From positions 1 through 54,419 of the forward strand of contig JASGCE010000001.1 of the NCBI GenBank assembly GCA_030054295.1: 54,419 nucleotides of DNA. Direction: 5' to 3'. Made by a program: the position numbers and the translations under genes. The DNA is from Minisyncoccota bacterium. GTDB taxonomy: Bacteria > Pseudomonadota > Alphaproteobacteria > Elsterales > Elsteraceae. The notes under the pieces were generated by a model, which was not told where the DNA came from, ran no database searches, and saw nothing but the letters and a program-made list of their open reading frames with translations. Each line of letters begins with the position of its first letter. Positions within the stretch are counted from its first letter, which is position 1. Below are positions 1 to 54,419 of the stretch, piece after piece.

Positions 1-55
1 AGGTCGCAATCGGGTTGATCAATTTGAAGAACTCAGCGTCATTCGGTGCTTGTGC
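1..55. repeat. Terminal direct repeat, copy 1 (circular-assembly overlap)
   Basis: These 55 bases are identical to the last 55 of the window. A reading frame crosses the joint without interruption (the holin-like gene), so the molecule is circular or circularly permuted. The repeat is most simply the overlap left by an assembler rather than a biological terminal repeat. Confidence 0.9.
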
Positions 56-181
56 ATCAATCGGTTGAGTTACAAAAATAAGAGAGTAGAGAACCGCAAC
101 AATGATAATCAACAACGTCACCGCAAGAGTAATCCCAACGATAAATCGAAGTAACGTATCTAATTGAGGATCTACTCGCAC
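1..181 (-). CDS. Holin-like two-TM membrane protein, N-terminal part (continues at 54364)
   Basis: Joined across the circular junction (181 to 1, then 54364 to 54303), this is an 80-residue protein. The GTG start at 181 has GAGG eight bases upstream. Two hydrophobic segments are visible, about residues 12-37 (FIVGITLAV...LIFV) and 53-72 (LINPIATFLVGTLSGIMIG), with a short linker and a charged tail HSKDNE. Small two-TM proteins next to the terminase genes are often class II holins, as T7 gp17.5 is, so a role in inner-membrane permeabilisation is inferred. The start overlaps the lipoprotein stop by 10 bases. The stop overlaps the next ATG as ATGA, so translation is probably coupled. It could instead be another small membrane protein. 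Confidence 0.72.
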   Translation of the reverse strand, partial: MRVDPQLDTLLRFIVGITLAVTLLIIIVAVLYSLIFVTQPIDAQAPNDAEFFKLINPIAT

Positions 182-351
182 TTTGATTGCCTCAGCGTCA
201 TTTCGGTACAAGATCCATCAGCAGAGCATATCGGCGGCAAACAAGCCTCTGTTCCCCAGTTGGCTGGATCTTGGCAAGGATACCGATACCGGCTCTCGCA
301 CCCGACCAAGCCAACCAAGGTTATGACAAGCAGCCTAATCCCGATAGCCAC
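172..351 (-). CDS. Small cysteine-rich phage lipoprotein
   Basis: 59 residues from a GTG start at 351 with AGGAG seven bases upstream. A longer upstream reading of this frame lacks such a site and overlaps the previous gene more. The N-terminus is a short lipoprotein signal (RLLVITLVGLVGC), with lipobox LVGC placing the lipidated cysteine at residue 18. The mature part has five more cysteines, with motifs YRYPCQDPANW and CLPPICSADGSC, so disulfides in the periplasm are likely. Proteins of this type recur beside terminase genes in environmental phages. Function is not established. An Rz1-like spanin or a receptor-masking lipoprotein are both possible. It overlaps the genes on both sides. Confidence 0.75.
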   Translation of the reverse strand: MAIGIRLLVITLVGLVGCESRYRYPCQDPANWGTEACLPPICSADGSCTEMTLRQSKCE

Positions 352-514
352 CGCCCTTCTCCTTATACTTCTTGGCCAGCAACTGCGCCTTACGCGCACT
401 CCACTGCCCAGCACCCGTACCCTGCGTCGCCTGCGCCTTGATCTGCTGGTACAGGGACTTACGCATCTCAGGCTTGGTGTAATTACCAGCCGCGTTCACC
501 TTCGATTTTGCCAT
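335..514 (-). CDS. Small basic conserved phage protein, first gene of the late arm
   Basis: 59 residues beginning MAKSKVNAAGNYTKPEMRK and ending QWSARKAQLLAKKYKEKGG plus YRD, so strongly basic. A strong ribosome site (GGAGGG) sits just upstream of the ATG at 514. Short proteins with the same NYTKP...MRK...GQWSARKAQ pattern are widespread in environmental tailed phages near terminase or capsid genes. Their function is unknown. It is the first leftward gene after the gene-free stretch 515-758, so the late transcript probably starts upstream of it. Its 3' end overlaps the lipoprotein gene by 17 bases. Confidence 0.8.
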   Translation of the reverse strand: MAKSKVNAAGNYTKPEMRKSLYQQIKAQATQGTGAGQWSARKAQLLAKKYKEKGGGYRD

Positions 515-526
515 ACACCCTCCGCA

Positions 527-540
527 GTTACCTAAGTAAA
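527..540. promoter_or_regulatory. Degenerate operator-like site at head of late arm
   Basis: GTTACCTAAGTAAA matches 11 of 14 positions of the perfect operators at 7246 and 7305 (TTTACCTTGGTAAA). It lies 13 bases before the first late ATG (514, - strand), where a bound repressor could block late transcription or initiation. This is inference from similarity only. Confidence 0.3.
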
Positions 541-552
541 TAACATGGCAGC

Positions 553-585
553 GGGGGTTAGGGTACCCCCCGGGGGTCTTTTTTT
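553..585 (+). terminator. Stacked GC hairpins followed by T7 run
   Basis: GGGGGT (553-558) can pair with ACCCCC (565-570). The same ACCCCC can instead pair with GGGGGT (572-577), which is followed by C and seven Ts (579-585). The second hairpin plus T run looks like an intrinsic terminator for rightward transcription. The first, mutually exclusive hairpin would act against it. No rightward gene is upstream, so it may protect the late arm from antisense transcription or insulate the origin region. Confidence 0.45.
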
Positions 586-679
586 AAAGAAATTTGAGGT
601 TTATGCCGATTTGGGGCATTAACACCTACCATGGGACCCAACGCCTATTAGCAGGGGGGGTGCCTCCCCACCTCTCAGG

Positions 680-756
680 TTATCCACAGGCTATCCACAG
701 GGAAACCGGGGTTATCCACAGGATACGCACAGGCAGCGCACAGAGTTATGCACAGG
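680..756. other. Candidate replication origin: phased 11-bp DnaA-box-like repeats
   Basis: Units of TTATCCACAGG or variants start at 680, 691, 712, 723, 734 and 746, mostly 11 or 21-22 bases apart, so on one face of the helix. Those at 680, 712 and 746 match the DnaA box TTATNCACA perfectly. The one at 691 has one mismatch, and 723 and 734 are degenerate. Phased DnaA boxes are typical of chromosomal and plasmid origins. The phage encodes no polymerase, so host DnaA-dependent initiation here is a reasonable inference. The stretch 515-758 has no gene besides this array and the hairpins at 553-585. Confidence 0.6.
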
Positions 757-758
757 GC

Positions 759-959
759 TTAAAGCGGACGGAGACGGCGCCTGAGGCGGTCTGGCTTAGG
801 GGTCAGTGTCTGTGGGTGCAGCCAGCCCTGAGGCGTCTCGGTCCATCCTATGATGCGCAGGACCTCTGGCGTGCGGCAGACGTGGTCGCGCTTATGGGTG
901 CGGATGCCATCGGGTGTGGCGAACAGTTTCCCGCAGGTCTTACAGCGTCTGGACTTCAT
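759..959 (-). CDS. Single C2H2 zinc-finger protein
   Basis: 66 residues. The N-terminus contains C6-x2-C9-x3-F13-x5-I19-x2-H22-x3-H26, an exact fit to the classical CX2CX12HX3H zinc finger including the aromatic and aliphatic core positions. The rest (GWTETPQGWLHP and a basic arginine-rich tail) could add nucleic-acid contacts. It is probably a small nucleic-acid- or protein-binding early factor. It is the last gene of the leftward operon 1778-759 and stops just before the origin-like repeats. The ribosome site is weak, so it may depend on the upstream gene, 21 bases away. Confidence 0.65.
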   Translation of the reverse strand: MKSRRCKTCGKLFATPDGIRTHKRDHVCRTPEVLRIIGWTETPQGWLHPQTLTPKPDRLRRRLRPL

Positions 960-980
960 CAGGATGCCGGCTTCCCGGGC

Positions 981-1256
981 TTAGTAACTCTTGCGAGGTC
1001 CGCGTCTCGGTTCGCTCTGGATCTCGCTGACTTCGGCGTCTTCGGGATCGACCTTGTTGTTCCACAGGATGCTGCCGACAGATCCATCCAAGATGTCATG
1101 CGCGATGGACTCAGGGTCGCGCCTGATTCCCTCTCTCTCATAAGCCTCTACCTCTTCGCGCATCGAGTCCGCGCTAACGGTTGCGACGCCGAGGTGCTTA
1201 CCGTTCTTGTGCGTGACGTTCCACGCACGGTCAACGAACTTGTATTGCTTTGCCAT
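981..1256 (-). CDS. Hypothetical acidic early protein
   Basis: 91 residues (MAKQYKFVDRAW...). The ATG at 1256 is preferred over the one at 1262 because AAGGA lies six bases before it. The sequence is mixed charged and soluble, with an acidic middle (DPEDAEVSEIQSE) and a basic tail (PRRGPRKSY). I do not recognise a family. It lies in the leftward early operon. The 106 bases before it hold only an inverted repeat GCCGGC...GCCGGC. Confidence 0.6.
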   Translation of the reverse strand: MAKQYKFVDRAWNVTHKNGKHLGVATVSADSMREEVEAYEREGIRRDPESIAHDILDGSVGSILWNNKVDPEDAEVSEIQSEPRRGPRKSY

Positions 1257-1362
1257 ATGCATTCCTTGTCAGTTGCCGGCTCGCGTCTACCTAGCCGGCG
1301 TAGGTAAGTGGGTGCCCGGACGCGTCGAGTGGGCGCAGGGTGAGGTAGTGGCGCGCCCAGTG

Positions 1363-1584
1363 TCAGTCGATCATAGCCGCGGTCGGTCGCGGGGTGAACT
1401 GCTTCAGGAGTTCGAGTACCTCGCGCTCGGCGGCTTCCTTTGTCTGGTGGCGATCGGTGCTCGCTACGGTGCGCATGCCGCGGCGTACGGTTCCCCGCCA
1501 GTAGGGCGCGCTCGGCTTAGGGTTTGACGAGAAGAGGTCCATGTCGAACGCCTCGAAGACGTCGACGGTGTATTGGGCGCTCAT
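1363..1584 (-). CDS. Hypothetical early protein
   Basis: 73 residues starting MSAQYTVDVFEAFDMDLF. The start at 1584 is fixed by an ATGA overlap with the upstream gene and a GAGGTGG ribosome site. The C-terminal part (HQTKEAAEREVLELLKQF) looks helical and amphipathic. No family recognised. It is translationally coupled to the gene ending at 1581. Confidence 0.62.
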   Translation of the reverse strand: MSAQYTVDVFEAFDMDLFSSNPKPSAPYWRGTVRRGMRTVASTDRHQTKEAAEREVLELLKQFTPRPTAAMID

Positions 1585-1778
1585 GCTGCCACCTCGATCG
1601 CAGGGTTGATCCAATCGCAGATCTGCCGCGGGCAGAAGCCGTTGCGCTGCTGGACGCCCTGAGTGGTGCTGGCGAGGTGCGCATACACGCTGCCGTCGTC
1701 ACGCACGCTACCCAGCGACAGAACGCGCCAAGTCTGGCCGTCGTGTTGAATGATGTCGTCGACTTTGATCTGGCTCAT
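1581..1778 (-). CDS. Hypothetical early protein, first gene of leftward operon
   Basis: 65 residues (MSQIKVDDIIQHDGQTWRVL...). The opening resembles small beta-barrel phage proteins with a D-x-I-x-x-x-G-x-x-W-x-V pattern, but no function can be named. GGAG lies upstream of the ATG. The leader shares the string TTATCGGAGA with several rightward early genes. A divergent sigma70-like promoter (1821-1848) drives it. Confidence 0.65.
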   Translation of the reverse strand: MSQIKVDDIIQHDGQTWRVLSLGSVRDDGSVYAHLASTTQGVQQRNGFCPRQICDWINPAIEVAA

Positions 1779-1790
1779 AACTGATCTCCG

Positions 1791-1804
1791 ATAACATAGG
1801 TAAA
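1791..1804. promoter_or_regulatory. Degenerate operator-like half site
   Basis: The 14-mer ending GGTAAA matches 10 of 14 positions of the Cro-type operator seen at 7246 and 7305. It lies in the leader of the leftward operon, between the promoter at 1821-1848 and the ATG at 1778. The half GGTAAA is perfect and the other half is poor. Confidence 0.25.
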
Positions 1805-1820
1805 CTCGAGTCTCTGCGCG

Positions 1821-1848
1821 ATTCTAGCACTTACGCGACTGGCGTCAA
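1821..1848 (-). promoter_or_regulatory. Leftward sigma70-like promoter
   Basis: On the - strand, TTGACG (1848-1843), a 16-base spacer, then TAGAAT (1826-1821). The decamer CGTAAGTGCT occurs twice, once just before the -35 and once overlapping the -10. It is divergent from the rightward promoter at 1884 and would serve the operon 1778-759. Confidence 0.65.
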
Positions 1849-1883
1849 GCACTTACGTACAAAAATCTTTTTTACGAAAAGTG

Positions 1884-1911
1884 TTGACACAGGCAGGAAC
1901 TGCCCTAGAAT
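1884..1911 (+). promoter_or_regulatory. Rightward early promoter P1 with palindromic spacer
   Basis: TTGACA (1884-1889), 16 bases, TAGAAT (1906-1911). The spacer holds the palindrome GGCAG-GAA-CTGCC. It belongs to a four-member promoter family (see 5547, 6144, 6525) sharing GTGTTGACA upstream and a TATCGGAGA-type ribosome site about 40 bases downstream. It drives the genes from 1950. Confidence 0.75.
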
Positions 1912-1949
1912 ACGCATATCGACTATCCAATCTGTTATCGGAGACCTAT

Positions 1950-2258
1950 ATGAACGCAGTCGCTCAAGTCATCCAGTTCCCCGCCGCTGATGCCGATCGC
2001 CTCGGTCAGTTGGCTGCCCAGATCGCCGACCTGCAGGCGCAGTACGATTCGATCGCTGACGCCTTCCGCACCCGCGGTCAAGGTCGCTTCGAGGGTTCCA
2101 TGTTCGCCGTCACGGTCAGCGATGAGACGCTGGTCCAGACCTTCGACACGAAGGCGGCCAAGGCCAAGTTGATCGAGGCCGGTGTGAGCCAGCAGTGGAT
2201 CGACGGCAACGTGAAGATCAGCGTCCGCAAGGCCGCGGTCAAGGTGGGTGCGCGATGA
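1950..2258 (+). CDS. Conserved small early phage protein
   Basis: 102 residues. The ATG at 1950 follows TATCGGAGA. An in-frame upstream start at 1881 lies before the promoter and is rejected. An N-terminal helix LGQLAAQIADLQAQYDSIAD precedes GRFEGSMFAVTVS, a layout seen in short early proteins of many temperate and lytic phages that pair a coiled coil with a small beta domain. The function of that group is not known. First gene of the P1 transcript, joined by ATGA to the next. Confidence 0.72.
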   Translation: MNAVAQVIQFPAADADRLGQLAAQIADLQAQYDSIADAFRTRGQGRFEGSMFAVTVSDETLVQTFDTKAAKAKLIEAGVSQQWIDGNVKISVRKAAVKVGAR

Positions 2259-2515
2259 AAGTCACGTTCGCGGTACATACCCATGACAGAGGCACGATTG
2301 ATCTGGTGCAAAGCACTGTGAAGGGTAACAAGCCCAGTGATGCTGACTGGGAGCGAGCAGCACTGTCAGCAATGAAAGAGTTGGACGAGCAGACGGGCCG
2401 GAATCTTTACGGTGCGGACCCGACGCAACATCGTTGGGTAAGGAACTACTCGATCTCGTATGTATTTAAGGGTTGGGTTGAGTTTGAAGAACTCGCCCCA
2501 TCGGATTTGGGCTAG
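2255..2515 (+). CDS. Hypothetical early protein
   Basis: 86 residues from the ATG at 2255, which overlaps the preceding TGA (ATGA). Begins MKVTFAVHTHDRGTIDLV. Mixed alpha/beta composition, soluble and acidic at the end. I recognise no family. Confidence 0.62.
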   Translation: MKVTFAVHTHDRGTIDLVQSTVKGNKPSDADWERAALSAMKELDEQTGRNLYGADPTQHRWVRNYSISYVFKGWVEFEELAPSDLG

Positions 2516-2529
2516 GAATCGGAGGTTAT

Positions 2530-2745
2530 ATGACTGCTATCCCCCAGAAGCGCGAGGATGAGTTCCAGCGCCTGAGCGAGGACTTCTACCGGGCGCGTGG
2601 CATGGACCCCCGGGGCGACGACGCTCTGGTGTTCCTGATGGGTCAGGCCTACCTGCTGGGCAAGTCTGACGGCATGGACCGCGGCGCTGAGGTGTGGCGC
2701 AAGGCCTTTGAGGAAATGGCGAAGGCCTACAGGGAGGCGCCATGA
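2530..2745 (+). CDS. Hypothetical early protein, helical
   Basis: 71 residues with a good ribosome site (GGAGG) before the ATG. The sequence (MTAIPQKREDEFQRLSEDFY...) is almost all predicted helix and charged. No function recognised. The stop overlaps the next ATG by four bases. Confidence 0.62.
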   Translation: MTAIPQKREDEFQRLSEDFYRARGMDPRGDDALVFLMGQAYLLGKSDGMDRGAEVWRKAFEEMAKAYREAP

Positions 2746-2981
2746 CCCCCGGCACAGTCTTCGAGCACAAGCACTGGCGCGACCTGAAAGGCATGCCCCT
2801 GCTGTGCAAAGTGTTGGCTGTACGCAACGGCGTCGTCTACTGGGGCGAGTGGGAGCAACCCGCGGTCGCCCGACGCAGTCACTACTGGTTTGAACTATCG
2901 GAGGCCGGCAAGTACGTCGGTCAGGTTCTGGAGGGTGACCATCCCGGTCGCCCTGTGTTGCCCGAAGGGGCAGGAGGTTGA
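2742..2981 (+). CDS. Hypothetical early protein
   Basis: 79 residues. The opening MTPGTVFEHKHWRDLKGMP and WGEWEQP...YWFELSEAGKYV suggest a small beta-rich domain, comparable to the short proteins encoded next to phage replication genes. No named family. Overlaps the previous gene by four bases. Confidence 0.62.
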   Translation: MTPGTVFEHKHWRDLKGMPLLCKVLAVRNGVVYWGEWEQPAVARRSHYWFELSEAGKYVGQVLEGDHPGRPVLPEGAGG

Positions 2982-2982
2982 G

Positions 2983-3267
2983 ATGAGCGTAAGAAGTCCG
3001 GGTCCTTGGTATCTGGCCCCAGAGAAGGCTATAGGCGTAGACGGCACCCCTGTCTCCCTTGTCGTTGATGCGCAGGAACAGCCCGTAGCCAACTGTGGCT
3101 CTGGTGATATCGGTGAGTTGAATGCGCAGTTAGTTGCCTGTGCGCCCTTACTGTTATCGGTAGTACGTGCTGTTTACAGTGAGGTAGATACCCCTGCGTC
3201 TGAGTGGCATTCCAAGTGGGTGCGGGATGCTGAGGTGCTCTTGGGTCATCTTGGGGAGTTGCCATGA
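2983..3267 (+). CDS. Hypothetical early protein
   Basis: 94 residues from the ATG at 2983 with AGGAGG upstream. The opening SPGPWYLAPEKAIGVDG and the later IGELNAQLVACAPLLLSVV follow the pattern of short phage proteins with a GPW...A.....NA.L.A.AP.LL layout. This is widespread in phage early regions and of unknown function. Overlaps the next gene by four bases. Confidence 0.68.
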   Translation: MSVRSPGPWYLAPEKAIGVDGTPVSLVVDAQEQPVANCGSGDIGELNAQLVACAPLLLSVVRAVYSEVDTPASEWHSKWVRDAEVLLGHLGELP

Positions 3268-3479
3268 CACCTGAGGAGTTCAGGGGTGTGCTTTTGTCCT
3301 GTGAATTGCGGCAGATTGATGCTGCTTGGCTCTGTGGGGTTCACCCTAGGCAGGTACGTGCTTGGGTGAATGGTGAGTACCCTGTTCCTCAGTACGCCTC
3401 TCTATTGCTCTCTGCTTACGCTGAGGGGCATCTCTCACCTAAGTGGTTGGCTTCTCGGATTAAGGTTCCACCACCCTAG
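3264..3479 (+). CDS. Small helix-turn-helix DNA-binding protein
   Basis: 71 residues. Residues 13-38 (LRQIDAAWLCGVHPRQVRAW...) fit a helix-turn-helix of the XRE/Cro type: the first helix, a G-V turn, then a recognition helix ending RAWVNGE. It is probably a transcription regulator or an origin-associated DNA-binding protein. The gene is followed at once by DNA with an operator-like sequence and two DnaA-box-like repeats (3484-3528), a plausible target, though this is inference. Confidence 0.6.
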   Translation: MTPEEFRGVLLSCELRQIDAAWLCGVHPRQVRAWVNGEYPVPQYASLLLSAYAEGHLSPKWLASRIKVPPP

Positions 3480-3483
3480 TCAA

Positions 3484-3528
3484 TTTACCTTGGGTTTGGT
3501 GTGAAGTTATCCACAGGTTGTTCACAGG
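3484..3528. promoter_or_regulatory. Operator-like site plus two tandem 11-bp DnaA-box-like repeats
   Basis: TTTACCTTGG (3484-3493) equals the first ten bases of the Cro-type operator. It is followed by TTATCCACAGG (3507-3517) and TTGTTCACAGG (3518-3528), abutting copies of the 11-mer found at 680-756. A weak promoter TTCACA-16-TAGGAA could start within the second copy and serve the gene at 3584. It may be a secondary origin or a DnaA-regulated promoter. Confidence 0.4.
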
Positions 3529-3583
3529 CATCTGGTGTGGTTTAGGAACAACAGTATTTATTGGCGAATAGGAGTTTTGTGCA

Positions 3584-3805
3584 ATGAAACGTTTTTCGGA
3601 TGAAGAGTTGGATCGGCGGGCGGCTTCGGCCCTACGTCTGATCATCAGCGAGGTGGCAAGCCTTCCTGAGGTTGAGCAGTACAACGGGCCTCGGTCGACG
3701 GCTGGAGCCGCGGCTTTGGTCGTTGGGGTTGTGGTCGAGGCGTGCCGAAAAGAGGCGATCCGCCTGAACGAAATCGAGTCACGCATGATGGAGGGGATGC
3801 AATGA
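3584..3805 (+). CDS. Hypothetical early protein
   Basis: 73 residues with TAGGAG upstream of the ATG. Helical, with an alanine/valine-rich middle (TAGAAALVVGVVVEAC) that is probably a buried helix rather than a membrane span. It resembles the next protein in length and in its E..ALR(A)LASVV-like opening, so the two may be diverged relatives. Its stop overlaps the next start (ATGA). Confidence 0.6.
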   Translation: MKRFSDEELDRRAASALRLIISEVASLPEVEQYNGPRSTAGAAALVVGVVVEACRKEAIRLNEIESRMMEGMQ

Positions 3806-4038
3806 TCACCGAAGAGACTATCCGTGAGTGTGAGACGAAGGCCCTGCAGGCTTTGGCGTCTGTGGTCTATGACCTGGCGGGTCCGCCTATCGAGGGTGAG
3901 ACCAGCGACGAGCGGGTTGAGCGGTTCAACCTTGCCGGCCGGTTCCTGTACGACATGCTTCTGCAGATGGCTCAGTCCCGGGCTGCCTTGATGGTCGCCG
4001 CGGAGCAGGCTGAGGCTACCGTATCGGTGAAGCAGTGA
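3802..4038 (+). CDS. Hypothetical early protein
   Basis: 78 residues from the ATG at 3802. Mostly helical (ETKALQALASVVYDLAG...). Coupled by ATGA to the previous gene and by GTGA to the next. No family recognised. Confidence 0.6.
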   Translation: MITEETIRECETKALQALASVVYDLAGPPIEGETSDERVERFNLAGRFLYDMLLQMAQSRAALMVAAEQAEATVSVKQ

Positions 4039-4244
4039 GGGTCGATGCCGAAACCATGGCCAAGGAGTTCTACGAGGCCCGCAACCCTTCGATGAGGTGG
4101 TCGGCCTTGGCGTGGTGGGAAAAGATGCATATGGCCGTTCTGGCTGAGCGGGAAGCCTGCGCCGCGGTGTGCGATGCCATCACATGGTCCGAGGAGGGCA
4201 AGTTCTTCGCTCAGGCTATCCGTCGGCGGAATGAGCGATCGTGA
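4035..4244 (+). CDS. Hypothetical early protein
   Basis: 69 residues from a GTG at 4035 that overlaps the previous stop (GTGA). An ATG at 4056 is an alternative. The C-terminal part (MAVLAEREACAAVCDAI...) has the AEREACA(A)VC(D/E) pattern common in short phage early proteins of unknown function. Coupled by GTGA to the small membrane gene. Confidence 0.62.
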   Translation: MRVDAETMAKEFYEARNPSMRWSALAWWEKMHMAVLAEREACAAVCDAITWSEEGKFFAQAIRRRNERS

Positions 4245-4467
4245 ACACCATCGTGGGTGTAGTGGTCGCTGTCGTCTCCGCGGTGATCGTCATCATCTGG
4301 CTTGTCTTCGAGAGAGACTGACGGGCAGCCTTGCGGCGCTCATGGCGCTGATGCGCCTTGTGATATCCGCAGGGCCGCCCACCAGACGTCTCGACGCCAC
4401 ATAACGGGCACCGACGTTTGATTTCACGTTCCCAACTGGTGGGAAATTCTGGATTGTTAAAGAGCAC
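4216..4467 (-). CDS. Possible CxxC...CxxH zinc-binding protein (competes with 4241-4321)
   Basis: 83-codon leftward frame from a GTG at 4467. Residues about 20-36 read CPLCGVETSGGRPCGYH, a C-x2-C-x9-C-x2-H metal-site pattern, followed by a basic helix HKAHQRHERRKAARQ. That layout occurs in small phage zinc proteins. The C-terminal third is antisense to the rightward genes ending at 4244 and 4321 and is low in complexity. The ribosome site is weak. Either this or the 26-residue gene may be spurious. Confidence 0.35.
   Translation of the reverse strand: MLFNNPEFPTSWEREIKRRCPLCGVETSGGRPCGYHKAHQRHERRKAARQSLSKTSQMMTITAETTATTTPTMVFTIAHSADG
4241..4321 (+). CDS. 26-residue single-TM small protein
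   Basis: GTG start at 4241 overlapping the preceding TGA. The product is MNTIVGVVVAVVSAVIVIIW plus LVFERD, one membrane helix of about 20 residues and a charged tail. It is the last rightward gene before the terminator at 4504. It is supported by the coupled start and the clear membrane segment. Its small size and overlap with an opposite-strand frame lower confidence. Confidence 0.45.
   Translation: MNTIVGVVVAVVSAVIVIIWLVFERD
4429..4466 (-). promoter_or_regulatory. nut-like element: boxA plus boxB-type hairpin
   Basis: On the - strand the sequence reads TGCTCTTTAACA (4466-4455), identical to the rRNA-operon boxA core. After nine bases comes TTCCCA-CCAGT-TGGGAA (4445-4429), a six-bp stem with a five-base loop. 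That is the order and spacing of lambda nut sites. It lies downstream of the leftward gene 4513-5061 and its terminator. No N-like protein is recognised. Confidence 0.4.
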
Positions 4468-4503
4468 GTAAGGCCTGTAGTTTAGCGTGAAAATGTGCGA
4501 AAA

Positions 4504-4526
4504 GCACTATTTTTATAGGCTTTTTT
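4504..4526 (+). terminator. Intrinsic terminator of the P1 operon, possibly bidirectional
   Basis: GC-A-CTAT (4504-4510), loop TTTT, ATAG-GC (4515-4520), then six Ts (4521-4526). It ends the rightward early transcript. On the other strand the hairpin is followed by four Ts and overlaps the end of the leftward gene 4513-5061. Confidence 0.6.
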
Positions 4527-5061
4527 GCATTCTGGCCTTCAATCGATTGACCCCGCGGTCACCCCAAACCTGCATCACCATCGATCGCAAGTGCGGGTCA
4601 CCGTACACCTTCGTCGCATCGGCCGCGGCAATCTTCTCAGCCAACTTCTCGCGAAACGCCGACATGCGCTCGGTGTAAGCCTCGTCGTATCGGTTGATCG
4701 TGATGCGAGCGAGCACGGCATCCATCATGCGCAGGTCACCGATCGGGTCCTGCGTGAACTCACGCCAGAATCGCTCTGACTGCGAGTCGTGGAATTCGTG
4801 ACGGGCTGTATCCGCCGCTACCTGCTCGCGAGTCTTTTTCGGCTTTTCACCGGGTGCAGGTTTGGCAACACGAAGATCGAATAAACCCTGCCACTGGTTT
4901 GCGATCGATTGGTCGACAACTTCGGCTTGGCTGTCACCGTACGAGGTGAGTTTGATTTTCATCGCGTGTTCGCTGGCAGGCTTGATCGGCTTCTTGATGG
5001 CCTTTCGGTAAGCGACCCAGCGATCCCATGCTTCCTGATTCAGTTCGTTTTCGATAGACAT
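4513..5061 (-). CDS. Replication-protein C-terminal-domain-like protein
   Basis: 182 residues from the ATG at 5061 with AGGAGG upstream; the in-frame start at 5103 lacks such a site. Residues about 7-62 (NQEAWDRWVAYRKAIKKPIK ... VVDQSIANQWQGLF) match the conserved ending of many phage replisome-organiser and DnaT-like proteins (W-x-W-x-x-Y-R...KPIKP...SIANGWQGLF). There it is thought to contact DNA or the replicative helicase loader. Here it stands at the N-terminus of a short protein without the usual winged-helix part. The remainder is helical and charged. It is the only replication-initiation candidate in the genome and lies beside the structured region 5090-5433. Confidence 0.6.
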   Translation of the reverse strand: MSIENELNQEAWDRWVAYRKAIKKPIKPASEHAMKIKLTSYGDSQAEVVDQSIANQWQGLFDLRVAKPAPGEKPKKTREQVAADTARHEFHDSQSERFWREFTQDPIGDLRMMDAVLARITINRYDEAYTERMSAFREKLAEKIAAADATKVYGDPHLRSMVMQVWGDRGVNRLKARMQKSL

Positions 5062-5083
5062 AGTTCCTCCTGATTTAGATAAA
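5055..5083 (+). promoter_or_regulatory. Candidate rightward promoter before structured region
   Basis: TAGACA (5055-5060), 17 bases, GATAAA (5078-5083): five and four matches to the sigma70 hexamers. It overlaps the start of the leftward gene at 5061. It would start an RNA near 5090 that runs into the terminator at 5406. Confidence 0.4.
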
Positions 5084-5089
5084 TAACTA

Positions 5090-5433
5090 GTTCTTAAAAC
5101 CATGCTGAGAGCCCGAGCAAAGAGCCCCCTAACCCCATGAGAGCATGAGGCTAAAAGACCCTTCGCGACATGCCGATCGCCGTCGCATTTGAGCCGCCAG
5201 ACCGTGGTATCCGGTGTCTGGTCGATGACTTAACATCACACGGGAATTGCACCCGCCCCGCCGGCAGTAGATTTTCAACACCGTACTGAGGGTGTTGCTG
5301 CCACAGAAAGATGCGGAGGGGTTGACGAGGGATTACGAAGTAACTACTCTTCGCATCACTCTGTAGCGCAATCCCAGAGTAAGCGGATCAACTACCCGCC
5401 GTCAAGCCCCCGGACAACCCCCGGGGGCTTTTT
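5090..5433 (+). ncRNA. Candidate structured noncoding RNA (gene-free 5062-5614)
   Basis: No coding frame with a ribosome site is seen on either strand. Inverted repeats are dense: CCAGACCG/CGGT-gt-CTGG (5197-5204/5212-5221), GATG/CATC (5224/5234), CGGG/CCCG (5241/5252), GGCAG...CAACACC/GGTGTTGCTGCC (5263-5302, a 12-bp stem with an 8-base bulge), GATGCG/CGCATC (5310/5352), ACTCTG/CAGAGT (5358/5375), GCGG/CCGC (5383/5396), then a strong terminator. A promoter-like pair lies at 5055-5083. Function unknown: a regulatory RNA, an origin primer RNA or a structured leader are possible. The rest of the gap, 5434-5614, holds promoter P2 and its leader. Confidence 0.4.
5406..5433 (+). terminator. Strong intrinsic terminator
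   Basis: GCCCCCGG (5406-5413), a seven-base loop, CCGGGGGC (5421-5428), then five Ts. A perfect eight-bp GC stem. No rightward gene lies between it and 4504, so it must end an untranslated transcript or block read-through into the P2 cassette. Confidence 0.8.
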
Positions 5434-5546
5434 CGTTCTGGGCCTGCAAATTCCAGCAAACCGTATCAATCCGTAGAAATCCAAATACGTTTGACGCCTG
5501 CAAAAATGCATGGCTTTGTGTGTACCTATTTTTTTCATCGAAGGTA

Positions 5547-5575
5547 TTGCAACAGGCAGGAACACCCTCTAGACT
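5547..5575 (+). promoter_or_regulatory. Rightward early promoter P2
   Basis: TTGCAA (5547-5552), 17 bases, TAGACT (5570-5575). The spacer CAGGCAGGAACACCCTC has the left half of P1 (GGCAGGAA) and the right half of P3/P4 (CACCC), so it is a hybrid of the two palindromes. It is followed by the leader ending ATATCGGAGA before the ATG at 5615. Confidence 0.65.
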
Positions 5576-5614
5576 CTCAACCATCGAGTAACCAATCAGA
5601 TATCGGAGATACAC

Positions 5615-5875
5615 ATGAGCACTCAAGTTAAGACGATTAACCGCGAACTCTGCCCCCATGAACTGCGCCAGATTCTCGTTGGTTGGGACACATACGTTGA
5701 TTTTTACCGCACCGGTGTCACGCAAACCGAAGTCATCATCAACGGCGTTCATTACTCAGTTGAGCGTTTCCCGACGAAGCATCGCAACTACGGCACTGAG
5801 CCGGTTTACCGCGCTGTGTACCGCATGAACGGCAAGCGCGTCAGCAGGAAGGTGTGGTACGGCTACGCGGCCTGA
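5615..5875 (+). CDS. Hypothetical early protein
   Basis: 86 residues, first gene after P2, with CGGAGA upstream. Beta-rich and basic, ending YRMNGKRVSRKVWYGYAA. No family recognised. A small domain for binding nucleic acid or a host protein would fit its size and charge, but this is a guess. Confidence 0.62.
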   Translation: MSTQVKTINRELCPHELRQILVGWDTYVDFYRTGVTQTEVIINGVHYSVERFPTKHRNYGTEPVYRAVYRMNGKRVSRKVWYGYAA

Positions 5876-5892
5876 GCCTCGGGAGAAACACC

Positions 5893-6147
5893 ATGATCAA
5901 GATCGTCAAACTGATTCCGGCCAGCATGGAGCCCACGATGCGAACAGGCGGCCAGAAGCGTTCATCGGCTGTCTGGGGCGTGGAGGTCAACGGCGACGTC
6001 GTAGCGATGATCTACAGTCACAACAGCGAATACTTCATCCGCGAGTACGCCACCAGCGGCCGCATGCTGCACCACGTCTTCTGGGGCCCGAACCGATTTC
6101 AGGTCGCTAAGGACTGGGCCCTAAAGCATTTTGCTTCAGGGTGTTGA
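5893..6147 (+). CDS. Hypothetical early protein
   Basis: 84 residues from the ATG at 5893 with GGGAGA upstream. The sequence has a central stretch GVEVNGDVVAMIYSHNSEY suggesting a beta-sheet and a C-terminal helix. No family recognised. Its last codons overlap the -35 of promoter P3. Confidence 0.6.
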   Translation: MIKIVKLIPASMEPTMRTGGQKRSSAVWGVEVNGDVVAMIYSHNSEYFIREYATSGRMLHHVFWGPNRFQVAKDWALKHFASGC

Positions 6148-6172
6148 CAGGGGTGGAAACACCCTCTACCAT
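6144..6172 (+). promoter_or_regulatory. Rightward early promoter P3 with palindromic spacer
   Basis: TTGACA (6144-6149), 17 bases, TACCAT (6167-6172). The spacer contains the perfect palindrome GGGTG-GAAA-CACCC. It overlaps the end of the previous gene and drives the gene at 6207. Confidence 0.72.
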
Positions 6173-6206
6173 CTCGACATCGACCTATCGTTATCGGAGA
6201 CGCAAC

Positions 6207-6515
6207 GTGAATCAGTACAGCAAAGCCCGCGCCCGCAAGTGGCACTACAACCGACGCCCGCAGATGTCAGCCGAAGAGGCTGCGCGCTATGAGGAAGTCT
6301 CGGCGGCGTTGATTCGTTTGGAAATGAAGGCGCAGGAGTCTGGTTGGGCATACGGCGCAGTTGGCGATCGTTTCGATGTTGAAGTTCAATTCCATGCGCG
6401 TGGCCCCGACCGTGCACGTCCGCAAACGGTTTGGTATCTGTGTGGCAAGAACAGTCGTCGTCGATATGCGCTTGACGCGTTGCGTGTGGTTCTGACCATG
6501 GGCTCAGAGGCTTAA
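6207..6515 (+). CDS. Hypothetical basic early protein
   Basis: 102 residues from a GTG at 6207 with TATCGGAGA upstream. An earlier in-frame ATG at 6141 precedes the promoter and is rejected. The N-terminus is strongly basic (MNQYSKARARKWHYNRRPQ), followed by a helix (SAEEAARYEEVSAALIRLEMK) and a beta-rich end. No family recognised. It is the only gene between P3 and P4. Confidence 0.62.
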   Translation: MNQYSKARARKWHYNRRPQMSAEEAARYEEVSAALIRLEMKAQESGWAYGAVGDRFDVEVQFHARGPDRARPQTVWYLCGKNSRRRYALDALRVVLTMGSEA

Positions 6516-6524
6516 ACAAAAGTG

Positions 6525-6553
6525 TTGACACGGGTGGAAACACCCCTTACCCT
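6525..6553 (+). promoter_or_regulatory. Rightward early promoter P4 with palindromic spacer
   Basis: TTGACA (6525-6530), 17 bases, TACCCT (6548-6553). The spacer carries the same GGGTG-GAAA-CACCC palindrome as P3. It is nine bases after the previous stop and drives the gene at 6591. Confidence 0.72.
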
Positions 6554-6590
6554 TTCACCGTCAATCTTTATCAGCAATCAGGAGATCACC

Positions 6591-7025
6591 ATGTTTTACT
6601 TCCGCATCGTCAACGACACCGTTGCCCAAATCGCCGCAGATCTCACCCTTGAGAACTACCGCGACCCGTCGTGGATCAGCCGCCATGACATCACGTCATT
6701 CGAGCACGCCGAGCAGATCGCTTCGCAGGCCAACGCTTTGGTCGGCGCCGGCCCCGTTCTGATCCCGGTCGACAACGGTGAGAACTGCTGGCCGCGGTAC
6801 GACGTCGTGGAGGCTCCGGTGGTTGGCGACAAGGTCAGCCGCTGCATCAACGGCGACTACTACCCGGACGGCGAGATCGTGAAGGTCTCTGGCCAGAACA
6901 ATCGGATCGTGACGACCTCGACCGGCCGCAAGTACTACCGCCGCCGCCTGTCAGGCGCTTGGGTCGCCGACAAGTTCTACTCGATGGCCCGCGGTCATAT
7001 CAGCCGCCTGAACCCTGAGTTCTAG
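6591..7025 (+). CDS. Hypothetical early protein
   Basis: 144 residues from the ATG at 6591 with TCAGGAGA upstream. An N-terminal helical half is followed by a beta-rich half with the repeated G-D/G-E pattern of an SH3-like fold (VVGDKVSRCINGDYYPDGEI). This is the sort of barrel found in small DNA- or protein-binding phage factors. Function unknown. Single-gene unit of P4, convergent with the regulator gene ending at 7028. Confidence 0.6.
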   Translation: MFYFRIVNDTVAQIAADLTLENYRDPSWISRHDITSFEHAEQIASQANALVGAGPVLIPVDNGENCWPRYDVVEAPVVGDKVSRCINGDYYPDGEIVKVSGQNNRIVTTSTGRKYYRRRLSGAWVADKFYSMARGHISRLNPEF

Positions 7026-7027
7026 GC

Positions 7028-7237
7028 TTACCCTTCCCGGGACGCCGGAGCGGCTGGTATGAGCCCTCCGGCGGCTTTACGCAGGCTTCCTTGCATATCC
7101 CGCCATTGGTACCGCCGCAAAGGCGGCAGGCGCCCAGAACGGACCCACTTGATCACGGCCGCGGGCGTCACACCGAATGCACGGGCGACGTTGGCCTGAT
7201 TACCGAAGCGGGCGAAGATGGCGGAGATCTCGGACAT
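7028..7237 (-). CDS. Cro/YdaS-like transcription regulator
   Basis: 69 residues. Residues 11-34 (FGNQANVARAFGVTPAAVIK...) form a helix-turn-helix of the Cro/YdaS type that precedes WVRSGRLPP, the usual continuation in that family. It is transcribed away from the recombination operon, and two identical operators lie upstream (7246-7259, 7305-7318). It therefore very likely binds them and controls its own and the operon's expression. No Shine-Dalgarno is obvious and the ATG lies just past the first operator, so the mRNA may be nearly leaderless. No CI-like partner or integrase is present, so a lysogeny switch is not shown. Confidence 0.75.
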   Translation of the reverse strand: MSEISAIFARFGNQANVARAFGVTPAAVIKWVRSGRLPPLRRYQWRDMQGSLRKAAGGLIPAAPASREG

Positions 7238-7245
7238 GCCGGCAG

Positions 7246-7327
7246 TTTACCTTGGTAAAAGCGACGTTGATAGTGGCAAAGCGAATTACCTCTTCCCTTT
7301 TACGTTTACCTTGGTAAACTCTGTATT
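7246..7327. promoter_or_regulatory. Divergent control region with two identical operators
   Basis: TTTACC-TT-GGTAAA occurs perfectly at 7246-7259 and 7305-7318, 59 bases apart. A rightward promoter TTTACG (7299-7304), 17 bases, TGTATT (7322-7327) carries the whole second operator in its spacer, so binding there would block RNA polymerase. The first operator lies next to the regulator start. The adjoining regulator gene is the obvious source of the binding protein. Confidence 0.72.
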
Positions 7328-7359
7328 CAATCTTTATCAGCGATCAGGAGACATACGCG

Positions 7360-7512
7360 ATGGATTATTCAGATGACGGCTGGTGGCATCAGCAAGATCT
7401 CGAACTGATGCAAAGAGAGCAGGCCGCTAAACAAGTTTTTGTCGTTTTCCTTTATTTGCTGCTCGCGCAAAACAACTTTCCTTTCCTTGAGGTGACCTAT
7501 GAAGCGTTCTGA
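7360..7512 (+). CDS. 50-residue protein at head of recombination operon
   Basis: The ATG at 7360 follows TCAGGAG. The product begins MDYSDDGWWHQQDLELMQRE and has a hydrophobic stretch QVFVVFLYLLLAQNNFPF, perhaps a membrane or buried helix. The stop overlaps the next start by 14 bases. It is the first gene under the operator-controlled promoter. It may be a small regulatory peptide or just a translational lead-in for the annealing protein. Confidence 0.5.
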   Translation: MDYSDDGWWHQQDLELMQREQAAKQVFVVFLYLLLAQNNFPFLEVTYEAF

Positions 7513-8065
7513 GAACTGCGCTGAGATCAGCGCCGCCCTTGCCGCCGCGCAGGCGGAGATGAAGAACCCGTCGTTCGATTCGACGAACCCACACTTCCGT
7601 AACAAGTTCGCGAGCCTCGCCGCGATCCGTAACGCCGTGGTGCCGGTGTTCGCCAAGCACGGCCTGTCGATCATGCAGGAACTGACCAGCGCCGAAGGCT
7701 CTGTGGCCTGCCTGACGGTGGTTCAGCACAGCAGCGGCCAGTGGTTGGAGTTTGGTCCGCTGGCCATGCCGGTGTCGAAGAACGACGCGCAGGGCTACGG
7801 TTCGGCCTCGACCTACTGCAAGCGTTACTCCCTGCAGTCGGTGGCGGCGATCGTTGGCGACGAGGATGACGACGGCAACGAGGCCAGCAAACCGACGCAG
7901 AAGCCCGCTAAGGCGCCCAAGGCGGATGCCAAGGTTCTGGAGCAGATTGCCGCAGTCGAGTCCGTAGCGGACCTGCAGGCGCTTTATAAGGGCCTTGATG
8001 AGGCGCAGCGAAACGCCTGCATCGACACATTCGCGGCTCGCCGCAAGGAGTTGGACAATGGCTGA
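7499..8065 (+). CDS. erf: ERF-family single-strand annealing protein
   Basis: 188 residues, ribosome site GAGGTGA. The family signature is clear: NPHFRNKFASLAAIRNAV near residue 28 and GYGSASTYCKRYSLQSVAAI near 98, followed by the acidic DEDDDGN. ERF proteins anneal complementary single strands, as in P22 Erf, and work with an exonuclease that exposes them. The linker TQKPAKAPKADAK leads to a short C-terminal helical domain, as usual in the family. The exonuclease gene follows with an eight-base overlap, forming a Red-type recombination pair for recircularisation or concatemer repair. Confidence 0.88.
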   Translation: MKRSENCAEISAALAAAQAEMKNPSFDSTNPHFRNKFASLAAIRNAVVPVFAKHGLSIMQELTSAEGSVACLTVVQHSSGQWLEFGPLAMPVSKNDAQGYGSASTYCKRYSLQSVAAIVGDEDDDGNEASKPTQKPAKAPKADAKVLEQIAAVESVADLQALYKGLDEAQRNACIDTFAARRKELDNG

Positions 8066-8672
8066 TCAACGCACCCCTGAGTGGTTTGCCCGTCGCTGCG
8101 CGAAGGTGACGGCAAGTCGCGTGGCCGATGTGCTCGCCCGCACCAAGACCGGCTACAGCGCCTCCCGCGCCTCGTACATGGCTGACCTCGTCGTCGAGGC
8201 CCTCACTGGCAAGACCAAGGAGGGTTTCACGTCGGCGGCCATGCAACGCGGCACCGATATCGAGCCGCTGGCCCGGGAGCGGTACAGCGTGAAGACGGGC
8301 CACCTCGTCGACCAGATCGACTTTGTGGACCACCCGACGATCGCGAGCGCCGGCTGTAGCCCGGATGGTCTGATCGGTGACGACATGATCGTCGAGTTCA
8401 AGGCGCCCGAGACGCACACCCACTTCGAGTACATCGAAAGCAAAGTGGTGCCATCCCGGTACTACGCGCAGATCCAGTTCCAACTGGCTTGCACCGGTCG
8501 CCAACACGCCGACTTTGTGTCGTTCGACGATCGCGTGCCGGAAAACCTGCAGTTGCTGATCGTGCCGGTGAAGCGCGACGTCGACTACATTGCCGCCATG
8601 GAAAAGGAAATCATCAAGTTCCTCGAAGAGAGAGACGCCAAAGTTAAATTCCTGAAGGAGGTATCGCTGTGA
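8058..8672 (+). CDS. YqaJ/lambda-type 5'-3' exonuclease
   Basis: 204 residues from the ATG at 8058, overlapping the ERF gene; an in-frame ATG at 7995 is too far upstream. Motifs of the YqaJ viral recombinase family are present in order: RTPEWFARRCAKVTASRVAD (start), RGTDIEPLARERY near residue 75, SPDGLI...IVEFKAP near 103-120 (the D...ExK nuclease site) and YYAQIQFQL near 138. The enzyme degrades one strand of double-stranded ends and hands the other to the annealing protein. It is the partner of the preceding ERF protein. Confidence 0.9.
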   Translation: MADQRTPEWFARRCAKVTASRVADVLARTKTGYSASRASYMADLVVEALTGKTKEGFTSAAMQRGTDIEPLARERYSVKTGHLVDQIDFVDHPTIASAGCSPDGLIGDDMIVEFKAPETHTHFEYIESKVVPSRYYAQIQFQLACTGRQHADFVSFDDRVPENLQLLIVPVKRDVDYIAAMEKEIIKFLEERDAKVKFLKEVSL

Positions 8673-8953
8673 GTGACGGAGAAAGAAAGTTTGAGATGCG
8701 GCCGAATACCGGCACGCTCTTCAAAAACACCGACAAGAAAGACGACAAGCACCCTGATTACAAGGGCAAGGTTTTGGTCGAAGGAGTCGGCGAGAAAGAC
8801 CTCGCTGCATGGATTAAAACTTCGAGGGACGGTAAGACCAAGTACATGTCGCTGGTACTCAGCGAGCCGTGGAAACCGAAACCGAAGGCTGCCCCGGCAC
8901 GCCCGCAACCGGCACAGGCCGATCCTGACTTCGACGACGATCTGCCGTTCTGA
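8669..8953 (+). CDS. Small protein with SSB-like acidic C-terminal tip
   Basis: 94 residues from a GTG overlapping the previous stop. The core (TGTLFKNTDKKDDKHPDYKG ... AAWIKTSRDGKTKYMSLVL) resembles small DUF736-like beta-barrel proteins. A proline/alanine linker leads to DFDDDLPF, nearly identical to the tip of E. coli SSB (DFDDDIPF), which docks exonucleases, helicases and repair enzymes. So it is likely a single-strand-binding protein or an SSB mimic that recruits host partners to phage DNA. Its place between the exonuclease and NinB genes supports this. Overlaps the next gene by one base. Confidence 0.68.
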   Translation: MSDGERKFEMRPNTGTLFKNTDKKDDKHPDYKGKVLVEGVGEKDLAAWIKTSRDGKTKYMSLVLSEPWKPKPKAAPARPQPAQADPDFDDDLPF

Positions 8954-9372
8954 TGAAGCGCATCATCCCCAAAAACTCAAAGCCTGAGGACGTCCAACGC
9001 GCCATGGAACTGGTGCTGCGCGACGTGACGCCGGACAAGGCGTGGTCGGTCACCGTCGAGGAAGTAAAGCCGCGGCGCAGTGACGCTCAGAACGCCTTTC
9101 TTTGGGCTGTGGTCTACCCCAGTTTCTTAGAAGGCGGTGGCGAGGCTCTGAAAGGATTCAGGGCTACTGACTTGCATGAGTGGTTCTTGGGGGACATGTG
9201 GGGTTGGGAGACGTTAGAAGGATTCGGACGTAAGCGCATGCGCCCCGTGCGCCGATCGTCCACGATGACGAAGCAAGAGTTTTCAGATTACATTGCTTTC
9301 ATTGAACAAAAGGCTCTCGACATGGGGATCGTCATTCCTGAGCCGAACTACCCGGGAGACGAAAATGCGTAA
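8953..9372 (+). CDS. ninB: NinB-family recombination protein
   Basis: 139 residues. The sequence follows the NinB (Orf) layout: WSVTVEEVKPRRSDAQNAFL with the RRS...QN motif near residue 42, then HEWFLGDMWGWE, and STMTKQEFSDYIAFIEQKA near 110. Lambda Orf/NinB binds single-stranded DNA and SSB and helps load annealing proteins. In this operon it sits after the ERF, exonuclease and SSB-tail genes, which agrees with a mediator role. Its last eight bases overlap the secreted-protein gene. Confidence 0.82.
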   Translation: MKRIIPKNSKPEDVQRAMELVLRDVTPDKAWSVTVEEVKPRRSDAQNAFLWAVVYPSFLEGGGEALKGFRATDLHEWFLGDMWGWETLEGFGRKRMRPVRRSSTMTKQEFSDYIAFIEQKALDMGIVIPEPNYPGDENA

Positions 9373-9700
9373 GTTGTTTTTATCATTGGCTGCCTTCTGT
9401 TCAGTTGCTGTAGCCCAGCAGGCGCCGACGATTATTGGCTTCATTCCGAATCGCGCCGACGGCCAGATCACGTTGACAAACGAAGTTTGCGCCAACGCCA
9501 AAGACCAGTTGCTGGTGTTTGTAAAAGACGACGGCGGCAAATTGTCGCTGGTGGGCTGCTGGAAACTAATCGACTCCAACGTAATGGTGCGATGGTCCGA
9601 CGGCGACGTGTACTCGTACGATGTGGGCGCCGTCATCTTCACTCCAGAGTTTGACGAGTGGTACGCCAAAAAGAACAAGCCAAAGGGTCAGGTTTATTGA
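9365..9700 (+). CDS. Small exported protein of unknown function
   Basis: 111 residues from the ATG at 9365. The N-terminus MRKLFLSLAAFCSVAVAQQA is a typical Sec signal with cleavage after AVA. The mature part has two cysteines (EVCANA, VGCWKL), probably a disulfide, and a beta-rich end WSDGDVYSYDVGAVIF. Similar exported proteins opening with I-G-x-I/W-P-N and ending in a W-x-DG motif occur in other phages of proteobacteria, function unknown. Its place inside a DNA-recombination operon is odd. A periplasmic or superinfection role is only a guess. Confidence 0.68.
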   Translation: MRKLFLSLAAFCSVAVAQQAPTIIGFIPNRADGQITLTNEVCANAKDQLLVFVKDDGGKLSLVGCWKLIDSNVMVRWSDGDVYSYDVGAVIFTPEFDEWYAKKNKPKGQVY

Positions 9701-9990
9701 TGAAGATCGACCTGCGCAAAGAGGCAAAGGGCCGCGGCTGCATGGTCCGTCTGCCGGGAGTGTGTAACCACAATTCCGAAACGACTGTGCTCGCACATTG
9801 CCGCGTAGCAGGGATATCAGGCATGGGGATCAAATCAAGCGATCTCATTGGCAGTTGGGCGTGTAGTGCATGTCATGACGCCATCGACCGCAGAGCGCAC
9901 ATGGATCTCGATCGAGACTATGTGCGGCTCGCGCACTTCGAGGGGATGGCGCGCACGATCGCCCAGTTGGCCAAGGAAGGGAAGATATGA
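9700..9990 (+). CDS. YbcO-type putative nuclease (DUF1364)
   Basis: 96 residues from the ATG at 9700 (TGATG overlap). The family pattern is intact: GRGCMVRLPGVCN near residue 11, TTVLAHCRVAG with the histidine near 32, then WACSACHDAIDRR near 53. The two CxxC-like pairs and the histidines suggest a zinc-bound HNH/beta-beta-alpha nuclease fold. YbcO-type proteins occupy the nin region of lambdoid phages and are thought to process DNA junctions or ends. Joined by ATGA to the next gene. Confidence 0.82.
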   Translation: MKIDLRKEAKGRGCMVRLPGVCNHNSETTVLAHCRVAGISGMGIKSSDLIGSWACSACHDAIDRRAHMDLDRDYVRLAHFEGMARTIAQLAKEGKI

Positions 9991-10115
9991 CATGCCGCAG
10001 TTGCCGCTGGTCGCGATCGAAAGACAACCGACTGGTGTGCACGCTGTGGGATTGGCCGGCTGATTGGCGCTGTAACCATTTTGAATACGAACCCGGAACG
10101 GACGAAAAGCCATGA
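9987..10115 (+). CDS. 42-residue zinc-binding protein
   Basis: ATG at 9987 overlapping the previous stop, and its own stop overlapping the next ATG. The sequence MTCRSCRWSRSKDNRLVCTL and then DWRCNHFEY contains C-x2-C, a third cysteine and a C-x-H, a plausible metal site. Such mini zinc proteins (MxCRxCR.W...) are common in phage early operons, without known function. Confidence 0.65.
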   Translation: MTCRSCRWSRSKDNRLVCTLWDWPADWRCNHFEYEPGTDEKP

Positions 10116-10453
10116 ACAGACAGGAAGAGATGCGACAGCAAGTCACTGACTTTCACCGTCGCCATCCCGAAGTGTGGGAACTGTTTGTTAAGTTCACCTT
10201 CGAGATGATTAATCGCGGCTATAAGAACTATTCGGTCAACGCCATCTTCGAGCGCATCCGCTGGGAGAAGGACAGCATCGGCGGCGATGGCGTGACGTCG
10301 TTCAAACTCAATAACAACTACAGAGCGTTTTACTCGCGTCGCTTTATGCGGGTCTATCCCGAGAATGAAGGCTTTTTCCGTACGCGGCAGCAACCATCCG
10401 AAGAACAGTTTCCGACCCACCGGCCGGAACTGTCACCGAGTTACTACGCATAG
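10112..10453 (+). CDS. Conserved phage protein, helical
   Basis: 113 residues. The pattern FHRRHPEVWELFVKFTFEMI ... YSVNAIFERIRWE ... FKLNNNYRAFYSRRFM is a well-conserved phage protein family of unknown function, often near recombination or replication genes. The arginine- and aromatic-rich core suggests a nucleic-acid-binding fold. Coupled by ATGA to the preceding zinc protein. Confidence 0.75.
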   Translation: MNRQEEMRQQVTDFHRRHPEVWELFVKFTFEMINRGYKNYSVNAIFERIRWEKDSIGGDGVTSFKLNNNYRAFYSRRFMRVYPENEGFFRTRQQPSEEQFPTHRPELSPSYYA

Positions 10454-10461
10454 GGGGACAC

Positions 10462-10665
10462 ATGGACAAGATCGAGAAACGAAGACAGGAACTGTACGCA
10501 GAGATGCGCACGCTGAACAAAAAGATGCGCCGGGTTTCGCAAGAACTGGGCGATCTGGATCGAGGTCTGATGCCGCCAGAGCGGTTCGACGAAAACTACG
10601 TTCCGCCATTCCTGCGCAAGGCTGAGGCCGTAATACTGCACATGCGACGGAGGAAGACTGCGTGA
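10462..10665 (+). CDS. Coiled-coil hypothetical protein
   Basis: 67 residues with AGGGGGA upstream. The N-terminal half (KIEKRRQELYAEMRTLNKKM...) is a basic coiled coil with heptad leucines, and the end is basic (MRRRKTA). It may bind DNA or pair with the next, acidic coiled-coil protein, to which it is coupled by GTGA. Confidence 0.6.
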   Translation: MDKIEKRRQELYAEMRTLNKKMRRVSQELGDLDRGLMPPERFDENYVPPFLRKAEAVILHMRRRKTA

Positions 10666-10877
10666 TACCCAAGGATGACTGGGACGAAGCATGGGACAGC
10701 ATGTCCCACACTCCGGCAGAATACCGAGTCGAAATTCGAGACCTACGCAATCGGATTACCGAGTACATGCGGGAAATTGAAGAACTGAAGACTCAACTGC
10801 ACGCTGCTAACGTGGACTGGATAAAGGGACAAGATGAAATCCAAACCTTGCGCGAACGGCTTAAAAACCTCCGATGA
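10662..10877 (+). CDS. Coiled-coil hypothetical protein
   Basis: 71 residues from a GTG at 10662. Residues 20-70 form a long coiled coil (YRVEIRDLRNRITEYMREIE ... LRERLKNLR). It may form a heterodimer with the preceding basic protein, but this is inference from adjacency and charge only. Confidence 0.6.
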   Translation: MIPKDDWDEAWDSMSHTPAEYRVEIRDLRNRITEYMREIEELKTQLHAANVDWIKGQDEIQTLRERLKNLR

Positions 10878-11058
10878 CACAGAGTTTGATGAGATCATCG
10901 AGACGTTGGAGTTGATCCACAAGGACACATGTATTGCTGTCGATGAAAGCAAATACATTCACCTCGGCAGCATGGCGCAGGCCTGTATCAGACATCTGCA
11001 AGCGATGAAAGAACGTATATCTGAATTGGAGTCGAATGATGATAGTACTCGGCATTGA
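10834..11058 (+). CDS. Hypothetical early protein
   Basis: 74 residues, overlapping the previous gene by 44 bases and the next by 23. A helix FDEIIETLELIHKDTC and a coiled end MKERISELES are visible. Overlaps on both sides and a weak ribosome site leave the start uncertain. No family recognised. Confidence 0.5.
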   Translation: MKSKPCANGLKTSDDTEFDEIIETLELIHKDTCIAVDESKYIHLGSMAQACIRHLQAMKERISELESNDDSTRH

Positions 11059-11506
11059 TCCCGGCCTCTCAGGGGCGCTGGCGTTCTACGACACCACCAC
11101 CGAAGTGCTCGTTGTCATGGACATGCCGACGGTTGAGGTGACCCGTAACGGCAAGAACAAGCGCGAGGTCAGCCCGGCGCTGGTCGCCGACATGGTTGCC
11201 GGCAAGGGAATAGAGAAGGCTTTCATGGAGCGCGTGAGTGCGATGCCCGGCCAAGGCGTCTCCAGCATGTTCTCGTTTGGTCGATCGGCAGGAATCTTGG
11301 AGGGTGTTTTAGCCGCTTACGAGATACCGACGACGATGGTGACACCGCAGGCGTGGATGAAGGCTATGAACGTGCGAGCGGGCAAGGATGGGAGCCGAGA
11401 GCGAGCCATGCAATTGTTCCCACAATACTCGACGGCGTTCTCTCGTAAGAAGGATGACGGCCGAAGTGATGCCGCTTTGATTGCTAAGTTTGGCGCAAGT
11501 TGTTGA
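11036..11506 (+). CDS. RuvC-like Holliday-junction resolvase
   Basis: 156 residues; the ATG at 11039 is an equal alternative. An RNase-H fold is indicated by VLGIDPGLSGALAFYD (first aspartate, residue 8), FMERV near 63 (glutamate) and DGRSDAALIA near the end (two aspartates), the catalytic acid set of the RuvC family. It cuts four-way junctions symmetrically. In phages this debranches replicating DNA before packaging. It closes the recombination operon, which supports the call. Confidence 0.85.
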   Translation: MMIVLGIDPGLSGALAFYDTTTEVLVVMDMPTVEVTRNGKNKREVSPALVADMVAGKGIEKAFMERVSAMPGQGVSSMFSFGRSAGILEGVLAAYEIPTTMVTPQAWMKAMNVRAGKDGSRERAMQLFPQYSTAFSRKKDDGRSDAALIAKFGASC

Positions 11507-11536
11507 TAATCAATCTTTATTAAATGTGAGGATATT

Positions 11537-11767
11537 ATGCGTTTTCAAATTACGATGAATATGCCATCGAAGAACGGCAGTCCGGTTCATCAAATCATCG
11601 GCGAATCGAATGTGAATTCGCTCGCAGAGTTCATCGACCTGATGGATAAAAGTCTGTTCGTCGTGGTGCGTGAGATCTACCGCGATCAGGAGACTGGAGA
11701 CTACTACCCTGTCGGTGACGTTGCGATCAACCCGTCAGTGATCGGCAAGATCAAAGTCTTTAACTGA
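11537..11767 (+). CDS. Hypothetical protein, last rightward gene
   Basis: 76 residues with TGAGGA upstream of the ATG and the recurring leader string CAATCTTTAT. Ends in a beta-rich stretch YYPVGDVAINPSVIGKIKVF. No family recognised. Its stop overlaps the lysozyme stop on the other strand by eight bases, and no terminator separates the two arms. Confidence 0.62.
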   Translation: MRFQITMNMPSKNGSPVHQIIGESNVNSLAEFIDLMDKSLFVVVREIYRDQETGDYYPVGDVAINPSVIGKIKVFN

Positions 11768-12248
11768 TATCAGACAGATATAGTGCGCGCTCATCTTTGC
11801 GCCGCTTGACGAGGCCGGGCAGGACGCGTCCACCGGCCTTTGTCCATTTCAGGAACTCGTCAGCCGCTTCTTCAAAGTCACCGCGGTTGGTTTTCATCCG
11901 CAACGTACTACGTTGCAGAGAGCCGAGACCCACGTTGAAGGCAAAACTGCAGAGAGAATCGAAGATTCCTTGATTGCCAGCAGCAGCAGGGCAAAGTCGA
12001 AGAACACCACGCTCAAACCTGCGAAGGTCTTCAGCAAGAATAGTGTCCACCTCTGCCATCGTAAGAGTGCGATCCCAGCCTGCGGGTATCGGTAGATTGC
12101 GCCGCTCCTCATACTTCACCGCTGCATGAGTTGGATCAATGACGTGGCCCACGCCCACACTCCACAGCAATGCAGGACACCTGTAAGGGCGCGTTCTAAC
12201 GCCCTCATGGTGTTTGATCATTGCGATAGCGGCAGGACTGACCTTCAC
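11760..12248 (-). CDS. Endolysin, T4-type lysozyme (GH24) with E-C-S catalytic set
   Basis: 162 residues from a GTG at 12248 with AAGGG seven bases upstream. It follows the phage muramidase layout: MIKHHEGVRTRPYRC and WSVGVGHV, then AFNVGLGSLQRSTL. The catalytic spacing E-8-D/C-5-T is kept as E15, C24 and S30, so the usual Asp and Thr are Cys and Ser; Cys at the middle position is known in P1-type enzymes. It cleaves peptidoglycan. There is no signal or SAR segment, so it should need the holin of the next gene upstream. Last gene of the late arm. Confidence 0.85.
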   Translation of the reverse strand: MKVSPAAIAMIKHHEGVRTRPYRCPALLWSVGVGHVIDPTHAAVKYEERRNLPIPAGWDRTLTMAEVDTILAEDLRRFERGVLRLCPAAAGNQGIFDSLCSFAFNVGLGSLQRSTLRMKTNRGDFEEAADEFLKWTKAGGRVLPGLVKRRKDERALYLSDIS

Positions 12249-12251
12249 CGC

Positions 12252-12740
12252 TTAGCCCTTCTTTTGGAAAGCCTGCGTGCCGAACCAAAACGCTATAATT
12301 GACGACAGTATTAACATCTCGTCATCAGAGAAAACATTCTCCATTGCGATCGCAAACGGGATTCCAGTCGTGTACGCATACCAGACGCCTGCGATGTTCA
12401 GCGCGACCAGTTCAAGAACAAAGATATACGTGACGACCGGACGCACCGAAGCACGCAGGTTGATCATCCACTGCGACGCGCCTTTACCAATCTCAACGTC
12501 GTGCTGATATAGGGCCTGACGCTCTTCAGCCGCGGTCTGCGTCTGAATCTGCTCTAACTTAATCTCTTCGACGCGAGCCTGAGCAATGAAGCCCCGCTCG
12601 GCCAACGCCAACTCGCGTTCCTTTTGAGCGGAGACAAGAGCCAACTCATGCTTCTTGTCCTGCCGGTCTTGGAAGATCGACAAGATTTTGGGCAGGCCGC
12701 CAGCGAGAAACGACAGGAACGTAGAGACTAGCGTCATCAT
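12252..12740 (-). CDS. Holin, 3-TM gene-transfer-agent type
   Basis: 162 residues from the ATG at 12740 with GAGGGC upstream; a TTG at 12779 is less likely. An N-terminal hydrophobic segment (LVSTFLSFLAGGLPKILSIF) is followed by a long charged helix (KKHELALVSAQKERELALAE), then two membrane helices near the C-terminus (PVVTYIFVLELVALNIAGVW and MLILSSIIAFWFGTQAF). This is the pattern of the GTA-type three-TM holin family. It would let the lysozyme reach the periplasm. It lies between the XhlA-like and lysozyme genes. Confidence 0.72.
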   Translation of the reverse strand: MMTLVSTFLSFLAGGLPKILSIFQDRQDKKHELALVSAQKERELALAERGFIAQARVEEIKLEQIQTQTAAEERQALYQHDVEIGKGASQWMINLRASVRPVVTYIFVLELVALNIAGVWYAYTTGIPFAIAMENVFSDDEMLILSSIIAFWFGTQAFQKKG

Positions 12741-12771
12741 GGTTAAGCCCTCTTCGCAGTAACATCGTCGG

Positions 12772-12969
12772 TCATTCAATACCTACCAGTTTGAAGACGA
12801 TCCCCGCGAGCAGCAGGATGATCGTTCCGGCCGCGCCCATCAGAATCTGTTCAATGCGCTTGAGGCGAGCGTTCGTCGCATCAAACTGCAGTTCGATTTT
12901 TGCGTAGCGCGCTGAGCACAAATCTTCGTGCCCGGTCAAGCGTACGTCGAGTTCACCAACAGTCGGCAT
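12772..12969 (-). CDS. XhlA-like lysis accessory protein
   Basis: 65 residues; the ATG at 12969 is chosen because AAGGA sits six bases before it. An amphipathic N-terminal helix (LQFDATNARLKRIEQIL) precedes one C-terminal membrane helix (MGAAGTIILLLAGIVFKLVG). This matches the haemolysin XhlA family that assists holins. First gene of the lysis cassette. Confidence 0.65.
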   Translation of the reverse strand: MPTVGELDVRLTGHEDLCSARYAKIELQFDATNARLKRIEQILMGAAGTIILLLAGIVFKLVGIE

Positions 12970-12978
12970 GATCATTCC

Positions 12979-13155
12979 TTATGCTGCTTCGGGGTCAACA
13001 GGGGGAGGCGGCGGAGAAAAGTTAGTGCCGTCATAAAGCCAGCCGGGGCCAACGTAATCGGGGCACTCAACCCATACACCAGAAATTTGAGGTTGCAAAT
13101 TCTGTTCAACAACCATAGTGACAACACCTACATCAATTAATGCCCAGCGTTTCAT
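12979..13155 (-). CDS. 58-residue protein following the fibre gene
   Basis: ATG at 13155 overlapping the previous stop (ATGA). The product begins MKRWALIDVGVVTMVVEQN and continues WVECPDYVGPGWLYDGTNFS, ending in a run of prolines. Short proteins with a V-x-x-G-W-x-Y-DG-x-x-F-x-PPP ending are frequent directly after phage fibre genes and may be fibre-tip or assembly factors. Confidence 0.72.
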   Translation of the reverse strand: MKRWALIDVGVVTMVVEQNLQPQISGVWVECPDYVGPGWLYDGTNFSPPPPPVDPEAA

Positions 13156-13883
13156 CCTTGCAAAAACTCCTCAATGATGATGATCCCACCAGAACCAGCG
13201 CCACCAGTGCCACCAGTAACGGTGCCGCCTGCGCCACCGCCGCCGCCACCGCCATATCCAGAACCAGCAACGCCATTCCCACCGTCACCAGAACCGCCAG
13301 TTCCACCAAATCCCATCAAACTATCGCCACCGCCGCCGCCACCACCATTAACACCATCGGTAGTACCGCCCGCAGCAGATCCATTCGCCGTACGATAAGC
13401 GCCGCCCGCTGGAAAATTTAACGCTGAGCCTCGGCCACCATCGCTTCCCGGTGCACCAGCCTCACCACCAGCGCCGCCAGAATCGCCACCAATCCCATAG
13501 CCGCTACCAAGCAATCCACTACCAGAAGACAGGCTGCTACCGGCAGAGCCACCAAAACTAGAAGAATTTAATCCCCCATTTGCGGCTATTCCTCCAAATC
13601 GAGAAAGACTGCCAGCATTTCCAGCAGAGCCCCCGGCTCCTACTGCATATGCATATGAAGCGGCAGATAGTTTTATCCAAACACTTCTTGATGCGCCACC
13701 GCCGCCACCTATATTGCCTCCAGAGGGGCCGCCACCCGCAGCAGTGCTACCCCCAGCACCGCCACCAACAACGGTGATGCGAGCAAAAGATTGGGAAGTG
13801 CTAAGCGGAGTGAACGTGCCGGTACCGCTGGTGTAAGTAGTGACACGCGCAGGACCACCAGTGAATTGGCTGAAATAACTCAT
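13152..13883 (-). CDS. Glycine-rich fibre-tip/adhesin-like protein
   Basis: 243 residues from the ATG at 13883 (ATGA overlap); a start at 13895 is possible. After a short N-terminal domain (YTSGTGTFTPLSTSQSFARI and then TVVGGGAGG) almost the whole protein is glycine, serine and alanine with GGGGG blocks, including two long runs near residues 170 and 210. Similar polyglycine-rich domains form packed polyproline-II helices at the tip of adhesins such as S16 gp38 and bind the receptor. A relative with the same build is encoded at 29423-30424. Confidence 0.68.
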   Translation of the reverse strand: MSYFSQFTGGPARVTTYTSGTGTFTPLSTSQSFARITVVGGGAGGSTAAGGGPSGGNIGGGGGASRSVWIKLSAASYAYAVGAGGSAGNAGSLSRFGGIAANGGLNSSSFGGSAGSSLSSGSGLLGSGYGIGGDSGGAGGEAGAPGSDGGRGSALNFPAGGAYRTANGSAAGGTTDGVNGGGGGGGDSLMGFGGTGGSGDGGNGVAGSGYGGGGGGGAGGTVTGGTGGAGSGGIIIIEEFLQG

Positions 13884-15376
13884 GTCAAAACCCATCCTTC
13901 GGTGTTATCGACGAAGCGTAATTGTGCAGATGCATAAGGCGCATTCAACGTCATGTCTTCAGCAATACCCTGAATTGGTTTGCCGTTTCGAGCAATGACA
14001 TTTGTGGTGAGACCATTCGCGACAGTCACCCATACAGCATCTCCTGCTGACGGAGAACCGGGCAACGTCACCGTAGTGGCAGAGGCATTCGTAAGCACAT
14101 ATTGATTGCCGGCTGCAGCCGACTGCGTGGTGCCCGTGACGATATTCATCGTCGGCAGTCCGTTAGTGCTTGCAATCGTGATTGAGCCAGATCCGTTCGA
14201 GACGCTGATGCCAGTGCCGGCAGTCAACGTCGCCAGCGTGTAGCCGCTACCGTTACCGACCAGTAATTGGCCATTTGATGGCGTTGACGTTAGCGCCGTG
14301 CCGCCGTTTGCAACAGCGAGCGTGCCCGCCATCGTCAGCGTGCCAGACGTCGTGATTGGGCCGCCGCTGAACGACATGCCCGTCGTGCCGCCTGAGGCAT
14401 TGACCGACGTGACCGTGCCGCTGCCAGTAGCCGAAATCGTGATCGATCCGGCGCCGTTGGTGATCGTGACGCCAGTACCGGCCGTGAGGGTGGCCTTAGT
14501 CAGCGTGTTGCCGGTGCTGTTGCCAATTAGCAACTGGCCGTTGGTGTACGTGGTCTGACCCGTACCGCCGTTGGCCACAGCAAGCGTGCCAGCCAGCACC
14601 ACAGCGCCTGTAGAGGCTGCTGCAGGGGTGAGGCCGGTAGTGCCTGCACTGAATGATGTAACGCCTGCAACGCCGCCAGAAGCCGTCGTCCACGAAAGGG
14701 AACCAGAGCCGTTGGTCGTCAGTACTTGCCCGCTGGTGCCGTCTGTGTTCGGCAGGGTGTAGGTCGTTGAGCCAGCCGCGGCCGGCACGGTCATGCCGAA
14801 GTAACCAGACGTTGCGCCGTAAATGCGGATTACGTTCTTAACGTCGAGACGACCCGGAGTCGTGCCACCCAGCACCACGTTACCGGTGCCGTCATAAGTT
14901 AAATTCGAGGAGCCGGCGAGCGATCCGCTGGAGTTAAACTGGATCTCGCCAGAGTTACCAGCAGCCGCGAGCGGAACCGACGTGATGCCCGGGGCAATGT
15001 TGGTGCCGTCGCTGTAAACAAGAACGCGGAAGCCCTGCGGAACAACGGATGACGTGCCGCCACCGCCGGAGTCGATCGTGATCGAGAAAGAGCCAGTAGT
15101 GTTGTTATATACAACCCACTGACCGCCTACACCAGACGGAATGCGATAGGTGACGTTGGCCGTCAATACGCCCGTGATGATTATCGTAGGAGGACGATAC
15201 TGGCTCGTCGAGAGTGTCACCGTACCGGAGGCGCCAGTGGCGTTCAGCGTGGTCGTACCGCCAAGCGAAGCATCGATGATGTCAAAGTCGCTGTTGACCG
15301 GGGTCGACCACGTATTGACGTAGTCGCCGTTAGCCGGCTTCTCAATCGACTTGTTGGTTGTAAATGTACTAGCCAT
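13880..15376 (-). CDS. Tail-fibre protein
   Basis: 498 residues, TAGGAG before the ATG. Begins STFTTNKSIEKPANGDYVNT, typical of proteins that enter as particle-attached fibres. It continues with repeats such as GTLAVANGGTG (twice) and TLTAGTG(I/V)(S/T)(I/V), which build trimeric beta-structures. The C-terminal domain (LPGSPSAGDAVWVTVANGLT ... LRFVDNTEGWVLT) matches a common fibre end domain. It should contact the host surface. It is followed directly by the glycine-rich protein, a likely tip partner. The ANGGTG repeat is shared with the 1604-residue fibre. Confidence 0.78.
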   Translation of the reverse strand: MASTFTTNKSIEKPANGDYVNTWSTPVNSDFDIIDASLGGTTTLNATGASGTVTLSTSQYRPPTIIITGVLTANVTYRIPSGVGGQWVVYNNTTGSFSITIDSGGGGTSSVVPQGFRVLVYSDGTNIAPGITSVPLAAAGNSGEIQFNSSGSLAGSSNLTYDGTGNVVLGGTTPGRLDVKNVIRIYGATSGYFGMTVPAAAGSTTYTLPNTDGTSGQVLTTNGSGSLSWTTASGGVAGVTSFSAGTTGLTPAAASTGAVVLAGTLAVANGGTGQTTYTNGQLLIGNSTGNTLTKATLTAGTGVTITNGAGSITISATGSGTVTSVNASGGTTGMSFSGGPITTSGTLTMAGTLAVANGGTALTSTPSNGQLLVGNGSGYTLATLTAGTGISVSNGSGSITIASTNGLPTMNIVTGTTQSAAAGNQYVLTNASATTVTLPGSPSAGDAVWVTVANGLTTNVIARNGKPIQGIAEDMTLNAPYASAQLRFVDNTEGWVLT

Positions 15377-15385
15377 CGATTACTC

Positions 15386-17755
15386 CTAAATCGCCTGCTG
15401 CGCTACGTCGAGAGCCTTAACGATATGTTCGTCGGGCTGGTTGAGCAACGGCTCAGTCATTTTCTGGGTTTCTTGTTTCGCGCTTTTGACACGCGTCATC
15501 AACTGGGAAACGAGGGTCTCTACGTTATCCACGCGACCGCCGGATCTGCGCTCGATACGGCCGCCGGAGGCTGAGCCAAATACCTTGCGCAAATAGTCCT
15601 GTGTCTCAGCGGGCAGGAACTCTTCAAACGATCCGCCCTGTTCTTGGGCTTTACGCAGTGCCTCGCGAACGCGACCGGGGCCTGCGTTATAAGCCGCAGC
15701 AGCCAATCTTTCGTCGCCAAAGTCCTGCAACTGCTTTTGAAAGTATGCGCGACCTAAGGCCTCGTTGTATTTCTCGTCAGTACGCAAACGATTTTCGTCC
15801 CATTCCAGCCCAGCAGCCGCAGCAGCCTCGGGACCGGTATATGGCATGACCTGAGCCTTTCCAACAGCCCGATTAGGACCAAACTCGGTTTTAACCTCAG
15901 GACCAAAAATAGTTTCGCCACGTTCGTTGAACTGACGATTGCCGCTTTCAACGCCGAGCATTTTGCTGAACGTATCAGCGCCTTCAACCACAGGGCCAAG
16001 GTACTCTTCAAACTCGGGTTTTTCAGGCGGCGGAGGCGGTATACCCCCAGCAACCTCCTCGCCAGCGCGGCCCGCATAATACGCGGGAATAGTAACTTTT
16101 TGGCCCGTGGCAGCACGCCCAGCAGCACCGACTTTTCCTGTGGCATATGCGGCTTTGCCAACAACCTTAGGAGACGACGCGACAGCCTGAGCGATTGGCG
16201 CAAGCGGATGCACAAGTGAGTATTGCAGGGCCGCAAGAGAGCCACCTAACAACTGTTGAGGGCCGCCCGGCAACAGGTCACGCAGTTCAGCGCCCGCAAT
16301 CATAAACGGCAGTTGAGGATTGAACTCGGCAAGTTCTTCAACAATTTGTGTTTTCTGCGGCGTTTTTTGATTGAGCAAACGACGCAATATGGTTTCGTCA
16401 GGCAATCTTCGATTGCCAACGCCCATCGTCATACGAGCATCGTTGATTAATTCCGACGCATCTTCATATGCCTGCATGGCTTTAGCGTAATCGGGGCTCT
16501 TGTTTTTAATGTCGCCGAGAATCGAGTTATACACTTCAGTTGCAACTCGATACGCATCAGGGTCGCCTCTATATGCGGCCTGAATTTCGCCAAGTCGGCG
16601 TTTCAACCCATCAGCGCCATCAAGACTTCTGGCTGCGCTACCAATAGGCTCAGATGCTCTTGTAAGAACTTCATTTGCCATTTCTTGAATGGCCATAGCA
16701 GTGTTCTTACGATTTGGAATTTTTTGCCCAGAGGACAGCGTAGTGCTATTAGCGTTGTCTAAATTTGTGAGCAAATTTAAAGTTGAGTTGTAATCAAACT
16801 GAGGCAACGTCGTTCTGGCTTGCGCCATTTGAGAAAGATACTCGGACGATCTTTTGTCTCTTGCTTTTTTCAAAGCATCTTCTGCAGCGTCTAAAATTTC
16901 ACGTTGATCCGCGCCATCGCTTGATTGCCGCAAAAACGCATTTTTCTGCGCTTCTGTGCCGTCCATCGCAACTTGAGCAGCGCGCTTAATGTTTTCATAC
17001 GATTTGCCAGTCGTAATTGCGGCAGTCAAAGCAAGCGCCTTTGGAACCGGACTGCTAATAGCCTTGGCAGTTTTAACGGACAATTGCACCGGATCTAAAT
17101 ATGAGGCGGCTCTTGCTGCCGTCGTAGCAGCCTTTTCGCTTACCAGCCCGGCTTTACCTAAGGCTCCAGCGCCACCCGTTAAAAACGCAGAAAAATCCAT
17201 GGCAATGCTGGCAGGATCTTCTGCGAATGCGCGCAAAAACCCTTGTTCAGAGCCATAGGTTTGTTTGTATCGGTTTATTTCTGCATCGAGTACGGCCTCA
17301 TCGCGACGCTTCTCTTCTGCAGTTTGCTCAATACCAATGGTGCCTTTTGCCTTTGACAAGGCTCCTCGGCCAATTTCTTTTAAACCTTCAAATGTTTGAA
17401 TAGGATTTAAAAAAGCAGATGCCGTTGAGCGAATAACGCCGGCTGCGCTTGATGGCAAATTACGCAATGCGCGCTGACTTGCTTCACCAATAGTTAAATC
17501 TGGCTGCGGTACCTTAGGAGGCGTTCGGGCTTGCTGATATCGGGTCGGAACTCGCGCAGGCGGAGCCGGAGGTTGTGTGCCTCCCGGGGGCGCGACCACA
17601 TCAGCGGGTTTTCCAGCCGGAGGTTTTGGCGGCGTGATGCCGTAAAAATCTCTATCAAACTCGTCAACAGTTGGGGAGCGAGATGGCTCAGAAGCCGCAC
17701 CGGGTCCTACGGGCGGCTCACTAGTTCCATAAAACTCTTTATCAAAATCATCCAT
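15386..17755 (-). CDS. Virion protein with C-terminal lytic transglycosylase domain
   Basis: 789 residues. The N-terminus has two copies of a short motif (FDKEFYG near residue 4 and FDRDFYG near 33) and a proline-rich linker. The middle is helical. Residues about 598-710 form an SLT domain: ESGNRQF with the catalytic glutamate, AVGKAQVMP, and AAYNAGPGRV. Such ejection proteins cut the peptidoglycan so that DNA can cross the periplasm. It follows the giant 1767-residue virion protein, and together they are the probable DNA-ejection set of a short-tailed particle. Confidence 0.85.
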   Translation of the reverse strand: MDDFDKEFYGTSEPPVGPGAASEPSRSPTVDEFDRDFYGITPPKPPAGKPADVVAPPGGTQPPAPPARVPTRYQQARTPPKVPQPDLTIGEASQRALRNLPSSAAGVIRSTASAFLNPIQTFEGLKEIGRGALSKAKGTIGIEQTAEEKRRDEAVLDAEINRYKQTYGSEQGFLRAFAEDPASIAMDFSAFLTGGAGALGKAGLVSEKAATTAARAASYLDPVQLSVKTAKAISSPVPKALALTAAITTGKSYENIKRAAQVAMDGTEAQKNAFLRQSSDGADQREILDAAEDALKKARDKRSSEYLSQMAQARTTLPQFDYNSTLNLLTNLDNANSTTLSSGQKIPNRKNTAMAIQEMANEVLTRASEPIGSAARSLDGADGLKRRLGEIQAAYRGDPDAYRVATEVYNSILGDIKNKSPDYAKAMQAYEDASELINDARMTMGVGNRRLPDETILRRLLNQKTPQKTQIVEELAEFNPQLPFMIAGAELRDLLPGGPQQLLGGSLAALQYSLVHPLAPIAQAVASSPKVVGKAAYATGKVGAAGRAATGQKVTIPAYYAGRAGEEVAGGIPPPPPEKPEFEEYLGPVVEGADTFSKMLGVESGNRQFNERGETIFGPEVKTEFGPNRAVGKAQVMPYTGPEAAAAAGLEWDENRLRTDEKYNEALGRAYFQKQLQDFGDERLAAAAYNAGPGRVREALRKAQEQGGSFEEFLPAETQDYLRKVFGSASGGRIERRSGGRVDNVETLVSQLMTRVKSAKQETQKMTEPLLNQPDEHIVKALDVAQQAI

Positions 17756-17763
17756 TGCGCACC

Positions 17764-20700
17764 TCAGATACCAAGGATGATGTTGGCTACGCCGCGAATC
17801 GGCGGCACGTCTTTACGGCCATACAATGCTTCTGCGGCTTTCTGATCGATGACTTCGGGCGGATAGCCCTTCTTCATCATGTGCTCAAACATGGTTACGC
17901 CGGCAGAGTTCTTACGCTCCATCATTGCGGCAACAGCACGTTTACGTTCGTTATATGCCCGATCGTTGTACATGGATTCACGGCGGAACGCATTCATTGC
18001 GTTGTTAATTAGCACGGCCTCAGGCATTCCTGAGTTAGAGCCCAATGCAACGTATTCGCGAACGTAGTTCTGCATATCAAGCGCACGCTGCTTATCGATG
18101 TACATGCCAGCCAACAACTGAACGGCTTCTTCTTTTGATTGTGCAGTGGTCGGAACCATTGCTTTTGCAGTTTCAAGGCCGCCAAGCGAGTTTTGATCCG
18201 CGCCATTCGCAGCGGCAAATGCCATAAATCGGCCAATCTTATCGGCAGCCGTACCCTTCGCGATATCGTCTTCCTTAATTTGATATTCGTCAGGATTTAT
18301 TCCGAGCGTGCCAGTGATGGTGCCAATGACATCGTTAACAGTGCGAACAACGCCCTGCCGGAAGTTGGCCAACTGCCCCGGAGCAGTAATACCACCTTCA
18401 GGTAGTTTTAAAATCAAACTTGCCATTTGATTTAAATTTTGTCCCATTCCAACAGAGGCGGCCGCGGCAGCATCAATACCAGCCTGATATTTGGCATTCT
18501 CAGTAATAAGTCTTTGCTTTTCTTCCGTCGGCATGGTTTGCAAACGAGTGAAATCTTGTTTGTATTGCTGCTCACCTGCCGAGCCAAGCCATTTGTTTTG
18601 GCCAGCCGGAGCATTTTGACGGAACTGCGTTTCGCCAGTTTGAGCCAGACTCTGGGGGGTCGATACAGCCGCCGAAGGCGTAACTTGAGTCCCGGGCGGC
18701 ACAACCGAAGATGCTGCCTGCGTCACTGGTGACTCAGCGGGCGTAACGGAGGCCGGTGCCATTGGAGCGGCCGACGGCATTCCTGCTGCAGAGATCAATT
18801 CCGGCACTTGAGCCTGACCAAGCAACGGCAGTTTGCCGCGTTGATCTGCCGACAGAGACAAATACTGACCGAGCAGCATACGAGTCCCGTCTGCAAACAC
18901 TACAAACTCGCGACCACCATCGGTCACGATCTGGTTGTTCTGCATCATCTGTGCAATCTGCACGTTGGTTTGACGCGTAGCGCCCTTTAACTGATCAGCA
19001 GTGGCTTTTTCAGTTTCAATTTCGGCCAGACGCTTACGCACGTCCTGATACGACTTGCCATATGCGCTTGCGCCAACCAGCAACGCAGGCAACGTGTATT
19101 GCGTCGGTGCCGTGGCCGCAGCGGCAGCGCCCTGCAACAGCGGAATGTAGTTTTCCGGTTTGCTGAGCCAATTCCTCAATCCACCACTCGTCTTCGGCGG
19201 TTCTGTGGTTTTGCCAGTCGCCGGAGGGGCTGCCGGAGGCGCGAGACCGCCAGCAGGGGCTACAGGCGGCGTCATAGCCGCAGGTGCCGCAGGCGGCACA
19301 ACCGCAGGACTTACGGCCGGCGGAGCGACTGCAGCAGGCGGCACAAGACCACCGGCAGGCGGAGGCGGCGCGACATCAACCGGAGGCCGCTGATTTGCAG
19401 GCGGCGTGCGAACTTGCGTCGGCGTTGTGGCTGCCGGCGGAGTGACTACAGGCGGAGTTGTCGCCGCGGGAGGCTGAGCAGATGTAGGAGCCAATCCACC
19501 AGCGGGTGCCGGAACATAATTTCTGTTGAACGGGCCCAACTTTTCACGTTGAGCCGATGCACTTTGCGGCGTGACTCCGTAGCCAGCCATTTCCCGCACA
19601 TCCTGCGGAATCTCTCTTGCTACGCGCTTCAGCCTATCGATGAAGGATTCATCTTCAAAAGATCCTGTCGCGCCAACTCTGCCATCAGTTTGATAACCGT
19701 GACGACCAGCAGCGCCGCCGGTTGACTTCATTAAATTCTTTATGTCGCTGGCAATATTTACGATGTCAGACACATCGTCCATCGTAGATCGCTGCTTACC
19801 CAACTGACCCGCCTTCATTAGTTCAGGCGTTTTCATCTCCGTCGGAATGTTGAGAGAGGTTGGAGTCGCATACGGAATTACTTGGCCGCCATCGGCATAT
19901 GTAGCGCCGCCACGATATTTGTTGGCTTCAAAATTCTTATCAAACTCTTCGGCTGATCGACCTTCGACCGCTCCCGGAACTTCAGTAGTTGTTTCCTTTT
20001 GAGTCGGGGTTGGTGCTGGAGCCGGAGCAGGCTTTGGATAAACAATATCCTTGACGTCTTGACCAGCGTTCAGCATCTTTTGGAATTCATCCACAGCAGA
20101 ACGCTGCTGCGGCAAATCGCCTGCGGTTACAAGGCTGCCAACAGGCAAACTGGCGCCCGGCACGTAACCGGGCATTCCGGGCATGCCGTTATTCGGTCTA
20201 CCGTACTGCGAGAACGGGCCAAACATCTGAGCCTGAGCAGCAAGCAACGCAGCCATGTCAGCGGGCGATGCGAGGCCCGGGCTACCACCGTCAGCAAACT
20301 TTTTGCGGCCAGCGTTAGCAGCCACTTCAGTTGCGCGATCGTAATCGACCGTCTTAAACCCGTTTACCGAACCAACGGCATCTGGGTGATGCTTCTCGAC
20401 CTCATCGGCCATCAAGCCGATTTGCGTCGTTGGCTCGCCCTTGATGCGATAACTGTAGATCTTTTGGCCGTCATCGGTGTAACCGATGTGCTTGACGTCT
20501 TCTTTGAGACGACGATCCGAAAGGGTTGCAGCAAACATTGCCGCTTTCAGAATCGTCTCCATGTCTTTTGAGCGAGGATCTTCTTTATACAATCCATCGC
20601 CACTGGCAACTGCTAATTGCGGTGCAGGACGTGACTCTGTCGGAATACCCAATGCTGACGGCACTGACGTCGGCGACTGCGATTGCTTTTGTGCAGCCAA

Positions 20701-23067
20701 GTCAGGCTTCAAATCCACTTCTGGCGTCGGCGCAGTCTTTTCAGGCTGACGCGCCACTTCTTTTGCCACTTCAGTGGCCTTTTGTGACGCTTCGGCTGCC
20801 TGTTGCTGACGCGCCTCTTCAGCGGCCTTGTTTGGATCATCGACGGGTGGCACGCCACCATCAGCAAATCCAAGACCAGCGCGACGCGGCGTTACTGAGC
20901 CACCTTCGCTTGAAGTGTATTCAGCATCAATGACTTTGCCGCGACGAGCAGCGCCACGGGTAGCGCGGTCATAGTCAACCGTCTTCAGGCCGGCAACTTC
21001 ACCGACCGCTTCAGGATGCTTGCGCTCAACTTCTTGCGCGACAAGACCCATTTGAGTTTTTGAGTCGCCCTTGTAATTGAAGGCGTAGACCGGCTGGCCA
21101 TCAAAGGTTTTACCAATCTTGCGCAGATTCTCTTTTGTGCGGACGTCCGAGAACATGCTGCCCGGCTGCACGGTAGTCGTCGTCGATCCAGACAGCGCGC
21201 CCGTACCCATGGCGATGTTGCCGAGGAACTGAGCGACTTGGAACGGATACGCCTGCTGCTGCAGGAACTGGTTGTAGAGCGCCTGCAAGCCAGCCTGAGC
21301 GGTCTGCTGCTGAGCCTGACCAGCGGCCAATTGAGCCTGAGCACCCTGCAGAGCGGCGCCCTGAGCGCCTGTGCCGAGTGCGGCCAACTGCTGAGCCGTA
21401 CCAGACCCCATGCCGTAGAGGCCCTGTCCGAGGCCCTGACGAGCCTGAGCGGCGGCTAATTGCTGGGCAAAGCCTTGCTGGCCGAGGGAGCCCATCTGCT
21501 GTGATCCAGCGAGGCCCTGACCGAACAATTGCTGGCCGAGAGCGGCTTGCTGCTGTGCGGCAGTGGTTCCCTGACCGAATAGCAACTGACTGAGAGCCGC
21601 CTGTTGCTGGGCCTGAGACATGCCCTGCCCGAAGACCTGCTGAGCCAGAGCGGCCTGCTGTTGCGCCTGTGTGGCGCCTTGGCCGAACAACTGCTGAGCG
21701 ATCGCGGCCTGTTGTTGAGCAGTCGTAGCGCCCTGACCGAAGAGTTGCTGCGCGAGGGCCTGTTGAGCCTGACCGGTCGACATGCCCTGCGTGAAAGCCT
21801 GTTGTCCGAGGCCGGCGATGTTCTGACCGGCGGTAGCCTGCTGACCGAACAACTGCTGCGCCAAGGCAGCCTGTTGCTGAGCCGCGGTCATGCCCTGACC
21901 GAATCCAGCCTGACCCACACCGAGCAACTGACCCGCGGCGGCCTGCTGAGCGGCACGGTTGGCCTGTTCCGCGCCGAGTCCCAACTGCTGCTGCTGTTGA
22001 GCCGTCGACAAAGCCTGCCCGTAGCCGGACTGCAGAAGATCGGAGATGACCTTGCCCTGAGCCAACTGCTGCTGCTGAGCGAGGTTGGCCGCAGCAATAC
22101 CCGCACGATCGCCACCAAAGGCGCCCGAGCGGATCGCGTTTCCTAACTGTTCAGCCTGCGCCTGCTGGGACTGTTGATTCATCAACGCCTGCGTCTGCGA
22201 AACCACGTTTGATAGATACGGGCTGATGTACTGCTGGACCTGCGCCCCAGTGAGCGCCTCCGGGGTAACCGACCGTGCGCCAGCCAGACCTAATTCGGTC
22301 GCAAACTGCTGATAAGGGGCAGCCCCTGCCTGTGCAGCGGCGATATTTTGCTGTGCAGCCTGACTTAACGGGCCTGCAGCACCGAGACCGCCGTAATACT
22401 GTTGCAGTGCAGCCTGCGTAAAAGGCTGAGCGGCCTGATAGGCCTGCCCATAAATGCCCTGCGCCAATTGCTGCAAGGGAGCGGCCGAGTAACCGGCACG
22501 GGCAAGGCTGCCAAGAGCCTCTTGAGAAACGCCTTCGCCAGTCATGCCAGCGCGCATCAACGTGTCGAGGGAAAGGCCCTGCAACGGCTGAGCGGCAGCG
22601 CCGGCCTGAGCCTGCTGGTTATATGCCTGCTGAGCCAATTGGGCGCCAATGTCTTGAGCGGCGCCAATATTGAGGCCGGCCGCTTGCTGATACGGATCAG
22701 CCTGTTGGCGTCCGTAGTAATAGTCCTGCAGGGCCTGCTGTTGGAATCCAAGGCCCATCTGCTGGCCAAACCCAATGTTTTGTTCTGCCTGCGCGTAATA
22801 CGGCACAGCAGCCATTTGGGCGCCCATCAACTGGTTCGTGGCTTCATCAAAGTACGGCTGCGCCTGACCTGCCGCGTAGTTGACGTTCTGAATACCCGCC
22901 AACTGAGTCGGAGTTAGTTGCGCAACAAAGTCCGCCGGATTGTATGAATACGGCTGGAATGGGCGGTTAGCCACATCTTCCGCACGCGCATTGACGGCGT
23001 TATACCGGGCAAGTACCTCCGGCGGAATACTGACTGTTTGGGTACTTTTACTAGTTTTGCCGCCCAT
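17764..23067 (-). CDS. Giant Q/A-rich virion protein with two internal S74-like modules
   Basis: 1767 residues, the longest gene. Residues about 320-545 are a Gln/Ala-rich repeat (units like AQQQAALAQQLFGQG). Near 638-705 and again near 847-912 are modules beginning SDVRTKENLRKIG and SDRRLKEDVKHIG and ending (L/F)KTVDYDRAT. Both fit the intramolecular-chaperone S74 domain normally placed at the very end of fibres. Then come proline-rich linkers and a helical C-terminal part. Position before the transglycosylase gene suggests an internal ejection protein. Whether the S74-like modules cut themselves is unknown. SD GGAG precedes the ATG. Confidence 0.7.
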   Translation of the reverse strand: MGGKTSKSTQTVSIPPEVLARYNAVNARAEDVANRPFQPYSYNPADFVAQLTPTQLAGIQNVNYAAGQAQPYFDEATNQLMGAQMAAVPYYAQAEQNIGFGQQMGLGFQQQALQDYYYGRQQADPYQQAAGLNIGAAQDIGAQLAQQAYNQQAQAGAAAQPLQGLSLDTLMRAGMTGEGVSQEALGSLARAGYSAAPLQQLAQGIYGQAYQAAQPFTQAALQQYYGGLGAAGPLSQAAQQNIAAAQAGAAPYQQFATELGLAGARSVTPEALTGAQVQQYISPYLSNVVSQTQALMNQQSQQAQAEQLGNAIRSGAFGGDRAGIAAANLAQQQQLAQGKVISDLLQSGYGQALSTAQQQQQLGLGAEQANRAAQQAAAGQLLGVGQAGFGQGMTAAQQQAALAQQLFGQQATAGQNIAGLGQQAFTQGMSTGQAQQALAQQLFGQGATTAQQQAAIAQQLFGQGATQAQQQAALAQQVFGQGMSQAQQQAALSQLLFGQGTTAAQQQAALGQQLFGQGLAGSQQMGSLGQQGFAQQLAAAQARQGLGQGLYGMGSGTAQQLAALGTGAQGAALQGAQAQLAAGQAQQQTAQAGLQALYNQFLQQQAYPFQVAQFLGNIAMGTGALSGSTTTTVQPGSMFSDVRTKENLRKIGKTFDGQPVYAFNYKGDSKTQMGLVAQEVERKHPEAVGEVAGLKTVDYDRATRGAARRGKVIDAEYTSSEGGSVTPRRAGLGFADGGVPPVDDPNKAAEEARQQQAAEASQKATEVAKEVARQPEKTAPTPEVDLKPDLAAQKQSQSPTSVPSALGIPTESRPAPQLAVASGDGLYKEDPRSKDMETILKAAMFAATLSDRRLKEDVKHIGYTDDGQKIYSYRIKGEPTTQIGLMADEVEKHHPDAVGSVNGFKTVDYDRATEVAANAGRKKFADGGSPGLASPADMAALLAAQAQMFGPFSQYGRPNNGMPGMPGYVPGASLPVGSLVTAGDLPQQRSAVDEFQKMLNAGQDVKDIVYPKPAPAPAPTPTQKETTTEVPGAVEGRSAEEFDKNFEANKYRGGATYADGGQVIPYATPTSLNIPTEMKTPELMKAGQLGKQRSTMDDVSDIVNIASDIKNLMKSTGGAAGRHGYQTDGRVGATGSFEDESFIDRLKRVAREIPQDVREMAGYGVTPQSASAQREKLGPFNRNYVPAPAGGLAPTSAQPPAATTPPVVTPPAATTPTQVRTPPANQRPPVDVAPPPPAGGLVPPAAVAPPAVSPAVVPPAAPAAMTPPVAPAGGLAPPAAPPATGKTTEPPKTSGGLRNWLSKPENYIPLLQGAAAAATAPTQYTLPALLVGASAYGKSYQDVRKRLAEIETEKATADQLKGATRQTNVQIAQMMQNNQIVTDGGREFVVFADGTRMLLGQYLSLSADQRGKLPLLGQAQVPELISAAGMPSAAPMAPASVTPAESPVTQAASSVVPPGTQVTPSAAVSTPQSLAQTGETQFRQNAPAGQNKWLGSAGEQQYKQDFTRLQTMPTEEKQRLITENAKYQAGIDAAAAASVGMGQNLNQMASLILKLPEGGITAPGQLANFRQGVVRTVNDVIGTITGTLGINPDEYQIKEDDIAKGTAADKIGRFMAFAAANGADQNSLGGLETAKAMVPTTAQSKEEAVQLLAGMYIDKQRALDMQNYVREYVALGSNSGMPEAVLINNAMNAFRRESMYNDRAYNERKRAVAAMMERKNSAGVTMFEHMMKKGYPPEVIDQKAAEALYGRKDVPPIRGVANIILGI

Positions 23068-23559
23068 TTAATGCTCCGCTTTTGCGAACGCTCCGGTTTT
23101 GGCACCGTAGAGGAAGAAAGCGCCGCTTGGTTTGCCAAACTGACGCTCATACATGCGGACTTTGGCTTCTGTGCGGCTATTGGATAGTACGCCGATAATC
23201 AGCGGAAATCCAAGAGTATCAGCAGCCTGCTTGCTGAATTCGCACAGTCGTTTTGCTCGTCCGCCCTTTGCGCTACGAAATTCAGGATGAATGAAAATGG
23301 CTTTCTCTTCGAGCACATCCGCATCCGAATACCACATTGTCCCGGTGCGCAGCAAAACCACCCCTTCGATCGGGCCACCGGGCTTGCCGATGACGCCACA
23401 AATGCCGTGGTCTTGATGCAACGCCGGCCAAATCTCTGCGGCCAACTTTGCCGGGTTTGGGTTTAAAAAACCATTTTCATCACAGGCAGCCATGGCGATT
23501 TTCATAATCTCGTCCATGTCCGCAGGAACAGCGATTCTGACTTTAATTTCGTCTGACAT
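23068..23559 (-). CDS. GNAT-family acetyltransferase
   Basis: 163 residues, AAGGA before the ATG. GNAT features: the opening VRIAVPADMDEIMKIAMAAC, a core strand IEGVVLLRTGTMWY, then EKAIFIHPEFRSAKGGRAKR, the acetyl-CoA loop, and a following helix LCEFSKQAADTLG. It would transfer acetyl groups to a small molecule or protein. GNAT genes of this kind are often found among virion genes of environmental podoviruses with unknown target. Its stop touches the start of the giant virion protein, so it is co-expressed with late genes. Confidence 0.75.
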   Translation of the reverse strand: MSDEIKVRIAVPADMDEIMKIAMAACDENGFLNPNPAKLAAEIWPALHQDHGICGVIGKPGGPIEGVVLLRTGTMWYSDADVLEEKAIFIHPEFRSAKGGRAKRLCEFSKQAADTLGFPLIIGVLSNSRTEAKVRMYERQFGKPSGAFFLYGAKTGAFAKAEH

Positions 23560-23561
23560 AA

Positions 23562-24215
23562 CTAATCCTTCTTAGGTCCGGGTAATTTTTTAAGGGTATT
23601 GATAGTTTCTTTTCTATAACGCTTTACAAACTCATCGAGAACCTTGTGGCCAACTTCCAGATCACCTTGGCCAACCATACGAACCTCTTCCGGCGACAGC
23701 ACGTACTCACCGCCTGCCGCCACGATCGGCACCGAGTCGGTCTCCCCGCCCTCAGCCTTGCCCGGCAACTCGCCGCCATACGGGCCCGCACCCTGACCGT
23801 AGGGCATATCGCTCGACATACCGTACGGGCCGCCCTTGACGTTATACGGCTGTTTGCCGCCGCCATACGGGGTGCCACCGAAGATGCGCTTCATCTGCTT
23901 GAAGCCAGCCATGGTGTTGCCTTCGCCCATGGCGGAAATGATGTCAGCCGGGATGACGTAAGAGCCCGACGGAACATGCATCGGCAGGTGATCGGTACGG
24001 CCGGCTACGGCGCTGTGAATCGGGCCCGTGTGTAACTTGGTAACGCCGCCCATGCGCGGCATCTTGGGCTTCGGCATGCGCAAGCCACCTTTGGCTGATT
24101 CGCGGGCAGTCTGCAGGGCTGCAGCAACCGCCTGATTCTGCGGGTGGCCGGCATGCACCATCTCGCTGATGTTGCTGCTGATGGTTTCCTGTGACTTTCC
24201 TTTTTGCAGCGGCAT
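23562..24215 (-). CDS. Conserved virion-region protein
   Basis: 217 residues. The N-terminus (KGKSQETISSNISEMVHAGH followed by PQNQAVAAAL) is a recurrent phage motif for small proteins of unknown function. The middle is rich in glycine, tyrosine and proline (GGGKQPYNVKGGPYG...). The end (VPIVAAGGEYVLSPEEVRMV) repeats a GGEYV(L/I) element found in several structural proteins of similar phages. Probably a minor virion or assembly protein. Adjacent to the GNAT gene. Confidence 0.68.
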   Translation of the reverse strand: MPLQKGKSQETISSNISEMVHAGHPQNQAVAAALQTARESAKGGLRMPKPKMPRMGGVTKLHTGPIHSAVAGRTDHLPMHVPSGSYVIPADIISAMGEGNTMAGFKQMKRIFGGTPYGGGKQPYNVKGGPYGMSSDMPYGQGAGPYGGELPGKAEGGETDSVPIVAAGGEYVLSPEEVRMVGQGDLEVGHKVLDEFVKRYRKETINTLKKLPGPKKD

Positions 24216-24224
24216 GGTCGCCCC

Positions 24225-25487
24225 TTATTGAGTCAGATCGTAGAACGAGATGGAACCGACGCCGTCGCCTGTCGTGGCGCCCGAAATTGTTCGTACGCCC
24301 AAAGTGTAAATGTCGCTGACGCCAGCAATCGTCGCGCCAAGTTGCAAGTCCCAGTTATAACCTGTTGGGGCCAACGTGCTTGCCGTGCCGCCACCACCGC
24401 TGCTTGCAATGTAACCGGTCTGCACGATTGTTCCGGCCGCAGAAATCGCTGTGGCCGCTACGTCAAATTCTACGTTTGAATCTGACGGAACAGTTGCAGC
24501 AAATGTGGCGCCAGTCAGCGTTGGGTTTTTAATCAAAGCAAGTTCGTAGTTTTGATTTGTTGTTGGCTGAAACTGAATTCGATTTGGGATGACAACAGCG
24601 CCCGTACGACCCGCTGCCAATCGAATTGACACTACCGGAAGGAAATTTGCAGCCGTGTTGATTGTTCCCAATACCGTTGTTCGTCTTGCTACGTGGTCAA
24701 TTGACGCCTGTTCGTAGCCGCCTTCCGATATCACCGTCGAGCAAATCTGTTTCATCGATGCGGCTACAGCCGCTGTTACAGAAGTGATTTCATAACGCAC
24801 CGGCAAGGTTGCCGTCGTCATGTACACATTTGAGATGATATTTGCGTTATTAAACGTGTGGCAAAGGTAAAAAATGCCGTTGATAATGAATCCGCATCGA
24901 ACAGAGCCTACGCCGAGCCACTCAAAATCCATCCACAAGATTTGCGCTTTGGTGGGATCGAGCGTAATACCGCTCGGCCCGGTGCCGTCTAACTTGTCGC
25001 CGTTCCACGATGATTGATTAACCGTGCGAGCATCACTTGCAGATCCGGTCACATATGAACGCAAAACAAATGAAAGCGTGCTTCCTACCTTTTGGAAAAA
25101 AACGCCGTTTTCGGAATTGAAATACCCTGCACGCTGAGTCAAGTTTGCGCTGGTGCTGCCAGACATAACAAATGTCGCCAACACCAAAAGACCTTTGCCG
25201 GGCTGATACGGCATCGATCGGTAAGATTGACGAACAACGGAGCCAACTCCACCGCTCGTCACCTCCATATTCACGGCGGCTTCGTTAGTCAGAAACGACG
25301 TCGTTCCGGTTCCTGTTAACGCCGTGTCAAATTGATTATCCGTAGCAAAACGATTCTGGCTATCAAACAGCGTATAAGGCTCAGAAACCTGCAAACGCCC
25401 AAACGCATCTAGCGCAGTCGGCGGAAACGCGATGTTGACGGGACTGTTTGGGTTAGACCCATACGGCGGGTAGACATTAATCGTCAT
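24225..25487 (-). CDS. Conserved virion structural protein
   Basis: 420 residues, start fixed by ATGA overlap. The region DAFGRLQVSEPYTLFDSQNR near residue 28 is a hallmark of a structural protein family shared by many large and podo-like phages. The rest is beta-rich. A capsid- or tail-associated surface protein is likely, but its exact location in the particle is not known to me. Confidence 0.72.
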   Translation of the reverse strand: MTINVYPPYGSNPNSPVNIAFPPTALDAFGRLQVSEPYTLFDSQNRFATDNQFDTALTGTGTTSFLTNEAAVNMEVTSGGVGSVVRQSYRSMPYQPGKGLLVLATFVMSGSTSANLTQRAGYFNSENGVFFQKVGSTLSFVLRSYVTGSASDARTVNQSSWNGDKLDGTGPSGITLDPTKAQILWMDFEWLGVGSVRCGFIINGIFYLCHTFNNANIISNVYMTTATLPVRYEITSVTAAVAASMKQICSTVISEGGYEQASIDHVARRTTVLGTINTAANFLPVVSIRLAAGRTGAVVIPNRIQFQPTTNQNYELALIKNPTLTGATFAATVPSDSNVEFDVAATAISAAGTIVQTGYIASSGGGGTASTLAPTGYNWDLQLGATIAGVSDIYTLGVRTISGATTGDGVGSISFYDLTQ

Positions 25488-25912
25488 ACGATTCCACCGC
25501 TCACGTTAAAGGTAATGCCCGTCACCGACGCTTTAACCTGAACAAAGTCACCCGGACGCAAGGCCAAACCGCCAGTCCATTGAACGGTGGTGTTGCCGTT
25601 AATCGGTGCGTTGTAGAACAACGCATTTGAGGTGCTCGCTGTGCCGCCCGAAGGAATGAGGTGGATATAAAACGATGCCGCGGCTGCGTTGCCGTTGCAG
25701 ATATCAATCTCTGCGATACGACCAATGACCCCAGTCGGCGCCGTATAAATCGTTACATAGCCAGTCGTGCCGCCAGTCGGGGGCGATAACTGATCTACGC
25801 CAGAGAGCACACCAGTGCTATCTGCGATGCTGCTGCAGTAAGTAGCGAGGTTGTTGATAGCAACCACGCCATTCTTCTGAGTTGTAAGAATGTCACTTAG
25901 TGAAGCAGTCAT
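25484..25912 (-). CDS. Small virion structural protein
   Basis: 142 residues. A helical start (LSDILTTQKNGVVAINNLAT) is followed by a beta-sandwich-like part (GYVTIYTAPTGVIGRIAEID ... LRPGDFVQVKASVTGI) as in phage decoration or fibre-adaptor domains. Overlaps both neighbours by one to four bases, so it is expressed with them. Confidence 0.65.
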   Translation of the reverse strand: MTASLSDILTTQKNGVVAINNLATYCSSIADSTGVLSGVDQLSPPTGGTTGYVTIYTAPTGVIGRIAEIDICNGNAAAASFYIHLIPSGGTASTSNALFYNAPINGNTTVQWTGGLALRPGDFVQVKASVTGITFNVSGGIV

Positions 25913-27990
25913 CAGAATTTACCGTCTTCTTTAACGCGATATCGGATGTTACCAATACGCCAGAAACTGCCGACATCGTTGCTATCAAGTTTGATTGCAA
26001 CCAAGCGACCGCGGAACCGAGGTGTGATGAAGGTTGTGTTCTGCGTCATCGGATAGGGGCCGAACTGCTGCGGCGTCTGGCCAGCATAGTCAGCCGTCAG
26101 GAATGTGAGATTGACGACAGCGTTCTGCGCGCCTTCGTAGTAACCCCATTTCATATCCGGCCACACTTGGTCGACGAACATCTTCACGTCAGCCTCAGAC
26201 ATAGCAAAGTAGCCAGTCTGGAAACTGGAGTTCATCGCGGCGCCGTCAGCGTCGGTCGAAGTCTCATGCTGATAGATGTACAGCGTGTTTGGGTCTGCGC
26301 CAATCGGCGGACCCAACACCGACTGATCAATCCATGCCGAACGAGCCAGCATCCCGAAGTCCCACTGCTGCAGGTTGACGTTGTACTTCACGTAAGCGTT
26401 AATCTCGCCGCCGTTACTCATCGTCGGGTAAAACCACGTAATTTCGCCAAAGCGAGAGTTCACGGCGACGCGGATCTTATCCAAGTTATTCTGGTCGAGG
26501 TCTTGGAAGATTACGTCCCATACTGGGCATGCGACCGGCGCAACACCATCGCCAGACAGTCGGAAGAACTGCGACGGCCCCATCCAGTAAACAGCACCCG
26601 AAATCGAGGCAGCAGCCTTCTTGGCTATCAAGCCGCAGCCTGTACCCAGTTCGTTAAACGAATAGACGAACGGCGGCCCCACGTATTGCATGGCCCACAC
26701 GCCAAGGTCGGTCCATACGAGACCCTGCTGCGGACCCTGAATACAGCCGATGATTTTTGAGCCTTTCGGGATGCGGTACGAGCCGGCCTGATTGACTACC
26801 GTGGCTACCCAGACGTCGTAGTTATTGACGTCGCACCAACGGATCAGCAGCGGATCTTGGATGCCTGTAAACGTCGATCCCCATGCAATGACTTGTCGCT
26901 GAGGCATGGCTACGAAAATGCCATCATTAACGATCGGAGCGTTCGGGATAATTGCCGAAATTTCAGCGCCAGCCGATGGGTTCCATTGATAGATAGGCTG
27001 GAACTGTGAGTTGTTTTTTGGGCAAGAAAGTAACTCTTCGCCCCAGTTATCTAGCGTCCAATCAACTGCTGTGATTGCAGTGCCGACGCCAGAGCCGGCA
27101 ACGCCCGTTCCGTATCCACCAGAGCCGTATCCACCCAGACCATAGCCCAAGCCTGCAGGCGGTGCGCCGATTGAGAAACTATAAGTAAACCTGACGTCTC
27201 CGCCATTGATGTACGCACTCGTCGACGACGTCGGGACGGTGGTGGGGAAGATTGTAAAAGTGTTGGCTGATGGAACGGTTCGTACGATGTAGTTGCCGTA
27301 CAAAGTCGTACCGCCAACCGTTGTAGAAACAAGAATTGGATACGTATCGCCAACCAGAAAACCGTGATTGGGTAGCGTTACCGTAATGCTGCTCAGGCCA
27401 GTTGTTGTCGTAAATTGAGCAACAACCGGCAGCGCCGAAGTCGAAGGCGCCGGGGTTGGAGAGCCAAGAACATCCCGCGCCACGATCGAATACTGTGTCG
27501 CCGAAATCGGCGTGATGATGTAGTTACCAAACAGAATCAGGCCGCCTACCGCGACATGAGTTTCGATATAGACCGTGTCAGAGGCCGATACGTTGGTGAC
27601 TACCGTATCCGTCACGGTGACTACGCTACTGCCGGCCGTTGTTGAAAAGTCCGGCACGATATCGTTTACGGTCAGTCGTGGCGTGATGTCGTCCTGAGTA
27701 CCATTCGTAATGACGCTCAAAGTAGCCGTGCCGGTGCCAACGTTGTTCTCGGTTCCAACGGCAAGGTGCGAGTTGGCGTTAGTGTCTTCCCACGCCCATA
27801 GCGCCCGGACAATTGACTGGGTCGTGTTCGGATAGAACTTGGTCCAGCCGCCCAATTTTTGGATCAGGCCGAGGCCGTTGCGATCGTAGATAAACCGGAT
27901 AAGGTTAGAAAACGAGATACCAGCCTCGTTGAGGGCTGGCGTTTCGTTCTGGTCGACCCCGGGTTTAAGTTTGACGGAAGCGTGCGGCAT
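25912..27990 (-). CDS. Tail-stem protein, P22 gp10-like
   Basis: 692 residues. The opening VKLKPGVDQNETPALNEAGI and LIQKLGGWTKFYP are found in tail-hub proteins of short-tailed phages that resemble the P22 packaged-DNA stabilisation protein gp10. The C-terminal half has W-rich beta-propeller-like repeats (CSNDVW-type patterns, e.g. WCDVNNYDVWVATVVNQAGS). It includes a glycine repeat YGLGGYGSGGYGTG and Ig-like modules near 60-270. It would form the tail nozzle below the gp4-like adaptor. Assignment to gp10 is by pattern, not certain. Confidence 0.6.
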   Translation of the reverse strand: MPHASVKLKPGVDQNETPALNEAGISFSNLIRFIYDRNGLGLIQKLGGWTKFYPNTTQSIVRALWAWEDTNANSHLAVGTENNVGTGTATLSVITNGTQDDITPRLTVNDIVPDFSTTAGSSVVTVTDTVVTNVSASDTVYIETHVAVGGLILFGNYIITPISATQYSIVARDVLGSPTPAPSTSALPVVAQFTTTTGLSSITVTLPNHGFLVGDTYPILVSTTVGGTTLYGNYIVRTVPSANTFTIFPTTVPTSSTSAYINGGDVRFTYSFSIGAPPAGLGYGLGGYGSGGYGTGVAGSGVGTAITAVDWTLDNWGEELLSCPKNNSQFQPIYQWNPSAGAEISAIIPNAPIVNDGIFVAMPQRQVIAWGSTFTGIQDPLLIRWCDVNNYDVWVATVVNQAGSYRIPKGSKIIGCIQGPQQGLVWTDLGVWAMQYVGPPFVYSFNELGTGCGLIAKKAAASISGAVYWMGPSQFFRLSGDGVAPVACPVWDVIFQDLDQNNLDKIRVAVNSRFGEITWFYPTMSNGGEINAYVKYNVNLQQWDFGMLARSAWIDQSVLGPPIGADPNTLYIYQHETSTDADGAAMNSSFQTGYFAMSEADVKMFVDQVWPDMKWGYYEGAQNAVVNLTFLTADYAGQTPQQFGPYPMTQNTTFITPRFRGRLVAIKLDSNDVGSFWRIGNIRYRVKEDGKF

Positions 27991-27993
27991 CTA

Positions 27994-28764
27994 CTACCTC
28001 GTCGGGGTAGCGGCCATCGACGGTGACATGGATGACCATGCCGATGCCTGAAACTTCTTCCGCGCCTCCTCTACAAACGCTGACTTCAATAGGTTTTGGT
28101 ACTGCAGTTCGTACGTCGGCCCCATGTTGGGGTCGTTGGCAGCCGGGCCAAAGTTACGCTGGAACTGACTGATATAAATCATCGACGCCTGAATCAGCAT
28201 ATCCGGCAGGTAGGTGCTAATGAACGTCGTTCCGCTGGCCGCGAGGGCCTGCGTCGCAAACTTGTACAGACTCGGCAGGCGGATGGTGCCCGTGATCGAG
28301 ATGCTGTAAGTCGAGTTGGAATAGGGGCCAAACACGATGTTATTGAACGTGTTACCGCCGCTCGCCAAGTCGCCACCCAGCATCGCAAAGTAGACTGGCT
28401 GGGCGGTGAAAGACGAGTCGTTATACAGGTTTTGCAGGTATTCCTTGGTCGCCGGCAGCATCGGAATCGTAGCCGTGCCGTTAACTAGACCGACTGTCTG
28501 GACCGTCACAAAGTCATCCACCGGCACCTGCAACAGATTGCTGTTTACGTTCAGGGTGTAGGTATTGGTCGTCTGGGACGGCAGCAAGTCAAGGTCGCGC
28601 TGAATACGCAGTTCGGCGTAGTTCAGCATCTGAGGAATCAGAGTGTTGAATTCAGCGTCCACCCCCACAACAACCCCACTGGACGTAGTCGTCTGAACGA
28701 CGGCCAACGTCGCGATCTGCGAGACGTAGTCGTTATACGTAAGCGGATTTGTTGCGGCTGCCAT
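27994..28764 (-). CDS. Head-tail adaptor or tubular-tail-like structural protein
   Basis: 256 residues. The layout (FNTLIPQMLNYAELRIQRDL, then LNVNSNLLQVPVDDFVTVQ, then a YFAMLGG element and a C-terminal helix with YLPDMLIQASMIYISQ) matches a widespread podovirus structural family. It lies between the portal and the tail nozzle, like gp4-type adaptors and T7 gp11-type tubes. It lies just before the 692-residue stem protein. A second adaptor-like gene is at 35980. Confidence 0.62.
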   Translation of the reverse strand: MAAATNPLTYNDYVSQIATLAVVQTTTSSGVVVGVDAEFNTLIPQMLNYAELRIQRDLDLLPSQTTNTYTLNVNSNLLQVPVDDFVTVQTVGLVNGTATIPMLPATKEYLQNLYNDSSFTAQPVYFAMLGGDLASGGNTFNNIVFGPYSNSTYSISITGTIRLPSLYKFATQALAASGTTFISTYLPDMLIQASMIYISQFQRNFGPAANDPNMGPTYELQYQNLLKSAFVEEARKKFQASAWSSMSPSMAATPTR

Positions 28765-28776
28765 GGGGGTGTACCG

Positions 28777-28938
28777 TCAGGCCGTCTCTTCGATCGGCTC
28801 AACTTTAGGGATTTGGGCCTCGCCTTGCTCCTTAATCTTCACCAGCAACGGATAAGTGCCGGACTGGTTCGGGAGTTGGCTGAGCACGCTCAGAAGGGCG
28901 TTTACTTCGCTTACGTTTAATTTGAGTACGATTTCCAT
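28777..28938 (-). CDS. 53-residue conserved phage protein
   Basis: ATG at 28938 with TAGGAG upstream. The product begins MEIVLKLNVSEVNALLSVLS and continues QLPNQSGTYPLLVKIKEQGE. The pattern V-N-A-L-L-x-x-L-x-x-L-P is common to short proteins near phage fibre and tail genes. It is predicted helical, function unknown. The 94-base gap upstream holds three perfect hairpins. Confidence 0.72.
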   Translation of the reverse strand: MEIVLKLNVSEVNALLSVLSQLPNQSGTYPLLVKIKEQGEAQIPKVEPIEETA

Positions 28939-28958
28939 TACTGCTCCTAACAATATAA

Positions 28959-29031
28959 GCCGGAGACCGGCACGCCAATCATAGGATGAAACCGCTGTCT
29001 TTGCACTTGTGCAACATGGGCTGTTTCAGCC
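28959..29031 (-). promoter_or_regulatory. Cluster of three perfect hairpins in an intergenic gap
   Basis: GCCGG-AGA-CCGGC (28959-28971), TTGCAC-TT-GTGCAA (29001-29014) and GGCTG-TTT-CAGCC (29019-29031) fill the gap between two leftward genes. None has a T run, so they are not ordinary terminators. They may stabilise or process the late mRNA. Confidence 0.4.
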
Positions 29032-29032
29032 T

Positions 29033-29413
29033 TCACTCAATGTCTTCTAACAAGATTTCTACCCAAGACAATGTAGATTCATCCCATCTATATCGTTTGC
29101 CATCCGAAGGATACGGTATCGGTGACTCCCACTGAGCAATATCGGTATTCAGTAGCCAAGACGGGTACGGTGATGGCGGGACAAACGCATCTAGACCCGC
29201 ATCATAGGTAAACCCAAGTCCAGCATAGTTTTTACGAAACTTCTTGTTGTAAGAAGTCTGCTTCCAAACAGTGTCTGCGCCAAACAACAATTGGCAAAAC
29301 TCAATTCCTTTCAATTCAGACTCTGAGCCGTCAGGAGCAATTAACTCATCGTTACTGACTACGATGACTTGCAATACGACGTTGTTTTCGTCTAGTTGTG
29401 CGAAGTGAGCCAT
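29033..29413 (-). CDS. Conserved fibre-associated virion protein
   Basis: 126 residues. The start MAHFAQLDENNVVLQVIVVS followed by GIEFCQLLFGADT and TSYNKKFRKNYAGLGFTYD is a strongly conserved protein of cyanophages and other aquatic phages, encoded among fibre genes. Its exact role is not known. Its presence supports an aquatic source for this phage. Confidence 0.8.
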   Translation of the reverse strand: MAHFAQLDENNVVLQVIVVSNDELIAPDGSESELKGIEFCQLLFGADTVWKQTSYNKKFRKNYAGLGFTYDAGLDAFVPPSPYPSWLLNTDIAQWESPIPYPSDGKRYRWDESTLSWVEILLEDIE

Positions 29414-29422
29414 AGCAATCTC

Positions 29423-30424
29423 TTAAAACGTAATTGAGCCAGAGCCAGTCCACTGATAAATTCTAAAGCCGCCAGAAACTGTAATGGTGGGAGAACCGGT
29501 CGTTGAAGTTGCAGCAGCAAATGAATCAGCATAGCGAATAACTACGATACCGGAGCCGCCAGCACCCGCCGTTGCAGAGACATTGGGGCCACCGCCTCCG
29601 CCGCCGCCGCGATTGGTAATGCCATCAAGTCCATCACTAACATCATCTTCAACACCGCCTGCACCGCCGCCGCCTGTACCTCCATCACCTGCTGTTCCAG
29701 ATAAAACTGCGGTACCACCACCGCCGCCAGCACGAAAGAGCGAACTTCCTGTTATTGACGAACCAAGACCGGCACCGCCGTTACCGCCTTTGCTTCCGTC
29801 TCCATCTTGGCCCACAGCGCCAGCGCCGCCACCGCCACCTTGTCCGTAAGAAGGGCCAGAGCCTGTGCCAGAACCGCCGTTATTGCCTTGGCCCGCCGTG
29901 CCCGCACCGCCAGTGGTTAGCGAACTACCACCACCCGAGCCGCCAGAACCGCCGACTCTTTGAACGGAATCGTCACCGCCACCACCACCGCCGCCGCCAG
30001 TAGAAGTAATACTACTGAATACAGAGTTGCTACCAGAACCGCCCCGTAACCCAGTGCCACCGGGAGAGCCACCGCCGCCTACCGTGACGGTGTAGGTAGT
30101 CCCGCCGCTTACAGCCAGCCCTGTCGCCGTTCTGTAACCGCCGCCACCGCCACCGCCAGCCATACCCCAACTTGGTCTGCCTTTACCACCGCCACCACCA
30201 CCAGCGACGACAAGATATTCAACTGATGTTGGGCCGCTGTAACTTGATTTGCCCCAGAAATTAGTGGGCATCGTAATGGCACCGCTTGGCACGCCAGCAA
30301 GAGTACGAACATTTGCATCGTTCAACGATCTTTGGGCTGTAGCAGATCCGCCCAACTCAAGAGCAATAGACTGCCCTGCGGTTGAACCGCCAAGACTGAT
30401 TGGGCCTGATGCGTTTAGCGTCAT
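29423..30424 (-). CDS. Glycine-rich tail-fibre/adhesin protein
   Basis: 333 residues, start overlapping the fibre stop (TAATG). The N-terminal part (SGPISLGGSTAGQSIALELG ... FWGKSS) is a typical fibre-attachment domain. From residue 68 (EYLVVAGGGGGG) the protein is dominated by glycine runs like those of the 13152-13883 product and ends in a compact domain ITVSGGFRIYQWTGSGSITF. It is likely a receptor-binding tip partner of the 1604-residue fibre. Confidence 0.7.
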   Translation of the reverse strand: MTLNASGPISLGGSTAGQSIALELGGSATAQRSLNDANVRTLAGVPSGAITMPTNFWGKSSYSGPTSVEYLVVAGGGGGGKGRPSWGMAGGGGGGGYRTATGLAVSGGTTYTVTVGGGGSPGGTGLRGGSGSNSVFSSITSTGGGGGGGGDDSVQRVGGSGGSGGGSSLTTGGAGTAGQGNNGGSGTGSGPSYGQGGGGGAGAVGQDGDGSKGGNGGAGLGSSITGSSLFRAGGGGGTAVLSGTAGDGGTGGGGAGGVEDDVSDGLDGITNRGGGGGGGPNVSATAGAGGSGIVVIRYADSFAAATSTTGSPTITVSGGFRIYQWTGSGSITF

Positions 30425-33400
30425 TACTTAGCCGCCTTTAGTGCCTCAACCTCTGCCTTCAGTTCCTTGATCGCTTCAATCAGCAACGGCACCAACTTTT
30501 CGTACCGCACGGTCATGTAGTTCTCGCCGGACTTACTCTTGTTCTCTGCGTCCATATCGAACGGAGCAGGAGCAATGACTTCCGGCATGATCGCGTTGAC
30601 TTCTTGCGCCGAGACACCGACTTGGAGTTCTTTGTTCTTGAATCCAAACTCTTCGGCCTTCTCGTTCTCGGTGTAGTAATACCCGTTCAGTTGGCTGATC
30701 TTGTACAGCGCATCGCCAATCTTGCCCTTGAAGTCTTTGAGGCGAGCATCGGAGTAATACGCCGTGACGTTGTTGGTTGCGCGAATTTCGCCAGCCGTGC
30801 CTGATGCGGCAGTTCCAACGCCAAACGAGCCGACCTTCATAGACCCCAAAGCGCCGCCCGCGCTCCAACCGCCTACGGCAAAGTTATTGTCGGTATCAAT
30901 CCCAAAGTAAGAAGCGTAAGCGGCTGGGCGGTGGAACGCCATAAACGCTGCTGCCGAAGCACCAGCACTCTGTAATTCAAGTCCACCAAGACTCCCCGAG
31001 GCCGTCAGTAACGTGGCTGTTTGACTACCCTGCTGAATGGTTCTGGCAGTAATAGTCTGGTTGCCGGTGGTGTACAAACCGTTAGTGACAGTAGAGGCAT
31101 TACCACTCAACGTTGCAGTAATCGTTCCCGCACTAAAACTACCGCCTCCGTCACGGGCAACAATGGTGCTGCCTGTATTAGCACTCGTCGCGTTTGACGT
31201 AACCGTGAAGGTCGCGTTGCCAGACTGGTTAGCCGTAAAGGTTTGAGAACCAGATAAGCCCGTACCCGACACGTTCATCGTAAGCGTGCCGTTGTTAACG
31301 TTGGATGCAGTGGTGGCAGTCGAAGCGTTGCCGTTCAGGGCGGCAGTAATAGTCCCCGCCGTAAAGTTGCCCGAAGCATCACGAGCAACGATGGTGCTGG
31401 CCGTGTTCGCACTTGTAGCATTCGACGTAACCGTGAAGGTCGCGTTGCCAGACTGGTTAGCCGTAAACGTCTGAGAGCCTGACAAGCCCGTACCCGACAC
31501 GTTCATCGTGAGCGTGCCGTTGTTGACAGTAGTAGGAGTCTGCCAAGACGGAGCCGCTGACGCCCCGCCGCTTGTTAATACTTGTCCAGATGTTCCGTAA
31601 TTAGCACCAGCAATGCCAAGTTGACCAGCGGTACCAAGTCTAAATCGTTCGCTGCCGCCAGTATAAAAGGTCATCGGCAAAGCGGTTCCAGTACCAAAAG
31701 TGGTTGACTGCAAACGCATATCAGTGCCGCCATTTATGGAAATGTTTGCGGCGGAACAATTAGTCGGATCGGAAGCATCACAAAAATTGATTGCTGATTG
31801 AATTCCAGTTCCGCTTGGAAGAACCATGAGGCGCGTCGCGTTGTTCGCCGTAGTCGTCTGGAACGCAAGACGGTTTGTCGCCGTTGCGTTCGTAAAATCA
31901 CCCGTGATGCGCTGGCCGGTGCCGCCAAACGTCAAATTGCCCGCGGTAACGTCAAGGTTGCCAGTTGATACCGTGGCCGAATTAGCCGTCAGCGTAGTTC
32001 CGTTAAACGTCAAATTGGCGCTATCGACAAGATTGCCGCCTGTGCTCGCGTAAGTCACACGGCCAGAGGTCAGCGACGAATCGGTGATGTCGTTGGCGGT
32101 AAGCGTCGTGCCGTTGAAGGTCAGGTTGGCGCTGTCAGTCTGTGCGCCACCGGTAGTGCTATAGACCACGCGGCCGGTCGTCAGGCTTGTGTTCGTAATG
32201 CCAGACGACGACACGCCAGTCAGACCCGTCAGCGACGTGCTCCACTGCGGAACTGCGCCGCTTGATGTCATCACCGTATTAGCAGCGCCAATCGACAGGA
32301 ATGTTGTTGTGCTTGCTCCAGACTGATACGGAACAGACCCCGCGGCGCCTCCGGCAAGGTTAGTTGCCGTGCCTACCGTAATGCTGCTGCCAGTTGTCCA
32401 TGATGGGGCTGCTGACGTGCCACCAGAAGTTAAAAATTGCCCAGCCAATCCATAAGATGAACCGCCAACGCCAATTTGACCAACCGGGCCAATTCGCAAT
32501 ACTTCAGCCGGAGATGCTGCGCCTATATCCGTAAGGCGGAACGAAGCATAAGTTCCTTGGGCCGTATTGGTAAAAGTCTCAGCCGCAGCGAATTCAAGAA
32601 TGCCCGTTGACGCGCTGTTATAAGCCGATGCGCCATAACCGCGACCCGTGAACTGGGAAAGAGCATCTCCAGACTGAGTCGCTGTCGGGGAAGCCGAGGT
32701 GCCGCGAGAATGACGACCCGTAAAAGCCGGATAATTGCCAGTGCCAAATGCATCCTGCGTAATACGAGTTTCGGCGCTGTTAGCACCGACAATATGTATG
32801 TCAGTTCCCGCAGGAAGAACGCCCGGCGGAAGAGTCGTTTGAGTTGGAGAAAGAATCGTCAACACTGTCGACGGCGTCGTGGTGTTTAAGCCAAGGCGGA
32901 AATTTGAGTTATCCCAATAAAACTCTGAGTTGTTTTGCGAGTAAACGCCTGAGGCGCCCGCAAACAAAACAGAGCCTGCCGTGAACGCCGTGGACGTTCC
33001 GCTACCGCCATTCGCGACAGGAAGCGTTCCAGAGACGTCAGTCGTCAGGTCGACCTTGCCCCATGCCGGAGCCACGTTAACGCCACCAGAACGCAATACG
33101 TTGCCCGTGGCTACGTCTGCAAGTTTGGCGAGCGATGACGAAGAGTCTGCATACAGCAGATCGCCGATCGTGTAGGACGTGAGGCCAGTGCCGCCGTTGG
33201 CGACGGTGACAGTGCCGAGGCTGATCGTGTTGCTCGACTTCGAGAGCGGGGCATTGACGAGAATGTTGCCGGACGAGGAAGTCTGCGTCCAAACAAGGTT
33301 GGTCGAACCGACATTGATCGTGCCGGTGGTGACCATCACCCAACTGGTTGAACCCCACGTATCGCCGCCCTGCACAAAAACGGACGATCCGGTCTGAATA

Positions 33401-35238
33401 AAGTTCGGACCTGCGCCCGGGGTGTTGTAGTCAGATGCGCGAGTCAAAACCCACGGCACAGAGATAGCATCACCAACCGTCGTAACGACATAGATGCCGT
33501 TCTCAAAGGCGTTTGTTTGATCTTTAATCAGGACGCGCTGAGTTGCAGTCGGCGAGACGTTATCGATTTGGAATACAGCAAAAGCGCCAGCATTGGTCAG
33601 TGTTGCGCCAACGCCACTAGATCCGTTGCTGTAATTTGCGTTCAGGTTGCCTGTAGTCGAAGCAACGACCTGCGTGTGGAACGTTACGTTCGAGACAGTT
33701 GAGACTTGACCATCGACATACTGCTTGGTTGATGCCTGCAGTGCCAAAGTCGGATCTTGCGTAAGCGTGACGCTGGTCAGGCCGGCAAGTGTTGACGAAG
33801 AAGCGCCGAGGGCAATCGAGGTCGAGCCAATCTGAATCGTGCTGTTCTGAAGGTCACCATTCGGGATAGTGGCGCTTGCCGTCATCGGGCTAGTACCGTT
33901 GCCTTTAACGTATCCCGTTAAAGTGGTTGCGCCAGTACCGCCATTGGCGACAGGCAAAGTGCCATCAACATGCGTCGTCAGCCCGACCTTGCCATATGCC
34001 GGAGCCACGCCGGCACCACCAGATAGCAAAACATTTCCGGTGGCTACGTCATTAAGACGTCCAAGAGCGTTACTAGCACTTGCGTAAAGAATGTCGCCGG
34101 TTGTGTACGACGAAAATCCGGTTCCGCCCTGAGGGGTAGAAAGTGGAGTTGTCAGGCCTGATAGGCTAGTAATGTCTGAATTGGCGCCACTGGCCGCAGC
34201 GCCTAAGTTAGTGCGTGCCGTCGCCGCATCAGTTGCCCCGGTGCCGCCATAAGCAACGCCGATAGCATTTCCATTCCACGTTCCCGCAGTGATAGTTCCA
34301 ACGCTAAAAGTTCCGCTTGCAGACAGGGTCGTAAATGATCCTGATTGCGGGTTGCTATTACCGATTGCAACGCCATTAATGCTGCCGCCGGTAATTGACA
34401 CGGTATTGGCGTTTTGAGTCGCCATCGAGCCAAGACCAAGATTGGTGCGAGCATCTGCGGCATTAGTTGCTCCGGTGCCGCCATACGTCAAGCCGATCGG
34501 AGTTCCCTGCCACGTACCACCTGAAATGGTGGTGAAGTACGCCTGAGCGGGCGTTGTTGCGCCAATAGTCGTTCCGTTAATGTTGCCGCCAGTGATCGCA
34601 ACGCTGCTTGCGTTCTGGGTCGACATCGTCCCAAGCCCGCTGACTTGAGTGTTGGAAATAGCGATTGGGATGGCGGCAGCAGCGGTTAAAAGACCGCCAG
34701 AGTTCACCGTAAACGTAATCGTATTTGAGGCGCTGCCATACGATCCCGGGGTAACACCACTGGGGCCAATATCGCCCGGGCTAATTGCAAGCGTAACCCA
34801 CTGAGGGTTATTGCCGTTTGTATACAAATACTGGTTGTTTGCGCCCGGGGCTAACTCTTGCCACGCAGAGTTGCCTCGATACAACATCGCACCTTCGGCT
34901 GAACTAAACGTGTCGAGCAGCGCACTAGGTGTGACGTCAGTTGGATTTGCAGTCAGGCCCGTCAGGTTCGCTTTCAGCGTGTTGGCCGGCATTTCGGCCA
35001 AGTACACGTTCGTAACAGCGTCCGGCGGCAAAGAAATTGTGCCAGTAGTTGTGATCGGGCCGCCGGTAAGAGCGCCGCCCGTATTAATTTGAGTGACTGT
35101 TCCCTGAGTATTCTCGGCGAGGGCAGCAATCTGATCGGCAGTAACGCGCTTGGACGTGCCATTTTGAACAACTTCAAGTTGCTCAGTGCCATCGAGGCTG
35201 ACCGCTGCCGGGAGATTCGTAATTGTAGTGTTTGCCAT
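30424..35238 (-). CDS. Large tail fibre with C-terminal S74 intramolecular chaperone
   Basis: 1604 residues. It starts NTTITNLPAAVSLDGTEQLE, a usual attachment domain. Next come many beta-helical repeats with VANGGTG-type motifs (at least four) and tandem blocks built on GTLTMNVSGTGLSGSQTF. The last 115 residues form an S74 peptidase/chaperone domain: YSDARLKDFKGKIGD (catalytic serine in SDARLK), VGVSAQEVNAIMPEV, and a coiled end LIEAIKELKAEVEALKAAK. In such fibres the chaperone folds the trimer and then cuts itself off. This is probably the main host-range determinant. Confidence 0.85.
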   Translation of the reverse strand: MANTTITNLPAAVSLDGTEQLEVVQNGTSKRVTADQIAALAENTQGTVTQINTGGALTGGPITTTGTISLPPDAVTNVYLAEMPANTLKANLTGLTANPTDVTPSALLDTFSSAEGAMLYRGNSAWQELAPGANNQYLYTNGNNPQWVTLAISPGDIGPSGVTPGSYGSASNTITFTVNSGGLLTAAAAIPIAISNTQVSGLGTMSTQNASSVAITGGNINGTTIGATTPAQAYFTTISGGTWQGTPIGLTYGGTGATNAADARTNLGLGSMATQNANTVSITGGSINGVAIGNSNPQSGSFTTLSASGTFSVGTITAGTWNGNAIGVAYGGTGATDAATARTNLGAAASGANSDITSLSGLTTPLSTPQGGTGFSSYTTGDILYASASNALGRLNDVATGNVLLSGGAGVAPAYGKVGLTTHVDGTLPVANGGTGATTLTGYVKGNGTSPMTASATIPNGDLQNSTIQIGSTSIALGASSSTLAGLTSVTLTQDPTLALQASTKQYVDGQVSTVSNVTFHTQVVASTTGNLNANYSNGSSGVGATLTNAGAFAVFQIDNVSPTATQRVLIKDQTNAFENGIYVVTTVGDAISVPWVLTRASDYNTPGAGPNFIQTGSSVFVQGGDTWGSTSWVMVTTGTINVGSTNLVWTQTSSSGNILVNAPLSKSSNTISLGTVTVANGGTGLTSYTIGDLLYADSSSSLAKLADVATGNVLRSGGVNVAPAWGKVDLTTDVSGTLPVANGGSGTSTAFTAGSVLFAGASGVYSQNNSEFYWDNSNFRLGLNTTTPSTVLTILSPTQTTLPPGVLPAGTDIHIVGANSAETRITQDAFGTGNYPAFTGRHSRGTSASPTATQSGDALSQFTGRGYGASAYNSASTGILEFAAAETFTNTAQGTYASFRLTDIGAASPAEVLRIGPVGQIGVGGSSYGLAGQFLTSGGTSAAPSWTTGSSITVGTATNLAGGAAGSVPYQSGASTTTFLSIGAANTVMTSSGAVPQWSTSLTGLTGVSSSGITNTSLTTGRVVYSTTGGAQTDSANLTFNGTTLTANDITDSSLTSGRVTYASTGGNLVDSANLTFNGTTLTANSATVSTGNLDVTAGNLTFGGTGQRITGDFTNATATNRLAFQTTTANNATRLMVLPSGTGIQSAINFCDASDPTNCSAANISINGGTDMRLQSTTFGTGTALPMTFYTGGSERFRLGTAGQLGIAGANYGTSGQVLTSGGASAAPSWQTPTTVNNGTLTMNVSGTGLSGSQTFTANQSGNATFTVTSNATSANTASTIVARDASGNFTAGTITAALNGNASTATTASNVNNGTLTMNVSGTGLSGSQTFTANQSGNATFTVTSNATSANTGSTIVARDGGGSFSAGTITATLSGNASTVTNGLYTTGNQTITARTIQQGSQTATLLTASGSLGGLELQSAGASAAAFMAFHRPAAYASYFGIDTDNNFAVGGWSAGGALGSMKVGSFGVGTAASGTAGEIRATNNVTAYYSDARLKDFKGKIGDALYKISQLNGYYYTENEKAEEFGFKNKELQVGVSAQEVNAIMPEVIAPAPFDMDAENKSKSGENYMTVRYEKLVPLLIEAIKELKAEVEALKAAK
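31187..31519. repeat. 228-bp tandem repeat inside the fibre gene
   Basis: The stretch beginning near 31201 recurs near 31429 with a period of 228 bases (76 codons) and only a few changes over more than 100 bases. It encodes a repeated GTLTMNVSGTGLSGSQTF-type block. Such near-identical DNA repeats let fibre length change by recombination. Confidence 0.7.
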
Positions 35239-35241
35239 CGC

Positions 35242-35976
35242 CTAGGTTCCTACTTGAGGGATCTGGGTGTAGCCATACGGCAACCCGACCGATGCAGTAA
35301 TGATACGCGTTGTTGGCGTCAACAGAGCCGCTGCTGCAACTGCTTGGCCGGTCTCGTATGTGAACGCTGTCGCGCTCGTTACCGTGACGCTATAAAACCC
35401 GCAGGCTTGCGTGTTAGTGACACCTTCGACAGAAATCTGATCGTTGGTCGTCAGGTTGTGCACTGCCGAGCAGGTAACCGTAATGACCGTTGTTCCGTTT
35501 GACGATACCGACAACACCGGAAGTTTGACGGCGTACTGGGTCGTGCCCTTTAACGGCATGACGGCCGGCTGGGTCAAGCCAACAGGCTGGCCATACGGCT
35601 GGGTCGTCAACTGCTGGCCACTTTGAGTGATCAACGTCGTTGAAGGCGGAATCGGGATGCCTGTCTGCGGATCGATTGTCGCCGGGGCCGAGATCGTCTG
35701 ATAGTTCGTCTCAGCCGTTTCAAAATCCTGCACGCGGGCATTGATGATCGGGGTCGGGTCAGCCGGCACCACAATCGAGCGCAACTGCTCTTGAGGGGTG
35801 TCGTAGCACGAATCACAGACCAGAATCTTGATGTTCTGGATCATGGCGCCGCGCCAGTCGTACTGCCATTTCAGTTCGGCGTGGTTATAGCGGAAGCCGC
35901 ATCGATCGCATATCGCATGCGCTTGCGGGTTTGTTGCGCTAGTTTTTGCCCGACCAGACTGGGATGCGTATGACAT
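35242..35976 (-). CDS. Structural protein with N-terminal zinc ribbon
   Basis: 244 residues. CDRCGFRY near residue 23 and CDSCYD near 53 form a C-x2-C...C-x2-C zinc site, a known opening of phage minor structural proteins encoded beside tail adaptors. The middle is proline-rich. The end (TVTCSAVHNLTTNDQISVEG ... GFYSVTV) is an Ig-like or beta-sandwich domain often found in tail-stem components. It sits between the gp4-like gene and the large fibre and may connect them. Confidence 0.65.
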   Translation of the reverse strand: MSYASQSGRAKTSATNPQAHAICDRCGFRYNHAELKWQYDWRGAMIQNIKILVCDSCYDTPQEQLRSIVVPADPTPIINARVQDFETAETNYQTISAPATIDPQTGIPIPPSTTLITQSGQQLTTQPYGQPVGLTQPAVMPLKGTTQYAVKLPVLSVSSNGTTVITVTCSAVHNLTTNDQISVEGVTNTQACGFYSVTVTSATAFTYETGQAVAAAALLTPTTRIITASVGLPYGYTQIPQVGT

Positions 35977-35979
35977 CTA

Positions 35980-36669
35980 TCACGGCCTAAAGTAACTAGA
36001 GACCATGGGGGAGATGTACTGCTGGGCCGTTTCAATGTTCTGGCGAGAAGCGATGTCATAAGACTCGTCTGCCAGCGGCTTCAGTATTGCCACTTTTTCA
36101 GGCGCCCAGACCATTGCAAGGCGCTGCGCAAGGCCGAATGCAAAGGCCTCCACAAAGTAATACGGGATCTCTACCTGCTGCCCATTCTGGAACTCGCTGT
36201 CCTGAATCTGGCGCACGCGGTAGTAGTCGAACGACACTTCGTTGCCATCCGGCACCGGCCACAAAGTCACCGTCGGCGAAAGCAGGCGATCGAACCAATA
36301 CGTCGTCGGAAAGCCCTGCTGGTTTGGATTCGGGTATGACGCGTATTCAGAGCGCGAAATCGGCAGAATCAGCCTGTTAATCGCGGCGCCGCCCGTGTTT
36401 TGCACCACGTAAGCGTCGAGCATAACGATCGTGTTCGAGGGCACCGAGTACGTCGCCGTGCCCTGAACCAACGGAATAGACTGCAGATCTACGCACCACA
36501 GGTTAACGCCCTGCGAACTCCAACGGCCAAGTAGCATGTTGGCGGCCATGCGGGCCGACTCCATGTGCTCTTGGAGCAGCGCGGTATTGCGGATACCGCA
36601 CAGATTGAACGCGTATAGCGTAAGTTCGCCTAGCGACGGGTTGTACGCATACGTTCCGCTTGTGGCCAT
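35980..36669 (-). CDS. P22 gp4-like tail accessory (head-tail adaptor) protein
   Basis: 229 residues. The family pattern is clear: ELTLYAFNLCGIRNTALLQE, then MAANMLLGRWSSQGVNLWCV, FPTTYWFDRLLSPTVTLWPV, and YYRVRQIQDSEF. In P22 this protein binds under the portal and starts the short tail. The opening of the same family in other podoviruses is nearly the same. It supports a podovirus morphology. Confidence 0.82.
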   Translation of the reverse strand: MATSGTYAYNPSLGELTLYAFNLCGIRNTALLQEHMESARMAANMLLGRWSSQGVNLWCVDLQSIPLVQGTATYSVPSNTIVMLDAYVVQNTGGAAINRLILPISRSEYASYPNPNQQGFPTTYWFDRLLSPTVTLWPVPDGNEVSFDYYRVRQIQDSEFQNGQQVEIPYYFVEAFAFGLAQRLAMVWAPEKVAILKPLADESYDIASRQNIETAQQYISPMVSSYFRP

Positions 36670-36690
36670 AACTATCCCCCAGCGGGCGTA

Positions 36691-37341
36691 TTACTTCGGT
36701 ACGTTGCTCGATTGCAGGAACACGCCTCGGACAGAGCCAGAACCGCTGTTGAGCACTACGCGAGCAAAAGTCGGCGCGTACGTGATGCCACCGCTCTTAT
36801 CGGCTGATTCCGACACAAGGTTAGCATCCAGCGCGTCAATCCAAGTCATATCGCCTGCCGCAACCGGGCTGGCGATGTTGTTCGGATCATCCAGCGAGGT
36901 TTGCACGCTGTAGTTGGCTGTGCCGGTAACCGAGCAGTTGACCGAGATATAGTTCGGCGCCCAGTCGTCAAAACGCACCCAAGGCGAGTCGGCGACACCA
37001 TTGGTGCCCACCGTCACAGCGCCCACAGCGTTGTTGGCGATCGTGACCGACGTGACCGTCTTGAAACTAATCGTCGAAACAGCCGTCGTGGCGTTCGGAC
37101 CCGGAATCACTTCGCTGATGGCATTGCCCTGCCAGTTGGTGCCCGTGACCGTAAATGACGTGGCACTTTCGTCTGCAGCCGCGGTGATCAACACCCGGCG
37201 CTGAACGTCGAGGGTAGCGACGCCGCCACTGGCCAGCGCGCCATTGATCAACAAAAGGCCCGCGGTCGGGGTCTGGGAAGCGCAGATACCGTCAGCATCG
37301 GCTGCGGCGATTGGCCCCACGGTAACTTGTTTAGTCTGCAT
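36691..37341 (-). CDS. Virion structural protein, possible decoration protein
   Basis: 216 residues, beta-rich with many G/T/S/A (VTIANNAVGAVTVGTNGVAD; SPWVRFDDWAPNYISVNC). This composition is typical of capsid-decorating or head-fibre proteins. No specific family can be named. It lies between the capsid cluster and the tail genes. A stem-loop (CAGCGT/ACGCTG) lies just upstream of its start. Confidence 0.58.
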   Translation of the reverse strand: MQTKQVTVGPIAAADADGICASQTPTAGLLLINGALASGGVATLDVQRRVLITAAADESATSFTVTGTNWQGNAISEVIPGPNATTAVSTISFKTVTSVTIANNAVGAVTVGTNGVADSPWVRFDDWAPNYISVNCSVTGTANYSVQTSLDDPNNIASPVAAGDMTWIDALDANLVSESADKSGGITYAPTFARVVLNSGSGSVRGVFLQSSNVPK

Positions 37342-37383
37342 AACAGTTATCCTTTTTTGCAGCGTGCAAAAACAACGCTGATG

Positions 37384-37653
37384 TTAGCACTTTACGTCCC
37401 AACGTTTGAGCGCCAAATTGATGCGGCTGTTTGGATCGTGCGCGGTTTTTGCCGACGTCAACTTCTCCTTCATGCCACACATCCTGCTTCTAAAATTGTC
37501 GCGCCGTGCGGCTGCAGCAGGGCTCTTAGAGGCCTCGCTAGAAGTCACCGGCTTCTTGATGTTCTGCCCCTGAGCGCGGAGCGATGCGCGGCCCTTTTCA
37601 TTGAGTCCGCCCGAGGGTGATTTGCCCTCTTTCTTTTGCCATGCTGCCGTCAT
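37384..37653 (-). CDS. Conserved small basic phage protein
   Basis: 89 residues. The elements AWQKKEGKSPSGGLNEKGRAS, shortened here to KSPSGGLNEKGR, and RMCGMKEKLTSAKTAHDPNS are a conserved signature of a phage protein family in many environmental phages. It is basic and probably nucleic-acid- or capsid-binding. Function unknown. Confidence 0.78.
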   Translation of the reverse strand: MTAAWQKKEGKSPSGGLNEKGRASLRAQGQNIKKPVTSSEASKSPAAAARRDNFRSRMCGMKEKLTSAKTAHDPNSRINLALKRWDVKC

Positions 37654-37671
37654 ACGGTTTCCTCAAGGAAA

Positions 37672-37695
37672 AACGGGGGCACAGAGGCCCCCGTT
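37672..37695 (-). terminator. Terminator after capsid cluster, bidirectional
   Basis: AACGGGGGC (37672-37680), a six-base loop, GCCCCCGTT (37687-37695): a perfect nine-bp stem. On the - strand it ends in five Ts, after the gene stopping at 37720. On the + strand it is followed by C and seven Ts. It should reduce read-through from the capsid genes into the tail genes. Confidence 0.78.
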
Positions 37696-37719
37696 CTTTT
37701 TTTGCCGTTTCAGCCGAGA

Positions 37720-38010
37720 TTAATCAAGGCTGCCGTCAACGGTGCGACCCTTGGGGGTCGTGCCGCGGCGGGCAGACGAGAACGGGCTGCTTTCGCAACT
37801 ACCGCCCGACTTGCGAGGCTTGCGACCGGCGTGCATTTTGGCCATGCCATGCACCTTACCGGCGTTCTTCTTGGCAACCTTACCGCCACGCTTACGCTCC
37901 TCGGCCTCGTCATTGACGTTGCTCTGGTACGTATAGCGCAGGTTCTTGCGACCAAGATCCTCGCTGGCCTGATTCACGCCACCAGTGGCGCGATGCTTGC
38001 GACCTTTCAT
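37720..38010 (-). CDS. Small very basic protein of the capsid cluster
   Basis: 96 residues, with lysine, arginine and glycine throughout (RKHRATGGVNQASEDLGRKN; RKRGGKVAKKNAGKVHGMAK). The GGKV(A)KK-type element also appears in the 375-residue protein at 42837. It may be a DNA-binding internal or minor capsid component. No function is established. Directly follows the major capsid gene and precedes a terminator. Confidence 0.68.
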   Translation of the reverse strand: MKGRKHRATGGVNQASEDLGRKNLRYTYQSNVNDEAEERKRGGKVAKKNAGKVHGMAKMHAGRKPRKSGGSCESSPFSSARRGTTPKGRTVDGSLD

Positions 38011-38027
38011 TTGGTGTACTCCTATGA

Positions 38028-38939
38028 TTACGACGGGAACGACCCGAAGATCGAACGCCAGTTGTAGTACCCGAACGAGTAACGCTCGTAGCCCTTGACC
38101 AACAGGTTGTCAGTGACGAAATCAACCTGCATGTCAGTCTCGAACTTCACACGCTCCATGTACGACAAACCGTCGATGTTCGTCAGGAGGAACCACGCGG
38201 TTGCCGAGGTCAAGAAGTCGTTGACCATGTAGCCTTCCGGCAGACCGCCAGCCGTCGTGAGGATCGCGTTGACATCGTTGTCAGCGGTACCCGGACGGAG
38301 TTCAGTCTTCGTGAGGCGGATGGCCGTCGGCTCAAGAGCCGGCGGAACGACCAACTTACGACCACGGGCAAACACCTTGAGGCCAGCCTGATCCTTGAAG
38401 TTGGTACGAATCGCGATCATCGCGTTCAGCAGCGTCGACTCGTTGAGTTCGACGTCTACTGCCGGACGGTTCGCAACCGTGCCACCATCAATCGGGTGAC
38501 TGACCGACACAAGGGAAACACCGTCACCGCCAATGTTGGCGTTGTAGGTGGTTGCCGTGTTGAGGATGTTCGCGCCGTAGATTTCCTTAGTCTGCTGGAA
38601 AGACTCGATCAGACCGAGGTTCGACGGGTGGAACTGCGTCTTGTACAGGTTATCGTCGATCGCCTTGCGGGTGATCGCGTAACCGAGCGCAATTTCGTTG
38701 TGCTCTTGGTTGTACACATAACGCTCACCAGCGTTGTTATCGAAAGAGGTCTGACCACCCTCAGTTTTCAACTGAGCGAGGCCGAGGTAACGCATTTCGG
38801 CGGTACGCTCAAGAGCCAACTTCGAGTCATGCTTGGTGAAGATTTTGTCGTACTGAGATGGGATCATCTCGTACTTGCCTTCTACCCCACGGAGTCCCGG
38901 GAGGAGAAGGTCTTTAATTGCTGAAAGATTGACAGCCAT
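38028..38939 (-). CDS. Major capsid protein (HK97 fold)
   Basis: 303 residues, AGGAG before the ATG. Features: AIKDLLLPGLRGVEGKYEMI at the start, an E-loop-like stretch near 60-80 (TEGGQTSFDNNAGERYVYNQ), and a P-domain/A-domain part ending NLLVKGYERYSFGYYNWRSI. These match the capsid proteins of podo-like phages that are encoded after the scaffold gene. The upstream 198-residue gene is a probable decoration partner. It has a nearby strong promoter (39648-39675), as expected for the most abundant virion protein. Confidence 0.85.
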   Translation of the reverse strand: MAVNLSAIKDLLLPGLRGVEGKYEMIPSQYDKIFTKHDSKLALERTAEMRYLGLAQLKTEGGQTSFDNNAGERYVYNQEHNEIALGYAITRKAIDDNLYKTQFHPSNLGLIESFQQTKEIYGANILNTATTYNANIGGDGVSLVSVSHPIDGGTVANRPAVDVELNESTLLNAMIAIRTNFKDQAGLKVFARGRKLVVPPALEPTAIRLTKTELRPGTADNDVNAILTTAGGLPEGYMVNDFLTSATAWFLLTNIDGLSYMERVKFETDMQVDFVTDNLLVKGYERYSFGYYNWRSIFGSFPS

Positions 38940-38954
38940 TTTCCCTTACTCCTA

Positions 38955-39551
38955 TCAGACGCCCGTGAGGGTCTTGGTTTCGACGTTGTTGAACGCCACG
39001 ATCACGTAGTTATACGCACCAGCCTCGGTTCCGTTAGAACCCGGGGGCTGAGTGACGAGGCTAACCAACTTGAACGGCAGCGTCGCAGTCGTCGTCGGGG
39101 TCACGCTAATGTCAACGTAGGCGCCCGAGATGCCAGAGGCAGTCGACGGGGAGCCGTACGCAAACTGAACGTTTGCACCGATTTGGCCGACGACAGCGCC
39201 GACCGATGACGAACCGCCAACCTGTGCAAGGAACTGCGCGTTGGGGTCGTTGACGACATAGACTTCAACAATGTTACCGGAGGCAACATCAGCAGCGCCC
39301 CAGAAGTTGCTCCACACAGTGCGCTTCTGCGAAACGCTCAGGTATTTGCAACCGTAGAAGACGCCGGCGAGGATGCCAGCACCGGGAGTGGTGGGATAAA
39401 CACCACCAGTCGTTGTATTGCGGAAGACCGGGTCTCCGTAATACATCGCAGCGGTGTCATAGACACAAAAAGTGGCGACCTGTTCGTACGTAGGCGCAGA
39501 ACCGGTGCCCCTGTGTTGACGAAATCCGAAAGGCGCTGAAATGTTCGCCAT
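38955..39551 (-). CDS. Structural protein next to major capsid gene, probable decoration protein
   Basis: 198 residues, AAGGAG before the ATG. Opening NISAPFGFRQHRGTGSAPTY and the central VWSNFWGAADVASGNIVEVY are typical of proteins encoded before podovirus capsid genes that decorate the head. It is beta-rich and without charged tails. First gene after the capsid promoter, so probably highly expressed. Confidence 0.7.
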   Translation of the reverse strand: MANISAPFGFRQHRGTGSAPTYEQVATFCVYDTAAMYYGDPVFRNTTTGGVYPTTPGAGILAGVFYGCKYLSVSQKRTVWSNFWGAADVASGNIVEVYVVNDPNAQFLAQVGGSSSVGAVVGQIGANVQFAYGSPSTASGISGAYVDISVTPTTTATLPFKLVSLVTQPPGSNGTEAGAYNYVIVAFNNVETKTLTGV

Positions 39552-39619
39552 GACGGGTTCTCCTTACTTAGAGGAGGCCATCATCGCACGCCGGGGCGAC
39601 TTAGACCGGTATAAAACTA

Positions 39620-39675
39620 CCCTCTCGCCGGGAGAGGGGTTGTTTCCACTGTATACGCCAGAAATTAATTGTCAA
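39620..39675 (-). promoter_or_regulatory. Capsid-cluster promoter with transcript 5' hairpin
   Basis: On the - strand, TTGACA (39675-39670, perfect), 16 bases, TACAGT (39653-39648). A start is expected near 39641. Two or three bases later the transcript would fold CCCTCTC-CCGGC-GAGAGGG (39638-39620), a 5' stem-loop of the sort that slows mRNA decay. It overlaps the end of the 76-residue gene. It drives the decoration and capsid genes. Confidence 0.6.
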
Positions 39676-39895
39676 CAGGAAATATCTTGTGTTTTACCGA
39701 TTCGACAGGTACGGGCTCAGGTAAACCCATATCGGCGAACGTCACAGACGGTTCCTGAGGCAGTTCCAGCCTCTGAACTAACGCGGCCAGTACGTCGATA
39801 GCGGCTTGAGAGGCAACGGCCACGTCATGCGCGTGATTCCGCTGCCTCTCAAATTTGGCTATTTCCGCTTGCAAGAAATCCTTTGAGATTTCCAT
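39665..39895 (-). CDS. Small coiled-coil protein
   Basis: 76 residues, start overlapping the previous stop (TAATG). An N-terminal coiled coil (KDFLQAEIAKFERQRNHAHD ... AIDVLAALVQRLELP) is followed by an extended end. Such helical-then-extended proteins occur in head clusters, and this could be an assembly factor. No family named. Confidence 0.6.
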   Translation of the reverse strand: MEISKDFLQAEIAKFERQRNHAHDVAVASQAAIDVLAALVQRLELPQEPSVTFADMGLPEPVPVESVKHKIFPVDN

Positions 39896-40482
39896 TAGGC
39901 GATCGTGCTTACCATGATGTAGTAAGTGGTCGCGCCGCTCTTGACCGGAATTGTGTGCGTCGCAGCCGGCGTGCCAACAGCAGCGCGGAACACGCCCGTG
40001 GCACTAACAGCCGGCATCACGGCAAACGTACCTATTTCGCCCGTACCAGAATTGGTGACGCGCAAGAAGGAAGTATTGCTCCACGTACCGCCCGAAGCGA
40101 AATCCGAGTCCAACTGCAGCGCGGCAAGCGTGCCGCCCGGGTTGGTCGACGTTCCGCCGATCGTGGCGCGCAACGCATTGCCGGCGCCCGAAACCGTACC
40201 CGGGCTGTTGATCGACAGCGAAATGTGGCCGCCGTTCACAGTGCCGCCCGTAGCAGCGCCAACGCCCGTGACGCGGGTCAGCCAACGGCCGGTTTCACCC
40301 GAACCCGTGCTGGCAACCGTCAGGCGCTGATACTGAAGACGAACGTCACCGGTGGTGTTTTCCGCCGTGGCGTACGCGCTAGAGACGTTGCCAGCGGTAT
40401 CAACGACGATTGGATCGTTCGCGGTGCCCGAAATAAAGCCGTTGAGCGACTGTACCGGGCCGGTAAAAGTTGTTTGTCCCAT
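39895..40482 (-). CDS. Head-region structural protein
   Basis: 195 residues, GAGGA upstream. Glycine-, threonine- and serine-rich beta structure (GQTTFTGPVQSLNGFISGTA; QLDSDFASGGTWSNTSFLRV). It is built like a head fibre or capsid decoration protein, and proteins beginning FTGPV(Q/L)S.NGF are common just before capsid genes. First gene after the terminator at 40556-40591. Confidence 0.65.
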   Translation of the reverse strand: MGQTTFTGPVQSLNGFISGTANDPIVVDTAGNVSSAYATAENTTGDVRLQYQRLTVASTGSGETGRWLTRVTGVGAATGGTVNGGHISLSINSPGTVSGAGNALRATIGGTSTNPGGTLAALQLDSDFASGGTWSNTSFLRVTNSGTGEIGTFAVMPAVSATGVFRAAVGTPAATHTIPVKSGATTYYIMVSTIA

Positions 40483-40555
40483 GAGACTATCCTCGCATGT
40501 AAGTAATGCGCGCCCGTCTACATGCCGTCTGCCGGGTCAGTCTGACGCGCAAAAT

Positions 40556-40591
40556 AAAAAAACCCCGGAGCCTACTGTATAGACCCCGGGG
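40556..40591 (-). terminator. Strong leftward terminator before head-decoration genes
   Basis: On the - strand, CCCCGG (40591-40586), a 17-base loop, CCGGGG (40568-40563), then seven Ts. It follows the 206-residue gene (stop at 40619) and separates the packaging/scaffold segment from the head-shell genes. Confidence 0.78.
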
Positions 40592-40618
40592 CAAAGAGAG
40601 TCAACCTCTCTCTAGGGT

Positions 40619-41239
40619 TCAATCCTTAGGAATTGGCACCGCTTCGTAGGATTTTTTCACCTTCACAAGGCTATTTTCCTTGTTGGCACGCTCAAACTGA
40701 CCGGCCGGCGAAGAAGCCAATTGCTCTTCCTTCTGCCGAACCTGAGCGCGTGCACGGCGCAATTCCACCAATCGAGCCTCTTCAGTGACCTCAGCAGGAC
40801 GCTCCATCAGGATCATGCCTTTACGCTCGATCGTGTTGAAGTTACCGCCATCTGGCATAAACGACGGGTGACGCGAAGCCGGTACAGGCTCCCAGCCCTT
40901 ACGAGCCAGCGCGACTTGATGGGCAGCATCTTCCTGTCCCATGACAGACTTACGCTTCCATTCGTACGTCCAACCCTCTGGAATCAACTCCAGCGGGACG
41001 TAGAACTCGTCGGTTCCTTCATCCATGCTGCCAACGTGGTTGCGGATCTCCGCAGCACGGCGAGCAGCGCGGGTTCTGGGGTCTTCCTCACGCATAGGCG
41101 GCCTCATTTCCTGACGCATTTCTACCGCGGCACGGGGGGCTTCCTCAAGGGCCGCTCGCTCAGCGGCGACTTCTTGGGCTGCAGCCTTAAACTGGTTGAC
41201 CTTGGGACGGCCGCGTTTTTTTGGGGCTTCGGCATTCAT
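40619..41239 (-). CDS. AT-hook-containing phage protein
   Basis: 206 residues. KKRGRPK at residues 7-13 is an AT-hook-like minor-groove motif. The rest is charged and helical, with a compact middle (FYVPLELIPEGWTYEWKRKS) and a coiled-coil end. Proteins of this type follow scaffold genes in many aquatic podoviruses. They may bind the packaged genome or scaffold, but no function is proven. Confidence 0.68.
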   Translation of the reverse strand: MNAEAPKKRGRPKVNQFKAAAQEVAAERAALEEAPRAAVEMRQEMRPPMREEDPRTRAARRAAEIRNHVGSMDEGTDEFYVPLELIPEGWTYEWKRKSVMGQEDAAHQVALARKGWEPVPASRHPSFMPDGGNFNTIERKGMILMERPAEVTEEARLVELRRARAQVRQKEEQLASSPAGQFERANKENSLVKVKKSYEAVPIPKD

Positions 41240-41253
41240 AAATTAATCTCCTA

Positions 41254-42153
41254 TTAGTTCAATTTGCCTTCTTTTTGAAGCGCCAATTTGTTTTTGGCGT
41301 ACTCCTCGACCGTCATGCCCATCATGCTGGCCATTTCACGCTCCTGAGACGTCAGACGAACCGTATTGGGGCGCGAGCCGGGGCCTGCACCACTACGGCT
41401 GACCGGTGCCACAGGCGGCGGGGTGCGCCTCTGTGTCGGTTTAGCGGCATCTGCCATCGGATCGTCCGAAGCAACCGGCTCAGAACGACGCATTCTCAGC
41501 GTAGATTCAACCGCATCGAAGTATTCGTCGGTATCTGGCTGGATGCCGTCAGCAGTTGCAAGGTTATGAGCAGCCAGCATCTTCTGGTACTGCCGCGGGT
41601 CAGTGGCAAAATGCGGATTTTTGCGAATCCAAGCCGCAGAACGCGGTGACAACTGCGATGCGAGAACTTCGACAGGGTCAGAAACGCCAACCGGCTGCGG
41701 AGCCTGCTGTTTTGGCATCGCTTCCAGCGCCTGTTTGCCCTGTTCCAACTGCAAAAGTTTGGCGGAGTTGCCAGACATGGCCTGTTGGATTTCTGCGGCG
41801 CGATCGTAATCGCCAGACGACATTGCCGCGGAGTAATTGCTCTTCAAAATCTCGGTTTGCTGCTTAACCGTCTCAATTGCGTTGGTAACAAGGTGCAAAT
41901 TGCTGTCTTGCGCCTCGTTTTTGGCCAAATATGCGGTCTGAGCAAACTCGCGAGCGCGTCGCTCCATTTCGATACGGGTCGCACGCTCTTTTTCCAACTG
42001 TTGACGCAAAGATTCGAGCCCGTCTTCAGGCGCAATATCGCGTGAACCGGCTTTTCCGGCCGATTCATCTGCTGCAACTACCCGAATTTCGGGATCACCA
42101 CCTTTTTTCTCCGGCTCAACCTGTATTTCAATCTGTTCGTCGTTGTCTGCCAT
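41254..42153 (-). CDS. Scaffolding protein
   Basis: 299 residues, highly charged and mostly helical. An acidic N-terminus (DNDEQIEIQVEPEKKGGDPE), a long coiled coil (LRQQLEKERATRIEMERRAR) and a basic C-terminal tail (EREMASMMGMTVEEYAKNKL) are typical of capsid scaffolds, whose C-terminal helix-loop-helix binds the capsid protein. Position between portal and capsid genes supports this. It is co-expressed with the GroES-like protein. Confidence 0.75.
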   Translation of the reverse strand: MADNDEQIEIQVEPEKKGGDPEIRVVAADESAGKAGSRDIAPEDGLESLRQQLEKERATRIEMERRAREFAQTAYLAKNEAQDSNLHLVTNAIETVKQQTEILKSNYSAAMSSGDYDRAAEIQQAMSGNSAKLLQLEQGKQALEAMPKQQAPQPVGVSDPVEVLASQLSPRSAAWIRKNPHFATDPRQYQKMLAAHNLATADGIQPDTDEYFDAVESTLRMRRSEPVASDDPMADAAKPTQRRTPPPVAPVSRSGAGPGSRPNTVRLTSQEREMASMMGMTVEEYAKNKLALQKEGKLN

Positions 42154-42164
42154 GATTTTCTCCG

Positions 42165-42557
42165 TTACCAGACCTGATCGGGATGCTGAATGCGGCCGCG
42201 AACGTTGATGTCATTCAAGATTCGGCACAAAACGCCGTTGACCGTGATGCTCCAACCGTCTGCGGGTCGAAAAATGATCCAGTCGTCGATGTCTACGCTG
42301 ACGTCGTTAAACCAAGTGTTGGTGTTATCGACAAAAGCATCCGCACCTTTCTTCAAAACAAGGCCGACCTTGCCTTGAAACTTGTCTTCAGAGCGGTGTT
42401 GATCGGGCAGAACAATGCCACCCTTGGTCTTTTCGGGCCGAATGTAAACAGCGCACAGTAACTGATTGTTAAATATCTCTACGTCGTCCAATTTTCCGAT
42501 TGCTTTCAATATTGTTTTACGCGGATCAACATCATGTTCCATTTCGATCTGACTCAT
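42165..42557 (-). CDS. GroES-like co-chaperonin
   Basis: 130 residues; the ATG at 42557 has GGAG five bases before it, and a GTG at 42563 is an alternative. The family pattern is visible: NQLLCAVYIRPEKTKGGIVL (mobile-loop region and KTKGGIVLP), KVGLVLKKGADAF, and VDIDDWIIFRPADGWSITVN. Phage Cpn10 proteins, such as T4 gp31, replace GroES so that the host GroEL can fold the phage capsid protein. It lies directly before the scaffold gene in the head cluster, which fits that role. Confidence 0.82.
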   Translation of the reverse strand: MSQIEMEHDVDPRKTILKAIGKLDDVEIFNNQLLCAVYIRPEKTKGGIVLPDQHRSEDKFQGKVGLVLKKGADAFVDNTNTWFNDVSVDIDDWIIFRPADGWSITVNGVLCRILNDINVRGRIQHPDQVW

Positions 42558-42567
42558 TTTCACTCCA

Positions 42568-42771
42568 TCAGTATTTTTTGGACAAAGTCGTCTTAACTTC
42601 TTCGCACATCTCCAGCACCGACATCAGTCCTGCGACCCTGCCGACCTGTTGTTTGTACGTTTCGTAGTCCGGCACGGCTGATCCGCCGGCCAAGTTGTCT
42701 TTGATTCTTTGTATTTCCTCCTCAATTAACTTCCTTAATTCTCCCTCAAACGCCAAATTCAAGTTGTACAT
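42568..42771 (-). CDS. Conserved small helical protein
   Basis: 67 residues. The pattern LRKLIEEEIQRIKDNLAGGS and DYETYKQQVGRVAGLMSVLE is a recognisable small phage protein of head clusters, often before co-chaperonin or scaffold genes. Function unknown. First gene after the terminator at 42798-42831. The ribosome site is weak. Confidence 0.7.
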   Translation of the reverse strand: MYNLNLAFEGELRKLIEEEIQRIKDNLAGGSAVPDYETYKQQVGRVAGLMSVLEMCEEVKTTLSKKY

Positions 42772-42797
42772 GTTTACGCCGGTAAATATTTAAGGCG

Positions 42798-42831
42798 AAA
42801 AAAGAGGCGGCCGAGAATCCCCAACCGCCTC
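42798..42831 (-). terminator. Strong leftward terminator
   Basis: On the - strand, GAGGCGG (42831-42825), a 14-base loop, CCGCCTC (42810-42804), then six Ts. It directly follows the 375-residue gene. Confidence 0.8.
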
Positions 42832-42836
42832 AATTC

Positions 42837-43964
42837 TTAACGCTTGCCTTTCTGATAACGCTGGATAGAAACCTTTTCCAGTTTACCGAGGCCGCCAGCC
42901 GAACCAGCATCCATATCCGAGGCTTCGTGATACGTGCGGTGACCGACTCGACCCGGCTTATCAACGCCCTGCAAACGACCGCCTTCGCGACGCAGCGTGC
43001 GACCGCCGGTCTTGCGAGGCATCGGGGGCATACCGCCCGCAGGAGGCATACCACCCATCGGAGGCGGCGGCATCGGCATCGGGGGAGCGCCCATGCCCGG
43101 AGGACCACCCATACCAGCCGGCGGCGGGGCGCCTACCGGGATCGGGATTCCAGCGGGGGGCATCGGGGGACGCGCCGGCATACCGGCAGGCTGCTTGGAA
43201 CCGTCGCCAATAATGATATTGACGTTCATGCTCCCTTTTTTCTTGTTACTGCGGCCACCGTCTTTGCGAGCCAATCGGCCGCCCGTCGGGCGAGTTCCCT
43301 GCAACGTGCCATCCAACGCTCCACCACGGTTCTTTTTAGCGGGGGAGTTTCGGGTGGGGGGACCCTTACTTGCGGCTTCCTTTTTAACTTCTTGAGCAAT
43401 TTTGAACGCATTGTAGTCATTTGCTACATCCTCCGGCATCTGCGGCGGGGCGGGAGGCGGGGTTCCGCCAGACTGATATCCGCCAGCAGCCTTATGAGCG
43501 TATCCGCCGTGCTTCAGTTTGGTCATGGGCTTGCCGGGGTGTTTGGCAGCCTCATGCTTGTGCACCATCTTTTTGATAAGTGCCTTATCCATCTTCACGT
43601 CTTCGTGCTTGGCAGCGCCGCCCTTCTTCATGCCGCCAATGTGCTTCTTGCCTTCGCGTTTCTCGTTGGCTTCCTTCACATCTCGGTTAATGATGCTGTC
43701 GGCAGTCACAGGCGTAGATCCGCCGTTCTTGCGAGCCTTACGGTCAGCGCGGAACTTAACCGGCTTTCCGTCCATCATCACAACCTTGCCGCCCTTCTTG
43801 AACTGGCGACGCGATACCGGGCGCAGGCCCGTCTTTACGTCTGCGTCAAGCGGTTCAGGCGGGATGTAACTGGACCCGTCTACCTTGGCTTTGGGATCGG
43901 TACGCATCAGGCGGGAAATTTTGTCCCGCATCGCACTGCGCGCCTTTTTTGCGAGTTCTGACAT
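42837..43964 (-). CDS. Basic low-complexity virion-region protein
   Basis: 375 residues, TAGGAGC upstream. Lysine/glycine-rich N-terminal half (KKGGKVVMMDGKPVKFRADR; KKGGAAKHEDVKMDKALIKK) and a proline/methionine/glycine-rich middle (PPMGGMPPAGGMPPMP). A short motif RKxGGR recurs (KTGGRTLRREGGRL). Largely disordered. It may bind DNA or help assembly. Similar PGM-rich proteins are encoded near the portal in other phages. No function known. Confidence 0.62.
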   Translation of the reverse strand: MSELAKKARSAMRDKISRLMRTDPKAKVDGSSYIPPEPLDADVKTGLRPVSRRQFKKGGKVVMMDGKPVKFRADRKARKNGGSTPVTADSIINRDVKEANEKREGKKHIGGMKKGGAAKHEDVKMDKALIKKMVHKHEAAKHPGKPMTKLKHGGYAHKAAGGYQSGGTPPPAPPQMPEDVANDYNAFKIAQEVKKEAASKGPPTRNSPAKKNRGGALDGTLQGTRPTGGRLARKDGGRSNKKKGSMNVNIIIGDGSKQPAGMPARPPMPPAGIPIPVGAPPPAGMGGPPGMGAPPMPMPPPPMGGMPPAGGMPPMPRKTGGRTLRREGGRLQGVDKPGRVGHRTYHEASDMDAGSAGGLGKLEKVSIQRYQKGKR

Positions 43965-44040
43965 GTCTATGCTCCTAATGAGGAATCAACGCTCTGCGGG
44001 AAATTACCGGGGTTGATTCTTCTCCAATTTCGTGCTGGGG

Positions 44041-45282
44041 TCAATCGACAAGCATGCGTTCGTCAAACCGATCCGGCTGCTCTAACACGCTGCTTTCAAG
44101 GTTTGGCTGATACGACGACATGTCGGGCGAATAATACGGCTCTTCCGGTACCGGGGAGGTGGCTTCAACCGGAGGCAACCGACGATCACGCATAAAATCG
44201 TATTCTTCTGCGATTTGAGGCCCTGACGTTGGGCCTGCATACGCATATTGCGGCCCATACGGCTCTTGCTGAGCGTACATTGGATTGTTGGGCGCGTAAT
44301 CGATTCTCTCATTACCCACCTCAGGCAGCGGCTCGTCACGCGTGTACCGCTCTTCCGAAGGCACAAACGGCTGATTCGGCGAGAAATTACCAGTCGGGCC
44401 GGTATATCCCGGGACAAAAATAGACTGCGGCAGTGGCGGCGGCTGACTGGGCTGCCCCGGCGCAACTGGGCGCAAATACGTGTCGTCTTGCGGCACGCCA
44501 CCTATATCTGGCATGACTGGCGAATACACTTCGCGAGTTGGCGGTGTATCAGGCACTGTCGGCTGACCCGGCTGGAAGCCTTTACCGCCCGTCGATACAG
44601 GCGGAATTCCGGGCTGCGTTGGCGGACGCGCCGGCGGCAGCATCGGCGGATTTGACCTAAAGCCTTTTCCGCCAGTTGAGGTCTGCGGCGGAGCAACAGG
44701 CTGCAGGGCCGGATACATCTGCATCGGCGCAGGCTGACGCGGCATCATCGGATAGTTACCGAATGCGCCCATGGCACCAAGGTTGTTCGTGCCATAGTTG
44801 GCATTCATATTGGCCATTTGGCTGCCGATGTTCGGGTAATAGAATCCGGGCTGAGCCAACTGCATCTGCGGAATATTCATCGGCGCGTAGGCGGTTGATT
44901 GAGACGGCGTCGAGCGAAATCCTTTGCCACCGCTCGACACTTGATCAACATACGGCTGCATGACAGGGGCGGGTTGATAAGCAGGCTGCTGCTGAAAACC
45001 TTTGCCTCCGGTTGATACGTTGCCGTATCCGCCGTAATTGCCGTAATTGCCGTAATTACCGCCGTAATTGCCGTAATTACCGCCGTAATTGCCATCGTAG
45101 TTCATGCCAAGACCGGCAGCGTCGTATCCGGGCGGGATACCGTAGTCCTGAGGGTTATTGTCGCGGATGCCGCGCTGAAACCCAGTGGATTGCCTGCCTA
45201 TGTTGGACACGCCTTGGCCGTACCCTTGGATATTAGGCGTCTGGTACTGACCGCCGCCCTGCAAATTGACTGAACCGCCCAT
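44041..45282 (-). CDS. Prion-like disordered protein with STGGKGF repeats
   Basis: 413 residues, AGGAG before the ATG. Almost entirely low complexity. An N/G/Y block (NYGGNYGNYGGNYGNY) lies near residue 65. The heptad (S/T)(S/T)GGKGF(Q/R) occurs four times (near 91, 116, 205, 235), spaced by P/Q/M/Y-rich linkers. This is the composition of phase-separating or flexible scaffold proteins. Its location between the 1372- and 375-residue virion-region genes suggests a capsid- or assembly-associated role. No family known to me. Confidence 0.62.
   Translation of the reverse strand: MGGSVNLQGGGQYQTPNIQGYGQGVSNIGRQSTGFQRGIRDNNPQDYGIPPGYDAAGLGMNYDGNYGGNYGNYGGNYGNYGNYGGYGNVSTGGKGFQQQPAYQPAPVMQPYVDQVSSGGKGFRSTPSQSTAYAPMNIPQMQLAQPGFYYPNIGSQMANMNANYGTNNLGAMGAFGNYPMMPRQPAPMQMYPALQPVAPPQTSTGGKGFRSNPPMLPPARPPTQPGIPPVSTGGKGFQPGQPTVPDTPPTREVYSPVMPDIGGVPQDDTYLRPVAPGQPSQPPPLPQSIFVPGYTGPTGNFSPNQPFVPSEERYTRDEPLPEVGNERIDYAPNNPMYAQQEPYGPQYAYAGPTSGPQIAEEYDFMRDRRLPPVEATSPVPEEPYYSPDMSSYQPNLESSVLEQPDRFDERMLVD
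45029..45090. repeat. Short tandem repeats GCCGTAATT / ACCGCCGTAATT
   Basis: Seven or so copies of a 9- or 12-base unit encode the NYG/NYGG block of the disordered protein. Such simple repeats can change copy number by slippage. Confidence 0.65.
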
Positions 45283-45284
45283 GC

Positions 45285-48200
45285 TTATCTCCTGCCGTAC
45301 GGCGGAATCATACCCGGAAGTATCCCCATTCGACTGGTTAGTTGTAACGCACGATCTACGTTTGGAGCAACTGCGTTATTAATCGGTCGACGAGGGTGAT
45401 GGTGATCGTCGTTATATTCTTCGTGCCTGTGTGCATTATGCATCTGCACGGCAAAACTGCGCTCTGGGAAGCCGGCAAGATCGTCGGTGATGTACTCCCC
45501 ATCTACGGCACCACCGTCTGCGCGGAATTTAATTTCCTGCGGCGGAACGTACTCGCGACCGGCGCTGGCTTCCTGAGCCTCAGGCGGATCAATTTGATAC
45601 TCGCCATTATTTTGCTTGGCGTAATCGATGTGATCGTCGTTGACGTTATGAGTGAACGACGTCTGGTGACCGAGATTGCTGGTTGACGTTGTCGGCGTCG
45701 TCATCAAAATGGCGCCCGCTTCCTTGCCGTTTTTGGTCATAAACCGGTTTTTTGGCAAATATTCGTTGTCTTTGAACCGAGAATCGGTCGGAATCAAATG
45801 CTCAATTAACTCGGTTTTGCCGGTTTCCTTGTTTTTCTTGCGCTCCGGCACGTTTACCAACCGCGGATGCAAGATGTGCTGTTTCTGGTAGTCGTAACGG
45901 CGGCCGTTTAGCGTTGTATGCCCAAAGTGCGCCTCATCTGGCGTCGTTGGGTTGCCCTCTCCGTCAAAGTGACCCTCTGGGCCTTCCGCCATTTCCTGAG
46001 GCGACAACTCGTTTGGCATTCTGCCGGTCGACCAATACTTGGCGTATTTGATGGCCTTTTCCATCTCTTTGTTTAAGTCAGAGCCACGTTTGACGTCAGT
46101 CACCATGTACGAGTTTTTCGGCGGCGTGTTGCTGCCCTGCTCGTTTTGGAAATCGCGGCCTGCGGCGTCGGTCGCCGAAATAGTTGAGCGAGCACGCTGC
46201 TTATCGCGACTGATATTTTCCGACACTGAGTAACCCAATTTTGTCTTCGGGCCAGCGTTTGAGTACGTGACGTGATACCCGTTTTCTGGGTCGTGCAACT
46301 CGTTAGTTTTGCCGTATGAGTTGGCAACAATTGCCGGCTTATCTTCAGCCGTCCGCTGTTTGTTAAGGTTGCTAATGGCATATCGCGATGACGTATCAGA
46401 TTCGTCAACAATGTTTGGTCTAAACAACACAACTTGGTCGTTTTTATCAGCGCGCAATGCGGCGTTACGCAATGCACCGGTGTGCGCCAAAATCCAATCT
46501 GAAGTCATGGCCGGATCATGCTTAGCCTGCGCGTGACAAGCGCGACGCACGGCCGCATTTACGTACTGCGACTCCGCATTTGGCGCAAAACAAGTGCCGC
46601 GCATGGTGTCGACGATGCCGCCGGGGCCTACGCCACCGCCGCAACCCGTGGTTTGACCCGGACAAGTGTTAAGAACGACTTGTTTTTGATTTGGTCCGTA
46701 TCCAGACGTATATAAAGCATGCCCTGCGATGCCTTTTGAACCGTATGCAACGTATGTGCGGCCCTTTTCGTCGGTTTCGTGGCGCACCGTATCCAACTTT
46801 TCGCTTTCATCAAGCGTGTCGGCGCCTTTATTGATGTGCCGAGCCTGCTGCAATCGTTGCAAAGCGGCTTTTTCAGCAGCAATTTGCTGATCTACCGGCT
46901 TGGCAAAGTGATCGTCTAACGTTTGCTTGTGTACTTTTCCAATCTGCCCAATGGTCAACGGATCTCGGTTCTCAGCACCATAAACTTCTGCGCGAGCCTT
47001 GTTGATATCGCGCATGCCGGACGCTTTATCGGTGCCTTCCCACATATGTTTTGGCACAACAATACCGCGGACACCGCCCTTACCCTCTGCGTTTACCAAA
47101 ATACGCTTTGGATTTGATGTCGACGTAATGTTGGCCTGAGGTGCCTGCTCTGACTGATCGCCGGTAAGAGCCCCGCCATCCTTCTTCGCAATCATCAATG
47201 CGCGGCGGATAGCCTTTTCTCGATCCATGACCGGAACCTCTGGAGATTTTGGCTCATCGTGGTGATGGAACAGGTGCGCTTGCACGGCGCCACCACGCTT
47301 AAATGCTTTGAAACCGCGCTTGAGAATGCTGTCACGCATGCGCGGCGTGATGTCGAGCGACGGCAGATTCTTGATCTTTCCGGTCGCGCCTTTCAGCGGC
47401 TTAATCTGCGCTTCCGGGTCGTGCTCTTGCGCAAGAGCCATCAATCGACGCGGCAGAATACTGTTGTAGTACTCGCGCATGCCTTTGCCGCCAATATTAA
47501 GATCAAGGCCGCTGATGACTCTAGATCCCTCGCCCGGGATGTTTGGCCATCTGGTAGGTTCGCCATGGCCTTCCATAATTTTCTTGGCCATTTCACGGCC
47601 AATTACGTTCGGCAATTCTTTTTCGGCAACTTGCTGGGATAGTACTTGCCGTCCGTTTTTGCCTGCGATGATGTGGTATTTGCCATCATCGAGTTTTTTG
47701 TATTCAAGGTTATCGATAAAATTGCTCAGTTTGTATCTATCAACCTGAGCCTCGCCCGGCGTCCAGATCAACTTGTCGTAGCCACCACGCGCAGCCTCAA
47801 CAAGGGCGCGCTTTAAACCCAGATCCGTCCACTGGTTCGTGTTAGTGACGTACGGTCCTTCGTCATGTCCGGCCCCTGCCACAACAGCCTTTTCTAATTC
47901 TGCCGTTTTTTCTATTGCACGCTGCCCAGAATGTAGAGCAAGTTCTTGTGGCGATAACCCTGCAACATACGTATTAATTTTTAATTTACGAAAAGCCGGG
48001 TCTTCTTTTGCTTTTTTATCAAAATTTCCAATTTCATCAAATGATTTGCGCATTCGAGATAAATCATAAAGAGCGGAACTTCCAAGGTTTTTAACAAGTT
48101 GATCTTCGTCAACAGGATCTCCGTCTTTATGCTCTAAAAACAACCCGCGCTCATCGTTTTCAAGCGGCTGCTCTACAACATTAAATCCATTTCTTTCAAA

Positions 48201-49403
48201 ATAATTTCTTATGTCGCTTAGGTCTTGATAATGCCCTTGCAAAATCTCTTCTTTTTCAAACGGCTGCAATGGTTGTCCGCTTGAAAGGCGGTTATGAAGC
48301 GAAGTTGCATACGCTTGCGACAGTTCTTTATGCCACTTATCCATCTCAGCCTTGGCTTTTTCTAAAGCCGCAGCGTTGCGGAAACCGGCGTCTCGGCCTT
48401 GCTGCGCCCAGTCGCTCTGCAGTTCTTCGATGTGCAAGATTTTTTTGGCAAAAGGATTTGACGCTTTCTTTAGCGCCTCGCGTGCAAGTTTGCCGTTGTC
48501 CTTTGCCCACGCTTTGACGGTGTCAGGATCTTGCGTCCAGCCATCCCATACCTCGCCAAGGCGCTTTGCGGCGTCCATAGCCTGATGAAACGGGTATGCG
48601 TTGCCGCCAGTAGCATTCAGGCCGGTGCCTAAATGCGTGACTCGATACTGCCCTTTCTCGTCTGACTCCAGCGATTTGGTGACAACCAAGCCCGGGGTCG
48701 ACGTAGACCATGCATCTACGGGACGCAGCGCCTGACCTGAGGGGTCAAGCGGGGTGTTCATCATAATATTGGCTTGCGTATCGGGCTTTGGCGGCTTCTT
48801 TGCCGGCGCAAAATCGCGATCCTTCAACCGCAAGTGAGCAACCACGTTCGGCTCTTGCCAGTGGCTGCTCTTGTAACTCATTTTTTCGCCCGGATACGTC
48901 TGTTCTACGTCTTCCGGTCGCATGTGCATGACAACTTCGCGGTAGTTTTGGCCACCGGGAAGCGTGTACTGGCTATATTTGGCGTCTGGGCCCTCAGTTG
49001 CCGACTCAACCCTGACGTTTTCTCGAAGCGGCGGCATTCTTTGCTCAAAATGCTGCGCCAACTCATCGCGGGTAACGGTCTTTTGGCCGGCAAACTTGTC
49101 CTGCACGCCAGACCAGCGTAGTTCGTCAGGCTTTACGCCCTTCATCGTCGCCAGCATTTGCTGCGGCGTGCCGCGTTCCTGCGGCAAATTGCGCGCAGCC
49201 TCAGCCGCGGCGCTGTACATGCCCATTGGATTCAGGTTTTGAGCCTGCATCTCGTCGTCGACGGCGCCACCTTCTGCACGCTCTAACGGTACGCCTTCAG
49301 GGGGCATCGGCAGGTTGTGAGCAGCAAAGCCGGGGTCGATTTTGGTGGCAATGTCTTTCGCCACCATCAGCGCACGCCGTATGGCCTTGGGGTCGAAGTT
49401 CAT
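45285..49403 (-). CDS. Large polyvalent protein with Gp88-like second half
   Basis: 1372 residues, ATGA overlap with the portal gene. It has two similar module starts: AIRRALMVAK near residue 8 and AIRRALMIAK near 726, each followed by a GGAV/GGAL element. The first half contains ILHIEELQSDWAQQGRDAG near 322, WTDLGLKRALVEAARGGYDK and ISGLDLNIGGKGMREYYN, domains recurrent in phage and plasmid polyvalent proteins. In the second half, NTCPGQTTGCGGG near 913, RGTCFAPNAESQ and a distal SNAGPKTKLGYSV resemble phage Gp88-type domains with conserved cysteines. Likely carried in the virion or translocated. Enzymatic activity unknown. Confidence 0.65.
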   Translation of the reverse strand: MNFDPKAIRRALMVAKDIATKIDPGFAAHNLPMPPEGVPLERAEGGAVDDEMQAQNLNPMGMYSAAAEAARNLPQERGTPQQMLATMKGVKPDELRWSGVQDKFAGQKTVTRDELAQHFEQRMPPLRENVRVESATEGPDAKYSQYTLPGGQNYREVVMHMRPEDVEQTYPGEKMSYKSSHWQEPNVVAHLRLKDRDFAPAKKPPKPDTQANIMMNTPLDPSGQALRPVDAWSTSTPGLVVTKSLESDEKGQYRVTHLGTGLNATGGNAYPFHQAMDAAKRLGEVWDGWTQDPDTVKAWAKDNGKLAREALKKASNPFAKKILHIEELQSDWAQQGRDAGFRNAAALEKAKAEMDKWHKELSQAYATSLHNRLSSGQPLQPFEKEEILQGHYQDLSDIRNYFERNGFNVVEQPLENDERGLFLEHKDGDPVDEDQLVKNLGSSALYDLSRMRKSFDEIGNFDKKAKEDPAFRKLKINTYVAGLSPQELALHSGQRAIEKTAELEKAVVAGAGHDEGPYVTNTNQWTDLGLKRALVEAARGGYDKLIWTPGEAQVDRYKLSNFIDNLEYKKLDDGKYHIIAGKNGRQVLSQQVAEKELPNVIGREMAKKIMEGHGEPTRWPNIPGEGSRVISGLDLNIGGKGMREYYNSILPRRLMALAQEHDPEAQIKPLKGATGKIKNLPSLDITPRMRDSILKRGFKAFKRGGAVQAHLFHHHDEPKSPEVPVMDREKAIRRALMIAKKDGGALTGDQSEQAPQANITSTSNPKRILVNAEGKGGVRGIVVPKHMWEGTDKASGMRDINKARAEVYGAENRDPLTIGQIGKVHKQTLDDHFAKPVDQQIAAEKAALQRLQQARHINKGADTLDESEKLDTVRHETDEKGRTYVAYGSKGIAGHALYTSGYGPNQKQVVLNTCPGQTTGCGGGVGPGGIVDTMRGTCFAPNAESQYVNAAVRRACHAQAKHDPAMTSDWILAHTGALRNAALRADKNDQVVLFRPNIVDESDTSSRYAISNLNKQRTAEDKPAIVANSYGKTNELHDPENGYHVTYSNAGPKTKLGYSVSENISRDKQRARSTISATDAAGRDFQNEQGSNTPPKNSYMVTDVKRGSDLNKEMEKAIKYAKYWSTGRMPNELSPQEMAEGPEGHFDGEGNPTTPDEAHFGHTTLNGRRYDYQKQHILHPRLVNVPERKKNKETGKTELIEHLIPTDSRFKDNEYLPKNRFMTKNGKEAGAILMTTPTTSTSNLGHQTSFTHNVNDDHIDYAKQNNGEYQIDPPEAQEASAGREYVPPQEIKFRADGGAVDGEYITDDLAGFPERSFAVQMHNAHRHEEYNDDHHHPRRPINNAVAPNVDRALQLTSRMGILPGMIPPYGRR

Positions 49404-51742
49404 GGCTTCGGCAGGCCAATCTCACGCTGTACCTGTGCAACGTCGCGCTCTGCTTCAGGCGCTGTCGCCGGGTGCAACATGACTTCTTTAGCCAAATTCA
49501 GGAGTTGAACGCGTTCGCGGCTCTGTCGGTCGAGGTCGCGGTTGCGATCTTCCATGGCGTGGAACTGGGCCTTCAACTGCACATCCTGAGCACGCGTCTG
49601 CGCGTCCATGATGTCCGCCTGAGCGAGCATCTGATCGACCGGTGTGTCGACCTGCTTGTCTGCCGGGCCGCCCGTAGCAAGGCCTCCTGCGGCCATATGC
49701 TGTGACTCCATGCCCATCTTCTGAATCTCGGCCTGAGTCTTGGCTTCGTGAGCCTTGGCTTCGATCATGCGGGCATCGGCGTCCTGCTTCTTGATCTGCA
49801 ACTCGGCCATAACCTTCTGAACTTCCGGCGGCGGCTTGCCCTGCGTCTGCGGAGGCGCAAGGAACTGCTGCGGGTTGTTCCAGCCAATAGCCTTCAAGGC
49901 TGCCGTATCGATGGCAATCGGGTCGTACATCGACGGGTTTGCAGCCTGCAGTTCTTTCAACGCCATGATCTTAATCAGGCGCTGAGCGTGCGAGGCGGTG
50001 TTCGGATCAGCCTGCGGAACTAGTTCGCAGTTTTGCAGTGCTTCTTGGAACATCTGTTCGGTCCAAGGCTGCCGCGAAATGCATTTCTGCTCGATAAAGG
50101 CTTCCGGGTTTTCGCGGAAACACTCGACGAGCAACTTAAATTCTTCGGCTTGAGCGGCGTGTAGGCGCTTGTGCACGGCGTTCATCACTTTGGCGGCCTG
50201 CTCAATCATCGCCATAGCCGTACCGACAGGCAGTTCTGCCTTGCCTTCGCCCACCATCGACTCTGACGTGCCGCCGATACGCTGACCGGTCGTCGCCATG
50301 TTGTCGACCAACTGCATCAGGGCCTGCGAGGGAGGCTGATACGGCAGGGGCATCACGGCCTGACTGATTGGCATGCCACCCGTCTTGACGAGGGCACCGC
50401 CGCCCGGAGGCACGCGGAAGATGTTGGTGTTCTGCCGGGCACCCGTGTCGGCCATCAGGAAGCCCGGGAAGTTCGAGTACATGCCGGCGTCGAGCAACTC
50501 ACGCCATGCCGCGGTAATCGCGTTCGTCGTGTTGCCGAGAATGTGCAGGAGGCCAATGTCGTAGAAGCCCATGCCCGGCACAAACGTGTACTTAACAAAT
50601 CTTTTGCGAGCAACAGGCAGTTTCTTTGTCTCTTCGTTGTAGTTGCGAACGATAGAGAGGGCCTGACGCGACGACACGTCAATCGTCACGATGTACGGGA
50701 TCTCAAGACCAGTGACTTTGCCCTTGTGCTTGTGCTCAAGGCCGCTGATATCAAGTTCGCAGTAACACTCGTAGATCTCGCGATCGCGATCTTCCGGGTT
50801 CTGTGACTCCGGCATCAGGCCTTGTTGAGCCTTTTCTTCGCGCTGCAGCGAATCTAACTTCGGTGCGTTTGGCGTCTGCAGGTCGATGTCTTTGTACACA
50901 TCAAGGATCTGCAAGCGTTTGACGGTCGAGGGACGCATGAAAATGCGCTGCGTGACACGCTTGGCGTTGGCAAGGTCAGTCGCGGCGTTGTTGACGATCA
51001 GATCATCAGCATCAACGGTTTCGGACACCGGACGGCTGCGAATCGGGCAGTTGTAGACCTTTTTGAAGGACGTTCCGCCGAATCCAAGCATCAAAAGCAT
51101 GCGATCGGAGTCAGGGTAGTACTCGGTCGCGATGGCAGTCAGGTAGTGGTTGAGGTCTTTTTCAAGCGCATCAGCCTGCTGGTCAGTCTCAATGCCGCCT
51201 GATAGGGAGTCGTTTCGTACCTTGACCGGGCCATCAGTAGGCAATAACTCGCTGCGAGCGTTGGCTTGAAATCGAAGCACCGCCTCCAGCAGGAGGGGAT
51301 GCCTAACCTTGCTCATGCCTTCAACGGGCGCGCCATCCGAGGCGCCTTGGAGCCCCGGAATCTCAACTTTGAGGCCCATGAGTTTGATACCCATGGCGCG
51401 ATCTTCAATCCAGTCTTTGCGTGACTGCAGGTCGTCTTCGATGCCGCGCATCAAATCGCTGACAATACGATTGACTTCGGAGTTATCGATCTCGTCGATC
51501 AGGTTGTCAAACCAACCACCGCGGGTGCCGCGCTCGACCTCTTCAATCGGACGGCCATCAAGGGAGACTGTGACGCTGCCATCACCGTGTTCGATGCGCA
51601 GGATGTTGCCGGCGTCATCAACTTCCGGCATGTCGCCGCCTTCCTCAATCATTTCGACCATGATTTCAGGAAGATCAATATCACCCTCAGGCCCTTGCGG
51701 AGTCTGACGAATGTTCGGGACGAGGCCGGGTGTGAGCGGCAT
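49400..51742 (-). CDS. Portal protein
   Basis: 780 residues, AAGGG upstream. The order of helical wing and stem elements fits podovirus portals: SEVNRIVSDLMRGIEDDLQS near 88, SKVRHPLLLEAVLRFQANAR, a core KYTFVPGMGFYDIGLLHILG, and the clip/crown part TSESMVGEGKAELPVGTAMA. The last 150 residues are a long coiled-coil-like tail (AELQIKKQDADARMIEAKAH), possibly the barrel. It forms the dodecameric ring through which DNA enters. Encoded after the large terminase, as usual. Confidence 0.85.
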   Translation of the reverse strand: MPLTPGLVPNIRQTPQGPEGDIDLPEIMVEMIEEGGDMPEVDDAGNILRIEHGDGSVTVSLDGRPIEEVERGTRGGWFDNLIDEIDNSEVNRIVSDLMRGIEDDLQSRKDWIEDRAMGIKLMGLKVEIPGLQGASDGAPVEGMSKVRHPLLLEAVLRFQANARSELLPTDGPVKVRNDSLSGGIETDQQADALEKDLNHYLTAIATEYYPDSDRMLLMLGFGGTSFKKVYNCPIRSRPVSETVDADDLIVNNAATDLANAKRVTQRIFMRPSTVKRLQILDVYKDIDLQTPNAPKLDSLQREEKAQQGLMPESQNPEDRDREIYECYCELDISGLEHKHKGKVTGLEIPYIVTIDVSSRQALSIVRNYNEETKKLPVARKRFVKYTFVPGMGFYDIGLLHILGNTTNAITAAWRELLDAGMYSNFPGFLMADTGARQNTNIFRVPPGGGALVKTGGMPISQAVMPLPYQPPSQALMQLVDNMATTGQRIGGTSESMVGEGKAELPVGTAMAMIEQAAKVMNAVHKRLHAAQAEEFKLLVECFRENPEAFIEQKCISRQPWTEQMFQEALQNCELVPQADPNTASHAQRLIKIMALKELQAANPSMYDPIAIDTAALKAIGWNNPQQFLAPPQTQGKPPPEVQKVMAELQIKKQDADARMIEAKAHEAKTQAEIQKMGMESQHMAAGGLATGGPADKQVDTPVDQMLAQADIMDAQTRAQDVQLKAQFHAMEDRNRDLDRQSRERVQLLNLAKEVMLHPATAPEAERDVAQVQREIGLPKP

Positions 51743-51746
51743 AGGT

Positions 51747-51953
51747 TTAACCCTTGTTTAAAAAAGCCAAGTTCTCCATCTCTTCAACAAAGAGTCGGAT
51801 TCCTTCTTGTGCCGCCAAATTATCAGTTTTGGCCTGCAGAGTATAGGTGCGCCGATGACTATGCGGGGGCTGTCCCCACACCTCAATAGACCACGTCGGC
51901 ACGGGTCCATTTTCGATTTGATCAACGATTGCGCTCGCACGTACCGGGTCCAT
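51747..51953 (-). CDS. Conserved small protein between terminase and portal
   Basis: 68 residues, GAGGA upstream. The pattern DPVRASAIVDQIENGPVPTW and SHRRTYTLQAKTDNLAAQEG is a conserved short protein found between terminase and portal genes in related phages. It is alpha/beta and acidic at the end. Function unknown. Confidence 0.75.
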   Translation of the reverse strand: MDPVRASAIVDQIENGPVPTWSIEVWGQPPHSHRRTYTLQAKTDNLAAQEGIRLFVEEMENLAFLNKG

Positions 51954-51960
51954 AGGTTCC

Positions 51961-53598
51961 TCAGGATGGATATAGGGGGGGTTGCCGGGAGGGGTAACTC
52001 TTGACGGACTCTAGTTCGGCAAGACGCTCAGGGGCGCGTACTAAGAGCCCAATCTCGCGCAAATGACGCAACGCCTGCGAGACGGTGTCGACCAAGTCAT
52101 CGTGCTTTCCCTTGGGAAACTGACCGACTTGCGTGATCACCATATCAGCCCACGTACGATCGGGCGCGTAGATAATTTCTTCGGCAAAGAGATGCTGCAC
52201 AGAGTACAGACGCGACAACTTGTCTTGCGACTTTGGGTCTTGCAACTGCACGCCGAAACTCTCGCTGTTGTACAAGCGCCGAATTTCCTGTGCGACGGAG
52301 ATTCCTGCCGCTTTGTTTTCAATTAATAACTTGTCGACCTTCAGTGAGCGACAGGTGGAAGCCACCTTCTCGACAAGTTCGTGTAATTCGAGCCGCGCTT
52401 GCCATGCGTGCATCAACATGACCTTCGGCGCGCCCTCAGAATAGGTTCGATCGACGTACATGGGTCGGCCGTTGGCATCCATGACGCGGGTCGATTGGGC
52501 CATCGAGTCGGACGTAAAGACGCCCCAAATCGTGATAGCCGACATGTCGTTCATCGTTTTGGTGGTGTAAGCGGTATCAAGGGACGCCACGATGTAATCC
52601 ATGGGCGGGAACACTTGATCGGGCCACAATTGCCACCAATCGCGCTTAATAACGCCACCACCAGCGGGTTCTGGGCGCTGTTGCAACTGTCCGGCAGCCG
52701 CATAGGGGCCTAATTGCTTCTCCAGCAGGGTCGTTTCTTTCTCGCCAAACCGGTCTGGCCAGAGGAGTTCACCCTCAGTCGAGCGCGGATCTTTCCAGCC
52801 AATACCCGTTATGAAGGCTCTTTCAGGCTCGTAACGCATCGGCAGACACAGATGGGTCCACTCACCGACGTCTTTCGAGAGGATATGGCCTGTCAGGTCG
52901 TCTTCGGCCAGTCTCTGCTGGATGATGATGTAGGCGCCGGTCTTCGGGTCGTTCAGACGCGTCGACATCGTGCCATCCCACCAGTCGATCGTGGTCTGGA
53001 TGGTCGCCTCAGAGAACGCTTCGTTGGCGGCGTTGGGGTCGTCGACGACGATGATAGATCCACCTTCACCGGTTACCGCGGCACCGATGGAAGTAATCAG
53101 GCGTTCACCGCCTTGGTTATTCGAGAAACGCGACTTGGTGTTCTGATCGGAGTTCAGGTCGAACCGATCACCCCATCTCTCCTGATACCACGTCGATTCG
53201 ATCAGTCGGCGGCACTTAACAGAGTCTCTGAGGGACAATTGATTGGCATAAGATGCATGCAAAAATTGCACACCGGGTCCTGAGGTGGGACCACGGTCGC
53301 GCTGCGCCCACGTCCACGCCGGCAAGGCGACAGAGGTGATGGACGACTTACCCATGCGGGGTGGGATGTTGATGATGAGACGCTTGATCTCACCATCGAC
53401 GACGGCTTCAAGGTGTTCAGCCACAGCCTCAATAGGCCAGCCATCTTTCCACGGGGAGGAGTCTAGGTACTTCCACGCCCCTCGTAGGAACAGATACAGG
53501 CTGTCTTCGCAGTTGGAGCGATCGATGTCCAGCAACATCTTCTTCTTGCTGACAACCTTCCCTCCAATGCGAACTAAATCACTCTTCTTGCTCGTCAT
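51961..53598 (-). CDS. terL: Terminase large subunit
   Basis: 545 residues from the ATG at 53598 (GAGG six bases before); a GTG at 53631 would add 11 residues and overlap terS further. ATPase: Walker A-like IPPRMGKSS at 78-86, Walker B SIIVVDDP at 181-188. RNase-H-like nuclease: ASLDTAYT with D340, LLIENKAAG with E426, KHDDLVDTVSQ with D499/D500/D503. It cuts concatemers and pumps DNA into the procapsid through the portal. Overlaps terS by 20 bases. Confidence 0.93.
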   Translation of the reverse strand: MTSKKSDLVRIGGKVVSKKKMLLDIDRSNCEDSLYLFLRGAWKYLDSSPWKDGWPIEAVAEHLEAVVDGEIKRLIINIPPRMGKSSITSVALPAWTWAQRDRGPTSGPGVQFLHASYANQLSLRDSVKCRRLIESTWYQERWGDRFDLNSDQNTKSRFSNNQGGERLITSIGAAVTGEGGSIIVVDDPNAANEAFSEATIQTTIDWWDGTMSTRLNDPKTGAYIIIQQRLAEDDLTGHILSKDVGEWTHLCLPMRYEPERAFITGIGWKDPRSTEGELLWPDRFGEKETTLLEKQLGPYAAAGQLQQRPEPAGGGVIKRDWWQLWPDQVFPPMDYIVASLDTAYTTKTMNDMSAITIWGVFTSDSMAQSTRVMDANGRPMYVDRTYSEGAPKVMLMHAWQARLELHELVEKVASTCRSLKVDKLLIENKAAGISVAQEIRRLYNSESFGVQLQDPKSQDKLSRLYSVQHLFAEEIIYAPDRTWADMVITQVGQFPKGKHDDLVDTVSQALRHLREIGLLVRAPERLAELESVKSYPSRQPPLYPS

Positions 53599-54073
53599 CC
53601 TCCGCCTCGAACTCCTCACGTTGTTCTTCACTGATCTCGGTCGCCGATTCCAATATCTTCGCTAACGTATCTCGCTCTTCAAACGACAGTTTCGAGGTGT
53701 CGATCACATCCACATTCTGTATCCGCTGCTCCAACGGCCCCCCGTCAGCGCCGGTAATCTCGGTGCGCTTGGTCTCGCGGTACTCATCACCACCCTTGGC
53801 TTTCAAAAGAACAGTCGCCGCGGCAACGCAACTCTTGTGCTCAACGTTGGTGGCAATCTCATAGAGCGTGCTCTCAATCGTCGAGCACATCTCAATGTTC
53901 CCCATGTCCAACTCATACCGAAAGTATTTGCGCAGCGTCTCATCAGACACGCCCATACCCTCGGCAATCTGATCCTGCGTCCAGCCAGCCTTGGCTAACT
54001 TGCGCACCAACAGACGGTTTGCCGTCGTTGGCTCAAAAGGCTTGCGACCGGCAGGCTTTAACTTCTTAGGCAT
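53579..54073 (-). CDS. terS: Terminase small subunit
   Basis: 164 residues from the ATG at 54073, which overlaps the previous stop (TGATG). The N-terminal helix-turn-helix (RLLVRKLAKAGWTQDQIAEG then MGVSDETLRKYF, residues 20-51) recognises the packaging site. The middle is an oligomerisation helix (CVAAATVLLKAKGGDEY), and the acidic end (EEQREEFEAEDDEQEE) probably contacts TerL. Directly upstream of terL and in the same operon. Confidence 0.85.
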   Translation of the reverse strand: MPKKLKPAGRKPFEPTTANRLLVRKLAKAGWTQDQIAEGMGVSDETLRKYFRYELDMGNIEMCSTIESTLYEIATNVEHKSCVAAATVLLKAKGGDEYRETKRTEITGADGGPLEQRIQNVDVIDTSKLSFEERDTLAKILESATEISEEQREEFEAEDDEQEE

Positions 54074-54306
54074 CACCGATACCCCGAGGTCTTGCGCGCA
54101 ATCCGCTTCGGCTGCGCCACAAACTGCTTACCCTGCGCCTTACCCTCACGCTTGGCACGGGTGGTCGAGGCATATTCCTGAGGCGAGAGAGCCTTGATGG
54201 CCGCCTTGGGCAAATAACGCTCACCGGTATCCGAGGATCGCTTACCACTCTTGGTGGTCCACTTTTGCGCTGTCCACGCCTTCAAGGACTGTTGCGGGGC
54301 TTTCAT
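54073..54306 (-). CDS. Conserved small basic protein before terminase
   Basis: 77 residues. The signature KAWTAQKWTTKSGKRSSDTG, ERYLPKAAIKALSP and QEYASTTRAKREGKAQGKQF is a phage protein family found in many aquatic phages, very basic. It may bind DNA near the packaging site. Coupled to the holin-like gene (ATGA) and to terS (TGATG). Confidence 0.78.
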   Translation of the reverse strand: MKAPQQSLKAWTAQKWTTKSGKRSSDTGERYLPKAAIKALSPQEYASTTRAKREGKAQGKQFVAQPKRIARKTSGYR

Positions 54307-54419
54307 TCGTTGTCCTTACTATGCTTCGTTCCAATCATGATTCCCGACAAAGTACCGACCAAAAAGGTCGCAATCGGGTTGATCAATTTGAAGAACTCAG
54401 CGTCATTCGGTGCTTGTGC
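54303..54419 (-). CDS. Holin-like two-TM membrane protein, C-terminal part (continues from 1-181)
   Basis: This is the second part of the 80-residue frame that starts at 181 and crosses the junction; bases 54365-54419 repeat 1-55. It encodes the second hydrophobic segment (INPIATFLVGTLSGIMIG) and the tail TKHSKDNE. The stop TGA (54305-54303) overlaps the next ATG. Confidence 0.72.
   Translation of the reverse strand, partial: AQAPNDAEFFKLINPIATFLVGTLSGIMIGTKHSKDNE
54365..54419. repeat. Terminal direct repeat, copy 2
   Basis: Identical to bases 1-55. It marks the circular joint, so one copy should be removed to obtain the unit genome of about 54,364 bp. Confidence 0.9.

Follow-up and report, generated by a model that had tools for sequence, protein, structure and literature searches.

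In the bacterial Aca families examined, an inverted repeat lies inside the core promoter of the family's own operon, and the cognate Aca proteins repress these promoters (PMC9410906). In SIRV2, a single promoter-plus-regulatory sequence is common to most of the small early genes and also precedes the gene for Aca8, an HTH protein proposed to shut early genes off, and tagging of early genes by regulatory sequence has yielded anti-defense genes in archaeal viruses (PMC11065993). The repressor of Cluster A mycobacteriophages is one protein with many 13-bp sites, some of them at promoters (PMC9283540). For T4-type phages, PMC4503421, citing Arbiol 2010, describes promoter early stem-loop (PeSL) cassettes as repeated early promoter elements that stand before variable small genes and are recombination points.

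The stretch of DNA analyzed here (the window; 54,419 nt) is one complete circular phage contig. Four early promoters (P1 to P4) carry a 13-bp element (the core) between the −35 and −10 hexamers, the predicted operator of a small HTH protein (HTH3264). As in Aca operons (PMC9410906), a small HTH gene ends an early operon with a strong sigma-70 promoter, the operator lies in the core promoter, and small hypothetical genes lie upstream of the HTH gene. Unlike in Aca operons, one HTH protein apparently serves three to five separate promoters per genome, no known acr gene was recognized, and in place of a clear inverted repeat the operator has the form of a degenerate pseudo-dyad. None of nine cassette proteins matched NCBIfam, so that no association with a known anti-CRISPR or anti-defense gene was found there, and the system is therefore filed only as working like Aca; absence from this library leaves room for a new anti-defense gene. 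A shared regulatory sequence over early small genes, including the HTH gene, is also the arrangement of SIRV2 and Aca8, which differ in having archaeal promoters and a winged HTH and are likened to this locus at the level of logic. The Cluster A repressor is a two-domain monomer with an asymmetric site and more than 20 sites per genome, whereas the sites here number four or five, every one at a promoter and with both orientations represented, and the protein has a single domain. The L5 consensus has GGTGG beside a −35-like TGTCAA; many oriented sites off promoters, the trait of L5-type stoperators, were not found among the four composite sites of the window. Repeated early promoter elements, variable small genes, and recombination points are common to this locus and the PeSL cassettes; a PeSL is a promoter plus a terminator-like stem-loop, whereas the symmetric element here is inside the spacer. 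Lambdoid Cro/CI systems likewise have an operator within or across a promoter and a phage-encoded dimeric HTH protein (the dimer here being predicted) but act at one switch region instead of many scattered promoters. The proteins scanned included no recognized CI-type repressor, and the contig has no integrase.

The earlier note had placed −35 boxes at 1884, 5547, 6144, and 6525, each before a spacer of 16 to 17 bases. All four were confirmed, three as TTGACA and that at 5547 as TTGCAA, with spacers of 16, 17, 17, and 17 nt for P1 to P4, respectively. P1 (1884 to 1911, forward strand, as are the other three) consists of TTGACA (1884 to 1889), the core GGCAGGAACTGCC (1892 to 1904), and the −10 TAGAAT (1906 to 1911). 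P2 (5547 to 5575) combines TTGCAA, only a 4/6 match to consensus, with the core GGCAGGAACACCC (5555 to 5567) and TAGACT (5570 to 5575); its −35 (TATTGCAAC) is also present in the related sites G004_Q2 and L052_a. P3 (6144 to 6172) and P4 (6525 to 6553) both have TTGACA and the core GGTGGAAACACCC (6152 to 6164 and 6533 to 6545), followed by TACCAT (6167 to 6172) and TACCCT (6548 to 6553), respectively. A composite pattern (−35 matching at least 4/6, N2-3, GGNNGNNNCNNCC, N1-3, TANNNT) occurred four times in the 54-kb window, always at an early promoter, whereas 100 Markov-1 simulations gave 0.07 on average and never more than 1; five matches were reached in 0/100 shuffles, in agreement with the Markov-1 result. 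The bare 13-bp pattern is loose (28 occurrences in the window), and only composite sites were assessed. The P1 to P4 promoter family is real and far above chance, and the note's proposal of a regulon-like family was supported, with conservation in related phages. The similar leader that it had described at all four promoters was found as TATCGGAGA ahead of the P1, P2, and P3 genes (1936, 5601, and 6192), and P4 has ATCAGGAGA instead.

Aligned in register, the conserved element is a 13-bp pseudo-dyad, GGNNG-N3-CNNCC, with six fixed positions in a symmetric arrangement (GG..G / C..CC). It begins 2 to 3 bp past the −35 and ends 1 to 3 bp ahead of the −10, and because both distances vary, the core is an element separate from the hexamers. 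At all sites with a recognizable −10, the core lay between the −35 and the −10 and the spacer was 16 to 18 nt; L052_b and L053_b have lost the −10. The letters that had been read as GGCAG-GAA-CTGCC in P1, GGGTG-GAAA-CACCC in P3 and P4, and a hybrid in P2 are as described. The accompanying claim, that both arms change with symmetry kept, proved to be a register artifact: aligned from the −35, P3 and P4 read GGTGG-AAA-CACCC, and their perfect 5+4+5 palindrome takes one outside base and has its center half a base off that of the 5+3+5 arrangement in P1. Among the 18 distinct core sequences, inner arm pairs were complementary in 6/36 cases (3/18 cores for each of the two inner pairs), compared to 11.6 expected from shuffled halves, and the perfect-palindrome reading was rejected because the arms lack covariation. 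The reverse complement of the L044_a core (GGGTGTTTCTGCC) is identical to L004_P23 (GGCAGAAACACCC), and the cores of G004_Q2, G004_P1, L044_a, and L044_b scored 15 to 20 bits reversed versus less than 5 forward. Given the symmetry of its fixed bases and its occurrence in two orientations, the core is likely to be the site of a dimeric protein, and the dimeric binder between −35 and −10 that the note had envisaged is plausible.

A search of related genomes, as the note had suggested, found 28 core-bearing promoter sites, distributed over a dozen related viral records. The majority of sites were retrieved by patterns that fix GG, G, C, and CC in advance; independent of these patterns are the P1 orthologs (L007, L008, L009, L010, and L011) and the sites of L044, a divergent 62-kb phage with a 67% identical terminase. 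P4 has an ortholog in L004 (at 3712), and a P4-type promoter stands ahead of the same gene in L034 (at 3867). Of the palindrome conservation expected in relatives, the six outer and edge positions held, and the perfect palindromes did not. L044 was found by alignment of HTH3264 alone (HTH identity, 66%). A generic −35/−10 scan of it returned three core-bearing promoters, each with a start codon shortly downstream, and one further match, at 624, without the core; two more core-bearing promoters lie elsewhere in its genome, which gives five in all. Apart from HTH3264, none of the window's early proteins had a match in the L044 region scanned. The core was kept in L044, where leader and gap length differ. 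Since the terminase is 67% identical, the co-occurrence of HTH3264 and core is confounded by common descent. The core was not found in L048, which has a 40% HTH3264 homolog, and the specificity of that HTH may differ at this distance. In L012 to L015, a homolog of the P1 gene lies behind another promoter, and neither core nor HTH was found in the stretch of L012 covered, a useful negative. Pattern matches in L028, L032, and L033 were judged by eye to be due to chance or unrelated. Those in L061, L063, L065, L066, L067, and L070 were placed in the same class and had no matching HTH in the stretch covered.

HTH3264 (3264 to 3479, forward strand) is a 71-amino-acid Xre-type HTH protein encoded by the last gene of the P1 operon (1950 to 3479) and thus within an operon whose own promoter has the core. 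All motif-bearing records that extend over this region have a homolog (G004, L009, L011, L029, L034, and partly L004), and the gene lies downstream of a core-bearing promoter, on the same strand, in the window, L009, L011, L029, and L044. The AlphaFold model predicts five helices (pLDDT, 90.8), and Foldseek placed it near Xre-type regulators, including P22 c2, C.AhdI, and, in a further likeness to the Aca system, Aca1, Aca2, and Aca10; these matches were weak (best E value, 0.043). No Pfam HTH model reached the cutoff, and NCBIfam gave no match. From gene position and co-occurrence, HTH3264 is the best candidate for the core-binding protein, which supersedes the note's statement that no such protein was identified.

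The note's small units of hypothetical early genes were supported behind each promoter. In the P1 operon, the first gene (1950 to 2258; homologs in L007 to L011, G004, and L029) is followed by four packed small genes (2255 to 2515, 2530 to 2745, 2742 to 2981, and 2983 to 3267) that lead to the HTH gene, all on one strand and overlapping or nearly so. The P2 unit (5615 to 6147, forward strand) has two small hypothetical genes (5615 to 5875 and 5893 to 6147), of which the second has a homolog downstream of L034_a; the whole unit is missing in L004 and L005, and a search with the P2 gene protein returned no relatives. The P3 unit is one small hypothetical gene with a GTG start (6207 to 6515, forward strand), found at 98% in L004 and L005 only. 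The P4 gene (6591 to 7025, forward strand; phrog_9742, hypothetical) is also present in T4-like Aeromonas and Vibrio phages. Recombination in L004 lies inside the P2/P3 element, and P2 and P3 are recombination points between relatives too. The promoter and operator repeats may act as crossover points for gene-cassette exchange, beside the phage-encoded recombination set.

Probably, one small phage DNA-binding protein switches the scattered early genes off jointly after infection starts. We infer that P1 to P4, as strong host sigma-70 early promoters, would fire immediately on injection and that HTH3264 would bind the 13-bp operator in each as a dimer, with a subunit on each GGNNG half-site; the outer pairs, GG and CC, are spaced by 11 bp, one helical turn, and would present the same face. 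Bound protein would exclude RNA polymerase, and its accumulation would shut its own operon and the P2, P3, and P4 units together, an autogenous negative feedback with the logic of the anti-CRISPR-associated Aca repressors. Each promoter with its one or two small genes would form an exchangeable cassette. Joint repression of P1 to P4 by HTH3264 is the best explanation overall, and we consider it somewhat likelier to be true than false. If this is right, sequence would have yielded an early regulon for an uncultured phage lineage, with its operator, probable repressor, and targets, and the tagging used in archaeal viruses would have a parallel in bacteriophages, based on a simple tag of 13 bp. 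More tentatively, and with the balance of probability against it, HTH3264 may found a new family of Aca-like bacteriophage master repressors over dispersed promoter cassettes whose small hypervariable genes are mostly anti-defense; in that case, uncultured phages could be searched for such genes by means of the operator.

The core could instead be the operator of another phage protein, either an early protein not recognized as a regulator or the second HTH protein (HTH7028; 7028 to 7237, reverse strand), which the note had named alongside HTH3264. A family match is lacking for many early proteins, and HTH7028 is clearly of Cro type (Pfam P22_Cro, E = 3.9e-9; N15 Cro 2hin, E = 1.2e-5) and co-occurs with HTH3264 in the window, G004, and L034. 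Its gene, however, goes with operator A, GTTTACC-NN-GGTAAAC (GTTTACCNNGGTAAAC), which occurs at its start codon (GTTTACCTTGGTAAAA; 7245 to 7260) and in the facing promoter-like site P5 (TTTACG-17-TGTATT; 7299 to 7327, forward strand), where it lies inside the spacer (7304 to 7319). The P5 leader is common to P4. In G004, the two HTHs are present together with the two operators, and its minus-strand promoter, like P5, holds an operator within the spacer or across the −10. Neither HTH7028 nor operator A was found across the whole 62-kb L044 phage, yet that phage has five cores. HTH7028 is thus disfavored as the core binder, most likely using, as predicted from these sites, an operator other than the core; HTH3264 stands as the candidate, and a different phage protein is unlikely.

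Slightly less likely again is the absence of any regulator, with the spacer sequence conserved for its fit to host RNA polymerase or with the promoters being recent duplicates homogenized by recombination. Leaders are alike too within the main group, the L004 recombination falls within the P2/P3 element, and the distance from core to −35 is almost constant, but the core stays in L044 where leader and gap length differ, its six spaced positions are kept while neighbors vary, and it also occurs reversed, which RNA polymerase contacts are not expected to tolerate. The weakness of some −10 boxes (TACCCT and TACCAT) would suit a spacer-bound activator, MerR-like or other, that is required for firing. 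MerR-family promoters need spacers of 19 to 20 nt; the spacers of 16 to 18 nt, the mostly TTGACA −35 boxes, and the tolerance of as much as 2 bp of rotation between the core and the −10 argue against the MerR-type activator that the note had raised and make any activator very unlikely. The early promoters of phage N4 form a hairpin with a 5-bp stem and a 3-base loop, and P1 and G004_Q3 have these dimensions. Extrusion of the palindrome as a hairpin read by a virion-borne RNA polymerase is nevertheless hardly credible, given that the pairing is not conserved (inner pairs below the shuffled expectation) and the promoters have strong sigma-70 hexamers. Comparison of two of the three largest proteins to the PDB and of all three to Pfam revealed no RNA polymerase, nor did a PF00940 search, whose control gave no match either.

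The host factor that the note had allowed for, and with it a host regulon, was rejected because no regulon appeared in any bacterial genome searched. The window's own assembly and 59 relatives had no further core sites, and 84,980 species genomes held three stray, unrelated ones, each a single promoter in gut Firmicutes. Two of these three sites are orthologous to each other, and the product downstream of both resembles NrdR in its first residues.

All four early promoters described in the earlier note (P1 to P4, with -35 boxes at 1884, 5547, 6144, and 6525) were present in the window sequence. The composite of a -35 box, a 13-bp pseudo-dyad (GGNNG-N3-CNNCC; the core, a putative operator), and a -10 box occurred 4 times, compared to a mean of 0.07 in simulated sequence. 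P2 had a weaker -35 box (TTGCAA) and was a hybrid, P1-like in its left part and P3-like in its right part. The TATCGGAGA leader, said to be common to all four promoters, was absent from P4. The window is an entire contig (G000:C142; 54,419 bp), and the exact 55-bp repeat common to its two ends indicates a phage genome that is circular or terminally redundant. It encodes terminase, portal, head and tail proteins, endolysin, Erf, exonuclease, NinB, and a Holliday-junction resolvase. No integrase was found on this contig, both integrase matches in the assembly being on other contigs, and the assembly binned with the phage need not be its host.

Near relatives were obtained by a first exact-pattern scan and by protein searches, and the motif, including its -10 box, was then scanned against all viral contigs. 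The scan matched close relatives (L004/L005, L007, and L009 to L011), the 52-kb phage G004 (L008, L026, and L027), and, as new relatives, L029 and L034, each of which has three promoters. The 28 sites, aligned from the -35 box, contained 18 distinct cores, in which positions 1, 2, 5, 9, 12, and 13 were invariant (partly imposed by the patterns of several searches) and positions 3/11 and 4/10 were free to vary. P1 orthologs were located via their gene and were hence unbiased as to the core; the perfect palindromes expected to be conserved in relatives were not kept in them (L007, GGTGG-AAA-CTGCC; L008, GGTGG-TTT-CTGCC), and GGNNG-N3-CNNCC was retained in all.

The argument from changes on both arms with symmetry kept does not hold, because the inner pairs were complementary less often than in shuffled halves (6 of 36, versus 11.6 expected). 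Symmetry was seen otherwise: the fixed bases mirror each other, and both orientations of the core occur. One L044 site (L044_a), reversed, equals the L004 core (L004_P23) letter for letter, and three others (G004_Q2, G004_P1, and L044_b) matched the forward matrix well only if reversed. One helical turn, 11 bp, separates the outer GG from the outer CC, as would be expected for a dimeric HTH protein. The core was 2 bp from the -35 box in the main group (3 bp in L044) and 1 to 3 bp from the -10 box. Orthologous promoters of unrelated phages (L064, 4213 to 4241; L071, 5248 to 5276), upstream of a shared gene start, had spacers with true palindromes and compensated arms (GGGGTGTTACACCCC versus CGGGTGCAACACCCG); no HTH3264 homolog was found in L064 or L071.

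Both P2 genes were absent from L004/L005, in which one promoter had P2 sequence upstream and P3 sequence downstream, with the switch inside the core (TTGCAACAGGCAG then AAACACCCTCTACCAT). The L004 flanks confirmed the hybrid for that phage, matching upstream of P2 and downstream of P3 and not at the remaining two flanks. P2 of the window may have arisen in the same way. A core-bearing promoter followed by the P4 gene was found in the window, L034, and L052, with other cassettes varying among phages. The P4 gene (6591 to 7025; phrog_9742) is common to large T4-like Aeromonas and Vibrio phages, Luteibacter phage Pluto, and others.

The co-occurrence data favor HTH3264 (71 amino acids, Xre type; 3264 to 3479) as a candidate over HTH7028 (P22_Cro-like; 7028 to 7237, minus strand), the other phage HTH protein suggested as a possible binder. 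The sequence GTTTACC-NN-GGTAAAC (operator A), found at the HTH7028 start codon and within the facing promoter-like site P5 (7299 to 7327), is likely HTH7028's own operator. Related phage L044 was brought in by a search with HTH3264 alone. A generic-promoter scan of L044 gave four same-strand matches, and all three directly preceding a start codon contained the core; two further core-bearing promoters lay elsewhere in the genome. HTH7028 and operator A were both absent from the complete 62-kb L044 record, and no early protein of the window except HTH3264 had a match in the 20-kb stretch of L044, whereas G004 had both pairs (HTH3264 with the core and HTH7028 with operator A). The case for linking HTH3264 to the core rests mainly on this differential pattern of co-occurrence and is limited by common ancestry, because the L044 terminase is 67% identical. 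In phages with the motif, orthologs of HTH3264 showed 66 to 73% identity to it, also in L029, in which identity of the P1 gene dropped to 39%. Its AlphaFold model was confident (pLDDT, 90.8) and grouped, with weak E values, with Xre-type regulators, including Aca1, Aca2, Aca10, C.AhdI, and P22 c2.

Tightly packed genes run from P1 through its operon (1950 to 3479) to HTH3264, and in L009, L011, L029, and L044, a core-bearing promoter lies upstream of the HTH gene on its strand. In Aca systems, strong early promoters have the site for the repressor within the core promoter and drive an operon that ends in the repressor gene, with repression demonstrated experimentally (PMC9410906); a multipromoter version with Aca8 has been proposed in SIRV2 (PMC11065993). 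The P1 operon has the Aca layout, with a putative operator in the core promoter and the HTH3264 gene last, and the phage, like SIRV2, has several promoters under one proposed HTH regulator. Because of these likenesses, HTH3264 is proposed to shut off dispersed early units autogenously. The conserved early regulon of this uncultured phage lineage is real and, by analogy, would work like known autorepressed early operons; it is novel in content, namely, the operator and a candidate regulator outside any named family, and known in kind.

A third operator A-like site (GTTTACGCCGGTAAAT; 42772 to 42787, and at 14952 in G004), far from the early region, is possibly a late-region promoter under HTH7028. 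At L052 6229 and L053 9413 (minus strand), a -35 box and core with a lost -10 box (GTGATT) were followed by a second promoter-like site with operator A, an apparent handover from the core to the operator A class. A divergent minus-strand promoter at 1848 to 1821 (TTGACG-16-TAGAAT) carried the TATCGGAGA leader without the core and was flanked on both sides by a 10-bp direct repeat (CGTAAGTGCT); at the equivalent place in G004, operator A spans the spacer and -10 box.

Just upstream of P2, a noncoding stretch of about 340 nucleotides (5101 to 5440) ends in a strong terminator (5404 to 5430). Copies were found in L004 (2886 to 3224; 94% identity to the window), L052 (7708 to 7372; 84%), L034 (3102 to 3442; 81%), and L029 (2090 to 1740). 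No match was found in Rfam, tRNA, or phage collection searches. The stretch, a candidate new structured phage RNA, has 19 predicted pairs changed on both sides, a fold z-score of -2.4, and an invariant 22-nucleotide segment (GAGCAAAGAGCCCCCTAACCCC) that could also pair with the terminator arm.
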